Below are positions 1-64,000 of a stretch of 64,000 nucleotides of DNA, in pieces; the first letter of the stretch is position 1; every line of letters starts with the position of its first letter. The translations under genes and the position numbers were made by a program. The notes under the pieces were generated by a model. That model searched no databases. It worked only from the letters and a program-made list of their open reading frames with translations, and had not been told where the DNA came from. This stretch comes from Lichenihabitans psoromatis. GTDB taxonomy: Bacteria; Pseudomonadota; Alphaproteobacteria; Rhizobiales; Beijerinckiaceae. The stretch spans positions 4,403,501 to 4,467,500 of the forward strand of contig NZ_CP036515.1 in assembly GCF_004323635.1 (NCBI RefSeq), given 5' to 3'.

Positions 1-94
1 GTCAGGACCGGCTCGAGAGTTTAGACGAGGCCCTGACGAGCGGACGGGCACCGATCCGCCCCTGACGGGGGTCGATCGGGACGCGTCGTGCCGA

Positions 95-304
95 TCAGCA
101 GATCCGGGCGGCAGCGGAGTTTGCAACGGCTGGATAGGCCGACCAGCCGGGGCGCGTCTCGTCGATGCGTCCGGTCGGCAGTCCCTGACGTATTTCGAAA
201 GCTTCGACGCAGCGGATCGCGCAAAAAGACTTTCCCGAGCAGCCACGGCGTTTGAAGCTTCGGCCGGTCAGACGCGTGCCGCACAGGTCGCAATGCTCGA
301 TCAT
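95..304 (-). CDS. Small zinc-finger-like protein (treble-clef/TRASH-like)
   Basis: The 69-residue product has Cys5-x2-Cys8 near its start and Cys28-x3-Cys32 after a short basic stretch, with an extra Cys22. The second pair sits in an F-C-x3-C-x4-F context, as in TRASH/MYM-type treble-clef zinc fingers, so it may bind one Zn ion; this is inferred from spacing only. A GAGG-type ribosome site lies about 8 bases before the ATG, which supports a real start. It is divergent from def, separated by about 215 bases. The C-terminal third has no recognisable features. A chance ORF cannot be excluded in such GC-rich DNA, but the paired cysteines and ribosome site favour a gene. Confidence 0.5.
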   Translation of the reverse strand: MIEHCDLCGTRLTGRSFKRRGCSGKSFCAIRCVEAFEIRQGLPTGRIDETRPGWSAYPAVANSAAARIC

Positions 305-521
305 GCGGTTCGCCTCGCCCTCGCTGAGATCACTCTGCGCGAAGTGTCGGTGAGAACTGCCTGCGGAATTGTTACGTCGATCCGCGACTCACAGACCTCT
401 GCATCTCCATGGTAAATGTTAAACACGGTCGTGGTTGGCGAAGTCCCGTTCTGTGGACAAGCAGATTTGACCCTGAGCCCGCACCTCCTTATCTCAACGA
501 AACTCTTCATCAAGGTTCGTC

Positions 522-1121
522 ATGGCCGTTCTGCCCGTCGTCACTCTGCCCGATTCGAAACTGCGCCAGCCGTCCGCTCTGGTCACCACCGTGGACGCGT
601 CGGTGCGGGCTCTGCTCGATGATATGATCGAGACGATGTACGACGCCCCGGGCATCGGTCTCGCCGCGGTGCAGATCGGCGTGATGCAGCGTCTCGTGGT
701 GATCGATACGGCCAAGGAGGATGAACCGCGTCAGCCGCTGTTCCTGGTCAACCCCGAGATTACATGGCGTTCGGAGGAAACCTCTTCCTACGAAGAGGGC
801 TGCCTATCGATCCCTGACGATTATTACGAAGTGACCCGCCCCGAGCGGGTCCGCGTCACCTCTCTCGATCGCAACGGCGAGCCGCAGCACATCGAGGCGG
901 ACGGCATTCTGGCGACGGTCCTCCAGCATGAAATCGATCATCTCGATGGCGTGCTGTTCATCGATCATATTTCCAAATTGAAACGCGATCGCGTCATCAA
1001 GAAATTCGAGAAGGCCGCCCGGATCGCGCGGGAAAACGGACGGCCGTTCAACCCGCGCGAGGGAGATCGCCCGGAAGCGCCCGAGCGCACCCCACCCCGC
1101 CGCAGCATGAACGCGACCTGA
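522..1121 (+). CDS. def: Peptide deformylase
   Basis: This cytoplasmic metalloenzyme removes the N-formyl group from nascent polypeptides. All three family motifs are present: [10 protein letters not shown] at residues 44-53, EGCLS with the metal-ligand Cys94, and QHEIDH with His136, Glu137 and His140. The length (199 residues) is normal, although the C-terminal tail of about 25 residues is basic and proline-rich and lies beyond the catalytic core. It is the first gene of a tight def-fmt-truA operon, with only 4 bases before fmt. Pairing of deformylase with formyltransferase makes the two ends of the formyl-methionine cycle one transcription unit. Confidence 0.97.
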
Positions 1122-1125
1122 GCCG

Positions 1126-2067
1126 ATGCGCCTGATCTTCATGGGAACACCCGAGTTCGCGGTTCCCACCTTGAGCGAAATCGTCGGTCAGGGGCATGAG
1201 GTCGTCGCGGTCTACACACGCGCGCCAGCGCAGGGCGGCCGCGGCATGGATCTGCGTCTTTCGCCCGTCCATGTCATGGCCCAGCGTTTTGGCCTGCCGG
1301 TGCTGACGCCGGCCTCGTTGAAGGGCGATGCGGAGGCTGACGTTTTCGCGAGTTTCGGGGCCGATGCCGCCGTCGTGGTGGCTTATGGATTGTTGTTGCC
1401 GCAGCGCATTCTCGACGCCCCTGCCCTCGGCTGCTTGAACCTGCACGGATCGATGCTGCCGCGGTGGCGGGGCGCGGCCCCCATCCAGCGCGCCGTGATG
1501 GCGGGCGACAGCATGACGGGCGTGATGGTCATGCGGATGGAAGCCGGGCTGGACACAGGCCCGGTCGGCATGGCCGAAACGCTCCCGATCGGGCCCGACA
1601 TGACGGCCGGCGACCTGCACGACCATATGGCGCCCATCGGAGCAGACCTGATGGGGCGCGCCGTCGGCGCGCTGGGCCGGGGCAGCCTGCAGTTCAAAGC
1701 GCAGTCACCCGACGGCGTGACCTATGCGCGCAAGATCGATAAGGCCGAATGCCGCATCGACTGGGACCATCCGGCTCAGGTGGTCCACGACACGATCCGG
1801 GGCCTGTCCCCCTTCCCCGGTGCGTTTTTCGAGGCCGATCTCGGCAGCGGCACCGAGCGCGTAAAGGTTTTGCGCGCACGTGTCTCGGACGGGAGCGGCC
1901 CGGCCGGCACGCTGATCGCGGGCGGTCTCACGGTCGCCTGCGCCGCAGGAGCCGTGACGCTGCTGCAGGTGCAGCGCGCCGGGAAAGCGCCGCTTGATGC
2001 CGACACGTTCCTGCGTGGCACCCGCCTCGCCCCCGGCCTGCGACTCGCACCCTCCAGCCCAAGCTAA
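1126..2067 (+). CDS. fmt: Methionyl-tRNA formyltransferase
   Basis: It transfers a formyl group from 10-formyl-tetrahydrofolate to initiator Met-tRNA. The N-terminus ([13 protein letters not shown]) and the motif [17 protein letters not shown] around residues 107-123 are diagnostic of the formyltransferase domain and contain the catalytic His. A C-terminal tRNA-binding domain follows from about residue 205. The 313-residue length is typical. It starts 4 bases after def and ends 2 bases before truA, so the three genes are surely cotranscribed. Confidence 0.97.
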
Positions 2068-2069
2068 CG

Positions 2070-2813
2070 ATGCCGCGGTTCAAGCTGACGGTGGAATATG
2101 ACGGCACCGCCTTCGTCGGTTGGCAGCGGCAAGCCAACGGACCGTCGATCCAGGGTGAGATCGAGCGCGCCGCCGAGGCTTTGTCGGGCGCGCCTGTCAT
2201 GGTCAAGGGTGCCGGGCGCACCGATGCGGGGGTGCATGCGACCGGGCAGGTCGCACACCTCGATCTCAGCAAAGCCTACCGGAGCGACAGTGTTCGCGAC
2301 GCGCTCAATGCGCATCTGCGGCCTCACCCGATCTCCGTTCTGAAAGCCGAGGAAGTCGGACCCGACTTCGATGCCCGCTCCTCCGCGACGCGGCGGCACT
2401 ATCTCTATCGCATCGTCAATCGGCGGCCCCCGCTCGCTCTAAGCCACGATCGCGCTTGGCTGGTAAAGCGGAGGCTCGATGCGGGCGCCATGCACGAAGC
2501 CGGGCAAGCGCTCATCGGCCGACACGATTTCACCACTTTCCGCGATGCCGATTGTCAGGCCATCAGCCCCATCCGCACGCTCGATCGTATCGAGGTCAGC
2601 CAGGAGGGCGACCGGATCGATATCCGGGTTACGGCTCGCTCGTTCCTGCATCGTCAGGTCCGATCGATAGTGGGATCGCTCGAATTCGTCGGCGCAGGCA
2701 AATGGAGCACCGACGACTTACGAGCCGCCCTCGAAGCCCGGGATCGATCCCGCTGCGGCACCGTGGCGCCTGCCGCTGGCCTTTATCTGGCTCGAGTCGA
2801 TTACACAGGGTGA
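2070..2813 (+). CDS. truA: tRNA pseudouridine(38-40) synthase TruA
   Basis: It converts uridines 38, 39 and 40 of the tRNA anticodon stem-loop to pseudouridine. The catalytic Asp52 lies in [14 protein letters not shown], the family signature. The N-terminal [18 protein letters not shown] and the later [14 protein letters not shown] segment also match. The 247-residue length is usual. It is the last gene of the def operon and faces the minus-strand kinase gene, with a perfect 18-base palindrome between the two stop codons. In many relatives a dapE gene follows truA; it does not here. Confidence 0.97.
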
Positions 2814-2830
2814 AGCGGCGGCCGCCGCTT
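2813..2830. terminator. Perfect palindrome between convergent genes
   Basis: An 18-base perfect palindrome (AAGCGGCGGCCGCCGCTT) fills the gap between the convergent truA and PfkB stop codons and overlaps both. It could fold in either transcript and act as a bidirectional stop, but no T-tract follows on either strand, so intrinsic termination is uncertain. Confidence 0.3.
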
Positions 2831-3800
2831 ATGCCGGCATGGATCCGACGCCAGCCGGCGTGATGGCCCGCATCTCGTCGCGTGTCGGCGGATTGGCGCC
2901 CTTGCGCGTGCAGGTGATCGCAGCCGCCGCAATCGCGAAGCTCACCCATCCCTCGACGGCGTTCGACCGATAAGCCTGGGTGTCGGCGATAGCGCGTCGC
3001 CCGATTGCACCATCGTCGAACATCGCGGCCAGGAGCGCCGCCATGAAGCTGTCACCGGCCCCGACCGTATCGACGACCGTGATGGTCGGCGCGAGGCGTT
3101 CGACTGAATCACCGTCGAAAAACGCGATGGCGCCGGCTCCCCCGCGAGTCAACACCACCAGTCGTGGCCCGAACGTGGCCCAGGTCGCAGCCACCTCATG
3201 CGGCTCGCGGTTGGGGTACAACCAGAGCAGGTCCTCATCGCTCACCTTGACGACGGTGGACAGGCGCACCCGCGCCTCGACCGCCACAACCGTCTGCTCC
3301 GGCGGCGCAATCACCAGCGGGCGGATGTTCGGATCGTAGCTCGTGGTCGCGACGCCGGCCGCCTGGGCAAAGGCCTGCAGCGATGCCTTGCCGAGCGAGC
3401 CTTCGGTCGCCGAGAACGAGCCGATATGCAAATGGCCGACATGGCCGGGCCACTTGTCCGGGAAAGGCGAGGGGCCGTCGTAAGCCGTCGACCCCAGATA
3501 AAAAGCATAACGCGCGCCGGTGGCTTCCGTACCGCGTGTCACGAAGGCCAGCGGCGAGGGCTGAGGCGCCCGTACGACGAAACCGAGATCGACCGAACTG
3601 GCATTGAGACGCTCGACGATCGCCTCGCCCATCGAGTCGGTCGACACCCGCCCGGCATAGCCGGTCGACACGCCGAGCCGGCCGAGGCCGATCGCAGTGT
3701 TGAAGGGGGATCCGCCGAGCACCGCCTCGTAGCTCGATCCGGTCAGCGGGATGAGATCGACGAGCGCTTCGCCCGCCACGAGGATCAGATCGTCGCCCAT
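2829..3800 (-). CDS. PfkB-family sugar kinase (fructokinase or 2-keto-3-deoxygluconate kinase type)
   Basis: An ATP-dependent ribokinase-family kinase of 323 residues. An early GGSPFNTAIGLGRLG segment forms the substrate-binding glycine-rich loop, and the C-terminal DTVGAGDSFMAALL carries the catalytic Asp and anion-hole glycines. The ATG at 3800 was chosen over longer versions because it follows an AAGAGGAA ribosome site and matches the family N-terminus. It lies about 100 bases downstream of the FAH-family gene on the same strand. Beside a UxaA-type dehydratase, phosphorylation of a keto-deoxy sugar acid is a reasonable role, but the sequence resembles fructokinases equally well. Confidence 0.85.
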   Translation of the reverse strand: MGDDLILVAGEALVDLIPLTGSSYEAVLGGSPFNTAIGLGRLGVSTGYAGRVSTDSMGEAIVERLNASSVDLGFVVRAPQPSPLAFVTRGTEATGARYAFYLGSTAYDGPSPFPDKWPGHVGHLHIGSFSATEGSLGKASLQAFAQAAGVATTSYDPNIRPLVIAPPEQTVVAVEARVRLSTVVKVSDEDLLWLYPNREPHEVAATWATFGPRLVVLTRGGAGAIAFFDGDSVERLAPTITVVDTVGAGDSFMAALLAAMFDDGAIGRRAIADTQAYRSNAVEGWVSFAIAAAAITCTRKGANPPTRDEMRAITPAGVGSMPA

Positions 3801-3898
3801 TGGTGGTTCCTCTTGCTTGACGCGCATCGGCGGCGGTCGACCCGACGCCAATGAACCTCGCTTAAATCGAGTTGCGTCATGTCGCGCAAGAGCAGCGT

Positions 3899-5074
3899 CT
3901 AGATCAGCCCGCGCTTGGCGAGATGACGCATCAAATGGCTCGCCCCATAGGTCCAGGGCGCGCATTCGTGGCTATAGCGGATCCGGTTGGTCAAGCGTCC
4001 GAGCGCCGGGGTCGCGACCGTGACGACATCACCCACCTTGTGCGTAAAGCCCTTGCCCGGCTCCTCCCGGTCTTCGATCGGGGCGAAGAGCGTACCGAGA
4101 AACAGCACGGCCCCGTCCGGATATTGGTGATGCGGCCCGATCATCTGCTCGGCAAGATCGGCCGGATCGCGGCTGATCTTGTCCATCGAACTCGATCCTT
4201 CGAGCGTGTAGCCGTCGACGCCTTCGACCCGCAGCGTCACATACATCGACCGCACCGTATCGAGCGAAAAGCCACCGTCGAAGAAGCGGAGGAACGGGCC
4301 AAGCGCGCAGCTCGCATTATTATCCTTCGCCTTCCCGAGCAGCAGCGCCGACCGGCCTTCGACATCGCGAAGATTGACGTCGTTGCCAAGCGTCGCGCCG
4401 ACGATCCGTCCATCCGACGCGACCACAAGCACGACCTCCGGCTCGGGGTTGTTCCAATGCGATTTCACATGGATGCCGGCATCGGCGCCGGTGCCGACGG
4501 CCGCCATAGCGGGCGCCTTGGTGAAGATCTCCGCATCCGGGCCGATGCCGACCTCGAGATATTGCGACCAAGCGTTCTGCGCGAGCAGAACTTCTTTGAG
4601 GTGCATGGCTTCGGCCGAGCCCGGCTTAAGCTTCGAGAAGTCCTCGCCGACCAGGCGGGTGATCTCGGTTCGGATCTCGGCAGCGGCGCTCATGTCACCC
4701 CTGGCCCGCTCCTCGATCACGCGTTCCAGCATCGACACCGCGAAGGTCACGCCAGCGGCTTTGATCGCGTGAAGGTCGATCGGCGCCAGAAGCCAAAGCC
4801 GTGTCGGGTCGCGATTATCTTCTCCGGTATTGGCCAGAACCTCCTCGAGCGTCGCGATCTTATCGCCCGAGGCGCCGCGCAACGCCTCCGCGGGCGAGGC
4901 GTCCTCGCAGAGATCCCGCATGGTCGGGAATGTCTTGCTGATATCGATCAACCCGCCCTCGCGGACCGCGACAACAGCCGGACCACCGAGATCGGGACGC
5001 CAGACGCGCGCCGCGAGCGCGCCAGCAAAACCATCCTCGGGGAGTGTCGTCGCAGGGGTCAGCGGATGCATCAT
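3899..5074 (-). CDS. Fumarylacetoacetate hydrolase-family protein
   Basis: A 391-residue FAH-superfamily protein. These metal-dependent enzymes include C-C hydrolases, decarboxylases and 2-keto-3-deoxy-sugar-acid dehydratases. The C-terminal half carries the metal-site pattern expected for the fold, with an NPEPEV segment and the GNDVNLRD stretch that is the usual position of the FAH core. Translation probably starts at the second of two candidate regions: the ATG at 5074 gives a normal length, while a longer reading adds 42 arginine-rich residues. It is divergent from the GntR gene by 77 bases and upstream of the PfkB kinase. Together with the UxaA protein this suggests hexonate or pentonate breakdown; the exact reaction is not decidable here. 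Confidence 0.85.
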   Translation of the reverse strand: MMHPLTPATTLPEDGFAGALAARVWRPDLGGPAVVAVREGGLIDISKTFPTMRDLCEDASPAEALRGASGDKIATLEEVLANTGEDNRDPTRLWLLAPIDLHAIKAAGVTFAVSMLERVIEERARGDMSAAAEIRTEITRLVGEDFSKLKPGSAEAMHLKEVLLAQNAWSQYLEVGIGPDAEIFTKAPAMAAVGTGADAGIHVKSHWNNPEPEVVLVVASDGRIVGATLGNDVNLRDVEGRSALLLGKAKDNNASCALGPFLRFFDGGFSLDTVRSMYVTLRVEGVDGYTLEGSSSMDKISRDPADLAEQMIGPHHQYPDGAVLFLGTLFAPIEDREEPGKGFTHKVGDVVTVATPALGRLTNRIRYSHECAPWTYGASHLMRHLAKRGLI

Positions 5075-5103
5075 TCCGTCTCGCGTTGGGGCCGATGCAG
5101 GCA

Positions 5104-5115
5104 AATTGCACAATT
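5104..5115. promoter_or_regulatory. Candidate GntR operator palindrome
   Basis: AATTGCACAATT is a perfect inverted repeat with a 2-base centre, in an AT-richer stretch of the 77-base gap between the divergent FAH-family and GntR-uxaA genes. FadR-type GntR proteins commonly bind short palindromes of this kind near their own promoters. The assignment is by position and symmetry only. Confidence 0.35.
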
Positions 5116-5151
5116 GCTTGACCTTCGCCAAGCGCGATCTTACCATCTGAC

Positions 5152-5955
5152 ATGCTAGCGAGCGACAAAGACGCGCATCTGTGTGACGCGGCCGCTGCAA
5201 TCCTGCATAGGATGGGTCCCCGCCTCATGGACGCCTCGGCGCATCATCGATCGACCGCAGCCGTGCAGGCGCCCGAGCCCGCCACAGCCAAGCGATCGTC
5301 CAAGGCTGGTCATGTCTACCACGAGATCAAGGAAGCGATTCTGTCCGGGCTGCTCGAACCCGGATCACCGATCGACAAGGCCGAACTCTGCGAACGGCTC
5401 GGGATGTCACGTTTTCCCGTGACGACGGCGATCAATCGGCTTGCCTATGACAGGTTGGTGGTGATCGAACCGCAACATGGCTCGTTCGTTGCCAAGATCG
5501 CCTTGAGCGACGTACGGGAATGTATGCTGATCCGGACCGCGATCGAAGCCGAAATCGCCGCCGTGGCCGCCGAACGCGCGCCGCGGGCGCTCATCGACGA
5601 TCTTAACCGCAACCTGCGCTACGAAGCGGCGGCGGCCGACGCGGATGACCGACCCGGGCTCTATGCTCTGGATGTCGCTTTTCACCGCAGCATTTGCGAC
5701 AGCCTCGGGCTCGCCCAAGCCGGCATCATTCTCGACACGCTCCGGTCGCATCTCGAGCGCATCCGCCGCATCCTCATGACGCCGCCGGGCCGCATGGCCA
5801 GCACGGTCGAGGAACACCGGGCCATCGTGGACGGAATGTCGACCGGCGATCCGGACGCCGCCCGCCTCGCCATGCGCCGCCACCTCGCCCAAACCACCGC
5901 GCTGTTCGACAGTTTCGCGCAGCAGAACCCCACGCTTTTCTCGGATTTACCATGA
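5152..5955 (+). CDS. GntR-family regulator, FadR subfamily (FCD domain)
   Basis: A winged-helix DNA-binding domain lies at about residues 50-120 (VYHEIKEAILSGLLEPGSPI, then a recognition helix around MSRFPVTTAINRLA). It is followed by an all-helical FCD ligand domain at about 125-250 with the expected metal or ligand residues (ALDVAFHRSICD, and EEHRAIVDGM). FCD regulators usually sense carboxylic acids. The stop overlaps the start of the dehydratase gene by ATGA, so regulator and enzyme are translationally coupled. A later ATG at 5227 would shorten the poorly conserved N-terminus by 25 residues and is equally possible. It probably controls this locus in response to a sugar acid. Confidence 0.88.
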   Translation: MLASDKDAHLCDAAAAILHRMGPRLMDASAHHRSTAAVQAPEPATAKRSSKAGHVYHEIKEAILSGLLEPGSPIDKAELCERLGMSRFPVTTAINRLAYDRLVVIEPQHGSFVAKIALSDVRECMLIRTAIEAEIAAVAAERAPRALIDDLNRNLRYEAAAADADDRPGLYALDVAFHRSICDSLGLAQAGIILDTLRSHLERIRRILMTPPGRMASTVEEHRAIVDGMSTGDPDAARLAMRRHLAQTTALFDSFAQQNPTLFSDLP

Positions 5956-7487
5956 CGCTCCTCTCGACATCCCCCGCCCGCACGCTGCGCCTGCAGCCGC
6001 AGGACAACGTCGTCGTCGCGGTCGACACGCTCGATCCCGGTGCCCTCAATGGATCGGGCGTCGAGGCGCGCGTCCGGGTGCCGAAGGGTCACAAGATGGC
6101 GACCGGACCGATCCGCACGGGCGAACCGATCCTGAAGTTCGGGCAGATCATCGGCTTTGCGACGCAGGACATCATGCCGGGCGATTGGGTCCACGAGCAT
6201 AATGTCGAGATGCACGACTTCGCGCGCGACTATCATTTTGCCGAAGGGGCCAAGACCGAATTGGTGCTGCCGATCGAGCAACAAGCGACGTTTCAGGGTT
6301 TTCGGCGCGTCAACGGCAAGGCCGGCACGCGCAATTATCTCGCGATCCTGACGAGCGTGAACTGCTCGGCTTCGGTGGCCCGATTCATGGCCAAGGAGGT
6401 GGAACGATCCGGCGTCCTCGACGATCATCCGGAGATCGACGGCATCATCGCGCTGGTGCATGGCACCGGCTGCGGCATCGCCTCCAAGGGTGAGGGGTTC
6501 GACGCGCTGAAGCGCACCCAATGGGGTTACGCCAGCAACCCGAATATCGCCGGCGTTCTGCTGGTCGGCCTGGGTTGCGAAGTGTTCCAGATCGGCCGGA
6601 TGAAGAGCGAATACGGCCTGCGCGAAAGCGATGCCTTCCGCACCATGACGATCCAGGAAACCGGCGGCACACGCAAGACCGTCGAGGCCGGTGTCGCGGC
6701 ACTGCGGGACATGATCCCGGCGGCCGCCAAGGCGCGGCGCGAGACGCTGCCGGCGTCCGAACTGGTTCTCGCCCTGCAATGCGGTGGGTCGGACGGCTAT
6801 TCGGGAATTACGGCCAACCCGGCCCTTGGGTCGGCCGCCGATCTGCTGGTTCGGCACGGCGGCACCGCCATCTTGTCGGAAACGCCGGAGATCTATGGCG
6901 CGGAACATCTGCTGACACGCCGCGCCGCGACGCGCGAAGTGGGCGAAAAGCTCGTCTCGATGATCAAGTGGTGGGAGGATTATACCTCGCGCGCCGGTGG
7001 CGAAATGAACAACAATCCCTCGCCCGGCAACAAGCTCGGCGGGCTCACAACCATTCTCGAAAAGTCGCTCGGCGCGACCGCCAAGGGTGGCACCTCGACC
7101 CTGACGGGCGTCTATCATTACGCCGAGCCCGTCACGACCAAGGGGTTCGTCTTCATGGACACACCCGGCTACGATCCCGTCTCGGCGACCGGCCAGGTTG
7201 CTGGCGGCGCCAACATCCTCTGCTTCACAACGGGCCGCGGCTCGGCCTACGGCTGTAAGCCAACCCCCTCGATCAAGCTCGCGACCAATAGCGACATCTA
7301 TGCCCGTATGACCGAGGACATGGATATCAATTGCGGCGACATCCTCGACGGCGTCAGCATCGAGGCCAAGGGCCAGGAGATCTTCGACAAAATTCTGGCG
7401 ATCGCGTCCGGTGAACCCTCGAAATCCGAGGCTCTCGGCTATGGCGACGCTGAATTTGTGCCCTGGCAGATCGGCGCCACCATGTAG
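5952..7487 (+). CDS. UxaA/GarD-family sugar-acid dehydratase
   Basis: A 511-residue member of the altronate/galactarate dehydratase family, iron-dependent enzymes that convert aldonates or aldarates to 2-keto-3-deoxy products. A SAF domain occupies about residues 10-90. The catalytic part begins with NGKAGTRNYLAIL and TSVNCSAS, followed by HGTGCGIASKGEGF, GLGCEVFQIGRM and CGGSDGYSGITANPALG, which are family hallmarks with conserved cysteines. The ATG overlaps the GntR stop. Altronate, galactarate or another hexonate could be the substrate; the family cannot be split reliably by eye. No uxuA/uxaB-type dehydrogenase or aldolase is adjacent. Confidence 0.9.
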   Translation: MTLLSTSPARTLRLQPQDNVVVAVDTLDPGALNGSGVEARVRVPKGHKMATGPIRTGEPILKFGQIIGFATQDIMPGDWVHEHNVEMHDFARDYHFAEGAKTELVLPIEQQATFQGFRRVNGKAGTRNYLAILTSVNCSASVARFMAKEVERSGVLDDHPEIDGIIALVHGTGCGIASKGEGFDALKRTQWGYASNPNIAGVLLVGLGCEVFQIGRMKSEYGLRESDAFRTMTIQETGGTRKTVEAGVAALRDMIPAAAKARRETLPASELVLALQCGGSDGYSGITANPALGSAADLLVRHGGTAILSETPEIYGAEHLLTRRAATREVGEKLVSMIKWWEDYTSRAGGEMNNNPSPGNKLGGLTTILEKSLGATAKGGTSTLTGVYHYAEPVTTKGFVFMDTPGYDPVSATGQVAGGANILCFTTGRGSAYGCKPTPSIKLATNSDIYARMTEDMDINCGDILDGVSIEAKGQEIFDKILAIASGEPSKSEALGYGDAEFVPWQIGATM

Positions 7488-7518
7488 CTGCGGGTATCGA
7501 CCTTAGCGCCCGAGGCGG

Positions 7519-8616
7519 TCAGTTGCTTGGGCCTCGTCCGACCAGAACCGCCGTCGGGCCGGGCTCGTCGTCGAATAAACGCTCGTAGAGTCGCTCGACC
7601 CCGATATCCAATAATTCGTTCAGGCGTGGTCCGAGATTGCGGAGATGCGGGTAGCCTACGACAAGTCGATCCATGATGGCGATGGCGCGATCGAGGTCGC
7701 CTGCAGCCTCGTAATATTCGCTGAGGCGATAAAGCGTGATCTGACGATCGGGTTCGAGAACCAGCGCATGGTCGAGAATGCGCTTGCCTTCCTCGAGGTC
7801 GCCGACCTGAACCAGCAATGCGCCGAGATGATCCAGAAAAGGCAAATATTGCGGCCTGAGATCGGCCGCCATACGAGCGAAGCGGACGCGATCGCGCGGC
7901 CTCCGGATGTTGTTCGAGATATTGTAGTAGAGATGCGCCGACCGCCGTCGCTCGGCTTTTAAGTGCTGCGCGAAGATTGCGGGATCAAAGGTTCCGGCTG
8001 CGATCTCGGGAAGCGCCGTCTGGAGCAAGCCGATTTCGGCTAGCATCGTGGTGCAGGGATGGCCGCCATTGACGACCGGCACGGCAATGACGCGCGTCTT
8101 GCCCTTGAACATCTCGACATGATGCCGATCAGGGTCGCGCGGATCGTAGAAGATGGTCGCGGCTTCGACGAAACAATCGTCCCATCGGTTCTCATGGCGG
8201 AAGTCGATCGCCTCCGCGTCGAAACGCCAGCGGGTCTCGAAGGGTGGCGTGTCGGGGTTGATCGAATATTGCGGCGACATGGCGATCGCATGCCCGGCCC
8301 CCACCTGGCGGCCGAACCGAATGGCCGCATATCCACCCATGCTCGAGCCGTAGGTGACGACCCGCCGGTAGCCGGTGACGGCGTTCCGGGCCGCATCGAA
8401 CGCCTTGGCCGATGTTTCGTGCAGATACCAATTGTTGCGGCGCGACAGAATATGGACGGCATCGAAACCGCGATCGCGCAGGAATGACTCGCCGAAAGCC
8501 GGCCGGTCCAGCGAACCGACATCGGAATACGAATCAAACGTGACGAAACACACCGTCGACCCGAACGGGCATGCGGCGCGGACCAGCAAATCGTCGTCAC
8601 GGTAGAGGTCAACCAT
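7519..8616 (-). CDS. Alpha/beta-hydrolase-like domain fused to TPR-like repeats
   Basis: The 365-residue protein has two parts. Residues 1 to about 190 resemble an alpha/beta hydrolase, with the nucleophile elbow GSSMGGYAAIRF at about 91-102 and a late NGGHPC segment that could hold the catalytic His. Residues from about 225 form helical pairs resembling tetratricopeptide repeats (for example YLPFLDHLGALLVQVGDLEE, then a second repeat around YYEAAGDLDRAIAI). No signal peptide is visible, so it is probably cytoplasmic. It starts 27 bases after murI on the same strand, with no strong ribosome site. Proteins of this layout often accompany polysaccharide genes, but no function is claimed. Confidence 0.7.
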   Translation of the reverse strand: MVDLYRDDDLLVRAACPFGSTVCFVTFDSYSDVGSLDRPAFGESFLRDRGFDAVHILSRRNNWYLHETSAKAFDAARNAVTGYRRVVTYGSSMGGYAAIRFGRQVGAGHAIAMSPQYSINPDTPPFETRWRFDAEAIDFRHENRWDDCFVEAATIFYDPRDPDRHHVEMFKGKTRVIAVPVVNGGHPCTTMLAEIGLLQTALPEIAAGTFDPAIFAQHLKAERRRSAHLYYNISNNIRRPRDRVRFARMAADLRPQYLPFLDHLGALLVQVGDLEEGKRILDHALVLEPDRQITLYRLSEYYEAAGDLDRAIAIMDRLVVGYPHLRNLGPRLNELLDIGVERLYERLFDDEPGPTAVLVGRGPSN

Positions 8617-8643
8617 GTCGGTCTGTCAGCATGCGCCGCCGCG

Positions 8644-9549
8644 TCAGCCGGTTGCCATCGACCGAAGGGGCGGGAACGCTTTGCCACCACGGCCGTCCAG
8701 ACCGCGCCGGTCGAGAAATGCGAGCAAAGTGTCGCCCGGAACCCGACCGCTGGTGAAAAGCGCCGGGATGGCCCTGCTGGACTGGGGCTGCGGATCGGGC
8801 GAGGGATGCGAGCTCTCCCCTTGGGTCAGCACCTGGACGACGCGGCGCGCAATGGCGGGGGCTGGATCGATCCAAGTGACGGGCCAGGGCGCAAGCCGCT
8901 TCATCGTGTCGAGCAGGAGCGGGAAATGCGTGCAAGCCAGCACGACCACGTCGGTCCGGCGTCCGCCTTGATCGACGAAAACCGGCACAATCTCCGCCGA
9001 CACAGCCGCGTCGGACAGCGTTTCGCCTCGCATCGAAGCCTCGACCAAGCTCGCGAGGTGGACCGAGCCGACAAGATCGACGGCGCAGTCGGCCGCGAAG
9101 CTGCGGACGAGATCGCGTGTATAGTCGCGCGCCACCGTGCCCGGCGTCGCCAGAACGCTGATCCGCCGCGACCGAGATTGGGCGGCAGCCGGCTTGATGG
9201 CCGGAACGGTGCCGACGACATTGACAGCCGGCCAGCGCGCCCGCAACGGCTCCAACACGACCGTCGAGGCCGTGTTGCAGGCGATCACCACGACATCCGG
9301 CGCATGGATGTCGATCAGATAGCCCACAACATCGACGACGCGGGCCACGAGGGCAGCCTCTGGCATCTGGCCGTAGGGAAACACCGCATCATCGGCCGCG
9401 AACACGACGTCGGCTCCGGGAAGCGCTTTGACGATCTCGGCCAGAACCGTGAGGCCGCCGAGACCCGAATCGAACACGAGAACCCGTGGCGCTTTGCGTG
9501 AAACACCACTCGCATCGGCTGCGGCGCTCAAGACGTCGCTGTCGGTCAT
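8644..9549 (-). CDS. murI: Glutamate racemase
   Basis: It makes D-glutamate for peptidoglycan by a two-cysteine mechanism. The motifs are FDSGLGGLTVL at residues 26-36, ACNTAST with the first catalytic Cys, and ACTHFPLLL with the second. The ATG at 9549 gives 301 residues. A TTG at 9648 would add 33 residues with no family similarity, but it would overlap the upstream monooxygenase stop, so either start is possible. It is in the middle of a minus-strand set (monooxygenase, murI, hydrolase-TPR). Confidence 0.95.
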   Translation of the reverse strand: MTDSDVLSAAADASGVSRKAPRVLVFDSGLGGLTVLAEIVKALPGADVVFAADDAVFPYGQMPEAALVARVVDVVGYLIDIHAPDVVVIACNTASTVVLEPLRARWPAVNVVGTVPAIKPAAAQSRSRRISVLATPGTVARDYTRDLVRSFAADCAVDLVGSVHLASLVEASMRGETLSDAAVSAEIVPVFVDQGGRRTDVVVLACTHFPLLLDTMKRLAPWPVTWIDPAPAIARRVVQVLTQGESSHPSPDPQPQSSRAIPALFTSGRVPGDTLLAFLDRRGLDGRGGKAFPPLRSMATG

Positions 9550-9640
9550 CGGAACCGCGGGCTGAGTGGCGAGTGAGGCATCATCCTCACCGATGTGCCA
9601 TGCCGGATGCGGCGCATCAACCCGGCGCTGTCCGGGCCGC

Positions 9641-9985
9641 TCAGCCAAGCGCTTCGGTCATCCCGGCAGCGGTGCGCTTGATCGTCTGGATCACCTCGAA
9701 GCCTTCGAATTCGGGATGGCCGATATACATCGGCTTATTCTGGCCCGCACCGCGATGCGAGGCGCGGAACGCCTCGGAGTTGGTCCAGGCCACGAACTGC
9801 TCCCGGTCGGCCCAAATCGTGTGTGAGGAATACAGAATATGATCCTCGCGGTCCGGCCCCTTGAGCATGTGGAACTCGACGAAGCCTGGAACGGTATCGA
9901 GGTTCGATTCGCGCGACAGCCATAGATCCTCGAACACCTGCTCCTGGCCTTTGAGGACCTTGAACCGGTTCATGGCGATAAACAT
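9641..9985 (-). CDS. Antibiotic-biosynthesis-monooxygenase-fold protein, IsdG/HmuQ-like
   Basis: A 114-residue dimeric ferredoxin-like (ABM) domain protein. The start FIAMNRFKV and the blocks PGFVEFHMLKGP, LYSSHTIWADREQFVAWTNSEAFRASH match IsdG/HmuQ-type haem-degrading monooxygenases of rhizobia, and the last His could be the haem ligand. The ATG at 9985 follows a GGAG site at suitable spacing; upstream in-frame codons encode low-complexity arginine-rich sequence. It is upstream of murI. Haem degradation is the best guess; other small ABM enzymes oxidise quinones or are uncharacterised. Confidence 0.75.
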   Translation of the reverse strand: MFIAMNRFKVLKGQEQVFEDLWLSRESNLDTVPGFVEFHMLKGPDREDHILYSSHTIWADREQFVAWTNSEAFRASHRGAGQNKPMYIGHPEFEGFEVIQTIKRTAAGMTEALG

Positions 9986-10342
9986 GCGACGTCTCCGTGC
10001 TGATGGGTTGCTGGCGCTCGACCCTGATCCTCTATAGGGCATGTCGACGCCATCGCCGATGCGGCATCGGTGGCGATCCTGATCCGCATTTGCGGCGTAT
10101 CGGCCATCGCTTCGTTGACTTCAGCGTCAAAACGCCCTAACGACGCTTCTCCGCCGACAGCGTCCACGCGACCTGACGGCCGGTAGCTACGAGGTTTCCG
10201 GGATTATCCCGCCTCCGGCGACGCACCCGCGGTTTTTCACTCGACGCAGTGTAAGGCCTGTCGGCTTCCGCGTCTCGTTTTCGGACGAGACACGGCAGCA
10301 CAGGAGGGCGCGTTCCTCAATCCACTCACGCGAGGAATTGCG
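9986..10342. other. Intergenic region and rpsD leader
   Basis: This 357-base gap lies between the divergent monooxygenase and rpsD genes. It should hold promoters for both. I see no tRNA or convincing small ORF. Near its right end (10272-10291) is a 7-bp perfect stem GTCTCGT/ACGAGAC with a TTTCGG loop, about 50 bases before rpsD, and the rpsD ribosome site GAGG. S4 autoregulates translation in some bacteria, so the hairpin could be part of a regulatory leader, but this is only a possibility. Confidence 0.4.
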
Positions 10343-10960
10343 ATGACGAAGCGCGCAGAATCGAAGTATAAAATTGACCGCCGCCTTGGCCAGAACATCT
10401 GGGGCCGTCCGAAGAGCCCGGTCAATCGCCGCGAATACGGCCCTGGCCAGCATGGCCAGCGCCGCAAGGGCAAGCCGACCGATTTCGGCACCCAGCTCAA
10501 GGCCAAGCAGAAGATGAAAGGCTATTACGGCAACATTTCCGAGAAGCAATTCCGGAAATATTACGCCGAAGCCATTCGTCAAAAAGGCGATTCGAGCCAG
10601 AACCTCGTCGGCCTTCTCGAGCGTCGCCTCGATGCGGTTGTGTACCGCTGCAAGTTCGTCCCGACCGTCTTCGCGGCACGTCAATTCGTCAACCACGGTC
10701 ACGTCCGGGTTAACGGTCGTCGCGTCAACATCTCGTCCTATCAGGTCAAGGTCGGCGATCTGATCGAGGTCAAGGATGCGTCCAAGCAGCTCGCCGTCGT
10801 GCTCGAAGCCGTGCAGCTCGCAGAACGCGACGTGCCGGATTATTACGAAATCGACCACACCAAGATGACCGCCAAGATGACCCGCGTGCCCGGCCTGACC
10901 GAGGTTCCCTACCCGGTTCAGATGGAACCGAACCTCGTGATCGAGTTCTATTCGCGCTAA
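10343..10960 (+). CDS. rpsD: 30S ribosomal protein S4
   Basis: A primary 16S rRNA-binding protein that nucleates 30S assembly. The 205-residue sequence begins [20 protein letters not shown], as in alphaproteobacterial S4, and has the S4 RNA-binding domain at about residues 94-155 ([29 protein letters not shown]). It is a single-gene unit with its own strong terminator, unlike the enterobacterial arrangement in the alpha operon; an isolated rpsD is normal for this group. Confidence 0.98.
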
Positions 10961-10990
10961 AATCCGGTAGGGTTCGTCCGTACCAGATCA

Positions 10991-11023
10991 AGCCGGTCCG
11001 CCTCGAGCGGACCGGCTTTTTTG
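10991..11023 (+). terminator. Rho-independent terminator of rpsD
   Basis: A perfect 11-bp stem (AGCCGGTCCGC / GCGGACCGGCT) with a 5-base loop is followed directly by a run of T. It lies 30 bases after the rpsD stop. Confidence 0.9.
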
Positions 11024-11066
11024 TTTGTATAGCGCCGCTCCAAGCCTGACGTTCGGGTTGCTCTAA

Positions 11067-11081
11067 GAACAAAAGAAGAAC
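11067..11081. promoter_or_regulatory. LexA/SOS box upstream of recA
   Basis: GAACAAAAGAAGAAC fits exactly the alphaproteobacterial LexA operator GAAC-N7-GAAC. It lies 75 bases before the recA start, the position expected for an operator overlapping the promoter. Confidence 0.85.
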
Positions 11082-11155
11082 TTGTAAAAGGGAACAAACC
11101 ACGTACATTGATCCTGTTGCGGCGTCCCGGCGCGCATGTCAAAAGGATTGCACTC

Positions 11156-12247
11156 ATGAGCCAAGCGAATCTTCGCCTCGTGGAAGGAACCTCCGTGGAC
11201 AAGACTAAGGCGCTCGAAGCAGCGCTCTCGCAGATCGAACGAGCTTTCGGCAAAGGTTCGATCATGCGGCTTGGCAAGAACCAGAAAGCCGTGGAAATCG
11301 AGACCATCCCGACCGGCTCACTCGGTTTGGACATAGCGCTTGGCGTCGGCGGTCTGCCGCGCGGACGCGTGATCGAGATCTACGGTCCGGAATCTTCCGG
11401 AAAGACGACGCTGACGCTCCATGTGATCGCCGAGGCGCAGAAGCGCGGGGGTGTCTGTGCCTTCGTCGATGCGGAACATGCGCTCGACCCGGTCTATGCC
11501 CGCAAGCTCGGCGTCAATCTCGAAGATTTGCTGATCTCACAGCCCGATACGGGCGAGCAGGCTCTCGAGATCACCGATACGCTGGTGCGGTCGGGAGCGG
11601 TCGATGTTCTCGTGGTCGATTCGGTGGCGGCGCTGACGCCCCGCGCCGAGATCGAAGGCGAGATGGGCGACGTGCAGCCCGGCCTGCAGGCTCGTCTAAT
11701 GAGCCAGGCTCTTCGCAAGCTGACGGCTTCGATCTCGCGGTCGAACACGATGGTGATCTTCATCAATCAGATCCGCATGAAGATCGGCGTGATGTATGGC
11801 TCGCCAGAGACGACGACGGGCGGCAATGCCCTGAAGTTCTACGCATCCGTACGTCTCGACATTCGCCGGATCGGTGCCATCAAGGATCGCGACGAGGTGA
11901 TCGGCAACCAGACCCGCGTCAAGGTGGTCAAGAATAAGGTGGCTCCGCCATTCAAAGAGGTCGAATTCGACATCATGTATGGTGAAGGCATCTCCAAGGT
12001 CGGCGAATTGGTCGATCTTGGCGTGAAGGCCGGTGTCGTCGAGAAATCCGGGGCCTGGTTCTCGTGGGACAGCCAGCGACTCGGCCAAGGTCGCGAAAAC
12101 GCAAAAGCATTCCTCAAAGCGAACCCCGATGCGGCGCGGACGATCGAGCAGGCGATCCGCGAGAATTCCGGGCTGATCGCCGAGAAGATCCTAGGCGCTC
12201 CGGAAGCCGACAACGACGATGACGATGTGTCGGCCGCCGAAGCCTGA
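11156..12247 (+). CDS. recA: Recombinase RecA
   Basis: The strand-exchange ATPase of homologous recombination and coprotease for LexA. The Walker A motif GPESSGKTT is at residues 77-85. The surrounding core ([21 protein letters not shown]) and the DNA-binding loop regions are intact. The length of 363 residues and the acidic C-terminal tail (DNDDDD) are typical. The ATG at 11156 follows an AAGG site; a TTG upstream adds unrelated residues. Expression should be SOS-induced through the box at 11067-11081. A terminator follows, and alaS is next, the usual order in this group. Confidence 0.98.
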
Positions 12248-12284
12248 TCCTGTCTGACGTCCTGCATTCACTGGAGCGTCGATC

Positions 12285-12318
12285 AACCGGTCACGACATG
12301 TCGCGACCGGTTTTCTTT
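12285..12318 (+). terminator. Rho-independent terminator of recA
   Basis: Arms AACCGGTC and GACCGGTT enclose a partly self-complementary centre (CGACATGTCG), so the hairpin is long. It is followed by TTTTCTTTT. It lies about 40 bases after the recA stop. Confidence 0.8.
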
Positions 12319-12535
12319 TGCCTCGGAAACGTCTTAGAACGTCTCCTGGGCCGGCAGTTTGCCGGATCGCGGGCACCGCCGACTCGTCGGGATCGAAAAT
12401 CCAGCGAGACGGGCCGACATGCCCAACCTTCCGAGTGGATCGAGGCGGCAGTTGCCACCTCCGTCAGCAGTTTTAGTCCTGAACAGATCGGCGCCCCGCC
12501 GAGGCTGTTCTCGTGAGAGCGTCGAGTCATACGGC

Positions 12536-15217
12536 ATGAGCAGCGTCAACGACATCCGGTCGACCTTCCTCGATTTCTATCATGCGAACGGTCACGAGGT
12601 CGTCCCCTCCAGCCCCCTCGTGCCACGCAACGACCCGACGCTGATGTTCACCAATGCGGGCATGGTGCAATTCAAGAACGTTTTCACCGGCATCGAAAAG
12701 CGGCCCTACTGTCGCGCCACGACGGCACAGAAATGCGTCCGGGCTGGAGGCAAGCACAACGATCTCGACAATGTCGGCTACACGGCCCGGCATCACACCT
12801 TTTTCGAAATGCTCGGCAATTTCTCGTTCGGCGACTATTTCAAGCCGCAGGCGATCGAACTCGCCTGGACCTTGATCACCAAACATTTCGCTCTCGATCG
12901 CGACAAACTGCTGGTCACGGTCTACCACGATGACGACGAAGCCTTCGATCTATGGAAGAAGATCGCGGGTTTCCACGACGACCGCATCATCCGGATCGCC
13001 TCGTCGGATAATTTCTGGGCGATGGGCGACACCGGCCCATGCGGACCATGTTCCGAAATCTTCTACGACCAGGGCGAAAGCCTGTTTGGCGGCCCTCCTG
13101 GGAGCGCCGATCAGGACGGCGACCGGTTCCTAGAATTCTGGAACCTCGTGTTCATGCAATTCGAGCAAGTCGGCCCGGGCGAGCGTCTGGCGCTGCCGCG
13201 TCCCTCGATCGACACCGGCATGGGCCTCGAGCGGATCGCCGCCATTCTTCAAGGCGTCAAATCGAACTACGACACCGATCTGATGCGAAGCCTCATCATG
13301 GCCGTCGCCTCCGCGACCGGCGTCGACCCGGACGGCCCGCAGCAGGCGAGCCATCGGATTATCGCCGACCATCTTCGTGCCACGTCATTCCTGATCGCCG
13401 ATGGCGTCGACCCCTCGAACGAGGGGCGCGGCTACGTGCTTCGGCGCATCATGCGTCGCGCCATGCGGCATGCTCAGTTGCTTGGCGCGCGCGACCCGCT
13501 GATGTGGCGGCTCGTCCCGGCTCTGGTTCGCGAGATGGGTCAGGCCTATCCCGAACTCGTGCAAGGCGAAGCGCGGATCGCCGAAATCCTGCAACTGGAA
13601 GAGACGCGGTTCAGGACCACATTGGCGCGTGGTTTGACGATCCTCGACGAGGAAACCAAGTCGCTGGCGCCAGGCGCGGTCCTGTCGGGAGATGTCGCGT
13701 TCAAGCTTTACGACACGTTCGGTTTTCCGCTGGACCTGACGCAAGACGCTCTGCGTGGCCGCGACATGACGGTGGACGAGGCGGCTTTCGCGACCGCGAT
13801 GGAGCGTCAACGGGCCGATGCCCGCAAGGCGTGGACCGGCTCAGGCGAAGCCGCCACCGAAACGGTGTGGTTCGGTCTGCGTGAGCGAACCGGGGCGACG
13901 GAATTCCTCGGCTATTCGACCGAACGCGCCGAAGGCATCGTGACTGGCATCGTGGGAGGCGGCACCGAGGTGCGGTCCCTGTCGACCGGCGAGAGTGGCT
14001 ACCTTATTCTCAACCAGACCCCCTTCTATGCCGAATCCGGCGGGCAGGTTGGCGATACGGGAACGATGCTCGGAGCCGGGCTCCGCCTGCGGGTCACCGA
14101 CACGACCAAGAAGCTTGGTGACCTCTTCGTTCATGCGGTCACGGTCGAGGAGGGCGAGGTGACGATCGGCGTGCCGCTCGATCTCGTGGTCGACCATACC
14201 CGCCGCAGAGCGATCCGCGCCAACCACTCGGCCACCCATCTTCTGCACGAAGCGCTTCGGCTCGTGCTGGGTCCGCATGTCGCCCAAAAGGGATCGCTGG
14301 TCGATCCCGACCGGCTGCGGTTCGACTTTTCACACCAGAAGCCGATCACGGATGCCGAACTGATCGCCGTCGAGGATATCGCCAATCGGATCGTGCTGCA
14401 GAACGAACCGGTCGTGACCCGCCTGATGGGGATCGAGGATGCGCGATCGAGCGGCGCGCGCGCCTTGTTCGGCGAGAAATATGGCGACGAGGTCCGGGTC
14501 GTGTCGATGGGCCGAAGCGAAGCCACCGATGGCGACGCCGCACTGGCCTATTCGATCGAACTCTGCGGCGGCACGCATGCGGCGCGCACAGGCGACATCG
14601 GTCTCATCAGCGTGGTGGGTGAGAGCTCGGTCGCCTCCGGCGTTCGCCGGCTCGAGGCGCGCACCGGCGAGGCCGCACGTCATCATCTGAACCGGGAAGC
14701 GGCTCGGACACGCGCTTTGGCCGATCTCTTAAAGGCCAGCCCCGAGCAGGCCGCCGAGCGTCTCCATGCCTTGATCGAGGATCGCCGCAAGCTGGACCGC
14801 GAGTTGGCGGAGGCTCGGAAGCGGCTTGCGATGGGTGGTCCAGCCTCGGGCGACGCCAAAAATGGGATGCGGTCAGTTGCCGGTGTGACCCTGATGGCGC
14901 GCGCCATCACGGGCGTCGACATGAAGGATCTGAAGGGCTTGGCCGACGAAGCCAAGACCGCGATCGGATCGGGAGTTGTCGCAATCGTCGGCGTGTCGGA
15001 CGACGGGAAGGCCAGTATCGTGGTCGCCGTGACGCCAGACCTGACGGACCGGCTGAGTGCGGTCGACCTCGTTCGCGCCGCCTCCGAAAAGCTTGGCGGT
15101 AAGGGCGGTGGGGGTCGACCCGACATGGCACAGGCCGGTGGTCCGGACGGCCATGCCGCAGAGGCCGCCTTGCAGGCGGTGTCGGACGCGATGGCGCATC
15201 GTATCGCCGCCGAGTGA
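12536..15217 (+). CDS. alaS: Alanyl-tRNA synthetase
   Basis: A class II synthetase of 893 residues that charges tRNA-Ala and edits mischarged Ser and Gly. The start [20 protein letters not shown] is the family N-terminus, so the ATG at 12536 is preferred over a 59-residue upstream extension. The catalytic domain covers residues 1 to about 240. The editing domain carries [12 protein letters not shown] and the zinc-site CGGTH motif. A C-terminal oligomerisation domain (DHHA1) ends with the glycine-rich [14 protein letters not shown]. The stop overlaps the GTG start of the following K+ channel gene by GTGA, so these unrelated genes are translationally coupled. Confidence 0.98.
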
Positions 15218-16407
15218 GCGTTGCCACGCCCCGAACGGCTTGGTTTCGGGCGCGGCTCGATCTACATGCGCTGTTCGATGAAGCGGACACGCAGAATTGG
15301 CCCGCGACGATCGTACGCCGGGGGCTGATCGGCCTCGTGCTGATCAGCGTTGCCAGCATCGTGCTGGAAACCGTGCCGGATCTCGCTGCAGCTTATGGCG
15401 CGTGGTTTCTCGGGATCGAAGATGTCGCGGTCGCGATCTTTTCGATCGAATATATCCTGCGCCTGTGGAGCGCACCCGAAGAGCCGAACTATTCCGGATC
15501 TGGTGAATGGGCGGCCCGCTGGGCCTTCGCCCGCTCGCTTCCAGCACTCATCGACCTAATCTCGATCCTGCCGACCATTGCCGGTCTCATCCTGTCGGCC
15601 CACCTGAAAATCTTCCTGCTGCTCCGACTGCTGCGGTTCTTCAAGCTCGCGCGCTATTCGCCGGGCATGCGCTCGCTCGCCAAGGTGCTCGAGGCCGAAC
15701 GCAAGGCGCTTCTGGCGTCGGCGATCATTCTTCTCGGCTTCGTCATCCTCGCGGCCGCCGCCATGTATAGCGCCGAACACGACGCCCAGCCCGACAAACT
15801 CGGCTCGATCCCGGCCGCGATGTGGTGGGCGATCGTCACCCTGACGACCGTGGGTTATGGAGACGTCTACCCGATCACGGTGGTGGGCCGGCTGGTCGCC
15901 AGCGTCACCATGGTGTTCGGGCTGATGATGTTGGCTCTGCCGGTCGGCATCGTGGCGACCGCCTTTGCCGAAGAAATCCATCGTCGCGAGTTCGTCGTCA
16001 CCTGGGGCATGATCGCGCGCATTCCGCTTTTCGCGACCTTGTCGGCCAGCGAAATCGGTGAGATCACCCGTTTCCTGAATGCCAGGATGGTGTCGAAGGG
16101 AACAGCCGTCGTTCGCCAAGGCGAGGACGCTCGGTCCATGTTTCTTATCGCCAGCGGTGAGGTCGAAGTGGAGTTGCCGAATGGTCCGGTGAGGCTCGGC
16201 GAGGGACACTTCTTCGGCGAACGAGCCTTGCTTGAAAACTCCAAGCGCTCAGCGACCGTCCGCGCCACCGAGACGACGCGGCTGCTGGTGCTGGAAGCGT
16301 CTGATCTCCGCGTCATGATGGACCGCAACCCGGCGATCGCGCAGCGGATTCGTGGCGTCGCGGAACAGCGGCAGGCCGACAATGCCAAAAACGAGGATGC
16401 TGACTAA
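15214..16407 (+). CDS. Cyclic-nucleotide-gated potassium channel, MloK1-like
   Basis: A 397-residue inner-membrane channel. Six membrane segments lie between about residues 33 and 255, with the K+ selectivity filter [10 protein letters not shown] at 211-220. The S4 helix has few arginines ([13 protein letters not shown]), as in the weakly voltage-sensing MloK1. A cyclic-nucleotide-binding domain fills about residues 275-385, with the phosphate-binding cassette [19 protein letters not shown], including the cAMP-contacting Glu and Arg. The GTG start at 15214 overlaps the alaS stop. cAMP opening of K+ flux is the expected activity by analogy. Confidence 0.9.
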
Positions 16408-16581
16408 ACGCGCGCGCCGGTCGCAGGCGAACGAATGTGCGCCGATGTCGGAACTGAAGCGAAAGCTTGGCATTCCTTTCCAGCAGCCGGCGGTGTCCGC
16501 GAGGCACGACCGGTGGATGCAGCACCTCAACCAAGCCGCGGCGGGCGCGAACGGTTTGGGCGAGTCGAGGGAGACCGTAAA

Positions 16582-16764
16582 ATGAATTTTGGAAATCTAT
16601 TGCACTGGGCGATCATTTTTTTGGTCGTCGCACTTGTGGCTGGCATCTTCGGCTTTGGCGGCTTGGCCGGCACCGCCATGGAAGGTGCGCGTCTGTTGTT
16701 CTGGGTCGCGATCGTTTTGCTGGTGATCTCGCTGATCTTCGGCTTCATGCGACGAGGCGTATGA
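16582..16764 (+). CDS. DUF1328 small membrane protein (YtjA type)
   Basis: A 60-residue protein with two hydrophobic helices (LLHWAIIFLVVALVAGIFGF and LLFWVAIVLLVISLIFGFM) joined by a short GLAGTAMEGA loop, the DUF1328 pattern. Its function is unknown; members are common in proteobacteria and often stress-induced. The ATG follows GAGGGAG. The same reading frame is open upstream for about 49 codons, but that part has no family similarity. A bidirectional terminator follows. Confidence 0.85.
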   Translation: MNFGNLLHWAIIFLVVALVAGIFGFGGLAGTAMEGARLLFWVAIVLLVISLIFGFMRRGV

Positions 16765-16789
16765 CCGCACGCGCATCGGTCTAAAAACA

Positions 16790-16817
16790 AAGCCCGGCTC
16801 TCACGAGCCGGGCTTTT
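16790..16817. terminator. Bidirectional terminator between DUF1328 gene and icd
   Basis: An 11-bp stem AAGCCCGGCTC / GAGCCGGGCTT with a TCAC loop has a T-run on the plus side. On the minus side an A-rich flank reads as a T-rich tail. It can serve both convergent genes. Confidence 0.85.
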
Positions 16818-16843
16818 CATCGGATCGACCAGCCCGACAGGGT

Positions 16844-18058
16844 TCAGGCCGCCATGGCAACTTTCAGGTTGCTGTCGATCTTGTCCAGGAAGCCGCTTGT
16901 CGAAAGCCATTTTTGGTCGGGACCGACCAGCAATGCCAGATCCTTGGTCATGAAGCCGGCCTCGACCGTGTCGATGCAGACCTTTTCGAGCGTCGTCGCG
17001 AAACGAGAGAGCTCGGCATTGCCATCGAGCTTGGCCCGATGCTCCAAACCGCGGGTCCAGGCGAAGATCGAGGCGATCGAATTGGTCGAGGTCTCCCGGC
17101 CTTTCTGATGCTCGCGATAGTGGCGGGTCACGGTCCCGTGGGCGGCTTCCGCCTCCACGGTCTTGCCATCGGGCGTCATCAGAACCGAGGTCATCAACCC
17201 GAGCGATCCGAAGCCCTGCGCCACCGTGTCGGACTGCACATCGCCATCGTAGTTCTTGCAGGCCCAAACATAGCCGCCCGACCACTTCATCGCCGAGGCG
17301 ACCATGTCGTCAATCAGGCGGTGCTCGTAGGTGATCCCGAGTGTCGCGAATTTCGACTTGAACTCAGCTTCATAGACCTCCTGGAAGATGTCTTTGAAGC
17401 GCCCGTCATAGACCTTGAGAATCGTATTCTTGGTCGACAGATAGACCGGATATTTCCGCATGAGCCCGTAATTGAGCGAGGCGCGGGCGAAGTCGCGGAT
17501 CGAATCGTCCAGGTTATACATCGACAGCGAGACGCCGGCGCCGGGGAACTTGAAAACTTCCTTCTCGATGACCTGGCCATCATCGCCCTCGAAACGGATC
17601 GTCAGGCGCCCCTTGCCTGGCACGATGAAATCCGTGGCGCGATATTGGTCGCCGTAGGCGTGGCGCCCGATCACGATCGGCTGCGTCCAGCCCGGCACCA
17701 GTCGCGGCACGTTCCTGGCGATGATCGGCTCGCGGAAGATCACGCCGCCGAGGATGTTGCGGATGGTGCCGTTCGGCGATCGCCACATCTCTTTCAGCTT
17801 GAATTCCGCGACGCGCGCCTCGTCCGGCGTGATGGTGGCGCATTTCACGCCGGCGCCGTGCCGCTTGATGGCCTCGGCTGCATCGACCGTCACCTTGTCG
17901 GAGGTTTCGTCGCGGTGCTGGACCGAAAGATCGTAATAATCGAGGTCGATATCGAGATAGGGATGGATCAGCTTGTCGCGAATGGTGTGCCAGATGATAC
18001 GGGTCATCTCGTCGCCGTCGAGTTCGACGAGCGGGTTTGCAACCTTGATCTTATTCAT
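16844..18058 (-). CDS. icd: NADP-dependent isocitrate dehydrogenase
   Basis: A TCA-cycle enzyme that oxidises isocitrate to 2-oxoglutarate. The 404-residue length and the start [20 protein letters not shown] identify the homodimeric eukaryote-like class II enzyme usual in alphaproteobacteria, not the E. coli type. The substrate region [12 protein letters not shown] and the metal and NADP regions ([34 protein letters not shown]) are intact. The ATG at 18058 follows a GAGG site; a longer reading of 58 residues is unrelated to the family. It is divergent from trmJ. Confidence 0.97.
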
Positions 18059-18276
18059 GCGACGCGCCTCATGTGACGGTTGGCCTTGATGCCGTTGCGG
18101 CCGGGTCGGGCGGAATTTCCATCCCGACGCAGCAGCCGTATCCGGCGTGGATGATCCTCGTGCAGATCTCGCGTCAGCGGACGTGCCCTCGAAACAGCGT
18201 TTCGCTATAACATCGGCCGCGGACGCGACCAAGCATGCAGCCGCGACGTCGTCGTGGATTGCTGGAAGGCAGAAGA

Positions 18277-19104
18277 ATGGTCGGGGCCGGAACGGATCGA
18301 ACCAAACCCATGGTGGAGGGCGGCCCCGCCATCATCCTGGTACGCCCGCAATTGGCCGTGAATATCGGCACGGCCGCGCGCGCCATGGCGAATTTCGGCC
18401 TGTCGGATCTTCGGCTGGTCGCGCCGCGCGCAGGGTGGCCCCCGGCCGAGGAATACCGCGCCATGGCCGAAGCTGCGGCAGCCGGAGCGACGCCGTTGCT
18501 CGACCAAGCCAAGCTCTACGACACGGTCCAGGACGCGGTCGCGGATCTCAATTGTCTGTGGGCCACGACGGCGCGGGAGCGCGGCCAAGGCAAGCGTCTT
18601 GTCGAGCCCGACATCGCGATGGCGGAGGTGGCTGACGGGCACATCAATCGGCAGGAGCGTCACGGCATTCTGTTCGGCCCCGAGCGCACGGGCCTCAATA
18701 ACGACGAGGTCGCCCTAGCCGACGTCATCGTGACCTTCCCGGTCAGCCCCACCTATGGCTCGTTGAATCTCGCTCAGGCGGTTTTGCTGATGGGTTACGA
18801 GTGGCGGAAAGCGCAAGATCGGCCCGCACCCGCGGCCCCAATCGAGCGTTCTCCGCGTGCGCCGCGCGATCAGGTCATCGCGTTCTTCAACTATCTCGAA
18901 ACCGAGTTGACCGAGGCAGGTTACTTCCGCCCCGATGACAAGCAACCGGTCATGCGCCGCAACCTGCGAAACATCCTGCATCGGCTGGCCATGACGGAGC
19001 AGGACGTGCGGACACTCCGTGGCGCGGTCGTCCGTCTGGTGAGCGGACGTCGAGTCGATACACCGCGAACGATCAAGCGGGCTCCGGGGGCTGACCCTGA
19101 ATGA
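18277..19104 (+). CDS. trmJ: tRNA/rRNA 2'-O-methyltransferase, TrmJ-like
   Basis: A SPOUT-fold SAM-dependent enzyme expected to 2'-O-methylate position 32 of tRNAs. The motifs [38 protein letters not shown] and GSLNLAQAV build the trefoil-knot cofactor site. A helical C-terminal extension (about residues 180-255) resembles TrmJ. The ATG at 18277 has an AAGGCAGAAG site ahead; the next ATG, 11 codons on, is also possible. It is divergent from icd and convergent with a small secreted-protein gene. Confidence 0.88.
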
Positions 19105-19123
19105 ACGACGATCGAACGACGGC

Positions 19124-19393
19124 TCAACAACCTTTGCAGATCGTCATTTTCTTATCGTTCTTTTTTTCTTCCCGCATATCGGATTGGGTCGTCCCACCGA
19201 CGGATGGCTTTCCGGCGCCCATCCGCTTCTTCTGTGGGGACACGGTTCCGCCGGACGGGGCAGACTGAACTGTGTTCCCGCCACTCGATGATTGCGACGG
19301 CGTCGACGGACTGGTGGTCTGGGCTTCAGCCACCATCTGATAAGGGCAAAGTGACATCAGCGACGCAACGACCAATAAAGGCACCATCCGCAT
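19124..19393 (-). CDS. Small exported protein with C-terminal Cys-x2-Cys
   Basis: An 89-residue protein starts with an obvious signal peptide (RMVPLLVVASLMSLCPYQMVAEA, probable cleavage after AEA). A low-complexity Ser/Thr/Gly/Pro region follows (SPSTPSQSSSGGN), then a basic stretch, and the chain ends ICKGC. The ATG at 19393 follows a strong AAGGAG site, better than upstream ATG codons at 19417. No family was recognised. The terminal cysteine pair could bind a metal or form a disulfide in the periplasm. Confidence 0.65.
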   Translation of the reverse strand: MRMVPLLVVASLMSLCPYQMVAEAQTTSPSTPSQSSSGGNTVQSAPSGGTVSPQKKRMGAGKPSVGGTTQSDMREEKKNDKKMTICKGC

Positions 19394-19515
19394 GACCAGT
19401 CTCCTTTTTTGAGGCATCAACGGGCCGTCACTGAAATAGGTTGCTTCTTCCACCTACGCTCCAACATGCCTCGCCCGCTGGCTTTGGCATGTCTGCTTTT
19501 CGAGGGCCAAGATCA

Positions 19516-20067
19516 ATGCGAAGCCGTGATGCCAGTATTCTGATGGTCCCGGGATTGGGCAACTCCGGTCCGGATCATTGGCAGACGCGCTGGCAAACCA
19601 AACTGCCGACCGCGCGTCGGGTCGATCAGGCATCATGGGACGCGCCGGAGCGATTTCTTTGGGCCGAGGCGGTCCATGCCGCCATCGTGGCCAGCGACCG
19701 ACCGGTCATCATCATCGCCCACAGCCTCGGCGTGATCGCCACAGTCGATGCGCTGACCAGCCGCGACGTGCAGAATGTCGCAGGCGCCTTTCTGGTGGCG
19801 CCTCCCGAGGAGGAGCGCCTGCTGGCCCTCCCCCAGGTCGATCCAGCGTTCGCTCTCTTTCCGAGCGCACCGCTCCCCTGCCCCTCGGTTCTGGTCGCGA
19901 GCCGCAACGATCCTTATGCGTCCTTGGCGTCGAGCGAGAACCTCGCGCTCGACTGGGGCTCGAAGATGATTGATGCCGGCGAGGCCGGTCATATCAACTC
20001 CGAATCCGGCCACGGCCCCTGGCCGGAGGGGCTCATGGCTTTTGCGGGCTTCCTCAACAAGTTGTGA
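19516..20067 (+). CDS. RBBP9/YdeN-family serine hydrolase
   Basis: A compact alpha/beta hydrolase of 183 residues. The N-terminal ILMVPGLGNSGPDHWQTRW is the signature of the family. The nucleophile Ser lies in IIAHSLGVIAT, an Asp in RNDPYAS, and the catalytic His in AGHINSESGHGPWPEG. Substrates are unknown for most members. The start at 19516 gives the usual length and has a GAGGG site nearby; longer starts overlap the divergent small-protein gene. Confidence 0.88.
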   Translation: MRSRDASILMVPGLGNSGPDHWQTRWQTKLPTARRVDQASWDAPERFLWAEAVHAAIVASDRPVIIIAHSLGVIATVDALTSRDVQNVAGAFLVAPPEEERLLALPQVDPAFALFPSAPLPCPSVLVASRNDPYASLASSENLALDWGSKMIDAGEAGHINSESGHGPWPEGLMAFAGFLNKL

Positions 20068-20079
20068 GGATCGAGGGCG

Positions 20080-22620
20080 TCAGGTCGACATGGTTGTCTT
20101 GACGGCCTCGACGAGTTGCTTGAGCGAGAACGGCTTCGGCAGGAAGCCGAACGCCTCGCCTTCGGGAAGGTTCTTGGCAAACGCCTCTTCCGCATAGCCG
20201 GACACGAAGATGACCTTGGCGGTGACACCGCGCTTGCGGAGTTCGCCGAACATGGTCGGTCCGTCCATTTCGGGCATCACGACGTCGGAGACGATGAGAT
20301 CGATAGGCGTGCTGGTTTCCTCGACGACCTGCAAGGCTTCCGCGCCCGAACCGGCCTCGATCACCGTATAGCCGCGCGACGTGAGCGCCCGTGCTCCGAA
20401 GGCGCGGACGGCTTCTTCGTCCTCCACCAGCAGAATGGTGCCGCGGCCGGTCATATCGGTTGCGGTCGCTTTCACGACCTCCTTCTTCACCGTGTCGTCG
20501 ACAGGGTCGGCTTTGTGTTGGGGCAGCAGGATCCGGAAGGTGGTGCCCTCGCCGACGATGCTGTCGCAGAACACGTAGCCGCCGGTCTGCTTGATGATTC
20601 CATAGACCATCGACAGCCCGAGGCCGGTTCCCTTACCGACCTCCTTGGTGGTGAAGAAGGGCTCGAAAATCTTGGGCAGCACCTCAGGCGGAATGCCGGT
20701 GCCGTTGTCGCTGATCTCAACCAGCACGTAAGGCGCCGGAGAGAGAGACTTTTCGTTGAAGGCGGCGCATTCCTCGATCGGCACGTTGCGGGTGCGGACC
20801 AGGATCTTGCCGCCGCCCGGCATCGCGTCGCGCGCGTTCACCACGAGATTGATCACGACCTGCTCGAATTGGTTGAGATCGGCCTTTACCAGCCACAGGT
20901 CGCGGCCGTGTTTAACGTCAATCTCGATCTTTTCGCCGACGAGGCGGCGCATCAGGTTTTGCAATTCGGCCAGCACGTCGCCGAGTTGCAGAACCTCGGG
21001 CCGGAGGGTCTGGCGACGCGAGAAGGCCAGCAATTGCCGCACGAGTCCGGCAGCGCGATTGGCGTTCTGCTTGATCTGCATGATGTCCTGGAAAGACGGA
21101 TCAGTCGGACGATGGTTCGCCAGCAGCAGATCGGAATAGCCGAGGATCGCGGTCAACACATTGTTGAAATCATGCGCGACGCCGCCGGCGAGTTGGCCGA
21201 TCGCCTGCATCTTCTGGGCTTGGACGAAGCTTTCCTGCAGGGTTCGCTGCTCGGTCGTCTCGAGCGCGAAAACGTTGGCGGTTCCCCCGGCCGACCCGCC
21301 ATCCTGCGCTGGATCATGGCCTTGGCTCTCGCCGGCCGACAGGAACAACCGCACGGAGCGCTCGCCCGGGCCGGTCAGACTGGCGTCGACCGGTGCGATT
21401 TCACCCGTCCCGGCAGCCGCGAGAGCGACGGCGGATTGCAGCGACGGACGATCGGTTTCGCCGATGGCAGCGTAGAGCGATGCCGTGTAATCGCCCTTCC
21501 CGGACCGCAGCGCGTCGCCGAAGAGGCGCGCAAAGGCAGCGTTGGATCGCGTGATGGTGCCCCGCGCGTCGAGCGAGGCGATCGCCATCGGGGTCGAGTT
21601 GAAGAAACGCGCGAACCGCACCTCGGCGGCCCGCAAATCCTCGGCCGGCTCCTCGCCCGGCGCGCGATTGATCACCAGTGTCCGAGACGGGCCGGCGGCG
21701 CCATCCTCGGCGAAGGCGATCCGGTGCAGGATGCGAACCGGCAGGCTGCGTCCGCTTCGGCTTTTCAGATCGAAATCGAATTGCTCGGTTTTGACGTCGC
21801 CGGGTCCGCCGGCCACCATGGTCAACATGGCCGCCCCGTCGCCCGCGACGATGTCGGAGACGCAGAGACCGCCCGATCCAACCTGGGCGAGATCATAGTC
21901 GAGCCAGGTCGCCAGCGTGGCGTTCATGTAGGAGATGCGACCATCCGGATCCGCCGAGAAGAAGCCGGCCGGCGCATGATCGAGATAGTCGATCGCGTGT
22001 TGGAGTTCCTGGAAGACGTTCTCGTGTCGTTCACGCTCTCGCGTCACGTCGGCCACGGTCCACAGCACGCCCGGCTTGTTGCCCGGCCGCGTGATCGGGC
22101 GCACGCGCACCCGATACCAGCCGACCGCGCCCTCGCCGGTTAGGGCCGGAGAGAGCCGCATTTCCTCGGTGAGGCGCTTGCCGTCACGCGCCGCTTGCGC
22201 CAAACGATAGACGGCCTCGGAGACTTCCGGCGGGCCGGAGAACAAGCGCGCAACGGTGCGGAGGTCGGCGGCGTCGCTCGCACCCGACAGAAGCATGTAG
22301 GTCTCGTTGGCGTAGACGATCCGGTTTTCGCCCTCGGTCACCAGCAAGCCTTCGGCATTGGTATCCGCGATCAGCTTGGTAATGTCATTGGGAGCCGCAT
22401 GTCCGGCGACTTGCAGGAAGCCGACCGCGTAGAAAAACAGCGCCATCAGGCCGATGAGAGCCAACAAGGCCAGGAGGCCCAACGTGAGACGACCAGCCTG
22501 ATCCTGGGGGAGAATCGAGTAGGACGCCGCGGCGGCCACAAGGAACAGAGCCAAGATGACGACGAGGACCGGGCTTCCGGTGCGCTCGGTGCGGTCCACG
22601 GCGGCGGGAACGTCACTCAT
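20080..22620 (-). CDS. cckA: Cell-cycle hybrid histidine kinase CckA
   Basis: A membrane hybrid kinase/phosphatase that phosphorylates CtrA and CpdR through ChpT. Of 846 residues, two membrane helices lie at about 15-75, followed by PAS-like domains (about 80-470), the HisKA domain with the phosphorylated His in [20 protein letters not shown], the HATPase domain ([34 protein letters not shown]), and a C-terminal receiver domain ([14 protein letters not shown]) with the phospho-acceptor Asp. The order matches CckA. The start is MSDV at 22620; a GTG 13 codons upstream is possible. It is divergent from a FliO-like gene with a CtrA box between them. Confidence 0.95.
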
Positions 22621-22680
22621 GGAACCAACCCGACCGAAGGGAGCCCCCGAACCATGCACCGGGAGCGCGAGGCGACCGCG

Positions 22681-22695
22681 TTAACCATTGATTAA
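22681..22695. promoter_or_regulatory. CtrA-type box between cckA and the FliO-like gene
   Basis: TTAACCATTGATTAA fits the full CtrA consensus TTAA-N7-TTAA. It lies 61 bases upstream of the cckA start and 78 bases upstream of the FliO-like start, so it could regulate either promoter. Confidence 0.7.
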
Positions 22696-22772
22696 CCTTG
22701 TTGGAGCGCCGAAGCCGGTTTGTGTTACAATTCAACACTAGCGGCGTTTGGTGTCGAGAGGCAGACGATCTT

Positions 22773-24071
22773 ATGCAGTCTTTTGGCGCGTTTTTCACGG
22801 ATAACAAAGGAGCCGCCATTGCGGTCGTCCTCGTCGCGATCGTTGTTATCATCCTGATCCTGATATTTCTTTACCGGCTTCTGTTTGGACGTCGGTTGCA
22901 CATGGCGGGGGGCGGTCGCACCCGCCAGCCTCGCCTCGGCGTGGTCGACGCCTTCGATCTCGATCGACAAAGGCAGTTGGTTCTGGTCCGACGGGATAAT
23001 GTCGAGCATCTGCTGATGATCGGCGGCCCGAACGATATCGTGATCGAAACCTCGATCGTCCGAGGTCAGCCCGGCGTCTCGCTTCCGGGCGGTCGCGAGA
23101 AGGAGTCGGGTTCGACGTCGCCTCTCGCTCCGATGGGAACCGGGCTGCAACAGCCGCCTTTGTTCAATGCAACCGCGCCGGGCGCACCCGGCATTCCAAC
23201 TCAAAGCCAAGCGCCCAGCTTTGAGGCGCAGATGTCCAACGCGTCCGATATCGATCAAGCCGGCCGCGCCGAACCAAGCCTCTCGTCGCGCGACCTGCGG
23301 CCCGAACAGGCTCCGCCGCAACCGCCGATGCCTGCACCGTCCCGCGCACCGAGCATCGACGCTGGCCAAGTCGAGCGCCAGCAGAACCGACCAGAGCTTG
23401 CGACCGGCCCGAAGTCGGTTCCTCCCAGCCCGAGCGAGATCCTGCAGCAGGCTGTCAGCCGATCGGCCGCACAGCCGGTCCGAACGCCCGCTTTCCCGCC
23501 CCGCCCCACCTCATCGGCGCCGATCGCCGCCCCGCCCAGCGCGTCGGCTCCGATCGACGCGGCTCCCACGCCGACGTCCGCCGAGCCGTCCGGCACGGCC
23601 ACGCCGCCAGCCGCTCCGGCGACTCGCCCCGCTTTCGCGGCGTTTCGTCCGGCGCCCGGTGCCGCGCCGAGGCCGCTCTCAACCGGCCCTCGTCCTGCCT
23701 CGACGACACCGCTATCGCGCGGGACGTCGGCTGCCTCGTTGCGGCGCGACCCGCCGCCGCCGGCCACCCCCGTCGGGCCGGTCGATGCCGCCGACATGCC
23801 GAACGCCCCCGCGATTCAGCCGAACCCACCGCCAATGCCGCGCGCGCCGCAAGCACCCGAACCCGTGCAGGTGGCCCCACCGACACCACAGCCGGCTCCC
23901 GCTCCAGCCGTTCTTCCCCCCGCACCGTCGGTTCCGGTCGCCGTCCCGCCTGTCGCGGCGGAGCAACCCCGGCAGGCCCCTCTGCCGACAACGCTGGACA
24001 CCCTCGAGTCGCTCGAGGAGGAAATGGCGAAGCTGCTTGGCCGTCCGAGCAATCAGTCCGACAAGGGCTGA
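22773..24071 (+). CDS. FliO-like membrane protein with a long Pro/Ala-rich tail
   Basis: A 432-residue protein starts with a membrane helix (AIAVVLVAIVVIILILIFLY, about residues 16-35). It continues with a FliO-like domain whose core LVLVRRDNVEHLLMIGGPNDIVIE resembles the beta-rich part of flagellar export protein FliO. From about residue 110 to 410 it is rich in Pro, Ala, Ser and Arg with little predicted structure. A short conserved C-terminal helix (LDTLESLEEEMAKLLG) ends it. FliO members help assemble the flagellar export gate, but no other flagellar gene is in the window, so the role is uncertain. Confidence 0.65.
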   Translation: MQSFGAFFTDNKGAAIAVVLVAIVVIILILIFLYRLLFGRRLHMAGGGRTRQPRLGVVDAFDLDRQRQLVLVRRDNVEHLLMIGGPNDIVIETSIVRGQPGVSLPGGREKESGSTSPLAPMGTGLQQPPLFNATAPGAPGIPTQSQAPSFEAQMSNASDIDQAGRAEPSLSSRDLRPEQAPPQPPMPAPSRAPSIDAGQVERQQNRPELATGPKSVPPSPSEILQQAVSRSAAQPVRTPAFPPRPTSSAPIAAPPSASAPIDAAPTPTSAEPSGTATPPAAPATRPAFAAFRPAPGAAPRPLSTGPRPASTTPLSRGTSAASLRRDPPPPATPVGPVDAADMPNAPAIQPNPPPMPRAPQAPEPVQVAPPTPQPAPAPAVLPPAPSVPVAVPPVAAEQPRQAPLPTTLDTLESLEEEMAKLLGRPSNQSDKG

Positions 24072-24089
24072 GCCGGTTTCACGGTGGCA

Positions 24090-24776
24090 TCATCGCGGCG
24101 GCGGCATCCAATCTTGCCAATGCTGGCCGATGGCGCGGATGACGAACCACACGATCACGCAAAGCGCGATCAGACCGAGATAATCGATCACGACTCCGAC
24201 CAGCCAGGATAACCATCGCCGGCGCGGCCGCCTCTGTCGCGGCCGAGGGCTGGATGGCTCGGCAGTCAATGGGGGCGTCGCGTCCAATTGGGGCGACAGG
24301 CCTTCGTTATGGGGCATCGGGCCTTCGTTCGGCCGGGGCGGCATCGCGGCCGACGCGAGTGCTTTTTCTCGATCGACGAGCCGCCTCGCCATATAATCCA
24401 TAATGGCCTCGACAGTGGCGTCGACACCGTCACTGGTCGCCAGAATGACACGCCCGTGCCGGGTATCCTGCACGAAGCGGTAGTGTCGCTTGTCGTGCCC
24501 CATGTCGACGAAAGCGATCATATCGATGAAAAGCCGCGGACGGAGTCCTTGCGTCAGGCCCACATCGAAGAGATCGACGTCCGCCGGAAATTGCGCAAGG
24601 ACGGGTTCGAGCGCGTCGAGCAGGAGTTCCAGCCGCGCCAGTTCGGCCCCACGCAGGTCGGAGACGACGTCGGCTCGCTCCGCCTCTTCGACGCGCGCAC
24701 GTCGCACCGCTGCCCGAAAGTCGGGACTGGGGTGGCTCGTCCCATCGTCATCGTCATTCGGGGTTCGCAGTGCCAT
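24090..24776 (-). CDS. Conserved-looking hypothetical protein with C-terminal membrane anchor
   Basis: A 228-residue protein with no family I recognise. Residues about 20-140 form a mixed alpha/beta domain. It includes HYRFVQDTRHGRVILATS, the kind of segment seen in small cytoplasmic domains, and a helix ending YMARRLVDRE. A Pro/Arg-rich linker (about 140-185) leads to one hydrophobic helix (VIDYLGLIALCVIVWFVIRA) near the C-terminus. The ATG at 24776 follows an AGGATG site. It is convergent with the FliO-like gene, with which it shares a short 18-base gap. Confidence 0.6.
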   Translation of the reverse strand: MALRTPNDDDDGTSHPSPDFRAAVRRARVEEAERADVVSDLRGAELARLELLLDALEPVLAQFPADVDLFDVGLTQGLRPRLFIDMIAFVDMGHDKRHYRFVQDTRHGRVILATSDGVDATVEAIMDYMARRLVDREKALASAAMPPRPNEGPMPHNEGLSPQLDATPPLTAEPSSPRPRQRRPRRRWLSWLVGVVIDYLGLIALCVIVWFVIRAIGQHWQDWMPPPR

Positions 24777-25047
24777 GAAGGCATCCTGGTGAAACGGTTC
24801 TGTTGAACCGCGACGGTGCTGGCGACTCGAACAACCGTCAATGCGTCATTCACCACGATCATGCCGACCAATTCGGGCGGAATTCCTCGGCGGCGTGATG
24901 AGCCTCTCCTGATCGCAGCGAATTTTGAGGCTACCGCATCTTCAAATCGTTGTTGGGGCCGCCTCGGCGGTCGGCCATCCTGCGGCTCGACATTCCCCGG
25001 CGTAACCGCCTCATCGGTGCGCCCCAAACCCCGCAATCGAGCCGATC

Positions 25048-26202
25048 ATGAGCGTCCACCAGCTTGCCCAAGTGCCTGCGATGACGATCGGAGCGGGAGC
25101 GCGAAAGCAGATCGGCGATTTGGCCGCGAGCTTGGTGGCACCAGGATCGCCCGTGCTGCTCGTCGCCGATCCGGGTCTTGCCGCGACCGGCATGACGGCC
25201 GAACTCGAAGGTCTTCTGGTGGCGGCCGGTTTCCCGGTCATCGTCTTTTCCGACATCAAAAGCGATCCGACGATCGCGCAGGCTGACGCGGCCGCCAAGG
25301 TCGCGCGGTCGAGCGGCGCCAAATTGATGGTGGCACTCGGCGGCGGCTCGGCGCTGGATCTTGGCAAAGCCGTCGCGGTCATCGCGGGCGCCGATGCGCC
25401 GGCCGAAACCTACGCGCTCTGCGCGGCGCCGCTTCCGGCAGGCCGCCTCAAGATCATCTGCATGCCGACGACCTCGGGCACCGGGTCGGAGACGACACGG
25501 ACCGCGATCCTGTCGGCGCCGGACGGCGCCAAACTCTGGTTCTGGGGTGACGAACTCAAGGCCGACCACGCGATCCTCGACCCTGAACTCACCGTCAGCC
25601 TGCCGGCCCAACTGACGGCAGCGACCGGCATCGATGCCCTCGTCCATGCCGTCGAGGCGGCGACCAACCGCAACGCGCATGCGGGGAACGATCTTTACGC
25701 CCACGAGGCGATCCGGCTCGTTGCGATCCATCTCGAAACCGCCGTCAAGGATCCGACCAATCTCGTGGCCCGCGAGGGCGTTCAGCGTGCTGCGGCCCTG
25801 GCCGGCACCGCCATCGACAATTGCGGCACCGCCATCGCGCATGCGATCGGCCATGCGATGGCGTCGCTGCGTCCCATGCATCACGGTCGCGCGGTCGGTG
25901 TTGCCATGCTGGCCTCCCTGCCCTGGGTCGTCTCGAACGATCCCGACGGGCGCTTCGCCGCCTGCGCGGCCGCGATGGGGGCGGAGCCCACCGCGCAAGG
26001 CTTCATCGATGCTTACGGGGATCTGGTGCGGCGCACGGGATTGCGGATCGCGGTCAGCGACGACTTCACCGGGATCACGCCCGAAGCGCTGGCGGCCCAG
26101 ATGGTGCGGCCCGAGAATGCACCGATGATCCGGTCGACGGTTCGCGAGAGTTCCCCGGCGGATCTGCTCGCGATCGCCCAAGCCGTGCTGGCTCTCCGCT
26201 AA
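25048..26202 (+). CDS. Iron-containing alcohol dehydrogenase
   Basis: A 384-residue group III, NAD(P)-dependent dehydrogenase. The NAD-binding GGGSALDLGKAVAV, the CMPTTSGTGSETT block and the metal-ligand motif HAIGHAMASLRPMHHG, with the conserved HxxxH and following His, are all intact, as is DALVHAVEA upstream of it. Substrates range from short alcohols to sugar-derived hydroxy acids. It is the first gene of a plus-strand set with aldehyde dehydrogenase, enolase-superfamily and LysR genes, gaps 73, 50 and 34 bases, so an operon is likely. Confidence 0.92.
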   Translation: MSVHQLAQVPAMTIGAGARKQIGDLAASLVAPGSPVLLVADPGLAATGMTAELEGLLVAAGFPVIVFSDIKSDPTIAQADAAAKVARSSGAKLMVALGGGSALDLGKAVAVIAGADAPAETYALCAAPLPAGRLKIICMPTTSGTGSETTRTAILSAPDGAKLWFWGDELKADHAILDPELTVSLPAQLTAATGIDALVHAVEAATNRNAHAGNDLYAHEAIRLVAIHLETAVKDPTNLVAREGVQRAAALAGTAIDNCGTAIAHAIGHAMASLRPMHHGRAVGVAMLASLPWVVSNDPDGRFAACAAAMGAEPTAQGFIDAYGDLVRRTGLRIAVSDDFTGITPEALAAQMVRPENAPMIRSTVRESSPADLLAIAQAVLALR

Positions 26203-26275
26203 GCCCATTATTCGCGTCGCGTCGCACGGGAGCGTGAGCCAGCACGGGCGCGCTCGAGGACATAAGGACACCATC

Positions 26276-27778
26276 ATGCTCGATCGCCCCACCTCGAAAT
26301 CCGGCTGGGAGGCCCGCGCCCGCGCACTCCGCATCGAGGGTCGCGCATTCATCGACGGCGCCTATGTGGCGTCCTTGTCGGGCAAGACATTTGAACGGCG
26401 CTCGCCCATCGATGGCCGGGTGATCGCCTCCGTGGCGGATTGCGACCAAGCAGACGTCGATCGCGCCGTCGCGGCGGCACGCCGGTCATTCGAGACGGGA
26501 GTCTGGCGCGATCAGCCGCCTGCCGCCAAGAAGAAGGTGATGCTGCGCTTTGCCGAACTGATCCGCGAGAACCTGGATCTGCTGGCGCTGCTGGAGACGC
26601 TCGACGTCGGCAAGGTGATCGGCAATTCGCTCGCGGTCGACGTGCCGTCCTGCGCCGATTGCGTGCAATATTATGCCGAACTCGCCGACAAGATGATGGA
26701 TGAGGTCGCCCCCGTCGGGCCGAAGGATCTCGCGATCCTGCGCCGCGAACCGCTCGGTGTCGTCGCCGCGATCGTGCCGTGGAACTACCCGCTCATCATC
26801 TCGGCCTGGAAGCTGGCGCCGGCTCTCGTGGCTGGTAACTCGGTTGTGCTGAAGCCGGCCGAGCAGTCGCCGCTCAGTGCGATCATGCTGGCTGGTTTGG
26901 CCAAGCAGGCCGGCCTTCCCGACGGCGTGTTCAACGTCGTTCCTGGCTTCGGCGAAAGCGCCGGCAAGCCGCTTGGGCTCCACCCCGATGTTGACATGGT
27001 GACGTTCACCGGATCGACCGAGGTCGGCAAGCTGATGCTGCGCTACGCCGCCGACAGCAACATGAAACGGGTGTCGCTCGAATGCGGCGGCAAGAGCCCG
27101 CATGTGGTGTTGGCCGACGCCGATCTCGATGCGGCCGCTTCCGGCATTGCCTGGGGCATCTTCTATAATCAGGGCGAAACCTGCCATGCGGGGTCGCGCG
27201 TGCTGGTGCATCGCTCCGTCCACAAGGCCCTGGTCGAGAAGATCCAAACCGTGCAGCGCGAGCAGATCGGGCTTGGCGATCCGCTCGACCCAGCGGCCCA
27301 GATGGGCGCGTTGATCGAGGAAAAGCACATGGAACGTGTGCTCGGCTACGTCGATCTGGCCCGCAGCGAAGGCGCGACCGTCACCTGCGGCGGAACCCGG
27401 GTCAGGCGTGAGACCGGCGGCTATTACGTCGATGCGACGATCCTCGACGACGCCCGCAGCGACATGCGGATCGCGCAGGAGGAAATCTTTGGTCCTGTGC
27501 TGGTCGTCATCCCCTTCGACACCGAGGCCGAAGCGCTGCACGGCGCCAACGACTCGATTTATGGTCTGGCGGCCGCCGTCTGGACGCAGAACATGAACGC
27601 GGCGCATCGTTTCTCGTCCGCCATCAAGGCCGGAACGGTGTGGATCAACGCCTTCGACAAATCCTCGCTGGCGACGCCCTTCGGCGGGTTCAAACAGTCC
27701 GGCTTCGGCCGCGATCGCTCCGTCCATGCGGTCGAAAAATACATGGACTTCAAGACGGTTTGGACCGCCTATAGCTGA
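26276..27778 (+). CDS. NAD-dependent aldehyde dehydrogenase
   Basis: A 500-residue aldehyde dehydrogenase, close in layout to PuuC-type enzymes. The NAD-binding VPWNYPL and TGSTEVGK segments, the catalytic Glu region LECGGKSP, the catalytic Cys in NQGETCHAGSR and the C-terminal PFGGFKQSGFGRD are present. The ATG at 26276 has an AAGGA site ahead. Placement after an alcohol dehydrogenase suggests alcohol to aldehyde to carboxylate oxidation; the adjacent enolase-superfamily enzyme suggests sugar acids or polyols. Confidence 0.93.
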   Translation: MLDRPTSKSGWEARARALRIEGRAFIDGAYVASLSGKTFERRSPIDGRVIASVADCDQADVDRAVAAARRSFETGVWRDQPPAAKKKVMLRFAELIRENLDLLALLETLDVGKVIGNSLAVDVPSCADCVQYYAELADKMMDEVAPVGPKDLAILRREPLGVVAAIVPWNYPLIISAWKLAPALVAGNSVVLKPAEQSPLSAIMLAGLAKQAGLPDGVFNVVPGFGESAGKPLGLHPDVDMVTFTGSTEVGKLMLRYAADSNMKRVSLECGGKSPHVVLADADLDAAASGIAWGIFYNQGETCHAGSRVLVHRSVHKALVEKIQTVQREQIGLGDPLDPAAQMGALIEEKHMERVLGYVDLARSEGATVTCGGTRVRRETGGYYVDATILDDARSDMRIAQEEIFGPVLVVIPFDTEAEALHGANDSIYGLAAAVWTQNMNAAHRFSSAIKAGTVWINAFDKSSLATPFGGFKQSGFGRDRSVHAVEKYMDFKTVWTAYS

Positions 27779-27828
27779 GCGATATCCATGCGATCCGTCC
27801 CGACCGTCCCATTTGTTGCGTGAGGCTC

Positions 27829-28968
27829 ATGTCCCCTGACGACTCTCTTGCCGATGCGGTCAAGATCACGGCCATCGAGATCAGTCACCATCGGTTGCCT
27901 CTCGATCCGCCGTTCAATGCGAGCTGGGACACGCAACCTCGCACAGCCTTCGACGCCACTATCGTCAGGGTCCACACCGACGCGGGATTGACCGGCATCG
28001 CCTCGGGCGACGCGATGCTGGGCTTCGCGGGACACGAGCATCTGTTCGTCGGCCAGGACGCGCTCGCGATCGAACGCCATTGGCGGGTTCTGAACAACAT
28101 CCAGTTCCACTGGGGGCGCCCCTGGCCGCTCGATCTCGCCTTGTGGGATCTGGCCGGCAAGATCACGGGCCAACCCGTATGGCGGTTGCTCGGCGGCCTG
28201 TCCGGCAGCGTCCGGCTCTATGCGTCCTCCGGCACCCTTCGGTCGCCCGAGGCGCTCGCCGATGCGGCTGAAAGCTATCTCGGCCAGGGCTTTCCTGCCT
28301 TGAAAATCAGGTTTCACCGCGGTGACTGGCGCAAGGACGTCAAGGCTCTCGAGGCCGTTCGGGCCCGCGTCGGTGACAAGCTCGACCTGATGGTGGATTG
28401 CAACCAGGGTTGGCGCATGTCCTGGGACGCTTATCCGTCCTGGACCCTCAAAGATGCGGTTCCGGTGGCGCGCGAACTCGAGCGGCTCGGCGTTTATTGG
28501 ATGGAAGAGCCGCTGCATCGCGGCGATCGCGAGGGAATGCGCCGCCTGCGCGATACGGTCGATATCCGCATCGCCGGCGGCGAGATGACGCGCGAACTCT
28601 ACGAATTCCGCGATCTCATCGCCGATGGCGCGCTCGATATCCTGCAACCCGACGCGGCGCTGGTCGGCGGCATCACCGGACTGCGCCGCATCGCGTATAT
28701 GGCGCAAGAGCATAATCTGACGTTCACGCCGCATACGTGGACGAATGGCATGGGCGTGGTCGCCAATGCGCATCTAACCGCGGGCGTTGCCGACGCCCCT
28801 TGGCTCGAATTCCCCTATGATCCGCCCGAATGGAGCCTTGAGCGGCGCGACTTTATGATGGCTGAGCCGCTCCGCGCCAACAGCGATGGCACCGTGCAGC
28901 TCTCGGAGCGGCCCGGCATGGGGTATGAGCCGGCAGAAGATCTTCTCGCCAAGACCAGGATCGGTTGA
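27829..28968 (+). CDS. Enolase-superfamily dehydratase/racemase (mandelate racemase/muconate cycloisomerase family)
   Basis: A 379-residue enzyme of the mandelate racemase subgroup. The KxR pair Lys159-Ile-Arg161 supplies one catalytic base. Metal ligands are Asp190 (LMVDCNQ), a Glu in WMEEPL and a Glu in AGGEMTREL. The His base is expected in FTPHTWTNGMG. This set is typical of acid-sugar dehydratases. ATG 27829 is preferred over a GTG 9 bases earlier. It lies between the aldehyde dehydrogenase and LysR genes in the same likely operon. Confidence 0.88.
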   Translation: MSPDDSLADAVKITAIEISHHRLPLDPPFNASWDTQPRTAFDATIVRVHTDAGLTGIASGDAMLGFAGHEHLFVGQDALAIERHWRVLNNIQFHWGRPWPLDLALWDLAGKITGQPVWRLLGGLSGSVRLYASSGTLRSPEALADAAESYLGQGFPALKIRFHRGDWRKDVKALEAVRARVGDKLDLMVDCNQGWRMSWDAYPSWTLKDAVPVARELERLGVYWMEEPLHRGDREGMRRLRDTVDIRIAGGEMTRELYEFRDLIADGALDILQPDAALVGGITGLRRIAYMAQEHNLTFTPHTWTNGMGVVANAHLTAGVADAPWLEFPYDPPEWSLERRDFMMAEPLRANSDGTVQLSERPGMGYEPAEDLLAKTRIG

Positions 28969-29002
28969 CGGCGTGAAGGCGCGTCCTGGCAGCAAGCGCA
29001 AC

Positions 29003-29926
29003 ATGGATCGGCAGTGGCTGCCGTTGAACGCGCTACGCGCGTTTGAGGCGGCAGGCCAGCATCTCAGCTTCACCTCGGCCGCCAACAGTCTGACCGTGGC
29101 GCAGAGCGCGGTCAGCCGTCACGTGATCGTGCTCGAGAAGTTCCTCGGAACGGCGCTTTTCGAGCGGCGGCCGCAGCAACTCGCTCTGACCGACGCCGGG
29201 CGTCATCTGCTCCCGGTCGTCACCAAAAGTTTCGACCGCATCGATCAGGCGCTCGGCGAGATCGTGGCCGAGCGCGGCACGCCGAAGCGTGGTTTGCGTG
29301 TCTCGTTGCCACCGACCTTCGCGCATCAGTTGGCCATCCCGATCTTGCGGGATTTCCGCGCCGAGCGACCCGAACTCGCTCTCGAGATCGTGTCGAAGCC
29401 GGCCGGCGAAGCGGAGGGCGAAGTCGATCTCGCGATCGTCTATTCGGAGCCGCGCGTCACCGACAACATCCTCGATTTATTGTGGATGGAGCGGCTGACG
29501 ATCCTTTGCAGCCCCGCCATGTTGCCATCCGGAACGCCGGACATCGCCGACTTCGTGGCCGGTGGCGATCTGCTCCACGTGAAGCTCGACGACCGACCGC
29601 GTCATCACATGTGGGAGTTGTTCACCCGCTCGATCGGTCGGCCGGATCTGCCGGTCGGACGCGGCCTCGTGTTCGATACGGCGCAACTCGCGGCCCAATA
29701 TGCTCTCTCGGGCGACGGTCTCGCGCTCGTCGATCCCTTGTTGTTCCGTGACGAGATCGCGGCGGGCCGGCTCGTGCAGCCCTTCGATCTCCGGCTCGCG
29801 AATGGCTATGGCTATTATCTCACGACATCGCCCGAGGACCTCGACAACGAAGCCGTGGCGCTGTTTCGATCCTGGCTGATCCGCCGCTTTTCGGCTCTCG
29901 AAAACGCAGCCTCTCCGCCGGCCTGA
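29003..29926 (+). CDS. LysR-family transcriptional regulator
   Basis: A 307-residue regulator. An N-terminal helix-turn-helix (LNALRAFEAAGQHLSFTSAANSL, then VAQSAVSRHV) is followed by a periplasmic-binding-like effector domain from about residue 95. The sequence style is of the GcvA/AmpR type. It lies 34 bases after the enolase-superfamily gene on the same strand, an unusual downstream position for LysR, so it may belong to the operon it controls. The convergent GGDEF-EAL gene begins only 10 bases beyond its stop. Confidence 0.9.
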   Translation: MDRQWLPLNALRAFEAAGQHLSFTSAANSLTVAQSAVSRHVIVLEKFLGTALFERRPQQLALTDAGRHLLPVVTKSFDRIDQALGEIVAERGTPKRGLRVSLPPTFAHQLAIPILRDFRAERPELALEIVSKPAGEAEGEVDLAIVYSEPRVTDNILDLLWMERLTILCSPAMLPSGTPDIADFVAGGDLLHVKLDDRPRHHMWELFTRSIGRPDLPVGRGLVFDTAQLAAQYALSGDGLALVDPLLFRDEIAAGRLVQPFDLRLANGYGYYLTTSPEDLDNEAVALFRSWLIRRFSALENAASPPA

Positions 29927-29936
29927 CCAACTCGTC

Positions 29937-31850
29937 TCATATGACCGGCGCGCCGATCGCATGGATGGCGTTCGCTTGTGCCCAGAGCCGAGCGTGACAG
30001 GTCTCACCATCCAGGGGCCGATCGAAGTAGTAGCCCTGCCCCTCGACATAACCCATGGCGCGGATCAGCACCGCATGAGCTTCCGTTTCGATCCCCTCCG
30101 CCGTGGTGGTCAGACCGAGCTTGTTGGCTAGTGCGCCGATCGACTCGACGATCAGGCAGGCTTCCGGGTTGGTCGTGAGATCACGCACGAAGGATTGATC
30201 GATCTTGATCTTGTCGATTGGGAAGCGCTGAAGGTAGCCGAGCGAGGAATATCCCGTGCCGAAATCGTCAAGAGCGATGCGAAGCCCAAGATTCTTCAGC
30301 TCCGCCAGAATCCGCAAGACATGCTCGTTGTCGCGTAACAAAATTGACTCGGTGATCTCCAGTTCGACCCGGCTTGCGGGGAGTTCCGAAGCCGCGAGAG
30401 CGCTCCCGACATGGGCGATGAGATCGATGCCGTCGAACTGCCTTGGGGACAGATTGATCGACACTTTGACGGTCGCGGGCCACGTCCGCGCCGCGAGGCA
30501 AGCCCGCGCGAGGACCCAGCGACCGAGATCCGTGATGAGTCCGATCTCCTCGGCGATGGGAATGAATTGCGAGGGCGGAACGGCGCCGAGCACCGGGTGG
30601 GACCAGCGCAGCAACGCTTCGCAATTCACGATTCGCTGCGTGGCGAGATCGATGATTGGCTGGAAGTGAAGATCGAATTGGTTGAGCTTCAACGCAAGCC
30701 GAAGATCAACCTCGAGAGCTTTACGGGTCAGCAGGTCGCGTTCGAAGCAAGGATCGAACAAGCGGTATGTGGCGCGACCGGACGCCTTGGCGGCGTAAAG
30801 CGCAAGGTCGGCATATTTCATCAGCATCTCGGGGTCATGCTGGTCGATGGTGGCGGCCACAATCCCGATGCTGAGGCTGATGGGGATCAGTTTGCCGTCA
30901 TAGGCGAAAGGCTGCGTGCAGACTTCGCGGACGCGTTCCGCGATCGGCGCAGATTCGACGCTCGGATTGTCGATCCGCAACAAAATTGCAAATTCGTCAC
31001 CACCGAGACGCGCTACTAAGACGGCTTCGGGCAGGATGGCGGTCAGCCGCCGTGCCAAGACTTGCAGGAGGGCATCGCCGCCCGCGTGTCCAAGCGCGTC
31101 GTTGATGTCCTTGAAGAGATCGATATCGAGCAACATCAGAACGGAACGTGCCACGCCCTCGGATTGCGACGTCATCTCGGAGAGGATCTCGCCGAACATC
31201 AGTCGGTTCGGTAATCCGGTCAGATGATCCGTATGGGCCAGATGATGGACATTGCGATTACGCCGGACCAGCAGCGCGATCAGCATGATGCCGCAACAGA
31301 TCAGGATGATGGTCAGCACCAAACCGGCCCAGTAGACCCGGGCTAGATCGAGGCGACGACGATCGACGCTTTCGACCGAAATTTGGTTGGCGGTCCCGAT
31401 CAGGCCAACGATCGGTTGGTTGAGCGGCGACAGGAGGTCCAGCACACGGGTCGCATTTTTCTCGTCCAACGCATCGACCAGCGGGACCGTCAAAGCAATC
31501 GCAGACGCCAGGCTCTCGATCGTCAATCGAAGGTCGGCGCGTCGCGCAGCGAGAAGAGCGACGCCCCCTTGCTTGAGGATCGACAAGCGATTCTGAACGA
31601 TGGCCAGCCTCAACTGAACGGCATCCTTCGCGGCATCGCTGGGCGTCAACGCGAATCGGCCGACCGCCGCTTCGAACTGCAGAAACTCGGACGCTGTCTG
31701 GGTGACGTCGAAAACCGTGTTGTACCGCGCCGAATCGATCAGCGATTGCTGCCGCTCCGAGGTGAGCACGCTGGTGTAGATAGCCACCAGCGCCATCAAA
31801 GCCGTGGTGACGGCGAAACTCCACTCCCACCCGGTCAAGCGTTTCAGCAT
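29937..31850 (-). CDS. Diguanylate cyclase/phosphodiesterase (GGDEF-EAL) with membrane sensor part
   Basis: A 637-residue inner-membrane protein of cyclic di-GMP metabolism. Two membrane helices (about residues 5-30 and 165-190) flank a periplasmic helical sensor region. A GGDEF domain follows with an intact RLGGDEFAI active site, then an EAL domain with NCEALLRW, the DDFGTGYSSL metal loop and EGIETE. Both catalytic motifs look intact, so either activity is possible. A TTG ten codons upstream (31880) is an alternative start. It is convergent with the LysR gene. Confidence 0.93.
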   Translation of the reverse strand: MLKRLTGWEWSFAVTTALMALVAIYTSVLTSERQQSLIDSARYNTVFDVTQTASEFLQFEAAVGRFALTPSDAAKDAVQLRLAIVQNRLSILKQGGVALLAARRADLRLTIESLASAIALTVPLVDALDEKNATRVLDLLSPLNQPIVGLIGTANQISVESVDRRRLDLARVYWAGLVLTIILICCGIMLIALLVRRNRNVHHLAHTDHLTGLPNRLMFGEILSEMTSQSEGVARSVLMLLDIDLFKDINDALGHAGGDALLQVLARRLTAILPEAVLVARLGGDEFAILLRIDNPSVESAPIAERVREVCTQPFAYDGKLIPISLSIGIVAATIDQHDPEMLMKYADLALYAAKASGRATYRLFDPCFERDLLTRKALEVDLRLALKLNQFDLHFQPIIDLATQRIVNCEALLRWSHPVLGAVPPSQFIPIAEEIGLITDLGRWVLARACLAARTWPATVKVSINLSPRQFDGIDLIAHVGSALAASELPASRVELEITESILLRDNEHVLRILAELKNLGLRIALDDFGTGYSSLGYLQRFPIDKIKIDQSFVRDLTTNPEACLIVESIGALANKLGLTTTAEGIETEAHAVLIRAMGYVEGQGYYFDRPLDGETCHARLWAQANAIHAIGAPVI

Positions 31851-32153
31851 CGAATGCCCCGGCGTGACTGGTTCGCTCAAACGAGACCAGGACTGCGACC
31901 GATCTTTGGATTAAAATACACGTCTGACGTTGACGGGGATCATTCGACGAAAGACGACTCAAGAGAGCGCCCGTTGCCGTAAACTTTATCTAAAGACCGG
32001 AACACAACCGGCAGCCTTTCTTTCTTGATGGTGCGATCCAAAAATCAGTGGCGTTTCGCCGTGGTTTTCACGCTAGATTTAAAGGCTCGAGACGTCGGAC
32101 CATCGAGCGGCCGCCACCGGCCTGCAAAGCTTTCACAGCCAGGAAATGTTCGC
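31851..32153. other. Intergenic region between divergent genes
   Basis: About 300 bases separate the divergent GGDEF-EAL and FAD/GcvT genes. An AT-rich patch near 31980-31997 (TAAACTTTATCTAAAG) and another near 32070-32085 could hold promoters. No ORF or clear repeat was seen, apart from in-frame upstream extensions of the flanking genes. Confidence 0.4.
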
Positions 32154-34568
32154 ATGAAAACCCACGCCAAAGTCGTCGTGATCGGGGGCGGGGTCGTCGG
32201 TGCCAGCGTGCTCTACCACCTCACCAAAGCGGGCTGGCGCGACGTCGTCCTGCTCGAGCGGGCGGAGCTCACGTCGGGCTCGACATGGCATGCGGCCGGC
32301 GGGATGCATACGGTCAACGGCGATCCGAACGTCGCCAAGCTGCAGCAATATACGATCGAACTCTACAAGGAGATCGAAGCCATCTCGGGCCAATCCTGCG
32401 GGGTGCATCTCACCGGCGGCATCATGCTGGCCGGTACGCAGTCGCGGCTCGATTGGCTGAAGCTCGCCCAAGCGCGCGGCCGCTACCTCGGCATGGATCT
32501 CGAAATGCTGTCGGTCGACGAGGCCGAAAAGCTGTTTCCCCTGATGGACAAGAGCCACTTCGTCGGCGGCATGTACGACCCCATGGAAGGGCATTGCGAC
32601 CCGACCGGCGTGACCACGGCCTACGCAAAGTCAGCACAGATTGGTGGCGCCACCATCGAGCGGCAGACCCGCGTGACGGATCTACAGCCGCGACCGGACG
32701 GAACCTGGGACGTCATCACCGAGCAAGGCAACATCCACGCCGAACATGTCGTCAATGCGGGCGGCCTGTGGGCGCGCGAGGTCGGCCGCATGGTGGGGCT
32801 GGAACTGCCCCTGCTGGCGATGGAGCATCATTATCTGATCACCGACGACATGCCCGAACTCGTTGGCCAGAAAGAGCAATTGCATTGCATCGACTTCGAG
32901 GGCGAAATCTACGTCCGTCAGGAGCGGGGCGGCATGCTGCTTGGCACCTATGAAAAGGCCGGTGTGCCGTGGTCCGAACGTGAAACGCCGTGGGACTTCG
33001 GCCAGAACCTCCTGCCGAATGACCTTGACCGTATCGCTCCCGAACTCGAGGTCGGGTTCGAACATTTTCCGGCCATCGGCCGTGTCGGCATCCGCCGCAT
33101 CATCAACGGGCCGTTCACCTTCGCGCCCGACGGCAATCCGCTCGTCGGCCCGGTCAAAGGCCTGAAGAACTTCTGGGTGGCCTGCGCCTGCATGGCCGGC
33201 TTCAGCCAGGGCGGTGGCGTGGGCTTGGCTTTGGCCAACTGGATGGTCGACGGCGACCCCGGCTACGACATCTGGGGCATGGATGTGTCGCGCTACGGCG
33301 ACTGGGCCACGATGGCTTATACCAACGCGAAGGTGCGCGAGAATTATTCGCGGCGATTCCGCATCCGTTTCCCGAACGAGGAGCTTCCGGCCGCCCGTCC
33401 GCTTCGCACGACACCGATTTACGATCGGCTCGACGACGCAAACGCGGTCTTCGGCGAATATTGCGGGCTGGAACATCCGCTCTGGTTCGCACCGACCAAA
33501 GCCGAAGCGGTCGAGACGTTCACGTTCCATCGCTCCGAGTCGCATGCTCATGTGGCGGCCGAGTGCAAAGCCGTGCGTGAGGGCGTCGGCCTGCTGGAAA
33601 CCTCGAACTACGGCAAGTTCGAGGTCAGCGGACCCAACGCCGGCGCATTTCTCAGCCGCGTCATGGCCAACGCGCTCCCGGCGATCGGGCGCATGGTGCT
33701 GACCCCCATGCTGAACGAGCGCGGCAAGCTGATCGGCGATTTCACGGTCGGGCGCTATGCCGCCGACAGGTTCTTCGTGGTCGGCACCTATGCGGCCGAA
33801 AGCTACTACATGCGCTGGTTCGAGCAGCACTTGCCGGAGACGGGCGTCACGCTGCGACCTTGCGCCATGGAATATACCGGCCTTTCAATCGCCGGACCGC
33901 AATCTCGCTCCTTGTTGCAGACACTCGTGCACGACGATCTCTCGACCGCCGCTTTCCCGTTCATGACCTTCCGCAAAATGGATGTTGGCATGATTCCGGC
34001 TCTGGTCGGCCGCGTCAGCTTCACGGGGGATCTCGGCTACGAGATCTGGGTGACGTCCGATTACCAACGCGCGCTCTACGATCTCTTGGTCAAATCCGGC
34101 GAGCCCTTCGGCCTCAAGCCCTTCGGCGGACGCGCGCTCCACTCGATGCGGCTCGAAAAAGGCTTCGGCACCTGGGCGCGGGAGTTCCGCCCGATCTATG
34201 GGCCGGACGAAGCCGGGATGGGACGGTTCGTGTCGATGAAAAAGAACGACTTCATCGGGCGGGACGCCGTCGCAACGTCCCGCGCGAGCGGCGATGCGCC
34301 TTTGCGCCTTCTCGGGTTCACGGTCGATGCCGCCACGGCGGATGCGATCGGCGACGAGCCGATCTGGCACGACGGCAAGGTGGTCGGCTGGGTCACGTCC
34401 GGCGGCTTCGGCCATAGCGTCGGGAAGTCGCTGGCGCTCGGCTATGTTCCGGCTCGCCTCGCAAGCGCGACGGAGGGTTTCGAGATCGAAATCATCGGCG
34501 ATCGTCGTCGCGCCACCCGGCTCGACGGCCCGGCTTTCGATCCGACAGGCGCGCGGATGCGTGCCTAA
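32154..34568 (+). CDS. FAD-dependent oxidoreductase fused to GcvT domain (dimethylglycine/sarcosine dehydrogenase family)
   Basis: An 804-residue fusion. Residues 1-390 form a DAO-type FAD domain (VVVIGGGVVGASVLYHL; TWHAAGGMH, the usual site of covalent flavin attachment). A middle FAO domain follows. From about residue 430 the protein is a folate-binding GcvT aminomethyltransferase module (ETSNYGKFEVSG, YTGLSIAGPQS) with its C-terminal barrel. Such enzymes demethylate N-methyl amines such as dimethylglycine or sarcosine and pass the one-carbon unit to tetrahydrofolate. The start at 32154 has an AGGAAAT site. The gene is isolated, with no betaine or folate genes nearby, so the substrate is open. 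Confidence 0.9.
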   Translation: MKTHAKVVVIGGGVVGASVLYHLTKAGWRDVVLLERAELTSGSTWHAAGGMHTVNGDPNVAKLQQYTIELYKEIEAISGQSCGVHLTGGIMLAGTQSRLDWLKLAQARGRYLGMDLEMLSVDEAEKLFPLMDKSHFVGGMYDPMEGHCDPTGVTTAYAKSAQIGGATIERQTRVTDLQPRPDGTWDVITEQGNIHAEHVVNAGGLWAREVGRMVGLELPLLAMEHHYLITDDMPELVGQKEQLHCIDFEGEIYVRQERGGMLLGTYEKAGVPWSERETPWDFGQNLLPNDLDRIAPELEVGFEHFPAIGRVGIRRIINGPFTFAPDGNPLVGPVKGLKNFWVACACMAGFSQGGGVGLALANWMVDGDPGYDIWGMDVSRYGDWATMAYTNAKVRENYSRRFRIRFPNEELPAARPLRTTPIYDRLDDANAVFGEYCGLEHPLWFAPTKAEAVETFTFHRSESHAHVAAECKAVREGVGLLETSNYGKFEVSGPNAGAFLSRVMANALPAIGRMVLTPMLNERGKLIGDFTVGRYAADRFFVVGTYAAESYYMRWFEQHLPETGVTLRPCAMEYTGLSIAGPQSRSLLQTLVHDDLSTAAFPFMTFRKMDVGMIPALVGRVSFTGDLGYEIWVTSDYQRALYDLLVKSGEPFGLKPFGGRALHSMRLEKGFGTWAREFRPIYGPDEAGMGRFVSMKKNDFIGRDAVATSRASGDAPLRLLGFTVDAATADAIGDEPIWHDGKVVGWVTSGGFGHSVGKSLALGYVPARLASATEGFEIEIIGDRRRATRLDGPAFDPTGARMRA

Positions 34569-34715
34569 CGGGATCAACGCGCGGCCGCGTGCGTAACCGG
34601 GATGCCCGCGCTTATCTCCTGATCGATGACAGTCTCAGCACATGCGTCGTCAGGCCCACAAACTCTGGTCGACAGCGCCGGTAGACTTTTCCATGATGGG
34701 CGAAAGGAGCCCACC

Positions 34716-35594
34716 ATGGTACCCGCGACCACCCACATCGTTTCACGCTCGGCCGTTTCCGGGCTCGCCGCAGTCGCCGTCGCGCTCCTCGGAGCTGTTG
34801 CGACGCAAGGCTTCGGGGTGACCGTCGCCTCGGCGCAAGCCGCGCCCCCTTCTCTGCCATCTCTCATCGCCGGACCACAGCGCTCGCCCGCGAATGTCGC
34901 CCGCGACCCCTATCGCCATCCGCTGGACGACTTGACCTTCTTTGGCGTGCAGCCGACCAGCACCGTCATCGAAATTCTTCCCGGTGGGGTCGGCTATTGG
35001 ACCGAGATCCTCGCGCCTTACCTCAAGGATCATGGGCGTTACATCGCTGCTAACCCGGCCAACGACGCAACATCCGACGAGGCGAAGCGCGAAAACGCCG
35101 CCTTTACGGCGAAGGTCGCGGCCGACCCGACCGACTATGCCAAAATCGAGCCGGCCGAGTTCGTGCCGGGATCGCGCCCTCTCGGGCCGGACGGTTCGGC
35201 CGACATGGTCCTCACGTTCCGCAACATCCATAATTGGATGGCGAACGGCACGGTCGATGCGGCCTTCGCGAGTTTTTTTCGCGTGTTGAAGCCGGGTGGT
35301 GTTCTCGGCGTCGAAGAGCATCGCGCCAATCCCGATCAGCCGCAGGATCCGCAGGCCAAATCCGGCTATGTGCGGCAGGATTATGCGATTGCGCTGGCCG
35401 AAAAAGCGGGTTTTCGGCTGGCAGCGTCGTCGGAAGCCAACGCTAACCCGAAAGACACCAAGGATTACCCGGCGGGTGTCTGGACGCTGCCCCCCACCTA
35501 CAGGCTCAAGGATCAGGATCGTGCCAAATATGCCGCGATCGGGGAAAGCGACCGCTTTCTGTTGAAATTCGTCAAACCACTGAGCGCGCCCTGA
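34716..35594 (+). CDS. Exported methyltransferase-like protein
   Basis: A 292-residue protein with a class I methyltransferase-like core and a clear signal peptide at residues 1-41 (GLAAVAVALLGAVATQGFG; probable cleavage near SAQA). The SAM-binding loop IEILPGGVGYWTEILAPYL and a later RVLKPGGVLGVEEH match the fold, but the acidic residue usual after the second strand is not obvious. SAM is absent from the periplasm, so an enzyme role there is puzzling; it could bind another ligand. The ATG follows AAAGGAG. It stands alone, before the iron-transport genes. Confidence 0.8.
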   Translation: MVPATTHIVSRSAVSGLAAVAVALLGAVATQGFGVTVASAQAAPPSLPSLIAGPQRSPANVARDPYRHPLDDLTFFGVQPTSTVIEILPGGVGYWTEILAPYLKDHGRYIAANPANDATSDEAKRENAAFTAKVAADPTDYAKIEPAEFVPGSRPLGPDGSADMVLTFRNIHNWMANGTVDAAFASFFRVLKPGGVLGVEEHRANPDQPQDPQAKSGYVRQDYAIALAEKAGFRLAASSEANANPKDTKDYPAGVWTLPPTYRLKDQDRAKYAAIGESDRFLLKFVKPLSAP

Positions 35595-35711
35595 ACTCTC
35601 GGGCGCACCACGTGGGGTTGCGACGATCACCTGCTCGCGTCTCTAATCTGCATATTGGCTTGTAAGGCTGGATTAACTTGAACCAAGATCGACGTTACTC
35701 TCGCTTTGCAG

Positions 35712-35727
35712 TTTGAAGTCATTCAAA
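35712..35727. promoter_or_regulatory. Candidate operator palindrome before the iron importer
   Basis: TTTGAAGTCATTCAAA is an inverted repeat (TTTGAA-4-TTCAAA) in an AT-rich 290-base intergenic region, about 160 bases upstream of the ferric-iron binding-protein gene. Iron regulators of rhizobia (Irr, RirA) bind AT-rich palindromes, but this sequence does not match either consensus closely. Confidence 0.3.
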
Positions 35728-35884
35728 ACTGTAGTTTACAACGAATCTAAGAAGTAAAAAGAATTTGCCAGCGAGGACGGACCGTCCTATTTCACCCGAA
35801 CTGGCTCGACAGTCTCGGCCCCTCACGCAGGGTTCTGCGTGACGTGCGGATCGTAGGCTTCAGGGCTCCGTTCAGGGAAACACC

Positions 35885-36898
35885 ATGACCGTCCGACATT
35901 CTCTCCGGCTCGCCCTGCTGGCCTGCGCCGCATCCTTGGTTTTTGCTCCTGCGGCTCGCGCGGCCGACAGCCAGACGCTGACGATCTATAACGGGCAAGA
36001 CGAGGGTCCGGTCGAAGCTGCGGCCGCCGCGTTTGAGAAGAAAACCGGTATCAAGGTCGAGATGCGGAAGGGCGGAAGCCCGGCCTTCGCCAATCAGATC
36101 ATTCAGGAGGGCGCGCGCTCGCCGGCCGACGTCTTCTATTCGGAATATACGTCCCCGCTCGCGATCTTGAAGGACAAGAACCTGCTGGCCGAAGTGCCGG
36201 CCGAGACGCTTGCCGCAATCCCGGCCCGCTTCAACGATGCAGGCAAGATGTGGCTGGGCGTGACGGCTCGCAATCAAGCCATGCTGTATAATAAGACTAT
36301 GATCTCGGAGGATAAGCTCCCCGAGAGCGTGCTCGACTTCGCCAAGCCGGAGTGGAGCGGCAAGGTGGCGTTCAACCCGAAGAGCGCCGCGTTTCTCGAA
36401 GAAGTCACGGCTGTGATCCAGGCGAAGGGTGAGCCGACCGCGAAGGCGTGGCTCACCGCTCTCAAGACCGGCGCGAAGGCTTACCCGAGCAACACCGCAA
36501 TCGTCGTGGCGGTCGATCGCGGCGAGGTCGAAACCGCGATCGTCGGCGACAATTACTGGTTCGCGGTCGCCGAGGAGCGCGGGGCCGACAAGATGAACGC
36601 GCGTGTCCATTATGTCGGCCACAAGGACCCCGGCTCGCTCGTCACCGTTTCGGCGGCCGCCATCCTGAAATCGGCCCCTCACCCCGATGCGGCCCAAAAG
36701 TTTCTGGCGTTTTTGGCCAGCGCCGACGGCCAGACCGCCGTGGCGGCCGCAGCGGCCGATTACCCGCTCCGTCCGGGCATCGTCTCACCCTATAAGCTGA
36801 CGCCGCTCGCAGACCTCGACATGTCGCCGATCACGCCATCCGACATTGGCACCGCGCATGTCGCTCTGGAGCTTGAACGGTCGGTCGGGTTGAACTGA
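35885..36898 (+). CDS. Ferric iron ABC transporter, periplasmic binding protein
   Basis: A 337-residue FbpA/FutA-like protein with a signal peptide (LALLACAASLVFAPAARA, cleavage after ARA). Mature features are LTIYNGQDE, DVFYSEYTSPLA, and the segment GDNYWFAVAEERG where FbpA homologues hold iron-ligand tyrosines. Here only one Tyr of the usual adjacent pair is present, and an extra Tyr pair in YSEY may contribute. It heads a three-gene importer operon, 6 bases before the permease. Confidence 0.9.
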   Translation: MTVRHSLRLALLACAASLVFAPAARAADSQTLTIYNGQDEGPVEAAAAAFEKKTGIKVEMRKGGSPAFANQIIQEGARSPADVFYSEYTSPLAILKDKNLLAEVPAETLAAIPARFNDAGKMWLGVTARNQAMLYNKTMISEDKLPESVLDFAKPEWSGKVAFNPKSAAFLEEVTAVIQAKGEPTAKAWLTALKTGAKAYPSNTAIVVAVDRGEVETAIVGDNYWFAVAEERGADKMNARVHYVGHKDPGSLVTVSAAAILKSAPHPDAAQKFLAFLASADGQTAVAAAAADYPLRPGIVSPYKLTPLADLDMSPITPSDIGTAHVALELERSVGLN

Positions 36899-36904
36899 CG
36901 CACG

Positions 36905-38491
36905 ATGTCGATCGCGCTCCGACGCAAGGCTGACACAACCCGCTCCTGGCCCTCGTGGCGGCGATCGTTCTCGACGCCGCCGCTGTGGCTGGTGGTGCCG
37001 GTTGGGCTTGTGGGTCTCGCGACACTGCTGCCGCTTGCGTTCGTCTTGGCGCAGGCCGGCCAGGCGGGGTGGTCACAGAGCGTCGATCTGCTGTTTCGCC
37101 CCTACACGGGTGGGCTCCTGCTCGCCACGCTGCAATTATTGGGCGGCGTCACAGCCGGTAGCCTCCTTCTTGGGGTCGGTCTGGCCTGGCTCGTGGAGCG
37201 CAGCGACGTGCCGGGCGCGCGCGTTTGGGGGATTGCGCTACCGCTGTCGCTGGCGGTGCCGTCCTTCGTGACGAGCTTCACCTGGGTGTCGCTTAGCGCG
37301 CGCTTCGAGGGCATGAACAGCGCCATCGCGATCCTGTCGCTCGCCGAATTTCCACTTATCTACCTGCCGGTGGCGGCAGCCCTTCGCGGCATGGACCAGA
37401 GCCTTGACGATGTCGCCTGCTCGCTCGGCCACTCGCCCTGGCGGCGCTTCACCGGCGTCACCCTCCCCCAATTGCGGCCTGCCATCTCGGGTGCGGCGCT
37501 GCTCGTCATGCTGCATATGCTGGTCGAGTTCGGGCCCCTCGCACTGCTGCGCGTCGATACGTTCACGACCGCGATCTATGCGGCCTTCGAGCTCGAATTC
37601 AACAGCGCCTCCGCCGCCGTGCTGTCGGCCGTGCTGCTGGTTCTCTGCGGATTGATCGTTCTGGCCGAGATGCGGCTGCGCGGAACGTTGCGGTTCGCCC
37701 GCATCGGCTCCGGCGCGTCACGACGGCCGACGCCGATTCGTCTCGGGCTTTGGCGTTTTCCCGCGATGGCGTTTCTGGCGACCGTGGTGGCGCTGGCGCT
37801 GGGCGTTCCGCTCGTGTCGCTCGGATATTGGATGCTGGTTGGGTCATCCACCGCTTTTCCGGTGGGACGCATCGCTCATGCGCTTTTCGGCACGCTGCAG
37901 CTTGCCGGGGTCGGGAGCCTTGTCACGACGGCAGCGGGGCTCGCTCTCGTGTTCACGGCCATGCGGTTTCGCGGCGCCATCTCGCGTTTGGCGGAGCGCC
38001 TGCCCTTCGTGATCCATGCTTTGCCGGGCGTGGTCGTGGCCCTGGCGCTGGTGTTCTTCACCTTGAGCGTCGTCCCGGCGCTCTATCAGACCATGGCGGT
38101 GCTGATCCTCGCCTATGCGCTGCTGTCGCTACCGCTGGCTCAAAGCGCCATCCGTGCGGTGCTGGAGCAGTTTCCCGCCTCGATCGAAGATGCGGCCCGC
38201 TCGTGCGGACGTGGACCCTGGGCTGTCTTCGTCCGCGTGACGCTGCCCAATATCGCAACCGGGCTCGGGGCCGCCCTGATCCTCGTCTTCCTCAGTCTAT
38301 TGCGGGAATTGACCGCGACCCTGATCCTCTCTCCGACCGGCACCGACACGCTGTCGATGGAGGTTTGGTCCCATACGTCCAAGATGGAATATGGCGCCGC
38401 GGCTCCTTACGCGCTGCTGCTCGTCCTGCTGTCCGGCATTCCGGCCTACCTCTTCGGACGGCGCCTGCGCCGGGGCGGCACGAGCCGATGA
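36905..38491 (+). CDS. Ferric iron ABC transporter permease
   Basis: A 528-residue FbpB/SfuB-type double permease. Two homologous membrane halves each end in an EAA-type loop contacting the ATPase: CSLGHSPWRRFTGVTLPQL at about residues 175-195 and CGRGPWAVFVRVTLPN at about 440-455. It has about 12 hydrophobic segments. Its stop overlaps the ATPase start by ATGA. It forms the inner-membrane channel for Fe(III) delivered by the preceding binding protein. Confidence 0.92.
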   Translation: MSIALRRKADTTRSWPSWRRSFSTPPLWLVVPVGLVGLATLLPLAFVLAQAGQAGWSQSVDLLFRPYTGGLLLATLQLLGGVTAGSLLLGVGLAWLVERSDVPGARVWGIALPLSLAVPSFVTSFTWVSLSARFEGMNSAIAILSLAEFPLIYLPVAAALRGMDQSLDDVACSLGHSPWRRFTGVTLPQLRPAISGAALLVMLHMLVEFGPLALLRVDTFTTAIYAAFELEFNSASAAVLSAVLLVLCGLIVLAEMRLRGTLRFARIGSGASRRPTPIRLGLWRFPAMAFLATVVALALGVPLVSLGYWMLVGSSTAFPVGRIAHALFGTLQLAGVGSLVTTAAGLALVFTAMRFRGAISRLAERLPFVIHALPGVVVALALVFFTLSVVPALYQTMAVLILAYALLSLPLAQSAIRAVLEQFPASIEDAARSCGRGPWAVFVRVTLPNIATGLGAALILVFLSLLRELTATLILSPTGTDTLSMEVWSHTSKMEYGAAAPYALLLVLLSGIPAYLFGRRLRRGGTSR

Positions 38492-39546
38492 GCCGAGCCG
38501 GTCTCGCGGTTCGAGGCGTCCACAAAGCCTTCGGCGACGCGCCGGTCTTGCGTGGGATCGACCTGTCGGTCGACCCCGGCACGCTCGTGGCCATCCTCGG
38601 CCCGTCGGGTTGTGGGAAAACCACCCTATTGCGCCTCCTTGCCGGCTTCGATCGCGCCGATGCGGGCTCGATCGCGCTCAACGATCAGATCCTTGCCGAT
38701 GACCGGGCCTTCATACCCTCGCATCTGCGCGGCATCGGCTACGTTCCGCAGGAAGGCTCGTTGTTCCCGAATCTGTCCGTCGCCGACAACATCGGTTTCG
38801 GCTTGCCGCGATCGGGCGCTCGCGCGGAACGGCTCGCCGCGATGACAAGCCTGATCGGCATGGCGGGTTTCGAGGGCCGCATGCCGCACGAACTTTCGGG
38901 CGGCCAGCAGCAACGTGTGGCGCTGGCCCGCGCGCTCGCGCTGCAACCGACGCTGGTGCTGCTCGACGAACCCTTCAATGCGCTCGACGCTAACCTACGC
39001 CGCACCCTCTGTGCCGACGTCCGCCGCATCCTGAAAGAGAGCAATGCGACGGGCATTCTCGTGACTCATGATCGCGACGAAGCCTTCGCGATGGCCGACA
39101 CTGTCGTGGTGATGCGGAACGGCGTGATCGCTCAAACCGGAACGCCGCGAGAGCTTTACGATCATCCCGTCGATCTCGACCTCGCCCGATTGGTCGGCAC
39201 GGCGGTTTGTATCCCGGCGACACTCAAGGGCGGCGTGGCGCAAACCTGTCTCGGCGCCCTGCCGGTCATGAATTCCAGCGCCTGCGCCGAAGGTCGCGTG
39301 CTCGCCATGCTGCGTCCGGAGCAGATCAGGCCGGCCGCTGCGGGACATGACGGCGTCGACGTCGCGGTGCGTGGTTCGAGTTTCCTCGGGCCGCTGATCT
39401 GGCTTGATCTATTATGTCGAAACGAGGGGCTATCGGTTCCGCTGATGGCCTGCTGGCCGGCCGCCGAAGCTGACGCGATCGGATCGTCGGTCCGCGTGGT
39501 GGTCAACGGCGCCGCGATGGTGTTTCCGGTCAAATACCCGCTTTAG
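38488..39546 (+). CDS. Ferric iron ABC transporter ATP-binding protein
   Basis: A 352-residue FbpC-type ATPase. Walker A GPSGCGKTT, Q-loop VPQEGSLFPNL, signature LSGGQQQR and Walker B LVLLDEPFNALD are intact. A C-terminal TOBE-like regulatory domain covers about residues 240-350. The start overlaps the permease stop. It completes the importer; the next transporter begins 60 bases downstream. Confidence 0.92.
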   Translation: MSRAGLAVRGVHKAFGDAPVLRGIDLSVDPGTLVAILGPSGCGKTTLLRLLAGFDRADAGSIALNDQILADDRAFIPSHLRGIGYVPQEGSLFPNLSVADNIGFGLPRSGARAERLAAMTSLIGMAGFEGRMPHELSGGQQQRVALARALALQPTLVLLDEPFNALDANLRRTLCADVRRILKESNATGILVTHDRDEAFAMADTVVVMRNGVIAQTGTPRELYDHPVDLDLARLVGTAVCIPATLKGGVAQTCLGALPVMNSSACAEGRVLAMLRPEQIRPAAAGHDGVDVAVRGSSFLGPLIWLDLLCRNEGLSVPLMACWPAAEADAIGSSVRVVVNGAAMVFPVKYPL

Positions 39547-39606
39547 GCTCGGGCGGATCGTTGACAAGGCTGCCGGATCGCGGCTCTTTCCGCGACATGG
39601 CGAAAC

Positions 39607-40233
39607 ATGACGCTCTCCCAACGGATCATGGCTGAGGGCCTTCTGATTGGCGACCTGATCGGCGCCGTCAGAGGCCCGTTCACGCTTGCGGTGCCGAATG
39701 GGTTCTGCGTCGCCGTGACCGGACCGTCCGGCATCGGAAAAAGCCTCCTGCTCAGGATGATTGCGGATCTCGATCCCAACACCGGCATCGTGACGCTGGA
39801 TAGGGTAAACCGGGCCACGATGTCCGCACCCGCGTGGCGGCGCAAGGTGACCTATGTGGCAGCGGAATCCGGGTGGTGGGAGGATCGCGTCGGCGACCAT
39901 ATGGCCGACTTGTCGGCCGCCAAGCAGGCCTTTCCGGCGTTTGGTCTCGACGCTGCGCTGGTCGATGCGCCCGTCGCGCGTCTCTCGACCGGCGAGCGTC
40001 AGCGCGCCGCTCTCGTCAGGGCCGTGATCCAGAATCCCGCAATGCTGCTGCTCGACGAACCGACCTCCGCGCTGGACCCGGCCTCGACGCTGCTGGTCGA
40101 GGCCGAGTTGCTGCGGTTGAAACAGGCCGGAATCGGGTTGCTGCTCGTGTCGCACAATGCCGAACAGGCGCACCGCCTCGCCGATCGGCACCTCGTCATG
40201 AGCCGCGACGGCCTCGCGGCGCTCGCGCCATGA
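39607..40233 (+). CDS. FetA-type ABC exporter ATP-binding protein
   Basis: A 208-residue ATPase resembling FetA (YbbL), which with FetB exports iron in E. coli. Walker A is GPSGIGKS, the signature is LSTGERQR and Walker B is LLLDEPTSALD. The overlap with the permease start is ATGA. Two hydrophilic loops are shorter than in importers. It may share the operon with the iron importer, which would give opposite functions in one transcript. Confidence 0.82.
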   Translation: MTLSQRIMAEGLLIGDLIGAVRGPFTLAVPNGFCVAVTGPSGIGKSLLLRMIADLDPNTGIVTLDRVNRATMSAPAWRRKVTYVAAESGWWEDRVGDHMADLSAAKQAFPAFGLDAALVDAPVARLSTGERQRAALVRAVIQNPAMLLLDEPTSALDPASTLLVEAELLRLKQAGIGLLLVSHNAEQAHRLADRHLVMSRDGLAALAP

Positions 40234-41081
40234 CGCCGATCTCGCTCACCCCGCTCGATCTCGCGATCGCATCGCTCTTGGTGCTGGCCAGCGCCGGTTT
40301 ATCGATGCTCCTCACCCTCGGCGTGCATCGCCCCTTGCTGATCGCCTCCACCCGCATGGTCGTGCAATTGGTCCTGGTCGGTTTCGTGCTGCGACAGATC
40401 TTTGCGATCTCGTCGGGGTGGCTGACGGCGCTGGCGGTCGGGGTCATGTTGGCGGCCGCGAGCCGCGAAGTCGGCGCCCGATCGCCCCGGCGCCTGAGCG
40501 GGCTCTGGCATTATGCGGTCGGCACCGCGTCGGTCGTGATCGCAACCGTGACGGTCGCGGTCATCGCGCTCACGACGGCGCTTCGGCCGACGCCCTGGTA
40601 CGACGCCCACCACGTGATCCCGCTCGTCGGCATCATCGTCGGCAATGTCATGAATGCCGCGAGCCTCGCGCTCAATTCGGTTTTCTCGACCGTGACGCGC
40701 GAGAGAGCCGCGATCGAAGCCCGATTGGCGCTCGGGGCGACGCGGGCGCAAGCCTTCGAGACCATCGTTCGGCAAGCCGTGCTGGCCGGCATCATCCCGA
40801 CCATCAACCAGATGGCAGCCGCCGGCATCATCACCCTACCGGGGATCATGACCGGCCAGGTCCTGGCCGGCATGGACCCGCTCGAGGCCGCCAAATACCA
40901 GATCCTGCTGATGTTCGTTTTGGCAGGTGGCGGCTTTCTTGGGAGCCTGATCGCGGTCGAGGTTGCGGTCCGTCGCCTGAGCGACAAGCGACAACGCCTG
41001 CGGCTCGACCGACTTGACTCTAAGATCGAGGCTCGCGTTGCAAGCCGCGACGCCCGCACCAAGAAAAAAGGCTCAGAATAG
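40230..41081 (+). CDS. FetB-type ABC exporter permease
   Basis: A 283-residue membrane protein resembling FetB (YbbM). It has about seven hydrophobic segments, the stretch ARLALGATRAQAFETIVRQAV as in the family, and PTINQMAAAGIITLPGIMTGQ. The C-terminus is basic. Its start overlaps the ATPase stop. Iron export or resistance to peroxide stress is the family role; whether this pair moves iron is inferred from the neighbours. Confidence 0.85.
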   Translation: MTPISLTPLDLAIASLLVLASAGLSMLLTLGVHRPLLIASTRMVVQLVLVGFVLRQIFAISSGWLTALAVGVMLAAASREVGARSPRRLSGLWHYAVGTASVVIATVTVAVIALTTALRPTPWYDAHHVIPLVGIIVGNVMNAASLALNSVFSTVTRERAAIEARLALGATRAQAFETIVRQAVLAGIIPTINQMAAAGIITLPGIMTGQVLAGMDPLEAAKYQILLMFVLAGGGFLGSLIAVEVAVRRLSDKRQRLRLDRLDSKIEARVASRDARTKKKGSE

Positions 41082-41096
41082 GCCATTTTGTCGCGG

Positions 41097-44000
41097 ATGA
41101 CGTTGCGGCAGACTGGCCCTCAAGCTATCAGCTTGCATAGCGGAACGGTCAAGTTCACGCTTGCTTGCTGTCGAGGTCGTTTGGTCGCCATCGCGTTCAT
41201 CTCGTACGAGATTTACCCAACGACCCCCGGCGGCGTCGGCGCGTTTGTGACCGCGACCACCCGCATGTTGCTGCGGAACGGGCATGACGTCGCGCTGATC
41301 CTGGATCTCTCGACCGCCGAGTTTCGGGCCTGGACGCAGTCACATAGCAAGCGCGTGATCGACGGCTCCGGCACGTTGCAGAGTTACCAAGCCGACGATC
41401 TCTGCGCCGACATCGAGCTCGCCCGCGAGAATTTTCCCTCCGAGGCGCATTGGAAGAGCTATCGGTTCGCTTGGTGCCTGAAGAAGGTGCACCTCAAGCA
41501 GCATCTCGATTTTGCTGAGTTCATCGACTACTGCGGCGCCGCCTATTACAGTCTGATCGAGCGCGCCCATCATCCGGACGCTTTTCCGGGCCGGATCGCG
41601 ATCCGGCTTCACAACACGATCGAAGTGATCGCCCGCCGAACCGAATCCTCCTTCGAGGATTTCCGGCTCGCCGATTTTGCGCTCGAACGCGCGGCGCTTG
41701 CCATGGTCGATGTGGTTCTGTCATCCGGACAGGCCTATTTCGACGAGGAAATCGCGACCCTCTACACCATCGATCGGCGCCGTCTGCACCTCTCGCCATT
41801 GGTCTGCGAGGTTCGCGAGCCGGTCGTCCGGCGCGAGCAGGCACGCGACGTCCTCTTCGTCGGGCGCCTGTCGACCTTTAAGGGGCTCGATCGCTTCCTG
41901 CATGCAGCGGTTGCGATTTTGTCGGACGCTGCGGTGAGCGACACGGTCGGTGACTTCATCGTCATCGGCCCGTCGGAAACGGTCTCGTCGGGGCAGAGCG
42001 AGGCGGCTCTGCTGGCCATTGCGGCAGGTCATCTCGGCGAGCGGATCAAGATTCTCGGACGTCTCGGTCACGACCAGATCCGGCGCCATTATGAAACAGC
42101 ATCCTGTGCGGTCTTCGCCAACCGGATGGAAAGCTTCTGCTATGCGGCGCACGAAGCGCATCTCGCCGGTGTCCCCCTCGTTCTCACAGAGATCCCAACC
42201 TTCCGGGATTTTTTCGTCGACGCAGAAACCGCGCTGCTTGTGGATGGATCGGTGTCCTCGCTCGTCCGCGCCATCCTGCGCCTCGCGACCGATCGTGAGC
42301 TCAACCACAGGCTCTCGATAAGCCGCGCCGCGACGGTGACGCGCTATACGCAGGATCACTACCCCCGTCACACGGCCATCGCGCCGTTCGAGCCTGCATT
42401 GTCTCAGACCGGCGAAACCTGCAGCGATCTTTCGGTCGTGGTGGTGCACGAAACCGCCAAGGACACCGACGCGACCGCCGCCGATATCGCTGCTCTGTTG
42501 GCGGCGCTGCCCGGCGTCCATGCGGTTCAACTCAGGCCTGGCGAAACCGGATCGCGGGTGCCGATCTTCGGCGACTTCTATGCGCTGTCGGACCGAGACG
42601 GCGCCGGCCTCGTCGTGCAGACCGTGGCGCTGCGGAGCCATGTGGTCTTCGTCTATCCAAACCGCCTGCCGGACGCAGCATTCCTGCGCGCCGCCCTCGG
42701 CATCCTGACGGCAATGCCGATCGTCGGTGCGGTTTGCCCGGCCCGCACCGACAGCGACGGAACAGTCAAAGCCGCTCGTCTTCCCATCGCGCTTGAGGCA
42801 GCCGAAGGCGAGAGTGTCGCACTGATCGGCGCGGTCTTCCGCACGGGCAGACCAGCCTGCCTTGTTGATCTTGTGACCGATCCCGGCCCCACCAGCGAAC
42901 TCGCGATCCTCTGGTCGATCCAGGCCAAGGGCTCTCTCGTGGTCGATTGGCCGGCAACGCGCGTCTCGAGGGCCCTGCACCCAGAGCGACTGTTCCAACC
43001 GGCGGACTGGCAGAGCTTTCTACGCCGTCACGCTTGGACCTCCGACACGGTCGCGGCCGCGGCCCAAATGAGCACCACCAAGGCTCTGGCCGCCATGGTC
43101 CGAACATTGACCCCCGCCGAGGTCGCATCGATGCGGATCAGCGCCGCCTTGCAGCAGTCGCTCGACCATGCGGACTGGCTTTACGTGCTCCCAAACCTCG
43201 CGAGCCCGTCGACCGCTGCGGCGCGTCCAGCCGATGACGCGAAGCGGGGTTACACGACCTTGGTCCAAATCTTTCCTGGCTCATCCGCCGCCACCGTGCC
43301 TTGGCGCGACTGCACCTTCGAGGGACCCTGGGAAGATGTGATATCGCTCGATCACCCGGCGGGCTTGCGTCGCTCCAAAGCCGGATCCTGCCTCATTCAC
43401 GGCTTCGCGCGCGGACGGCTAATGGTCCTGGTCGGGCCGGATCAGGACCAAGCGGTGTTGGTCCAACATGGTCGTGCCGTGTTGGTGGACTTCCGCCGAT
43501 CGCATTATCACGACGTGCTTCTCGACATCGAGGCGCTGCTGTCACTCGACACCCATCGGCTGGTTCACGCTATCGACGTCCTGAACCCGCCTCGGTCGAC
43601 ATCTGATCCGACGCAGGACCGCAGCGAGGGCGCTCTGGCGGTCGTGGTTCTGGCAGGCGACGCACGGTTGCCCCTCGCCCGAGCGCTGGCGCGCGCCCTC
43701 GGCGTTGCCCGACCGCTCGTGACGGTGGAGCCCGACGTCAATCCTGATCGTGCCGCCCGCGCGCTCGTCGAACAGGCTTCCGTCGCCGGAATTCAAACCT
43801 ATGTGCTGGTCGACGGCCCCGATACGCGGCACCTCGTTGGCAAGATTTTGAACGCGGCGCCGCGCCTCTCCTGCATCCTGCTCGCGACCAGTGGCATCGG
43901 ATGGCAACACGATGGGTACAGCGGCTTCAAGGCTCTTGCCCAATTTAAGCAGAGCTTCGGCACGCGGCTGACGATCCGGATCGCCAGCGATGGTTTAAGT

Positions 44001-44600
44001 GGTCTCTTCCAGGCGAGGGGGATCGCGGTCGACGAGATCGCACTCCCGCCGCTGACGCCGCAGCCCGCGTGGCCGGTGTCGGTTGGCCCGATCGATCTCG
44101 TGATCGGGGCCGGCAGTGGCGAAGTCCCGTCACTCGGCCATGTCGCGGCCGCGCTGATGGTGCTGCACCCCGACACTCTTGCCCGGATCGGCGACATTTT
44201 GCTTCCCGGCCAGGACGCTCAACTCGGCATCGTCCTGCGGCGCTTCGGGCTGGGGCACCGCCTGCAGCGTTACGACGGCCTCGGGGCTGCGATCCGGTCG
44301 CGGCAAGATCGCCGTTTTATCTATCTGGCGCCCTTCCCCGACAGCATCCTCGATGGCTTCGCCTATCTGGCGCTGGAGACAGGCGGCCTTGTCCTGGTGG
44401 GAGCCGACGCGGTCGACCTCGATGGCTTTCCGCGGCGTGAGGCTCTCCAAATCGTCTATTGGGAGCAGGCGGACGAGTTGGCTGGCCGGCTCACCACGCT
44501 GGTCGACGGCTATACCGATGTCAGGACCGCCATGGCGGAGTGGGTGTGGCCAGGACAGGTCTCGACGGCTATGCCGACGCGCGAGGCATCCGTCTCGTGA
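41097..44600 (+). CDS. Giant multidomain glycosyltransferase
   Basis: An 1167-residue cytoplasmic protein. Residues about 30-450 form a GT-B (GT4) transferase: acceptor-side SYEIYPTTPGGVGAF, donor-site VLFVGRLSTFKGLDRFLHA, and the EX7E-like MESFCYAAHEAHLAGVPLV. Residues about 440-600 resemble a degenerate GT2-like segment (DLSVVVVHETAKDT and HVVFVYPNRLPDAAFLRAA). The remaining 500 residues have no recognised domain but include a second glycan-transferase-like ending (GLVLVGADAVDLDGFPRREALQ). The start is unclear: TTG 41088, ATG 41097, or a later TTG at about 41179. It opens the glycan locus. Confidence 0.75.
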   Translation: MTLRQTGPQAISLHSGTVKFTLACCRGRLVAIAFISYEIYPTTPGGVGAFVTATTRMLLRNGHDVALILDLSTAEFRAWTQSHSKRVIDGSGTLQSYQADDLCADIELARENFPSEAHWKSYRFAWCLKKVHLKQHLDFAEFIDYCGAAYYSLIERAHHPDAFPGRIAIRLHNTIEVIARRTESSFEDFRLADFALERAALAMVDVVLSSGQAYFDEEIATLYTIDRRRLHLSPLVCEVREPVVRREQARDVLFVGRLSTFKGLDRFLHAAVAILSDAAVSDTVGDFIVIGPSETVSSGQSEAALLAIAAGHLGERIKILGRLGHDQIRRHYETASCAVFANRMESFCYAAHEAHLAGVPLVLTEIPTFRDFFVDAETALLVDGSVSSLVRAILRLATDRELNHRLSISRAATVTRYTQDHYPRHTAIAPFEPALSQTGETCSDLSVVVVHETAKDTDATAADIAALLAALPGVHAVQLRPGETGSRVPIFGDFYALSDRDGAGLVVQTVALRSHVVFVYPNRLPDAAFLRAALGILTAMPIVGAVCPARTDSDGTVKAARLPIALEAAEGESVALIGAVFRTGRPACLVDLVTDPGPTSELAILWSIQAKGSLVVDWPATRVSRALHPERLFQPADWQSFLRRHAWTSDTVAAAAQMSTTKALAAMVRTLTPAEVASMRISAALQQSLDHADWLYVLPNLASPSTAAARPADDAKRGYTTLVQIFPGSSAATVPWRDCTFEGPWEDVISLDHPAGLRRSKAGSCLIHGFARGRLMVLVGPDQDQAVLVQHGRAVLVDFRRSHYHDVLLDIEALLSLDTHRLVHAIDVLNPPRSTSDPTQDRSEGALAVVVLAGDARLPLARALARALGVARPLVTVEPDVNPDRAARALVEQASVAGIQTYVLVDGPDTRHLVGKILNAAPRLSCILLATSGIGWQHDGYSGFKALAQFKQSFGTRLTIRIASDGLSGLFQARGIAVDEIALPPLTPQPAWPVSVGPIDLVIGAGSGEVPSLGHVAAALMVLHPDTLARIGDILLPGQDAQLGIVLRRFGLGHRLQRYDGLGAAIRSRQDRRFIYLAPFPDSILDGFAYLALETGGLVLVGADAVDLDGFPRREALQIVYWEQADELAGRLTTLVDGYTDVRTAMAEWVWPGQVSTAMPTREASVS

Positions 44601-44628
44601 TCCTCCTCCATCATCGTTCGGTTGCATC

Positions 44629-46206
44629 ATGAAGACATGGCTTGCAAGGCTGCTGCGCGGACCGCCTCCCTCGCGGCTGACAGCCAATCGGGAGGCCGAT
44701 CCGGTGACGGCGCCACTCGCCATGCCCGCGGCGAGGCCAGACCTGCTGGTCATCCAAGCTCTCGGACAGCGGCATCCGAGCGGCCGTGGCGGCGAGGTCA
44801 TTCTGGTCAATCTGCTGGCCCGCGACGCCGAATGGCCGATCGCGCTCGACACCATTCCGCTGACCGATGGCGGCGAACGGGTGACCGACGTGCTGGTGGG
44901 CACGCATGAGCAAGTTGGGGCCGGGATCAAAATCGGGCCAAACGAGAGCCTGGCTTTGACGCTTCGGGAGGGCGGCAGCATTCGTCTGCTGACGCATCCC
45001 TGGTCTGGAGCGGTGCGGCTCATTTGGCAGGGGCGAGAGCAAGAGATCGATCTTTACGCAGCCAAGACCGCCACGATCGACATCGACCTGCCCGGCCCAG
45101 CCGATGCCGCCACGACCACGATCCTGCGACCCGACCCGAAGGTCGCCCAAGCGGCACTCGAGGCGACGCTTGAAGGCCTCGGCTCTGCATTGCGCCTGAC
45201 TCTGGAGCGTCTATCGGCTGCAGGGTCGGCACACAGCCGGGTCGTCGCCGTGTCGACGCCGCGCTGGCGGGGCGTGACGGCCGCCACGACTGCGCTTTTT
45301 CAAGCGACATTCCCCATGCCGTATGGGATCGAGGGACATCCCGATGACCTCACGGACCAGGATATCGAAACTTACGCCCGTGTTCTGGCGGCCTTGCCGA
45401 TCGATCAGATCGTCATCTCGGGTGGCGACCGATTTTTTCTGAAATTGATCGATGCGGTCGAAGCCATCAATCCGCGGATCACCTTCACGCTGCTATGGCA
45501 TTCGAGTTACCTGCAGATGGGCGAACCCCATGATCTGGCGCTGCTCACGCTTTGGCTCGATGCGGCGCGGGACCGACGTATCCGCCGCATCGGCGTCGTC
45601 AAACGCGGCATGGAGGCCTTTTTTCAGCGGTTCGGGATCGAGGCCGTCTTCGTCCAGAATGCCGTGCCATTCACGACATCAGACGTCGTTCCGACCCGCA
45701 ACACGCAACGCGTCGGCCTATGGCTGTCGGGGTCGTCGGAATACCGGAAGGTCCCCTACAACACGCTTTGCGCGTTGAGCCTGATCGACGGGATCGAGCT
45801 GACGGGCTCGGGTTTTGATCCACGCGCCATGATGCTGGCACGCGAGTTGCGCCTGAGGGCGCCCGAGATCAGCCCGACGCCGCTGCCCCATGTCATGATG
45901 CTGAGACACATGCGGCGAACCGCCTTGACGCTTTACGTTACGGTGTCGGAATGCATGCCGATGGTACCGCTCGAGAGCATCGCGGCGGGGGTTCCGTGCC
46001 TGATCGGGCCGAGTTGCCACCTTTTCGCCGACGATCCGGTCCTGCGGGAGCTCTATGTGGTCGAGCGGCCCGGCTCACCGGATCACATTGCCGGACGCAT
46101 CCGCGACGCGCTCAAAGCGTGGCCGGCGAGCTTCGAACCTCTCATGCGCTACATGGCCGATTATAATCGGACATCGGTCGAGACGGTCGATCGTCTGATC
46201 GCGTGA
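44629..46206 (+). CDS. Glycosyltransferase-like protein
   Basis: A 525-residue protein in the glycan locus. The C-terminal half looks like the nucleotide-sugar half of a GT-B enzyme (VGLWLSGSSEYRKVPYNTL, then ECMPMVPLESIAAGVPCLIGP, an E-rich donor-site segment). The N-terminal 180 residues have no match; they contain short beta-rich repeats. It starts 28 bases after the giant transferase on the same strand. No signal or membrane segment is visible. Donor and acceptor are unknown. Confidence 0.7.
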   Translation: MKTWLARLLRGPPPSRLTANREADPVTAPLAMPAARPDLLVIQALGQRHPSGRGGEVILVNLLARDAEWPIALDTIPLTDGGERVTDVLVGTHEQVGAGIKIGPNESLALTLREGGSIRLLTHPWSGAVRLIWQGREQEIDLYAAKTATIDIDLPGPADAATTTILRPDPKVAQAALEATLEGLGSALRLTLERLSAAGSAHSRVVAVSTPRWRGVTAATTALFQATFPMPYGIEGHPDDLTDQDIETYARVLAALPIDQIVISGGDRFFLKLIDAVEAINPRITFTLLWHSSYLQMGEPHDLALLTLWLDAARDRRIRRIGVVKRGMEAFFQRFGIEAVFVQNAVPFTTSDVVPTRNTQRVGLWLSGSSEYRKVPYNTLCALSLIDGIELTGSGFDPRAMMLARELRLRAPEISPTPLPHVMMLRHMRRTALTLYVTVSECMPMVPLESIAAGVPCLIGPSCHLFADDPVLRELYVVERPGSPDHIAGRIRDALKAWPASFEPLMRYMADYNRTSVETVDRLIA

Positions 46207-46344
46207 TTCTGCCGGCAAAACAAACGCTTGATGAGGATGACCGTAGCGCCGCGATCGTGGCTTCAATTTAGCCACGATCTTGCCAAGCTCAGGCTTATGA
46301 CGTAGGGAAAATGAAGTAGACATCGGGTTAGAAATTTATCTTTT

Positions 46345-46368
46345 TTACCTGACGTAGGGTAATTTTTT
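46345..46368. terminator. Weak hairpin with T-tract in an AT-rich gap
   Basis: TTACC and GGTAA enclose TGACGTAG and are followed by TTTTTT. The flank on the other side is T-rich too, so the structure could stop transcription in either direction. It lies 140 bases after the glycosyltransferase stop and before the TPR gene. The 10-base TGACGTAGGG inside it repeats at 46298. Confidence 0.4.
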
Positions 46369-46501
46369 GATCGGCCTAGTTCGCTGATCGACCTCGATCT
46401 TGGAACTGTTGGCTTCGAGACATGAAAGTCCGTCAAACCGAGCACATCGGCGTCCATCTGACCTGCCGACCGAGATCGACGTTCACGATGGTGGACCCGG
46501 G

Positions 46502-47398
46502 ATGAGTTTGCTCTTCGCCCTTCACAGCAAGATCGGTTGGGTGCCGGATACACGTGCGCTACGGATCAAGGCTGATGCGGCGCAGGCCTCCGGCAATCTG
46601 CGACATGCCGTTCGTCGCTATCGTAAACTGGTCCAGCATGGCGACCGGTCGTCGCGCTTCCCCCTGGGCATCTGCCTGCAGCAGTTGCGCGCCTATCGAC
46701 AGGCGATGATCGAATTCGAAACCGTGCTGATCGACCATCCCTCACATGTGGATTGCATCGAACGGATCGCCTTCTGTGCGGAAAAGCTCGGCGATCGCGA
46801 CAAAGCCACCGCACTGTATCGCGAGGCGAGCGCTCGCTCCGCCGACCACCGGCGTCGTCTCTCGTCGGCACTGACCCGTGTCGACCACGATTATCGGAAG
46901 CTTGTGGCCGATGCGGATCGCTTGCGAGACGGCGGCCATTTCGAGGCCGCCGCCGAACGCTATTCGTTCGCGCTGCGCCGCAACCCCTACGACATCGACA
47001 TCCTCATTCAATATGGCCATACCGCGAAAGAGTCGCATTGGCTGTTCGAGGCCCTGAACGCCTATCGGATGGCCGCAGAGCTCGACGTGGACCGAACCAC
47101 CGACGTCGCGCTGCATCTCGCCGATCTCGAACGCCGCCTGGTCGGGCGGCGCACCGCGAAGAGTGAAGCCATGCCGCCCGAACTGGCGGCTCCCCTGTCG
47201 CGCGAGCGCATCGCGGCGATCATGAAATTGACGCTCGGGGCCAAACCGCAGACCGACTTCGCCTTGCGGCAACATTTCTCCGGGAGTCTGAATGCCGGCG
47301 AACTCCTGCTGAATGTGGTCCGTTCCCCGGACTTTCGCGACCGAAACGCGGGTCTGATTTCGCATTATAAAAAGCGTTTCGCACCGGCCGAAGACTGA
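46502..47398 (+). CDS. TPR-repeat protein
   Basis: A 298-residue helical-repeat protein of the glycan locus. Repeats resembling TPRs include SGNLRHAVRRYRKLVQHG, LGDRDKATALYREASARS, DGGHFEAAAERYSFALRRNP and ESHWLFEALNAYRMAAELDV. TPRs scaffold protein complexes. The C-terminus (about residues 220-298) has no match. The ATG at 46502 is chosen; an upstream ATG would add 34 residues. It is 2 bases before the next glycosyltransferase gene, so cotranslation is likely. Confidence 0.75.
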   Translation: MSLLFALHSKIGWVPDTRALRIKADAAQASGNLRHAVRRYRKLVQHGDRSSRFPLGICLQQLRAYRQAMIEFETVLIDHPSHVDCIERIAFCAEKLGDRDKATALYREASARSADHRRRLSSALTRVDHDYRKLVADADRLRDGGHFEAAAERYSFALRRNPYDIDILIQYGHTAKESHWLFEALNAYRMAAELDVDRTTDVALHLADLERRLVGRRTAKSEAMPPELAAPLSRERIAAIMKLTLGAKPQTDFALRQHFSGSLNAGELLLNVVRSPDFRDRNAGLISHYKKRFAPAED

Positions 47399-47400
47399 CG

Positions 47401-49581
47401 ATGCGTTTTTCGATCGTCGTCTCCACGCTCAATCGCGTGCGATCACTCGCCCAAACGCTGCTGAGCTTGAGGGATCTCGACTATCCGGATTTCGAGGTCA
47501 TCGTCGTGAATGGGCCCTCGGCCGATGGAACGGACGATCTTCTCGCCGCGATGCGAGATCGGGTCACGATCGGGCGTTGCACGGTGCAGAACCTCAGTGT
47601 CTCGCGCAATATCGGCCTATCGCTCTGTCGCGGTGACGCTGTCGCATTCCTCGACGACGATGCGGTGCCCCGCCCCGATTGGCTGACCCGATTGGCCCCC
47701 CATTATGCCGACGCGCGTCTTGGCGGGGTCGGCGGTTTCACGCTCGATAATTCCGGTCGCGTCTTTCAGGCGCGCGGGATCGTCTGCGACCGCTATGGCG
47801 ATGCCCATCGTCTGCCCGACGGAATGACCGTGCCGGGGCTCGGACCCGACACGTGGTTCTTTCCGAGCCTGCTTGGCACCAATTCGAGCTTCCGGCTCGC
47901 GGCGCTGCGCGACATCGACGGCTTCGACGAGAATTACGCCTATTTCCTCGACGAGACGGATGTCTGCGCCCGGCTGCACGATCGAGGCTATCGCATCGTC
48001 TACGAGCCCGACGCGATCGTTTTTCATCAATTCGCCTCGAGCGCCGTGCGAACCGCCGCTCGTCTCCCGAAATCGCTGGCCGCGACGACCCGCAGCAAGG
48101 CGTATTTCTGCATGCGTCATGCCGGGAGCCGAGGCGGAGCCGACCCGTCGCGTTATCTTGCGGATTACGCAGCGCAACTCGATGCCGACCATCACGGCCT
48201 GGTGACCGATGGGCGCATTTCCGCCGCCCATGCCGAGACACTGCATCAGGAGATCACCGCCAGCATTGCAGATGGCCGCCGTGCCGCCATGCAGCGCCCG
48301 CTGACCCGCTCGATCGCGTCACCGGCCTCTGAGTTCATGCCATTCCCTTTCGAGTTTAGGACCGGCGGCGGCCTCGTGGTGCTGGTCAGCCAGAACCTAC
48401 CCCCGGCCGATACGGCGGGGATCGCCCGCTACACGCATGAGCTTGCGGCCGGGCTCGTGTCGCGCGGGCGTCGGGTCAAGATCATCACGCGGGGGCAGAA
48501 CGGACATACGATCCGTTTCGACGATGGCGTCTGGGTTCACGAGATCGATGGTTTCGACGACACGCTCGATACCGCCTTTCTGTCCAGCGACGGAGCCTTG
48601 CCGCCCAACATCGCGCGGCACGCGGCCCGGGTGGCTCGCGAAGTCGCGCTGATCCAAGCGACGGAAGCGATCGCGTTCGTCTCATGGCCGATCTGGGATC
48701 TCGAAGGCGTCGCGGCTGACGAACGGCTGACCGTGCGGACGGTGCTGACGCTGCACACGACTTATCGCCTGGCGCGTCAGCACAAACCCGAATGGGCGGC
48801 ACGTCACCTCTTCTCGATGAGCGTGGTGGATCCCGTCGTGGCGGCCGAACGTCGACTGCTCGCGTCCCATCCGCTCATCATCGCCAATAGCGCGGCGATC
48901 ATCCGCGATATCGAGACCGACTATGACATGGTCATTCAGGATCGATCCGCCATCGTTCCGCATGGGCTTGATCCGGCTTTTCTCGAGCAGAGGCGACGGG
49001 CGGCCCCGCCAAACGTGACCCGCGTGCTGTTCGTCGGCCGCCGTGAGCCGCGGAAAGGGTTCGACTTTGGTCTCCGGGTTGCCGAACAGGTGACCCGAGA
49101 CGAGAAAGCCATCCAGTTTCACTTTGTCGGCGCCTCGACCGATGATGACGCGCTCGATCGCCGTGCCCGACCCTACCGGTTCGAGAGATCGGCCGCCTCG
49201 CGCTGGTCGCGCCCCATCGAAGTCGCCGACTACATCGCCGACGATGCTTTATGGCAGGCCTACCGCGACGCCGATCTCGTCATCGTGCCGAGCCGCTACG
49301 AATCGTTCGGGCTGGTTGCGGTCGAGGCCCTCAGCGTCGGCACACCCGTCTTGGCGGCGGCCAGCGGCGGTTTGGTCGAGATCGTCATCGACGGGGTTTG
49401 CGGTTTCTTACGGCCGGCGGATGCGATCGAGGACTGGACCGACACGATCCTGGCGTTCCACGCTCTCGAGGCGGCCGATCGAAACACGATGCGAGAAAGC
49501 GCCCTCGCGCGGCATCAGGCCCGTTTCACGCGCGCCCACATGGTCGACGCCTTTCTCCGGACAGCCGAGGTAGTAGAATGA
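47401..49581 (+). CDS. Two-domain glycosyltransferase (GT2 plus GT4)
   Basis: A 726-residue fusion. Residues 1-300 are a GT2 (GT-A) domain: RFSIVVSTLNRVRSL, then VSRNIGLSLCRGDAVAFLDDDAVPRPDWL, with the metal-binding DDD and an acceptor-site DETDVC motif. Residues about 310-726 are a GT4 (GT-B) domain: acceptor loop ADTAGIARYTHELA, donor site VLFVGRREPRKGFDFGLRV and ESFGLVAVEALSVGTPVLAA. Two different transferases in one chain could add consecutive sugars. Its stop overlaps the next gene by ATGA. Confidence 0.9.
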   Translation: MRFSIVVSTLNRVRSLAQTLLSLRDLDYPDFEVIVVNGPSADGTDDLLAAMRDRVTIGRCTVQNLSVSRNIGLSLCRGDAVAFLDDDAVPRPDWLTRLAPHYADARLGGVGGFTLDNSGRVFQARGIVCDRYGDAHRLPDGMTVPGLGPDTWFFPSLLGTNSSFRLAALRDIDGFDENYAYFLDETDVCARLHDRGYRIVYEPDAIVFHQFASSAVRTAARLPKSLAATTRSKAYFCMRHAGSRGGADPSRYLADYAAQLDADHHGLVTDGRISAAHAETLHQEITASIADGRRAAMQRPLTRSIASPASEFMPFPFEFRTGGGLVVLVSQNLPPADTAGIARYTHELAAGLVSRGRRVKIITRGQNGHTIRFDDGVWVHEIDGFDDTLDTAFLSSDGALPPNIARHAARVAREVALIQATEAIAFVSWPIWDLEGVAADERLTVRTVLTLHTTYRLARQHKPEWAARHLFSMSVVDPVVAAERRLLASHPLIIANSAAIIRDIETDYDMVIQDRSAIVPHGLDPAFLEQRRRAAPPNVTRVLFVGRREPRKGFDFGLRVAEQVTRDEKAIQFHFVGASTDDDALDRRARPYRFERSAASRWSRPIEVADYIADDALWQAYRDADLVIVPSRYESFGLVAVEALSVGTPVLAAASGGLVEIVIDGVCGFLRPADAIEDWTDTILAFHALEAADRNTMRESALARHQARFTRAHMVDAFLRTAEVVE

Positions 49582-49961
49582 CGCTCGATGGCGCCTTGCT
49601 GGCCGAGGTCTATGAGCTGTTCGGCATTCTCGATCAGTTCGAGGGCGAGGATCTCGACGCCCGCGCGAAGCTTTACGGCGCGTCTGACGAACTGTTGATG
49701 GACGTCATGCTGCGCGCCAATCTCAAAATGCGGTTCCCTGAGCTGCACGAGGCGTTGCTCAAGGATGCGTCGTTTTACGAGGCTGATCAGGTGGGAATCG
49801 GCCGGTACCGGGTCGCCAATGCGATCGAGGCGATCGATCGACAGATCGAAGCCTTGCAGATCGATTTCGTCCGCGTGGCGGCACAGTTGCACGATCTCGA
49901 AACCGGCGTCTCGTCTTTGACCGAGCGACGGCGGTTGCTTGGCCTCATCAAGAAAGACTAG
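49578..49961 (+). CDS. Small helical protein coupled to the GT2-GT4 fusion
   Basis: A 127-residue, mostly helical and acidic protein (GALLAEVYELFGILDQFEGEDLDARAKLYG, split by loops; the C-terminal part ALQIDFVRVAAQLHDLETGV could form a coiled coil). No family is recognised. Its ATG overlaps the stop of the fusion transferase, so it is made with it and may be a partner or length regulator. There is no signal peptide. Confidence 0.6.
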   Translation: MTLDGALLAEVYELFGILDQFEGEDLDARAKLYGASDELLMDVMLRANLKMRFPELHEALLKDASFYEADQVGIGRYRVANAIEAIDRQIEALQIDFVRVAAQLHDLETGVSSLTERRRLLGLIKKD

Positions 49962-50121
49962 AGCGACAGCGACATCCGAGGTTGCTACGGGCCGTAAAAG
50001 ACGAGGCCCGACATCACCTTACGTCATCTTGACGAGGTGTCCGGCATGGCGGAAACACGATCCGTGATCCGCCGCGATGCCGTCGCGACGCATCGCTCCG
50101 ATCTGAGAGCCGGCCTCGTCC

Positions 50122-51555
50122 ATGACCATCGGGCTCATCGGATTTATCACGCTCTTGCTCGGCCTCTTGGCCTTGGCACGGGGGCCGGCCCTGGCCATGA
50201 TGATCTTCGCGCCGCTGACCCTGCTCGGATCGGCCGCCGCGATGCTGCTCGGGGGGGCCGGCTCCATCCAGCCAGCGCATCTCTTCCTCGGCTTCGTGAC
50301 GTTAATCCTCGCATCCCGCCGTTCATTCTGGACCGCAACGCTCCGATCGCTGACCTTCCCGAACGACGGATTCTGGCTGCTCGTCACCGTTTCATATGGC
50401 GTATTCGGTGCCATTTTCTTTCCGCGCGTGCTGGCCGGCATCACCTCGGTCAATGCAATCGGGGTGACGGATTACGGTCCATCGCTGCTACGGGTGCCGC
50501 TCGGTCCGTCCTCCGGCAACATCACGCAATCGATCTATCTCGTGGCGGATCTGATGTGCTTTCTCCTCGCGCGATCGTTCGCCGGCACGCCGCTCGGCTT
50601 TTCGACCCTGACCAAGGCGATGCTGCTTTATTGCACCATGAACATCGCTTTCGCTCTGATCGATGTCGCAACCTTCTGGACCAACACGGGCTTCTTGCTC
50701 GATTTTATTCGGAACGCCGACTACCAACTCCATATCGAAACGGTCGTGACGGGCCTCAAGCGCATCGTCGGGTCGTTCACCGAAACCTCGTCCTTCGCTT
50801 ATGCGTCGCTCGGTTGTCTTGGCTTTGCGGCGGAGCTCTGGCTGGCGGGAATCTGGCCGCGACGCAGCTTGGCCCTGAGTGCGATGTCGCTCGTCCTGCT
50901 GCTCTTCTCGACATCGAGCACGGCCTATGCGGCGACACCGCTCGTTCTGGCGTGGCTTTATGGCTCGTCGCTGCTTCGCGCCGCACGCGATCGGGTGACG
51001 CCGGCCACCTATGGCTTTCTGGCCTTCACGCCCCTGGCCGTCCTTGTCGTCGTCGCCGTCATCGTCCTCAATCCGGTCGCCGACCAGACAATGCGCGACT
51101 TTCTGACCGTCATGCTGTTCGACAAGGGCTCGAGCCAATCGGGGATCGAGCGCGGGCAATGGAACGAGACGGCGCTCCAGAACGCCATTGACACGTTCGG
51201 CTTAGGCGGCGGCCTGGGAAGCATCCGCGCCTCGAGTTTCCCTATCGCACTTCTGTCCAATCTCGGTATCCCGGGAACCATTGCGTTCACATTATTTCTC
51301 GCCAGCATTTTTCTCAGGCGCGCGAGTAGGCCGATCGATGACGATGCCGGACCAGTGCAACGCGCTGCCCGAACGGCCTGCGTCGGGCTGTTGATCGGCG
51401 CGACCGTTTCGGGTGCCCTGGTCGACCTTGGTATGCCGTTCTTTCTCTTCGCCGCACTGGCAAGCGCGGAGCCTCGTCACCGAGGACGTGTGACAGTCAG
51501 AGGCAATGAGGGCGTGCCATTGCGGCAAAGCTCGATCGCGTTGGTCCGATCCTAG
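50122..51555 (+). CDS. O-antigen polymerase/ligase-like membrane protein
   Basis: A 477-residue inner-membrane protein with about 10-12 hydrophobic segments, starting TIGLIGFITLLLGLLALARG. A hydrophilic loop around residues 320-350 (FDKGSSQSGIERGQWNETALQ) resembles the periplasmic loop of Wzy/WaaL-type proteins, with a short following GLGGGLGSIRASSF. Such proteins polymerise or ligate lipid-linked glycans. No flippase or chain-length regulator is in the window. Confidence 0.7.
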   Translation: MTIGLIGFITLLLGLLALARGPALAMMIFAPLTLLGSAAAMLLGGAGSIQPAHLFLGFVTLILASRRSFWTATLRSLTFPNDGFWLLVTVSYGVFGAIFFPRVLAGITSVNAIGVTDYGPSLLRVPLGPSSGNITQSIYLVADLMCFLLARSFAGTPLGFSTLTKAMLLYCTMNIAFALIDVATFWTNTGFLLDFIRNADYQLHIETVVTGLKRIVGSFTETSSFAYASLGCLGFAAELWLAGIWPRRSLALSAMSLVLLLFSTSSTAYAATPLVLAWLYGSSLLRAARDRVTPATYGFLAFTPLAVLVVVAVIVLNPVADQTMRDFLTVMLFDKGSSQSGIERGQWNETALQNAIDTFGLGGGLGSIRASSFPIALLSNLGIPGTIAFTLFLASIFLRRASRPIDDDAGPVQRAARTACVGLLIGATVSGALVDLGMPFFLFAALASAEPRHRGRVTVRGNEGVPLRQSSIALVRS

Positions 51556-51941
51556 CCTGCCGATATTGCATCGCACCATTCTGAATGGAACGGTGTGATA
51601 GGCGGGTTGTCCGGGTCCCAACGTATCAAAATCACACTCAAAACCGCGTTCGTCTAATAAAATTGAGCTATGCAGCAAGCTATGCGATTTCTGGGGGTGC
51701 GCTCAGAATTAAGGCAGGTGCCGAGCATTTCATCACCAAAATCGGACGTTAGGATCGTAGTGCCATGCGCCTTACGCACGCCTTACCTCTTAATCGATCT
51801 TCACGATGGCATGATCGACACGCTGATCTGTGATGCAGCAATGGATGTTGCGATGCACAAAGACGGCCATTAGTTTGAGGGTCAAGGCCGGTGACGTTCA
51901 CTCGATTGAGCGTCACCTAACAAGACCGAAGGACCAAACTC
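51556..51941. other. Intergenic region with leader hairpin of the DUF1127 gene
   Basis: The 386-base gap has no convincing ORF. A 7-bp inverted repeat GGTGACG/CGTCACC (51890-51917), with a small inner CTC/GAG stem, lies 24 bases before the DUF1127 ATG, ahead of the AAGGA ribosome site. Another weaker inverted repeat is near 51579-51600 (CACCATT and AATGG). Both could be regulatory RNA structures. Confidence 0.4.
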
Positions 51942-52106
51942 ATGCTCAAGACCATCGTGGCTACCGTTCAGAAGCAGATCTCGGATCGTCGTCGCTATCT
52001 CCGCGCCATCGCCGAAATCGATCAGATGTCCCAGCGCGATCTCTCCGACATCCGCGCCGATCCGGCCGAGATGCGTCAGCAAGTCTGGCACGACATCTAC
52101 GGCTGA
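51942..52106 (+). CDS. DUF1127 small protein
   Basis: A 54-residue protein shorter than most ORF cut-offs. It is basic at the N-terminus (MLKTIVATVQKQISDRRRY) and carries the DUF1127 core AIAEIDQMSQRDLSDIRADPAE. Members are RNA-associated regulators in rhizobia and agrobacteria, affecting phosphate and carbon metabolism in some cases. The ribosome site AAGGA is 12 bases upstream. An exact hairpin in the leader and a strong stem-loop after the stop flank it. Confidence 0.85.
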   Translation: MLKTIVATVQKQISDRRRYLRAIAEIDQMSQRDLSDIRADPAEMRQQVWHDIYG

Positions 52107-52126
52107 GCCGAACAACCACTGCGACT

Positions 52127-52160
52127 TTCGGGCGCGGGACTTTCAAAGTCCCGTGCCGAA
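52127..52160. terminator. Long stem-loop after the DUF1127 gene
   Basis: A 16-bp stem with one bulge (TTCGG/CCGAA, then CGCGGGACTTT with AAAGTCCCGTG, one G-T pair) ends 20 bases after the DUF1127 stop. It lacks a clear T-tract on either strand, so it may be a 3'-end stabiliser or processed terminator; the convergent amidase gene ends 57 bases beyond. Confidence 0.5.
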
Positions 52161-52216
52161 AAAGACCGAACCGACAAGCGCTCGGTCAAAAAATTCGACC
52201 CGTCTTTTCGCAACTC

Positions 52217-53614
52217 TTAGAGCATCGCGACGGGAGATTGCGCGGTGCCGATGGCTTGAAGAGACGCTGCCACACGTAACACGTGATCTTCGCGCCATGG
52301 CGCACCGATAATCTGGACGCCGATCGGGAGCGTCTCGCCCTCGGTCCAGATGGGGACGGTCACGACCGGCAAGCCGATGAACGAGATGGGCTGCGTGTAA
52401 AGGCCGAGATTGGCTCTCACGCCCATCATCTGACCTCCCACCGTCATCATTGTTTGCCCCAAGCTCGGCGCCCGGCACGGTGTTGCTGGTGCCAAGAGGA
52501 TGTCGGTGGTCTGGAAGACGCATGCGAGCTGGTCGGCGAACCATCGTCGAAATCTCTGCGCTTCCATGATCCAAGCGGCCGGTAGCATCGCGCCCGCCAA
52601 AAGACGGTCGCGCGTCGCGGGGTCGAAATCGCCGGCGCGCGTTCTCAGCCGCTCGAGATGCAAGGCTCCCCCCTCGCTGGCACTGATCAGGTAAGCCGCA
52701 GCCCGCGCTCGATGTGCCTCGGGCAATTCAATTGTTCCCGTCACGTTCAAAGCGGCCGCACAGCGCGCGACGGCCGCGAAGGCTTCGGGTTCACCGCCTT
52801 GCGCGAAAAACCCACCCGCGACGGCGATCCGGAGGCGGTCGGCTCCCTTTGACAAGGCTCCACGCACCGGCTCGCTCGATCGTTCGGCGCAAACCGGGTC
52901 GTCGGGATCGGCGCCCTGCATGGCGTCATAGGCCAGTGCGAGATCCGCCGCCGAGCGAGCCAAGGGGCCGACGTGATCGAAGCTCGTCACGAACGGGAAC
53001 GTGCCAGCGCGTGAAAGACGCCCGTAGGTCGGCTTCAGTCCGAACAAGCCACAGAGCGACGCCGGAACGCGGATGGACCCGTTGGTGTCAGACCCGAGTG
53101 CCAACGGCACCAAGCCGCCCGCGACCGCGCTGGCCGACCCGCCCGACGAGCCGCCGGACATGCGCGACAGATCATGGGGGTTTCTGGAAGGTCCGTCGTG
53201 GATGTTCTCGCCAGTGAAGTCATAGGCATATTCGCCCATGTTGAGCGCGCCGACGCAGATCGCGCCGGCCTGTTCCAGTCGCCTGACCAAAGTGGCGTCC
53301 CGCGTCGCGGGCGCGTCGTCCCGGTTGATGAGCGAGCCGGCCCGCGTCACGAGACCCTCGAGATCGAACAGGTTTTTGACCGCGAACGGCACACCGGCCA
53401 ATGGTCCGAGTTCGCGTCCGTTGCGCCGCGCGTCATCGACGGCGCTAGCCCTCGCCAGGGCGCGATCAGCCATGACGGTTGTGAAAGCACCGACGTGTGG
53501 GTCGACTAACGCGATGCGGGCCAGAGAGGCTTCGACGATCTCGCGCGCCGACATTTCGCCACTCGCAACCGCGCGGGCCAACGTGGCGGCATCCTGCTCG
53601 AAGAAATGTCTCAC
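52217..53614 (-). CDS. AtzE-like amidase
   Basis: A 465-residue amidase-signature enzyme. Lys80 (PFAVKNLF), cis-Ser156 in GGSSGGS and the nucleophile Ser180 in GSDTNGSIRVPAS form the Ser-Ser-Lys triad. The spelling GSDTNGS and the AtzG-type partner suggest the AtzE (1-carboxybiuret hydrolase) branch. Its GTG start overlaps the upstream stop by GTGA. AtzE needs AtzG for activity. No AtzD or AtzF gene is in the window, so the substrate may differ from cyanuric-acid intermediates. Confidence 0.85.
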   Translation of the reverse strand: MRHFFEQDAATLARAVASGEMSAREIVEASLARIALVDPHVGAFTTVMADRALARASAVDDARRNGRELGPLAGVPFAVKNLFDLEGLVTRAGSLINRDDAPATRDATLVRRLEQAGAICVGALNMGEYAYDFTGENIHDGPSRNPHDLSRMSGGSSGGSASAVAGGLVPLALGSDTNGSIRVPASLCGLFGLKPTYGRLSRAGTFPFVTSFDHVGPLARSAADLALAYDAMQGADPDDPVCAERSSEPVRGALSKGADRLRIAVAGGFFAQGGEPEAFAAVARCAAALNVTGTIELPEAHRARAAAYLISASEGGALHLERLRTRAGDFDPATRDRLLAGAMLPAAWIMEAQRFRRWFADQLACVFQTTDILLAPATPCRAPSLGQTMMTVGGQMMGVRANLGLYTQPISFIGLPVVTVPIWTEGETLPIGVQIIGAPWREDHVLRVAASLQAIGTAQSPVAML

Positions 53615-53799
53615 GGTCGGAAGACCGGTGCGGGCTCGTCCCGATCGTCGAGCGGAGCATCCCGAAGCAGGACCGCGAAGCGGATCGCGATCCCGAGATT
53701 GGTGACGATGCCGGGCCGATATTCGGGCTCGATCTCGAGGTCGAGAAGCGCCGCCATGGCGTCGATCAACGTATCCAGCTCAGGGGTTTGCTGCGGCAT
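53611..53799 (-). CDS. AtzG-like protein (DUF4089)
   Basis: A 62-residue acidic helical protein (PELDTLIDAMAALLDLEIEP, VTNLGIAIRFAVLLRDAPL), similar to GatC-like AtzG, which wraps around and stabilises AtzE. An AGAGG site precedes its ATG. It overlaps the AtzE start. It is divergent from the AtzH/HpxZ-like gene. Confidence 0.8.
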   Translation of the reverse strand: MPQQTPELDTLIDAMAALLDLEIEPEYRPGIVTNLGIAIRFAVLLRDAPLDDRDEPAPVFRP

Positions 53800-53912
53800 T
53801 CAGACCTCTTCATTCGTCGGCGCTCTCGACGCCACGATCTTCAAGCCAAGCCAAGCGCGACGCAACCCGCGCGGCGATGTCTTTCGCGCGATCGGCGCGC
53901 TATAGCGACGCC

Positions 53913-54296
53913 ATGATGATCAATGATCCCGACACCATCGCCGAAGTCGAAGCCGCCTTTGCGGACTATGAGCGCGCCTTGACCGGCAACGATGTCGTGG
54001 TTCTCGATCGGCTGTTCTGGCAAGACGCGCGGACGATCCGCTATGGCGCGGGCGAGAACCTCTATGGTTTCCGCGAGATCGAGGCCTTTCGAGCGTCGCG
54101 CCCAGCCACCGGGCTCGACCGCACACTGGCGCGAACCACGATCACCAGCTTCGGCCGCGACGCAGCGACAGCCTGCACGCTTTTCACCCGGGCCAACGCA
54201 CCGGGCCGGGTCGGCCGCCAAACCCAAACCTGGGTCCGCATGCCGGATGGTTGGCGGATCGTGGCGGCTCATGTCAGCATCATACCGACACCCTAA
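53913..54296 (+). CDS. AtzH/HpxZ-like protein (DUF3225)
   Basis: A 127-residue NTF2-like fold protein. Residues 4-40 (DPDTIAEVEAAFADYERALTGNDV) and the later TWVRMPDGWRIVAAHVS match the AtzH/HpxZ family linked to cyanurate and oxalurate catabolism. AtzH is thought to hydrolyse or stabilise labile intermediates. The first of two adjacent ATGs (53913) is used; another ATG 36 bases upstream is less likely. It is divergent from atzG-like by about 110 bases. Confidence 0.78.
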   Translation: MMINDPDTIAEVEAAFADYERALTGNDVVVLDRLFWQDARTIRYGAGENLYGFREIEAFRASRPATGLDRTLARTTITSFGRDAATACTLFTRANAPGRVGRQTQTWVRMPDGWRIVAAHVSIIPTP

Positions 54297-54330
54297 GCCG
54301 CGATGCCGGCAAACCCCGGCCTTCCACGAC

Positions 54331-55104
54331 TCAGCGTTCGACGAAGGCCTTTTCGACCACGAACTGGCCGGGCTCGCCGTGATTACCCTCGATGAAGCCC
54401 TTGTCGAGCAGATGGGCCTTGATGTCCTGCAGCATATGCGGGCCACCGCAGATCATCACACGGTCATGCTCGGCTTCGAGCGGCGGCAATCCAAGATCGG
54501 AATAAAGCTGACCCGATTCCATCAAGGCCGTGATGCGGCCGTTGTGGCGGAACGGCTCCCGCGTCACGGTCGGGTAATAGACCAGCTTCTCGCGGATGAG
54601 CTCGCCGATGAGTTCATCATGGGGAAGGATCTCGGCAATATCATCGCGATAGGCCAATTCGGACACTTGTCGCGTGCCATGCACGAGAATGATCTTCTCG
54701 AAACGATCGTAGGTCTCCGGATCCTTGATGACGCTCAGGAACGGCGCAAGGCCTGTCCCGGTCGACAGAAGATAAAGATTGCGACCCGACATGAGATTGT
54801 CGATCACGAGCGTGCCGGTCGCTTTACGGCCGACGATCACCTGATCCCCGACTTTCAAATGCTGCAGCCGCGAGGTCAGCGGCCCTTCAGGCACCTTGAT
54901 CGACAGGAACTCGAGCTCGCTCTCGTAGTTGGCACTGGCGACGCTATAGGCCCGCAGCAGAGGCTTCCCATCCACCTTGATGCCGATCATCGTAAACTCG
55001 CCGTTCCGAAATCGAAACGAGGGATCCCGGGTGATTTTGAAGCTGAACAACCGGTCGGTCCAATGGCGGACGTCGACGACGGTTTCTTCGAAGAGGTTGC
55101 TCAC
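54331..55104 (-). CDS. fpr: Ferredoxin/flavodoxin-NADP reductase
   Basis: A 257-residue FAD enzyme that transfers electrons between NADPH and ferredoxin or flavodoxin. FAD-site RAYSVAS, NADP-site GTGLAPF, the CGGPHML motif and the C-terminal AFVER with its aromatic terminus are as in subclass I FPRs. The GTG at 55104 after GGAG gives the normal length; upstream codons are unrelated. Fpr often protects against oxidative stress. Here it lies between two catabolic modules, divergent from the enamidase gene. Confidence 0.93.
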   Translation of the reverse strand: MSNLFEETVVDVRHWTDRLFSFKITRDPSFRFRNGEFTMIGIKVDGKPLLRAYSVASANYESELEFLSIKVPEGPLTSRLQHLKVGDQVIVGRKATGTLVIDNLMSGRNLYLLSTGTGLAPFLSVIKDPETYDRFEKIILVHGTRQVSELAYRDDIAEILPHDELIGELIREKLVYYPTVTREPFRHNGRITALMESGQLYSDLGLPPLEAEHDRVMICGGPHMLQDIKAHLLDKGFIEGNHGEPGQFVVEKAFVER

Positions 55105-55373
55105 ATCATCTCCGTTCGAGGAGCGCCCGGTCGGTCTCGACAAAGGACGCCAGTGGGTCACTTGACTTGCGCGACGCCGTCAATGCCCCTTGTTGTGCAT
55201 TGCACTCAAAGCATCGTTACGGGTGGAACTCAAGTCACGGCTCCATTTACGCGCGCAATATTCATTGGTACACAAACAAATAAGCGCGGAGTGACATGTC
55301 GCAAGCGTGGCGGGGGCCGGTGCTTCCGAAGCCGCTGCCCTGACCAAGCCCTGCCTTCAGAAGGATCAGATCC

Positions 55374-56570
55374 ATGGCGCATGACGCAACCGCTCCTGGC
55401 CCCTCGGGGAAACTCGTAGTCCGCAACATCGGCCTTCTGCTCAGCGGCGATCTCACGCATCCCATTCTCGATGCCGACACGATCGTGGCGGTCGATGGCC
55501 GTATTACCGCGGTTGGCCACGCCAAGGATCTCGACTGCGACCAGGCCACCACCATCATCGACGCGCATGGCTGCGCCGTCTCGCCTGGGCTGATCGACAG
55601 CCACGTTCACCCCGTAGCCGGGGACTGGACCCCCCGCCAAAGCCAGCTGAACTGGATCGACTCGACCCTGCATGGCGGCGTGACGACGATGATCTCAGCC
55701 GGTGAGGTCCATACGCCGGGCCGCCCGAAGGACATCGTCGGCCTCAAGGCCATGGCGATCTTCGCGCAGCGCGCCTTCACCAACTTCCGGCCGGGCGGCA
55801 TGAAGATCCATGCCGGAGCGCCGGTGATCGAGCCCGGCATGGTCGAGCAGGATTTCAAGGATTTGGCCGACGCGGGCGTGCGGCTGCTCGGCGAAGTCGG
55901 GCTCGGCGGCGTGAAGGATGGCGCGACGGCGCGCCAGATGGTGGGCTGGGCGCGAAAATACGGGATTCAATCGACCATCCATACCGGCGGCCCATCCATT
56001 CCGGGATCGGGTCTGATCGATTCGGCGGTGGTGCTCGAGGCCGATACGGACGTGGTCGGTCACATCAATGGCGGCCATACCGCTCTGCCGGACCGCGAGA
56101 TCCGCTGCATTTGCGAGGGCTGCAAGCGCGGCCTCGAGATCGTGCATAACGGCAATGAGCGTGCGGCTCTCTACGCGATGCGGACCGCGCGGGAGATCGG
56201 TCAAATCGAGCGCGTGATCTTGGGGACGGATGGCCCCGCTGGATCGGGCGTTCAGCCGCTCGGCATTCTCCGGATGGTGTCGATGCTGTCGTCTCTGGGC
56301 GACGTCCCGGCCGAGGTGGCGTTCTGCTTTGCGACCGGCAATACAGCGCGGATGCGCTCGCTCGATTGCGGCATCATCGAAGTCGGCCGGGCCGCGGATT
56401 TCACCTTCATGGACCGGCCACAGCATGGCGCCGGATCGACGCTGCTGGAAGCCGTGCAACTCGGCGACCTGCCGGGAGTCGGTATGGTGGTAATCGATGG
56501 TCTGGTCCGCACCGGCCGCAGCCGCAACACGCCACCTGCCGTCAACATACCCGAGGTCGTTGCCCGGTAA
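55374..56570 (+). CDS. Enamidase-like amidohydrolase
   Basis: A 398-residue metal-dependent amidohydrolase. His77 and His79 (GLIDSHVHP), a bridging Glu in GEVGLGG, His in IHTGG, His in HINGGHT and Asp in GTDGPAGSG complete the binuclear site. The segments VTTMISAG, GRPKD and C-terminal SRNTPPA closely resemble the bacterial enamidase of nicotinate fermentation, which opens 6-oxo-tetrahydronicotinate with loss of ammonia. Related cyclic amides or enamides may be the true substrate here. It is divergent from fpr with a 270-base gap and convergent with marR. Confidence 0.85.
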   Translation: MAHDATAPGPSGKLVVRNIGLLLSGDLTHPILDADTIVAVDGRITAVGHAKDLDCDQATTIIDAHGCAVSPGLIDSHVHPVAGDWTPRQSQLNWIDSTLHGGVTTMISAGEVHTPGRPKDIVGLKAMAIFAQRAFTNFRPGGMKIHAGAPVIEPGMVEQDFKDLADAGVRLLGEVGLGGVKDGATARQMVGWARKYGIQSTIHTGGPSIPGSGLIDSAVVLEADTDVVGHINGGHTALPDREIRCICEGCKRGLEIVHNGNERAALYAMRTAREIGQIERVILGTDGPAGSGVQPLGILRMVSMLSSLGDVPAEVAFCFATGNTARMRSLDCGIIEVGRAADFTFMDRPQHGAGSTLLEAVQLGDLPGVGMVVIDGLVRTGRSRNTPPAVNIPEVVAR

Positions 56571-56588
56571 AGCGCTCCGGGCAGCGCT
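56571..56588. terminator. Short stem-loop between convergent genes
   Basis: AGCGCT repeats around CCGGGC just after the enamidase stop, so a 6-bp stem can form. No T-tract follows. Confidence 0.25.
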
Positions 56589-56610
56589 CGACGCCTCGTC
56601 TCGTCGGAGA

Positions 56611-57063
56611 CTACCGCAGGCGCGACAGCAGCGCCTTCAGCATGTCGCGCTCACGCTGCTCGAGAGGCGCCAACGTCTCTTCGGTGATACGATTAGCCTG
56701 CGGCATCAGCCGCTCGACCAGCGCGCGGCCGTCCTGAGTGAGCGTGACCAGCCGTCGCCGGCCATCGTCCGGGGCGGCCCGCGTATCGGTGAGACCACGC
56801 TTTGACAGGCGATCGACCACGCCCTTGATGGTCGCCGCATCCATGACGGTCAAACGCCCAAGCAGGTTTTGCGACAAGGGCCCGACTTCATACAGCTTGG
56901 AGAGAGCGGCCCATTGGGTCGACGTCACCTCGGCCTGAACGCCGGCCGCGAAGATGGCTGCGTGTCGCTGTGCGACCTGCCGGAGGATGAAACCGATCTG
57001 ATCATCGAGCAGGTAAGCCGCTGGCTTTTGCGTCACGAGGGTGGGACCGACACCATCGCTCAT
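56611..57063 (-). CDS. MarR-family regulator
   Basis: A 150-residue winged-helix regulator (helix-turn-helix LSQNLLGRLTVMDAATIKGVVDRL, then the wing DDGRRRLVTLTQDG). MarR proteins sense small phenolic or heterocyclic ligands; NicR, regulator of nicotinate catabolism in Pseudomonas, belongs to this family. The ATG at 57063 is chosen; 21 residues upstream are unlike the family. It lies at the end of the enamidase gene on the opposite strand and may control the surrounding genes. Confidence 0.88.
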   Translation of the reverse strand: MSDGVGPTLVTQKPAAYLLDDQIGFILRQVAQRHAAIFAAGVQAEVTSTQWAALSKLYEVGPLSQNLLGRLTVMDAATIKGVVDRLSKRGLTDTRAAPDDGRRRLVTLTQDGRALVERLMPQANRITEETLAPLEQRERDMLKALLSRLR

Positions 57064-57258
57064 CGCTTCACCATCCGCCGCGCGCCTCGTTTGTCCCAAA
57101 CCGATTGACCGGCTCCAGGCTACCACATCGAGAGGTCGGCGTTGGAGGTTTTCGGATGGCTTCGAACTCGTCGATCGTGCCGTCCGGCATGACCCCGCAA
57201 GCCCTGTCTGACCGTATCGCTCTGCGGGTCCGCAGCGCTTCGGACGTGGCGGCCGCCA

Positions 57259-58038
57259 TTAGCGGTCCGACATCGACCGCGCATCGTCGCGCGTCCGGGG
57301 CCAAGCGGCTGGTCCCCACAAGGCCGCGTGAGTGTCGACCCAGCGCCCGCGGATATGGCTATCCAAGATGGCGAGCACGATCGCCATCATCGAGACCGCG
57401 AGAAGAATGCAAAGCCAATCCGGTGAGCCGGCGAGATCGGCACCCAGGATGATTGTGATCTGTGCAAGAACGAGCAGGCCCCATCCTATGGTTTTGTGCC
57501 AAGTCTCGAACAACCGTCGGCGCAACGACATGTCGTAGTGGTCGCCACGCCATGTCGATGCAATAGCCGCTTCTGCGCCGCTGTCGGTCGGGCCACCCTT
57601 TGTCCCGCGCAACAAGGGGGACAGAACCTGAAGCCAAGCGAAAACCATGACCACGAGGCCGCAAACGCCGTGGACCGTTCCAACATGGCCACCAACGTCT
57701 CTGAGGATCACGAGAACCGCGACGGTTGCCAGCGTAGCGCCCACATATTGCAAAGCGCGGTGGCAATTCCACCAGAAGGGGTGATCGACCACGTCCGGGA
57801 AGGGTTGAGCCGGCATGACCTTGAAATAGCGAGCCACAAGACCGCCGAGCGGCAGGAGGCACCCCCACGACACGATCATCAACGCGGCATGGACAGCCAT
57901 GATCGGAGGCAAAACATCTGCACGCCACATGATGACAGCGGCCGACAAGGTCGCGACGATGTTGATGGCGACCAGCACGAGGCAGGGCGACACAGTCTTT
58001 TGACTTGAACTGAGCTGTGACCGCGTCGGCTGTTTCAT
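57259..58038 (-). CDS. Cytochrome b561-like membrane protein
   Basis: A 259-residue membrane protein with five or six hydrophobic helices. His residues at HAALMIVSWGCLLPLGGLVAR, NCHRALQYVG, HGVCGLVVMVFAWLQV and WHKTIGWGLLV are spaced as haem-b ligands of the b561/DOMON-reductase superfamily. It may pass electrons across the membrane. The ATG at 58038 follows GGGGAG. Its role in the nitrogen-heterocycle locus is unknown; it may accept electrons for a hydroxylase or quinone pool. Confidence 0.75.
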   Translation of the reverse strand: MKQPTRSQLSSSQKTVSPCLVLVAINIVATLSAAVIMWRADVLPPIMAVHAALMIVSWGCLLPLGGLVARYFKVMPAQPFPDVVDHPFWWNCHRALQYVGATLATVAVLVILRDVGGHVGTVHGVCGLVVMVFAWLQVLSPLLRGTKGGPTDSGAEAAIASTWRGDHYDMSLRRRLFETWHKTIGWGLLVLAQITIILGADLAGSPDWLCILLAVSMMAIVLAILDSHIRGRWVDTHAALWGPAAWPRTRDDARSMSDR

Positions 58039-58386
58039 TGAAGGCTCCCCTACCCCGCCCTTCGTTGGCTCGATCGCTGCGACCCGTTGAACCGCGCCAC
58101 GCTGGACGACCGGATCGACCACTGACGGTGTCGACGAGATCATTCTGCCCCGAGGTTATTGCCTCAAAGGATAGCTCGATCTCGCTTCGGAGCAACGATG
58201 AGCGGCAGGGTCAGGCGCGTGATTTCCGCGCGGCATGATCTCTCGGCGCGGCCGACCTCTCGAGGATGGCCGACAGGCTTGGCCGTCGTGCCTCAGGACC
58301 TCCGGATGGTCTCCGATCTCACCGTCGAGGAGGAACTCGCGGTCGGGCGGCGACAGTCACGCACCGGGGTGCCGGTTTGTCAGCGG
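58039..58386. other. Intergenic region holding a LivF-like fragment
   Basis: A 348-base gap between two minus-strand genes. Its main content is the plus-strand remnant at 58201-58365, listed separately. The rest (58039-58200) shows no ORF; it presumably holds the b561 promoter on the minus strand. Confidence 0.4.
58201..58365 (+). pseudogene. Remnant of a LivF-type ABC ATPase gene
   Basis: A plus-strand stretch translates to DLSARPTSRGWPTGLAVVPQ followed by DLRMVSDLTVEEELAVG. This is the mid-portion of branched-chain amino-acid or amide transporter ATPases (LivF/UrtE), where the usual text is close to a DLSxxP / GLxxVPE / LTVEENL pattern. Walker A, signature and Walker B regions are missing on both sides and the reading frame is interrupted by unrelated sequence. 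It marks loss of an ABC importer from the locus. Confidence 0.6.
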
Positions 58387-59625
58387 TCAAGCGAATGTCC
58401 GACGTCGGTCGTCGGCACGGTCCGTGCGCGGCAACGGCACGTCGCGATACAGTGTCGTCAGCTGCCGGAGAAACGGCGCTTCAGTCTTCCAGCGCGTTCC
58501 CTCGACCGGGTCGGCACCCGCCAGCATCGTGTCCGTGGCTGCGCGCGAGAGATCAACGACGAAGCGGATGCGCTCGGCCCGCCGCTCTTCGACCCGCGCG
58601 GGCACATCGGCCAAGCCACCCTTCCGCGCGAGCGCCAGCCTGATCTCATCCACCGCCACGCAGGCATCCTCGCAGGCCTGGGTCGCGCCCTGGCCGAGGG
58701 TCGGCACCATCGGGTGCGCGGCGTCGCCCGTCAGCAGGATGCCGGCTTTCCTGCCGTAGGTCACGCTGCCTTCCTGAAGGCGAGCCCAATGAAGACGATC
58801 CGCGTGGCGGGTTATCGCCTCGATCAGATATCCAGCCTCCCGCGACGGCGGCCCATCGGGCGGCATGTAAGCCGCGCTTAAGAAGTCGGGCTGCTTCATC
58901 GCCTCGGGGATCGCCCCTTCGGCCGGTATCGGGAAGGACCCGGCGCAATAGATGAAATCGCCCGGGACGCGGAAAGCCAGTAGACGATTCGGGCCGTTGA
59001 ACCACTGGCCATAGTCGTCGATCGGACAATCGGGGCCAGCCGGAAACAACACGCGGTAGAGGCAGACATTGAGAAACGCCGGCGTGTCGGGGCCACCCAG
59101 CACAAACTGCCGGATCGCCGAATAGCGACCGTCGCCCGCGATCAGCAAGTCGATATCGTCGATGCGTCCCTCGGCTCCCGTTTCGCGGCTGCGCCAAGTC
59201 ACGAACGTCGTCAGGCCGGGGCCGCCCTGACCGCATCCCGTCAACTCGGTGTTATAGGCGATCTGGCCGTCGAGCGGGCTGCGGAGCAGCGCGTAAAGCT
59301 CGGCCCAACGGATGCGGACGCCGGCATTATCGGCCACATCCATGAGCCGCAAATCCATCAACGGCCGGCCCGATGTTAGCGCGATCGTCCACTTGGACCA
59401 TGGTAAACTGTTGCCCACGATCGCCTCGGCTTCGCGCGGCAGGTGGAGGCGCAGACATTTGATCGCATTTGGGCCGATGTTGAGGCCGGTGCCTGCTTCG
59501 CCCTGCTCATGCTCGCCGACCCGCTCAAGACAGATGACCTCGCAATCCGTTCGGTTGCGAAGACCGGATGCGATCAGGCTTCCGGCGATGCCGGCCCCCG
59601 CGATGACGATGCGCGGCTTCTTCAT
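58387..59625 (-). CDS. FAD-dependent aromatic-ring hydroxylase
   Basis: A 412-residue class A flavoprotein monooxygenase. The FAD-site IVIAGAGIAGSLIASGL at residues 6-22, the DG-type LLIAGDGRYSAIRQ motif and the second FAD motif GDAAHPMVPTLGQGATQACEDA are intact. Such enzymes use NAD(P)H and O2 to hydroxylate aromatic acids; relatives include 6-hydroxynicotinate 3-monooxygenase and pyridine-ring oxygenases of vitamin B6 breakdown. The ATG at 59625 begins the family N-terminus. It is divergent from the ECF transporter. Confidence 0.9.
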   Translation of the reverse strand: MKKPRIVIAGAGIAGSLIASGLRNRTDCEVICLERVGEHEQGEAGTGLNIGPNAIKCLRLHLPREAEAIVGNSLPWSKWTIALTSGRPLMDLRLMDVADNAGVRIRWAELYALLRSPLDGQIAYNTELTGCGQGGPGLTTFVTWRSRETGAEGRIDDIDLLIAGDGRYSAIRQFVLGGPDTPAFLNVCLYRVLFPAGPDCPIDDYGQWFNGPNRLLAFRVPGDFIYCAGSFPIPAEGAIPEAMKQPDFLSAAYMPPDGPPSREAGYLIEAITRHADRLHWARLQEGSVTYGRKAGILLTGDAAHPMVPTLGQGATQACEDACVAVDEIRLALARKGGLADVPARVEERRAERIRFVVDLSRAATDTMLAGADPVEGTRWKTEAPFLRQLTTLYRDVPLPRTDRADDRRRTFA

Positions 59626-60071
59626 GACGATCGACACATGCGGTTCCAGATGGGTGAGGCTCAAACCTCGGGTTCGGATTGCACACGATCATGGGACACC
59701 GCGCTGGACAAGGGCCAGCAACCGACCGAACCGGCCGGCCTCAAGTCGTTGCATAAGTTTTCATCGCTCCGATCCGCGCCTCACGAGTATTCGTCACGTC
59801 TTTACAGAAGAGACTTGCGCGTTTTGCCGACGAGGCCGATCCATCAATGCTTCACACAGGCGCATTTGAACAAAAGACGCACTGAGGTGAGTAAATTTCA
59901 GGCTTGATGACGATAACCCGATCGCGCAACCTGCCATGAGATCGTCATGTTTCCCAATGTCGGAGCTCTTTGTGCAGAACAAAAGGGCCCTCCTCGATCT
60001 CGTGCCCGATCCCCGTGCCGCCATTGTCCTTCCGAACGTCGACGAATGCTTTCACACAACGGAGTTATGTC
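59626..60071. other. Intergenic region upstream of the ECF transporter
   Basis: About 450 bases between the divergent monooxygenase and ykoE-like gene. I searched for the thiamin-pyrophosphate riboswitch motifs (CTGAGA and the ACCTGATC..GATAAT block) and did not see them. No convincing ORF is present. The ykoE-like gene has a GGAG site 9 bases upstream of its ATG. Confidence 0.45.
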
Positions 60072-60767
60072 ATGAGCATCGGATCTATCTACCTGCTCGT
60101 CGTGCTAATCGGCGTCGCCTTGGCGGCCATCGCCTATTTCAGCAATCGCGGCACGGGCAAATTCTTCGTCAGTTTTACGCTGATCGAAATCGTGATCATG
60201 GCGGTTATCGGTGTCATCAACGGCGTACTTGGCACGCCGAATGCGATGTTGGGTCGGCTCTTCATGACCTTCTCCGGAGCTTACGGGTTCCTCGCTTTTG
60301 CGGCGATTTGCGGTGGCTTCTACATCTCGGGACCGCTCTGCGGCTACATCATCAGAAAGCCAGGGGCCGCGACGCTCGCCGAAACCATGAACGGCGTCGC
60401 ACAGGTGCTGTCGGGCAACCCCAATGGCATCATGGTGTTGGCCGCAGGCTTCCTCCAGGGCTTCATGTCGGACCTCGGCTTCGCTTTCTACGGCTATCGC
60501 CGCTGGACGCTTTCTGTGCTGGCCCTGTCCGGCGCGCTTGCACCCCTTCTGCAGCAAATCCCGGAGGTCTATTTCTTCGGCGTCGGCGATATGGGCATTA
60601 GCTACAACCTTCTGGCGCTGATCATCCGCATGGGGAGTGGCGCGCTCTACGCGATCATTTTGGTGAAGCCCATCGCCATCGCGCTCCTGAAAGCCGGCGT
60701 CTTACGCGGCACCCAACTCGCAGCCGACGAGCGGCCGCTCGCGACGACCCAGCAGAAGCTCGCCTGA
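60072..60767 (+). CDS. ykoE: ECF transporter substrate-binding membrane protein, YkoE-like
   Basis: A 231-residue membrane protein with about six hydrophobic segments. The block EIVIMAVIGVINGVLGTPNAML and the later NGVAQVLSGNPNGIMVLAAG characterise YkoE-type S components of energy-coupling-factor importers, which bind hydroxymethylpyrimidine or thiamine in characterised cases. Ten bases separate it from the ATPase gene. With no thiamine riboswitch and a catabolic neighbourhood, a related N-heterocycle is possible. Confidence 0.82.
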   Translation: MSIGSIYLLVVLIGVALAAIAYFSNRGTGKFFVSFTLIEIVIMAVIGVINGVLGTPNAMLGRLFMTFSGAYGFLAFAAICGGFYISGPLCGYIIRKPGAATLAETMNGVAQVLSGNPNGIMVLAAGFLQGFMSDLGFAFYGYRRWTLSVLALSGALAPLLQQIPEVYFFGVGDMGISYNLLALIIRMGSGALYAIILVKPIAIALLKAGVLRGTQLAADERPLATTQQKLA

Positions 60768-60777
60768 GCCTCGCCCG

Positions 60778-62592
60778 ATGACCCTCGCAGCCGTCGCTGA
60801 TCCGGCCAGCACCTTGCAATCGACGTCGGCTGTCGCGGTCGACCTTCGCTCCATCTCGTATATTTACGAAGGTGAGACAGAAGCCGTCCTCAACGACGTG
60901 ACGCTGGAGGTTCGGGACGGCGAGTTCCTGCTGATTCTGGGTCCTAGCGGCTGCGGCAAAAGTACGTTGCTGCAGCTGCTCAACGGCACGATCCCCCATA
61001 CCCTGAAGGGAACGTTGACCGGGGAGGCCACGGTTTGCGGCAAACCACTCGCGTCGACGAAGGTCGCATCCTTCGCGACCGATGTTGGCATGGTGTTCCA
61101 GGATCCCGACTCGCAGATCATCTGCACACGGGTGCGCGACGAAGTCTGCTTCGGCCTCGAAAACCTGTGCCGGCCGGCGGCCGAGATCATGCAGTGCCAA
61201 GCCGACGCTCTGCATGTCGTCGGCCTCAACGGCTTCGGCGATCGCTCGGTCTTCGACCTGTCCGGCGGTCAGAAGCAGCGCGTCAGCATCGCGGCGGTGC
61301 TTGCGGTGCGGCCGCGACTTCTCGTTCTCGACGAGCCGACCGCGAACCTCGACCCAGCCGGAATGGCCGACGTCTTCGGTTTGCTCCACGATCTCTCCAA
61401 GGCCGGCACCACCATCGTGATGGTGGAGCACCGCGTCGACGAATTGGCCGATCGCGTCTCACGCGTCGTCATGATGGATCGTGGCCGCGTGACGTTCGAC
61501 GGCTCTCCGCGAGCGGCGTTTTCACGTCCACGCGCGGCCCTCTTCGAAGAGGGACAGGCCGTTCCGGTGAGCGCCTGGTTTCCACAAGCCTCGGAATTCG
61601 CCCTCGCGTTGAGCGCCGCCTGCGCGGTTCCTCTCTCGCCGGACGACATGCCGCTCGACGTCGCCGAGGCCGTCGCGCTGGGCAGCCGATTTGTCGGCAG
61701 CGCGCCGGTGAGACCGCCTGAACCCTCAGCCGGAAGCGGGAAGCCGGGCGACAAGCCGCTGCTCAGCGTCCGACATCTGTCGTTCGGCTACGACCGGGCC
61801 GCGCCCATCCTCGACGACGTGTCGCTCGATCTTGGACGCGGCCATCTCGTGGCGCTGTGCGGCCGCAACGGCTCAGGCAAAACCACGCTGGCGCGGCTCA
61901 TCATGGGCATCAACGACGCGCCAAAACAGTCGATCCTGCTCAACGGCAAAGACATCAGCGCGCTTGGCCCGAAAGAGATCTCGGCCGAGGTCGGCTATGT
62001 TTTTCAGAACCCCGACCACCAATTCGTGACCGACCGCGTCTGGGACGAGATCGCCTACGGCCTCACGGTGCGCGGCATGTCGGATGTGGCGATTCGCGAG
62101 CGTGTCGACGAGGTGCTCGGCATTGTCGACCTCGCCCGCTATGCCGAGCGCTCGCCCTTCAGTCTCAGTCTTGGCGAACGTCGGCGGCTCAGTGTCGCCA
62201 CCATGCTGGTGCTCGAGCCTCACCTGCTGATTCTCGACGAACCCACCATCGGCCAAGATCACGAACGCGCGCAACTGCTCATGGGGTTGATGGTTCGGCT
62301 CCGCGAGCGCTACAACACGACCGTTCTCATGATCACGCATGACGTCCGGCTCGTCGCCGAATGGGCCGATCGTGCGCTCGTCCTCAGCGGGGGGCGCTTG
62401 CTCTTCGACGGCACCCCCGATGCCATGTTCGCCGATGACGCGCTGCTCCGTGCGGGCGGTTTGCTGACACCGCCCATCTTCGACATCAGCCGCAGGATCG
62501 CGGCCGCCCATCCGGACGGACCGGTACGCCCCACGCTGTCGGTGCCAGCGCTGGTCTCAGCCATTACATTGTCGAGACGGGTGATGGCATGA
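60778..62592 (+). CDS. ykoD: ECF transporter ATPase with two ABC domains (YkoD-like)
   Basis: A 604-residue protein with two ABC modules. The first has Walker A GPSGCGKST, signature LSGGQKQRVS and Walker B LLVLDEPTANLD. The second has Walker A GRNGSGKTT, signature LSLGERRRLS (variant of LSGGE) and Walker B LLILDEPTIGQD. Both chains look ATP-competent. It drives the EcfT/S complex, overlaps the EcfT start by ATGA and forms the importer operon with its neighbours. Confidence 0.92.
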   Translation: MTLAAVADPASTLQSTSAVAVDLRSISYIYEGETEAVLNDVTLEVRDGEFLLILGPSGCGKSTLLQLLNGTIPHTLKGTLTGEATVCGKPLASTKVASFATDVGMVFQDPDSQIICTRVRDEVCFGLENLCRPAAEIMQCQADALHVVGLNGFGDRSVFDLSGGQKQRVSIAAVLAVRPRLLVLDEPTANLDPAGMADVFGLLHDLSKAGTTIVMVEHRVDELADRVSRVVMMDRGRVTFDGSPRAAFSRPRAALFEEGQAVPVSAWFPQASEFALALSAACAVPLSPDDMPLDVAEAVALGSRFVGSAPVRPPEPSAGSGKPGDKPLLSVRHLSFGYDRAAPILDDVSLDLGRGHLVALCGRNGSGKTTLARLIMGINDAPKQSILLNGKDISALGPKEISAEVGYVFQNPDHQFVTDRVWDEIAYGLTVRGMSDVAIRERVDEVLGIVDLARYAERSPFSLSLGERRRLSVATMLVLEPHLLILDEPTIGQDHERAQLLMGLMVRLRERYNTTVLMITHDVRLVAEWADRALVLSGGRLLFDGTPDAMFADDALLRAGGLLTPPIFDISRRIAAAHPDGPVRPTLSVPALVSAITLSRRVMA

Positions 62593-63401
62593 TGCGCTCG
62601 GGCGTCTTCCAATTCAGGTCTGGAACATCGTTTTTTCACCGGCTCGATCCGCTGACGAAACTGGCCTGGCTCGTCGGCATCTCGCTGCTGGCCTTCGGTG
62701 CCTATATCGCCTGGGTCCAGATTGTCATCACGGCGGTGGTGCTCTTCACGGCGCTGGTGCTGGCGCGGTTATCACCGGTCGAGATCTGGCGCGGCACATG
62801 GCTCTTCGTCTTTGCCTGTTCGAGTTTTCTGGTCATCCAGACGCTCACGCTGCCGGGAACCCACGTCGCGTTCAGGATCGCCGGGCATCCCATCTATGCC
62901 GAAAGCTTCGATTACGCGCTCGCATCCGCGCTGCGGATCTACACCATCATCCTGTCGTCGCTCGTCTTCGTACGAACCACCGACCCGCGCGAACTGGCCA
63001 TCGCGCTCGTGACGCAGATGAAGGTGCCCTATCGGATCGCCTACGCGTTTTTCATCGCGCTCCGGATCATCCCCACGCTCGAGGACGAGATCAAAACCAT
63101 CCGGGCCGCACAATCGGTGCGCGGCGTCGCACGACAGGGTGGGATCGCGGGCCGCATCCGCGAGATGAAGCGCTACGCGATGCCGCTGCTGGTCGGCAGC
63201 CTGCGCAAAGCCTCGATGATGGTTATGTCGATGGAGGCGCGCGCCTTCGGCGCCTTTCCGCAGCGGACCTTCGTGGACGCGCCCCAGATGACCTGGGCCG
63301 GCATGACGGTCTGCGCCATCATGCTGATCGCCGTGCTGGGTTGGTATCTGGCCTTGGGCCTTGGTTACGTTCACACGATGTATGTGCTCGCACCGGCCTA
63401 G
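62589..63401 (+). CDS. ykoC: ECF transporter transmembrane coupling protein (EcfT, YkoC-like)
   Basis: A 270-residue membrane protein. The coupling helices carry RIIPTLEDEIKTIRAAQSVRG and a second SMEARAFGAF, the EcfT X-R-X-type motifs that touch the ATPase. Five or six membrane segments are visible. Its start overlaps the ATPase stop; its stop overlaps the opposite-strand amidase stop tail to tail. It ends the importer operon. Confidence 0.92.
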   Translation: MMRSGVFQFRSGTSFFHRLDPLTKLAWLVGISLLAFGAYIAWVQIVITAVVLFTALVLARLSPVEIWRGTWLFVFACSSFLVIQTLTLPGTHVAFRIAGHPIYAESFDYALASALRIYTIILSSLVFVRTTDPRELAIALVTQMKVPYRIAYAFFIALRIIPTLEDEIKTIRAAQSVRGVARQGGIAGRIREMKRYAMPLLVGSLRKASMMVMSMEARAFGAFPQRTFVDAPQMTWAGMTVCAIMLIAVLGWYLALGLGYVHTMYVLAPA

Positions 63402-64000
63402 GATGTCGTGTCATCCAGCGATAAGGGGGGGAACGCCCAGGCGGGTGCGTGAGCGGCCTCGAATGAAGCGCCGAAGGACAGCAGGCCTGCGTCACTGCCG
63501 AAACGGCTCACGACCTGGCCGCCAATCGGCAAGCCGGATCTCGAAAAGCCCAGCGGCATCGCGAGTCCGGGGTTGCCCGCGAGATTGACCCAGCCGGTGT
63601 AGATAGCATGACCGCGCGGGCCGACCGGTTGTCCGTCGATCATCGGCGGGAAGGCGTCGGCCGCCGGCCAGGGCAGCGCCGCAGCACTCGGCGTCAGCAC
63701 GAGATCGTAGCGCGTGAACAGGTCGGCGCTCCGGCGACGGAGAGCCATGACGACCTCCATGGCGTCGACATAATCGGCAGCCGACAGCCTTTCACCCTCC
63801 TGCGCCATCGCCTGAATCGTCGGTCCGCCCTTCAGGCGCAGCCGCTGGCCTGCTGCCCGAAAAGCACGCGCGACGCCCGCTCGACCGATCACGCGCCAAG
63901 CCTCGTCGACGGCGAGGCGGTCGAAAAACACACCGCCTTGCTCGACGACATGCCCCATGCCGGTCAACGCTGCCGCGGCCGTATCGGTGGCGGCTTCGAT
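63398..64000 (-). CDS. Amidase-signature enzyme, C-terminal part (cut by window edge)
   Basis: About 200 C-terminal residues of an amidase run from the right edge to 63398. Segments IEAATDTAAAALTGMGHVVE, RYDLVLTPSAAALPWPAAD and NLAGNPGLAMPLGFSRSGLPIGGQV are the usual last third of amidase-signature proteins (substrate pocket and the L-P-x-G-x-Q strand). The Ser-Ser-Lys triad is N-terminal and not in the window. It would hydrolyse an amide; its stop shares bases with the convergent EcfT stop. Confidence 0.85.
   Translation of the reverse strand: MEAATDTAAAALTGMGHVVEQGGVFFDRLAVDEAWRVIGRAGVARAFRAAGQRLRLKGGPTIQAMAQEGERLSAADYVDAMEVVMALRRRSADLFTRYDLVLTPSAAALPWPAADAFPPMIDGQPVGPRGHAIYTGWVNLAGNPGLAMPLGFSRSGLPIGGQVVSRFGSDAGLLSFGASFEAAHAPAWAFPPLSLDDTTS

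Follow-up and report, generated by a model that had tools for sequence, protein, structure and literature searches.

A probable mosaic of three gene units

The right end of a 64,000-nucleotide stretch of DNA from Lichenihabitans psoromatis (the window) is probably best explained, as a whole, as a three-part mosaic, made up of the left end of a nicotinate cluster, an island that likely serves an oxo-pyrimidine-type ring, and an unrelated AtzEGH unit. A second gene set appears to have been inserted midway into the nicotinate gene set of this lichen-associated bacterium. Comparison with other genomes establishes the gene families, the conservation of the cluster, the presence of an extra block with scars, and the tendency of a monooxygenase, a ring opener, and an amidase to travel together. 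The nicotinate half of the locus is already known, and the island is a new variant whose substrate assignment is putative.

An initial annotation had read positions 52217-64000 as one undescribed pathway for N-heterocycle degradation. The genes that it named are densely packed in a single block, their codon composition is that of coding sequence, and family matches agree with the proposed identities and places. Its general theme of N-heterocycle catabolism also stands. The idea of one undescribed pathway did not survive: the enamidase lies in a nicotinate cluster of the kind set out in PMC3511419, the monooxygenase, YkoEDC, and amidase lie in a separate island, and AtzEGH is a third unit. The known vitamin B3 pathway can now be told apart from an uncharacterized ring-degradation module, and this separation yields clean assay targets. 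Among what the module offers are two unassigned AtzD-family specificity groups, an S component whose pyrimidine pocket is rewired, and a family of flavin monooxygenases.

An interrupted nicotinate cluster

Judged by conserved gene neighborhoods, the known reductive nicotinate cluster begins on its left side with the Fpr, enamidase, and MarR genes (54331-57126). The FNR/Fpr-type flavin reductase gene (54331-55161, minus strand) has its best match to NF008178 at 164 bits, below the cut-off of 390 for that model. The enamidase (55374-56570, plus strand), which is predicted to open the 1,4,5,6-tetrahydro-6-oxonicotinate ring, proved to be genuine: it aligns with PDB entry 2VUN at 368 bits over residues 13-392 of 398, with metal-site-like motifs retained. 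The MarR regulator gene of the cluster (56611-57126, minus strand; PF01047) is the last gene before the insertion.

The initial annotation had anticipated that a ring reductase and a dehydrogenase could lie beyond 64 kb, and both are found there, at 83513-85009 and 85317-89392; together with a nicotinamidase gene (2WT9, 259 bits) they occupy 83.5-90.1 kb, to the right of the window. The 6-hydroxynicotinate reductase (HNR) is 99% identical to an L. psoromatis protein of that name and 72-83% identical to the HNR proteins of related loci, and it has no match in searches of PDB, Pfam, or NCBIfam. The putative nicotinate hydroxylase is a molybdenum enzyme with a 2Fe-2S subunit (85317-85793) and a MoCoBD-cytochrome c subunit (85796-89392).

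Fpr, MarR, UPF0280-like, and AA_synth genes accompany the nicotinate cluster in many related loci. Among 80 related enamidase loci, orthologs with at least 50% identity are present for Fpr in 66 and for MarR in 64, matches at the same threshold for LivF in 63 and for HNR in 52, and AA_synth genes in 57. No Fpr ortholog is present in the sequence stretches taken from either of two congeners (G398 and G400). Setting aside a 19.6 kb block, gene order and strands are those of most Bradyrhizobium and Afipia loci and of the Beijerinckia locus L011; other orders occur in Bosea, Xanthobacter, Rhodoplanes, and the G400 locus.

The route encoded by these genes would begin with conversion of nicotinamide to nicotinate by PncA. 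Nicotinate would then be hydroxylated to 6-hydroxynicotinate by NdhS/NdhL-cytochrome c, reduced to tetrahydro-6-oxonicotinate by HNR, and opened by the enamidase to give 2-formylglutarate and NH3. A Liv-type importer probably supplies the route. Reductive nicotinate clusters have been described in Azorhizobium caulinodans, Bradyrhizobium, and strain SG-6C (PMC3511419), and the molybdenum hydroxylase, HNR, enamidase, and ABC importer are found here too. Unlike that cluster, the one examined here has 19.6 kb of other catabolic genes between MarR and LivF and is followed by a nicotinamidase gene, which may be a further difference. No paper naming both enamidase and HNR was found in the literature searched, which mostly excluded subscription journals.

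The apparent insertion junction

The gap between the MarR and LivF genes is at most 160 bp in 61 of the 62 related loci that hold both genes, and here the distance is 19.6 kb. A decayed 3′ end of livF (57124-57194, minus strand) abuts the MarR gene and is 79% identical to the resident livF gene over 72 bp, a score reached by none of 1000 mononucleotide shuffles. Read as a relic, this scar marks the left insertion junction. A second livF scar (58214-58379, plus strand), inverted relative to the resident gene, is 81% identical over 167 bp (E 8e-41). Both decayed copies are at the left junction, where they flank a b561-like gene, and they hint at how one catabolic island was spliced into another. 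The ends of the island have no exact word of 10 or more bases in common in either orientation. The nicotinate cluster of G400 is rearranged, with the MarR and LivF genes at its opposite ends, and therefore the argument from MarR-LivF adjacency rests on the 62 other loci rather than on the genus itself.

Content and distribution of the island

The 19.6 kb block encodes a b561-like protein, a FAD monooxygenase, YkoEDC, an amidase, an AtzD/barbiturase-family ring opener, two TRZ/ATZ hydrolases, and a NitT importer. The b561 label given earlier is weak. A protein is indeed encoded at 57259-58143 (minus strand), and four helix histidines can be picked out by eye, but its PF03188 match (E 0.038) falls below the cut-off, and no relative was seen in the loci examined. 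The initial annotation was also right that an importer, a hydroxylase, a ring opener, and an amidase occur as a set, except that the ring opener of the island is an AtzD-family amidohydrolase rather than the enamidase.

By their distribution, the FAD monooxygenase, YkoEDC, and amidase genes are members of this separate island and not of the nicotinate cluster. In G400 the nicotinate genes stand in a single run that lacks the island, and a separate contig carries the island genes in collinear order. In G398 the monooxygenase, YkoEDC, amidase, and AtzD-family genes follow the order of the window on a contig other than that of the enamidase gene; the amidase gene is in pieces, and the enamidase gene has no further nicotinate gene within 20 kb. 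Among the genomes examined, only the present one has the island inside the nicotinate cluster. Twenty island and Atz proteins were surveyed in the 80 related enamidase loci, with a match defined as at least 45% identity over half the protein length. Nineteen have no match in any locus, and the exception, the common-type ATPase SsuB, matches in one.

Nine other genomes carry the monooxygenase gene near an AtzD-family gene, and the stretches examined near the monooxygenase gene contain no enamidase or reductase gene. YkoEDC is present at only four of these nine loci, and the racemase and b561-like genes at none. The island itself therefore reads as a mosaic.

We propose that the island most likely imports and opens an oxo-pyrimidine-type ring, a reading in which we infer every substrate, whether transport runs inward, and the sequence of steps. 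YkoEDC probably imports the ring, TRZ/ATZ-type hydrolases may deaminate its amino forms, and an HpxO-like monooxygenase would hydroxylate it. The AtzD-family Ser-Lys amidohydrolase would then open the ring, and the amidase (63398-64816, minus strand), whose gene runs past the window, would cut a ureido acid to give urea for the urease encoded in the genome. In G398, a cytosine deaminase gene (scoring 780 bits against a cut-off of 438) lies within 13 kb of the island, as do genes for a nucleoside hydrolase and a Bmp binding protein.

The oxidative pyrimidine pathway proceeds through uracil dehydrogenase, barbiturase, and ureidomalonase. As in that pathway, the ring-opening amidohydrolase here adjoins an amidase, whereas the linked oxidase is an HpxO-like flavin monooxygenase and the importer is of the ECF type. 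It is possible, though somewhat less likely than not, that the island represents an undescribed aerobic route for oxo-pyrimidine-type rings, in which a nitrogen source enters through a repurposed vitamin-type ECF importer, oxidation falls to an HpxO-like flavin monooxygenase instead of a molybdenum dehydrogenase, and two new AtzD-family specificity groups (E321 type and Q321 type) act ahead of a ureido-acid amidase. No description of a monooxygenase/AtzD-family/YkoEDC operon was found in the literature searched, again mostly without subscription journals.

The FAD monooxygenase

The FAD monooxygenase (FMO) gene of the island (58387-59664, minus strand; FAD_binding_3) probably starts at the Met codon at 59625. 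Orthologs with at least 46% identity occur in 7 of 396 other genomes in a sample of the order, and in all seven genomes outside the genus an AtzD-family gene is directly upstream. Database members of the wider family number at least 1329 at a threshold of E <= 1e-80. Among plasmid records, 17 matched FMO and none covered 80% of the query, leaving no full-length relative there.

The top Foldseek match of the FMO model is the urate hydroxylase HpxO (3rp6, 3rp7, 3rp8), and the model has an HpxO-type fold. Foldseek and VIA-align report here on fold only, and a family missing from their lists is not evidence. We take Arg204 and Asp293 to be functional sites of HpxO. The Arg204 equivalent, R227, is kept throughout the 35 sequences compared, but overall identity to HpxO is about 20%, and the Asp293 equivalent, T322, is Thr in all 35, which sets FMO apart from canonical urate hydroxylases. 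On a uracil-type ring, the expected point of attack for a flavin hydroperoxide is C5. Attack at C5 alone does not yield the trioxo ring opened by known AtzD-family enzymes, a point against the proposed route.

The YkoEDC importer

The importer comprises a YkoE-type ECF S component (60072-60767, plus strand; PF09819, 98 bits), a YkoD-type double ATPase (60778-62592, plus strand; TIGR04520, 406 bits), and a YkoC-type T component (62589-63401, plus strand). Assignment of the last rests on homologs in the same gene order, to which it is 72-88% identical (G050, G278, G310, and G398). PMC5037267 describes YkoEDC as a thiamine ECF importer, and the three-gene architecture and S-component family are common to both systems. 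Unlike that importer, the island YkoE has W49F, Y46C, E77Q, and D131E in its pocket. Of the thiamine contacts Trp49, Tyr46, Glu77, Gln95, and Asp131, only Gln95 is kept, and the changes are identical in the window and in all three orthologs aligned.

The AtzD-family ring opener

The AtzD/TrzD-family ring-opening amidohydrolase gene (64836-65918, minus strand; PF09663, 507 bits) begins 836 bp past the end of the window, out of view of the initial annotation, and is directly upstream of the island amidase gene. It was found by family search, as a longer spurious ORF overlaps it. An amidase homolog is within 8 kb in all eight ortholog loci outside the genus. The protein belongs to the AtzD/barbiturase superfamily and has all three Ser-Lys dyads (K42, S85, K162, S233, K296, and S344). 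In PMC3758960, these 'Toblerone' ring-opening amidohydrolases are divided into signature groups I-III, IV, V, and VI. The island protein resembles them in its PF09663 match, its dyads, and its retained Arg54, whereas its metal loop is altered and its five specificity residues (R,E,R,G,G) match none of the group signatures quoted there. It agrees with the cyanuric acid hydrolase signature (R195, T321, R325, G345, and G346) at four sites and with that of barbiturase (N195, H321, K325, V345, and S/A346) at none. Glu occupies position 321 in this protein and all eight orthologs, making 9 of 9 in the clade. The five-site signature is thus closer to cyanuric acid hydrolase than to barbiturase, an observation that runs against an oxo-pyrimidine substrate.

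Alternative readings

The integrated pathway first proposed is now very improbable. In it, a pyridine acid would enter through YkoEDC, undergo hydroxylation by the FAD enzyme and ring opening by the enamidase, and finally yield ammonia through the amidases. The initial annotation had itself said that separation of these genes in relatives would count against it, and relatives do separate them: the enamidase and island genes are on different contigs in both congeners, the nineteen proteins noted above are absent from all 80 enamidase loci, and no enamidase or reductase ortholog turned up in the stretches examined at the nine other FMO loci. The nicotinate route also has its first steps complete without any island gene. 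The congener neighborhoods and the 80-locus survey are our grounds for rejecting a single joint pathway. Even slighter odds attach to plain uptake of thiamine or HMP by a YkoEDC that merely sits beside unrelated catabolic genes, which the initial annotation had listed as a further outcome that would speak against its pathway. YkoE is homologous to the Bacillus subtilis thiamine S component (5edl, E 4e-20), but four of five thiamine contacts differ in the same way in the window and its aligned orthologs, and YkoEDC travels with FMO and the AtzD-family gene in four other genomes. A search of the window and of the 39.8 kb between 51.5 and 91.3 kb brought no Rfam family, and hence no TPP riboswitch, up to its threshold. 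The pocket residues and riboswitch search leave the thiamine reading unsupported.

A route for cyanuric acid or s-triazines is unlikely, though less so than the two readings above. TRZ/ATZ hydrolases would make cyanuric acid, the AtzD-family enzyme would open it, and AtzEG with AtzH would process carboxybiuret. All three Atz proteins are encoded in the window, identity of the ring opener to three cyanuric acid hydrolases is 51-54%, with four of five specificity residues in common, and at 10 of the 65 places listed an AtzE of the same family has an AtzD-family gene within 8 kb. Against this, Thr321 is replaced by Glu throughout the clade, the metal loop is changed, and neither the monooxygenase nor the ECF importer is given a role. 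AtzG and AtzH are absent from the congener stretches examined, in which no AtzE candidate rises above the general amidase level (38%). An AtzDGEHF operon would also call for the allophanate hydrolase AtzF, and the best TIGR02713 score in the genome is 195.8, below the cut-off of 511. A complete cyanurate pathway is unsupported by the AtzD-family signature and the AtzF search.

The AtzEGH unit

The left edge of the block is formed by an AtzE-family amidase gene of the HpxY/AtzE type (52217-53614, minus strand; NF006631, 731 bits), an AtzG-like small subunit gene that overlaps its start (53611-53799, minus strand; PF13318, 62 bits), and a gene for an AtzH/HpxZ-like NTF2-fold protein (53877-54296, plus strand; NF033625, 193 bits). 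AtzEGH is missing from all 80 related loci; AtzE at 45% or more identity over half its length is found in none. On this distribution, AtzE is not part of the nicotinate cluster, and AtzEGH is a third unit unrelated to the other two. The AtzH/HpxZ-like protein matches the AtzH crystal structure 6bjt at 138 bits, and in that alignment Tyr and Arg are conserved at the apparent AtzH sites Tyr22 and Arg46.

A known nicotinate cluster

The window spans positions 4403501-4467500 of contig C1 in its own genome, an assembly of 4.84 Mb in three contigs; positions beyond 64000 are window coordinates extrapolated past its end. The genome is taken to come from Hyphomicrobiales, from an organism of Lichenihabitans type. 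The genes named in the initial annotation are all present, including those that it labeled b561 and Fpr, but the b561 label is weak (PF03188, E 0.038, under the cut-off) and the Fpr match likewise falls under its family's cut-off.

The amidohydrolase encoded at 55374-56570 matches 2VUN, the crystallised enamidase of Eubacterium barkeri, over residues 13-392 of 398 (368 bits). In the printed alignment it retains the HxH, Lys, His, and Asp motifs of 2VUN, which presumably have metal roles. Right of the window are a Liv-type importer (76736-81366) and, inside the nicotinate cluster, two tandem AA_synth (PF06684) proteins (81450-82621). These are followed by a protein at ~82.6-83.5 kb that matched no Pfam family and that we assume to be UPF0280-like, the 6-hydroxynicotinate reductase HNR (83513-85009), whose best named match is a Lichenihabitans psoromatis protein at 99% identity, a 2Fe-2S subunit with a molybdopterin-cytochrome c subunit (85317-89392), and a nicotinamidase (89475-90110; 259 bits to 2WT9). 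Judged by its sequence, this cluster is predicted to convert nicotinamide to nicotinate, then to 6-hydroxynicotinate, tetrahydro-6-oxonicotinate, and a ring-opened product. The nicotinate half is already known. The same cluster has been described from Azorhizobium, from Bradyrhizobium, from Rhodopseudomonas, and from strain SG-6C, whose reductase shares 42% identity with the E. barkeri enzyme (PMC3511419).

Conservation was assessed by searching the best 80 of at least 583 confirmed enamidase loci from genome contigs with 30 cluster proteins, counting as a match any identity of ≥50% at any coverage. Matches were found for Fpr in 66 of these 80 loci, MarR in 64, LivF in 63, LivK and UPF0280 in 54 each, HNR in 52, the nicotinate hydroxylase subunits NdhS and NdhL in 39 and 30, and an AA_synth protein in 57. 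These counts are lower bounds, since contig ends or the 10 kb flank truncate many of the loci. The tandem AA_synth pair also occurs in the congener G400.

Probable insertion of the island

Among the 62 loci of these best 80 that have both MarR and LivF, the two genes lie ≤160 bp apart in 61; the sole exception (L028) has a gap of 2488 bp and LivF on the opposite side of the enamidase. In the window's genome the gap is 19,609 bp. Of 20 proteins from this island and the Atz genes, 19 are absent from all 80 loci (45% identity over half the length), and SsuB, a common ATPase type, is present in one. Other gene orders occur in Bosea and Xanthobacter loci, and in some Bradyrhizobium loci genes intervene between enamidase and MarR. 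Because up to ~8 kb of other genes can lie there (e.g., L086:11345-19481), the enamidase-MarR boundary appears to take insertions repeatedly.

On its left side the extra block carries traces of livF. A decayed piece abuts MarR at 57124-57194 (79% over 72 bp; score reached by none of 1000 mononucleotide shuffles), and a second, inverted decayed piece lies at 58214-58379 (81% over 167 bp), on the far side of the b561-like gene. The resident livF has an open frame (76736-77452), and the two block ends have no exact word of 10 bases in common. These traces are most simply explained by a second livF copy next to MarR that would have been disrupted as the block entered.

In two congeners the island stands apart from the enamidase. 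Counting the window's own genome, the genus is represented by six genomes, three of which have the enamidase. Among the 199 genomes of the family sample, again counting its own, the FAD monooxygenase of the island (FMO, 58387-59664, minus strand) is found at E ≤ 1e-60 in the same three only. In G400, contig C52 carries MarR, enamidase, NdhL, NdhS, HNR, UPF0280, two AA_synth, and LivK-HM-G-F in one island-free run, in which Fpr was not found and the order differs from that of the window, with MarR and LivF at opposite ends. Contig C59 of G400 holds, in window order as reverse complement, ahd3, GntR, SsuA/C/B, CN-hydrolase, amidase3, TRZ/ATZ hydrolase, AtzD-family, amidase, and FMO genes, 45-84% identical to those of the window. 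Interspersed among them are genes recognised by eye as encoding a BMP-type importer and an aminotransferase; YkoEDC and the racemase are absent from this island. In G398, FMO, YkoEDC, amidase, and AtzD-family genes keep the window order, with a second AtzD-family gene alongside and the amidase fragmented. Its enamidase (G398:C92:282593, 89% identical) is on a different contig, and the 20 kb around it are free of other nicotinate genes, an arrangement that argues against a universal link. On the evidence of the genomes sampled, island and enamidase would be adjacent through a chance insertion in this lineage.

The AtzEGH genes (52217-54296) we treat as a third unit. PMC6219798 describes atzG-atzE-atzH clusters without AtzD and AtzF in many contexts. 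AtzE occurs (E ≤ 1e-110) in 62 of 248 other genomes of an order sample, with an AtzD-family gene within 8 kb at 10 of the 65 AtzE places listed. The window's AtzE lies 11 kb from its AtzD-family gene, with nicotinate genes in between. AtzG and AtzH were not found in the congener stretches, nor was any AtzE above 38% identity.

The island beyond the genus

Among 396 other genomes of the order sample, seven have an FMO ortholog (≥46% identity), the next matches being at 30-31%. An AtzD-family gene of the Q321 type (named for the residue at specificity site 321) lies directly upstream in all seven, and YkoEDC precedes that gene in three. Counting both congeners, YkoEDC is near FMO in 4/9 loci, and enamidase or reductase orthologs are found in none of the nine (stretches of 26-57 kb). 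The window's AtzD-family protein falls in a clade of nine members (70-73% identity; support 100/100 in a tree built without congeners), and each of the eight other loci has an amidase homologue (45-58%) within 8 kb. Among five of these inspected by eye, two (G065, G236) have a Bmp-like binding protein and ABC genes, two (G085, G087) have genes for an ABC ATPase and permease, and no such transporter genes are seen on the short contig of G310. The TRZ/ATZ hydrolase (66913-68442) has relatives at 40-47% in 5/396 other genomes (E ≤ 1e-90), with an SsuB-type gene nearby at 6/6 places and an NdhS-type 2Fe-2S gene at 5/6. Within 13 kb of FMO, G398 also encodes a cytosine deaminase (NF005748; 780 bits, cut-off 438), a nucleoside hydrolase (PF01156), and a Bmp binding protein. 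The island is best regarded as a novel version of the pathways that use ring-opening amidohydrolases, and its putative substrate is probably of oxo-pyrimidine type.

Several minor features deserve mention. Near the G398 island are BtpA/SgcQ, SIS-domain, and PfkB genes (L172:13757-16670), and genes of similar kinds (SIS, PfkB, SDR, epimerase) were noted by eye around FMO in other genomes, a hint that the substrate is sugar-linked. An Asp/Glu/hydantoin racemase-family gene of the island (PF01177; extrapolated position 66159-66941) is unmatched in the stretches examined from relatives. The third amidase (68644-69840, extrapolated; L008:17145-18341) changes frame ~300 residues in, with its C-terminal part in another frame, and is either a pseudogene or the product of a sequencing error. 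P0191, a 704-residue database protein with PfkB and FAD_binding_3 domains, is 71% identical to FMO and could be a fusion or a gene-calling artefact.
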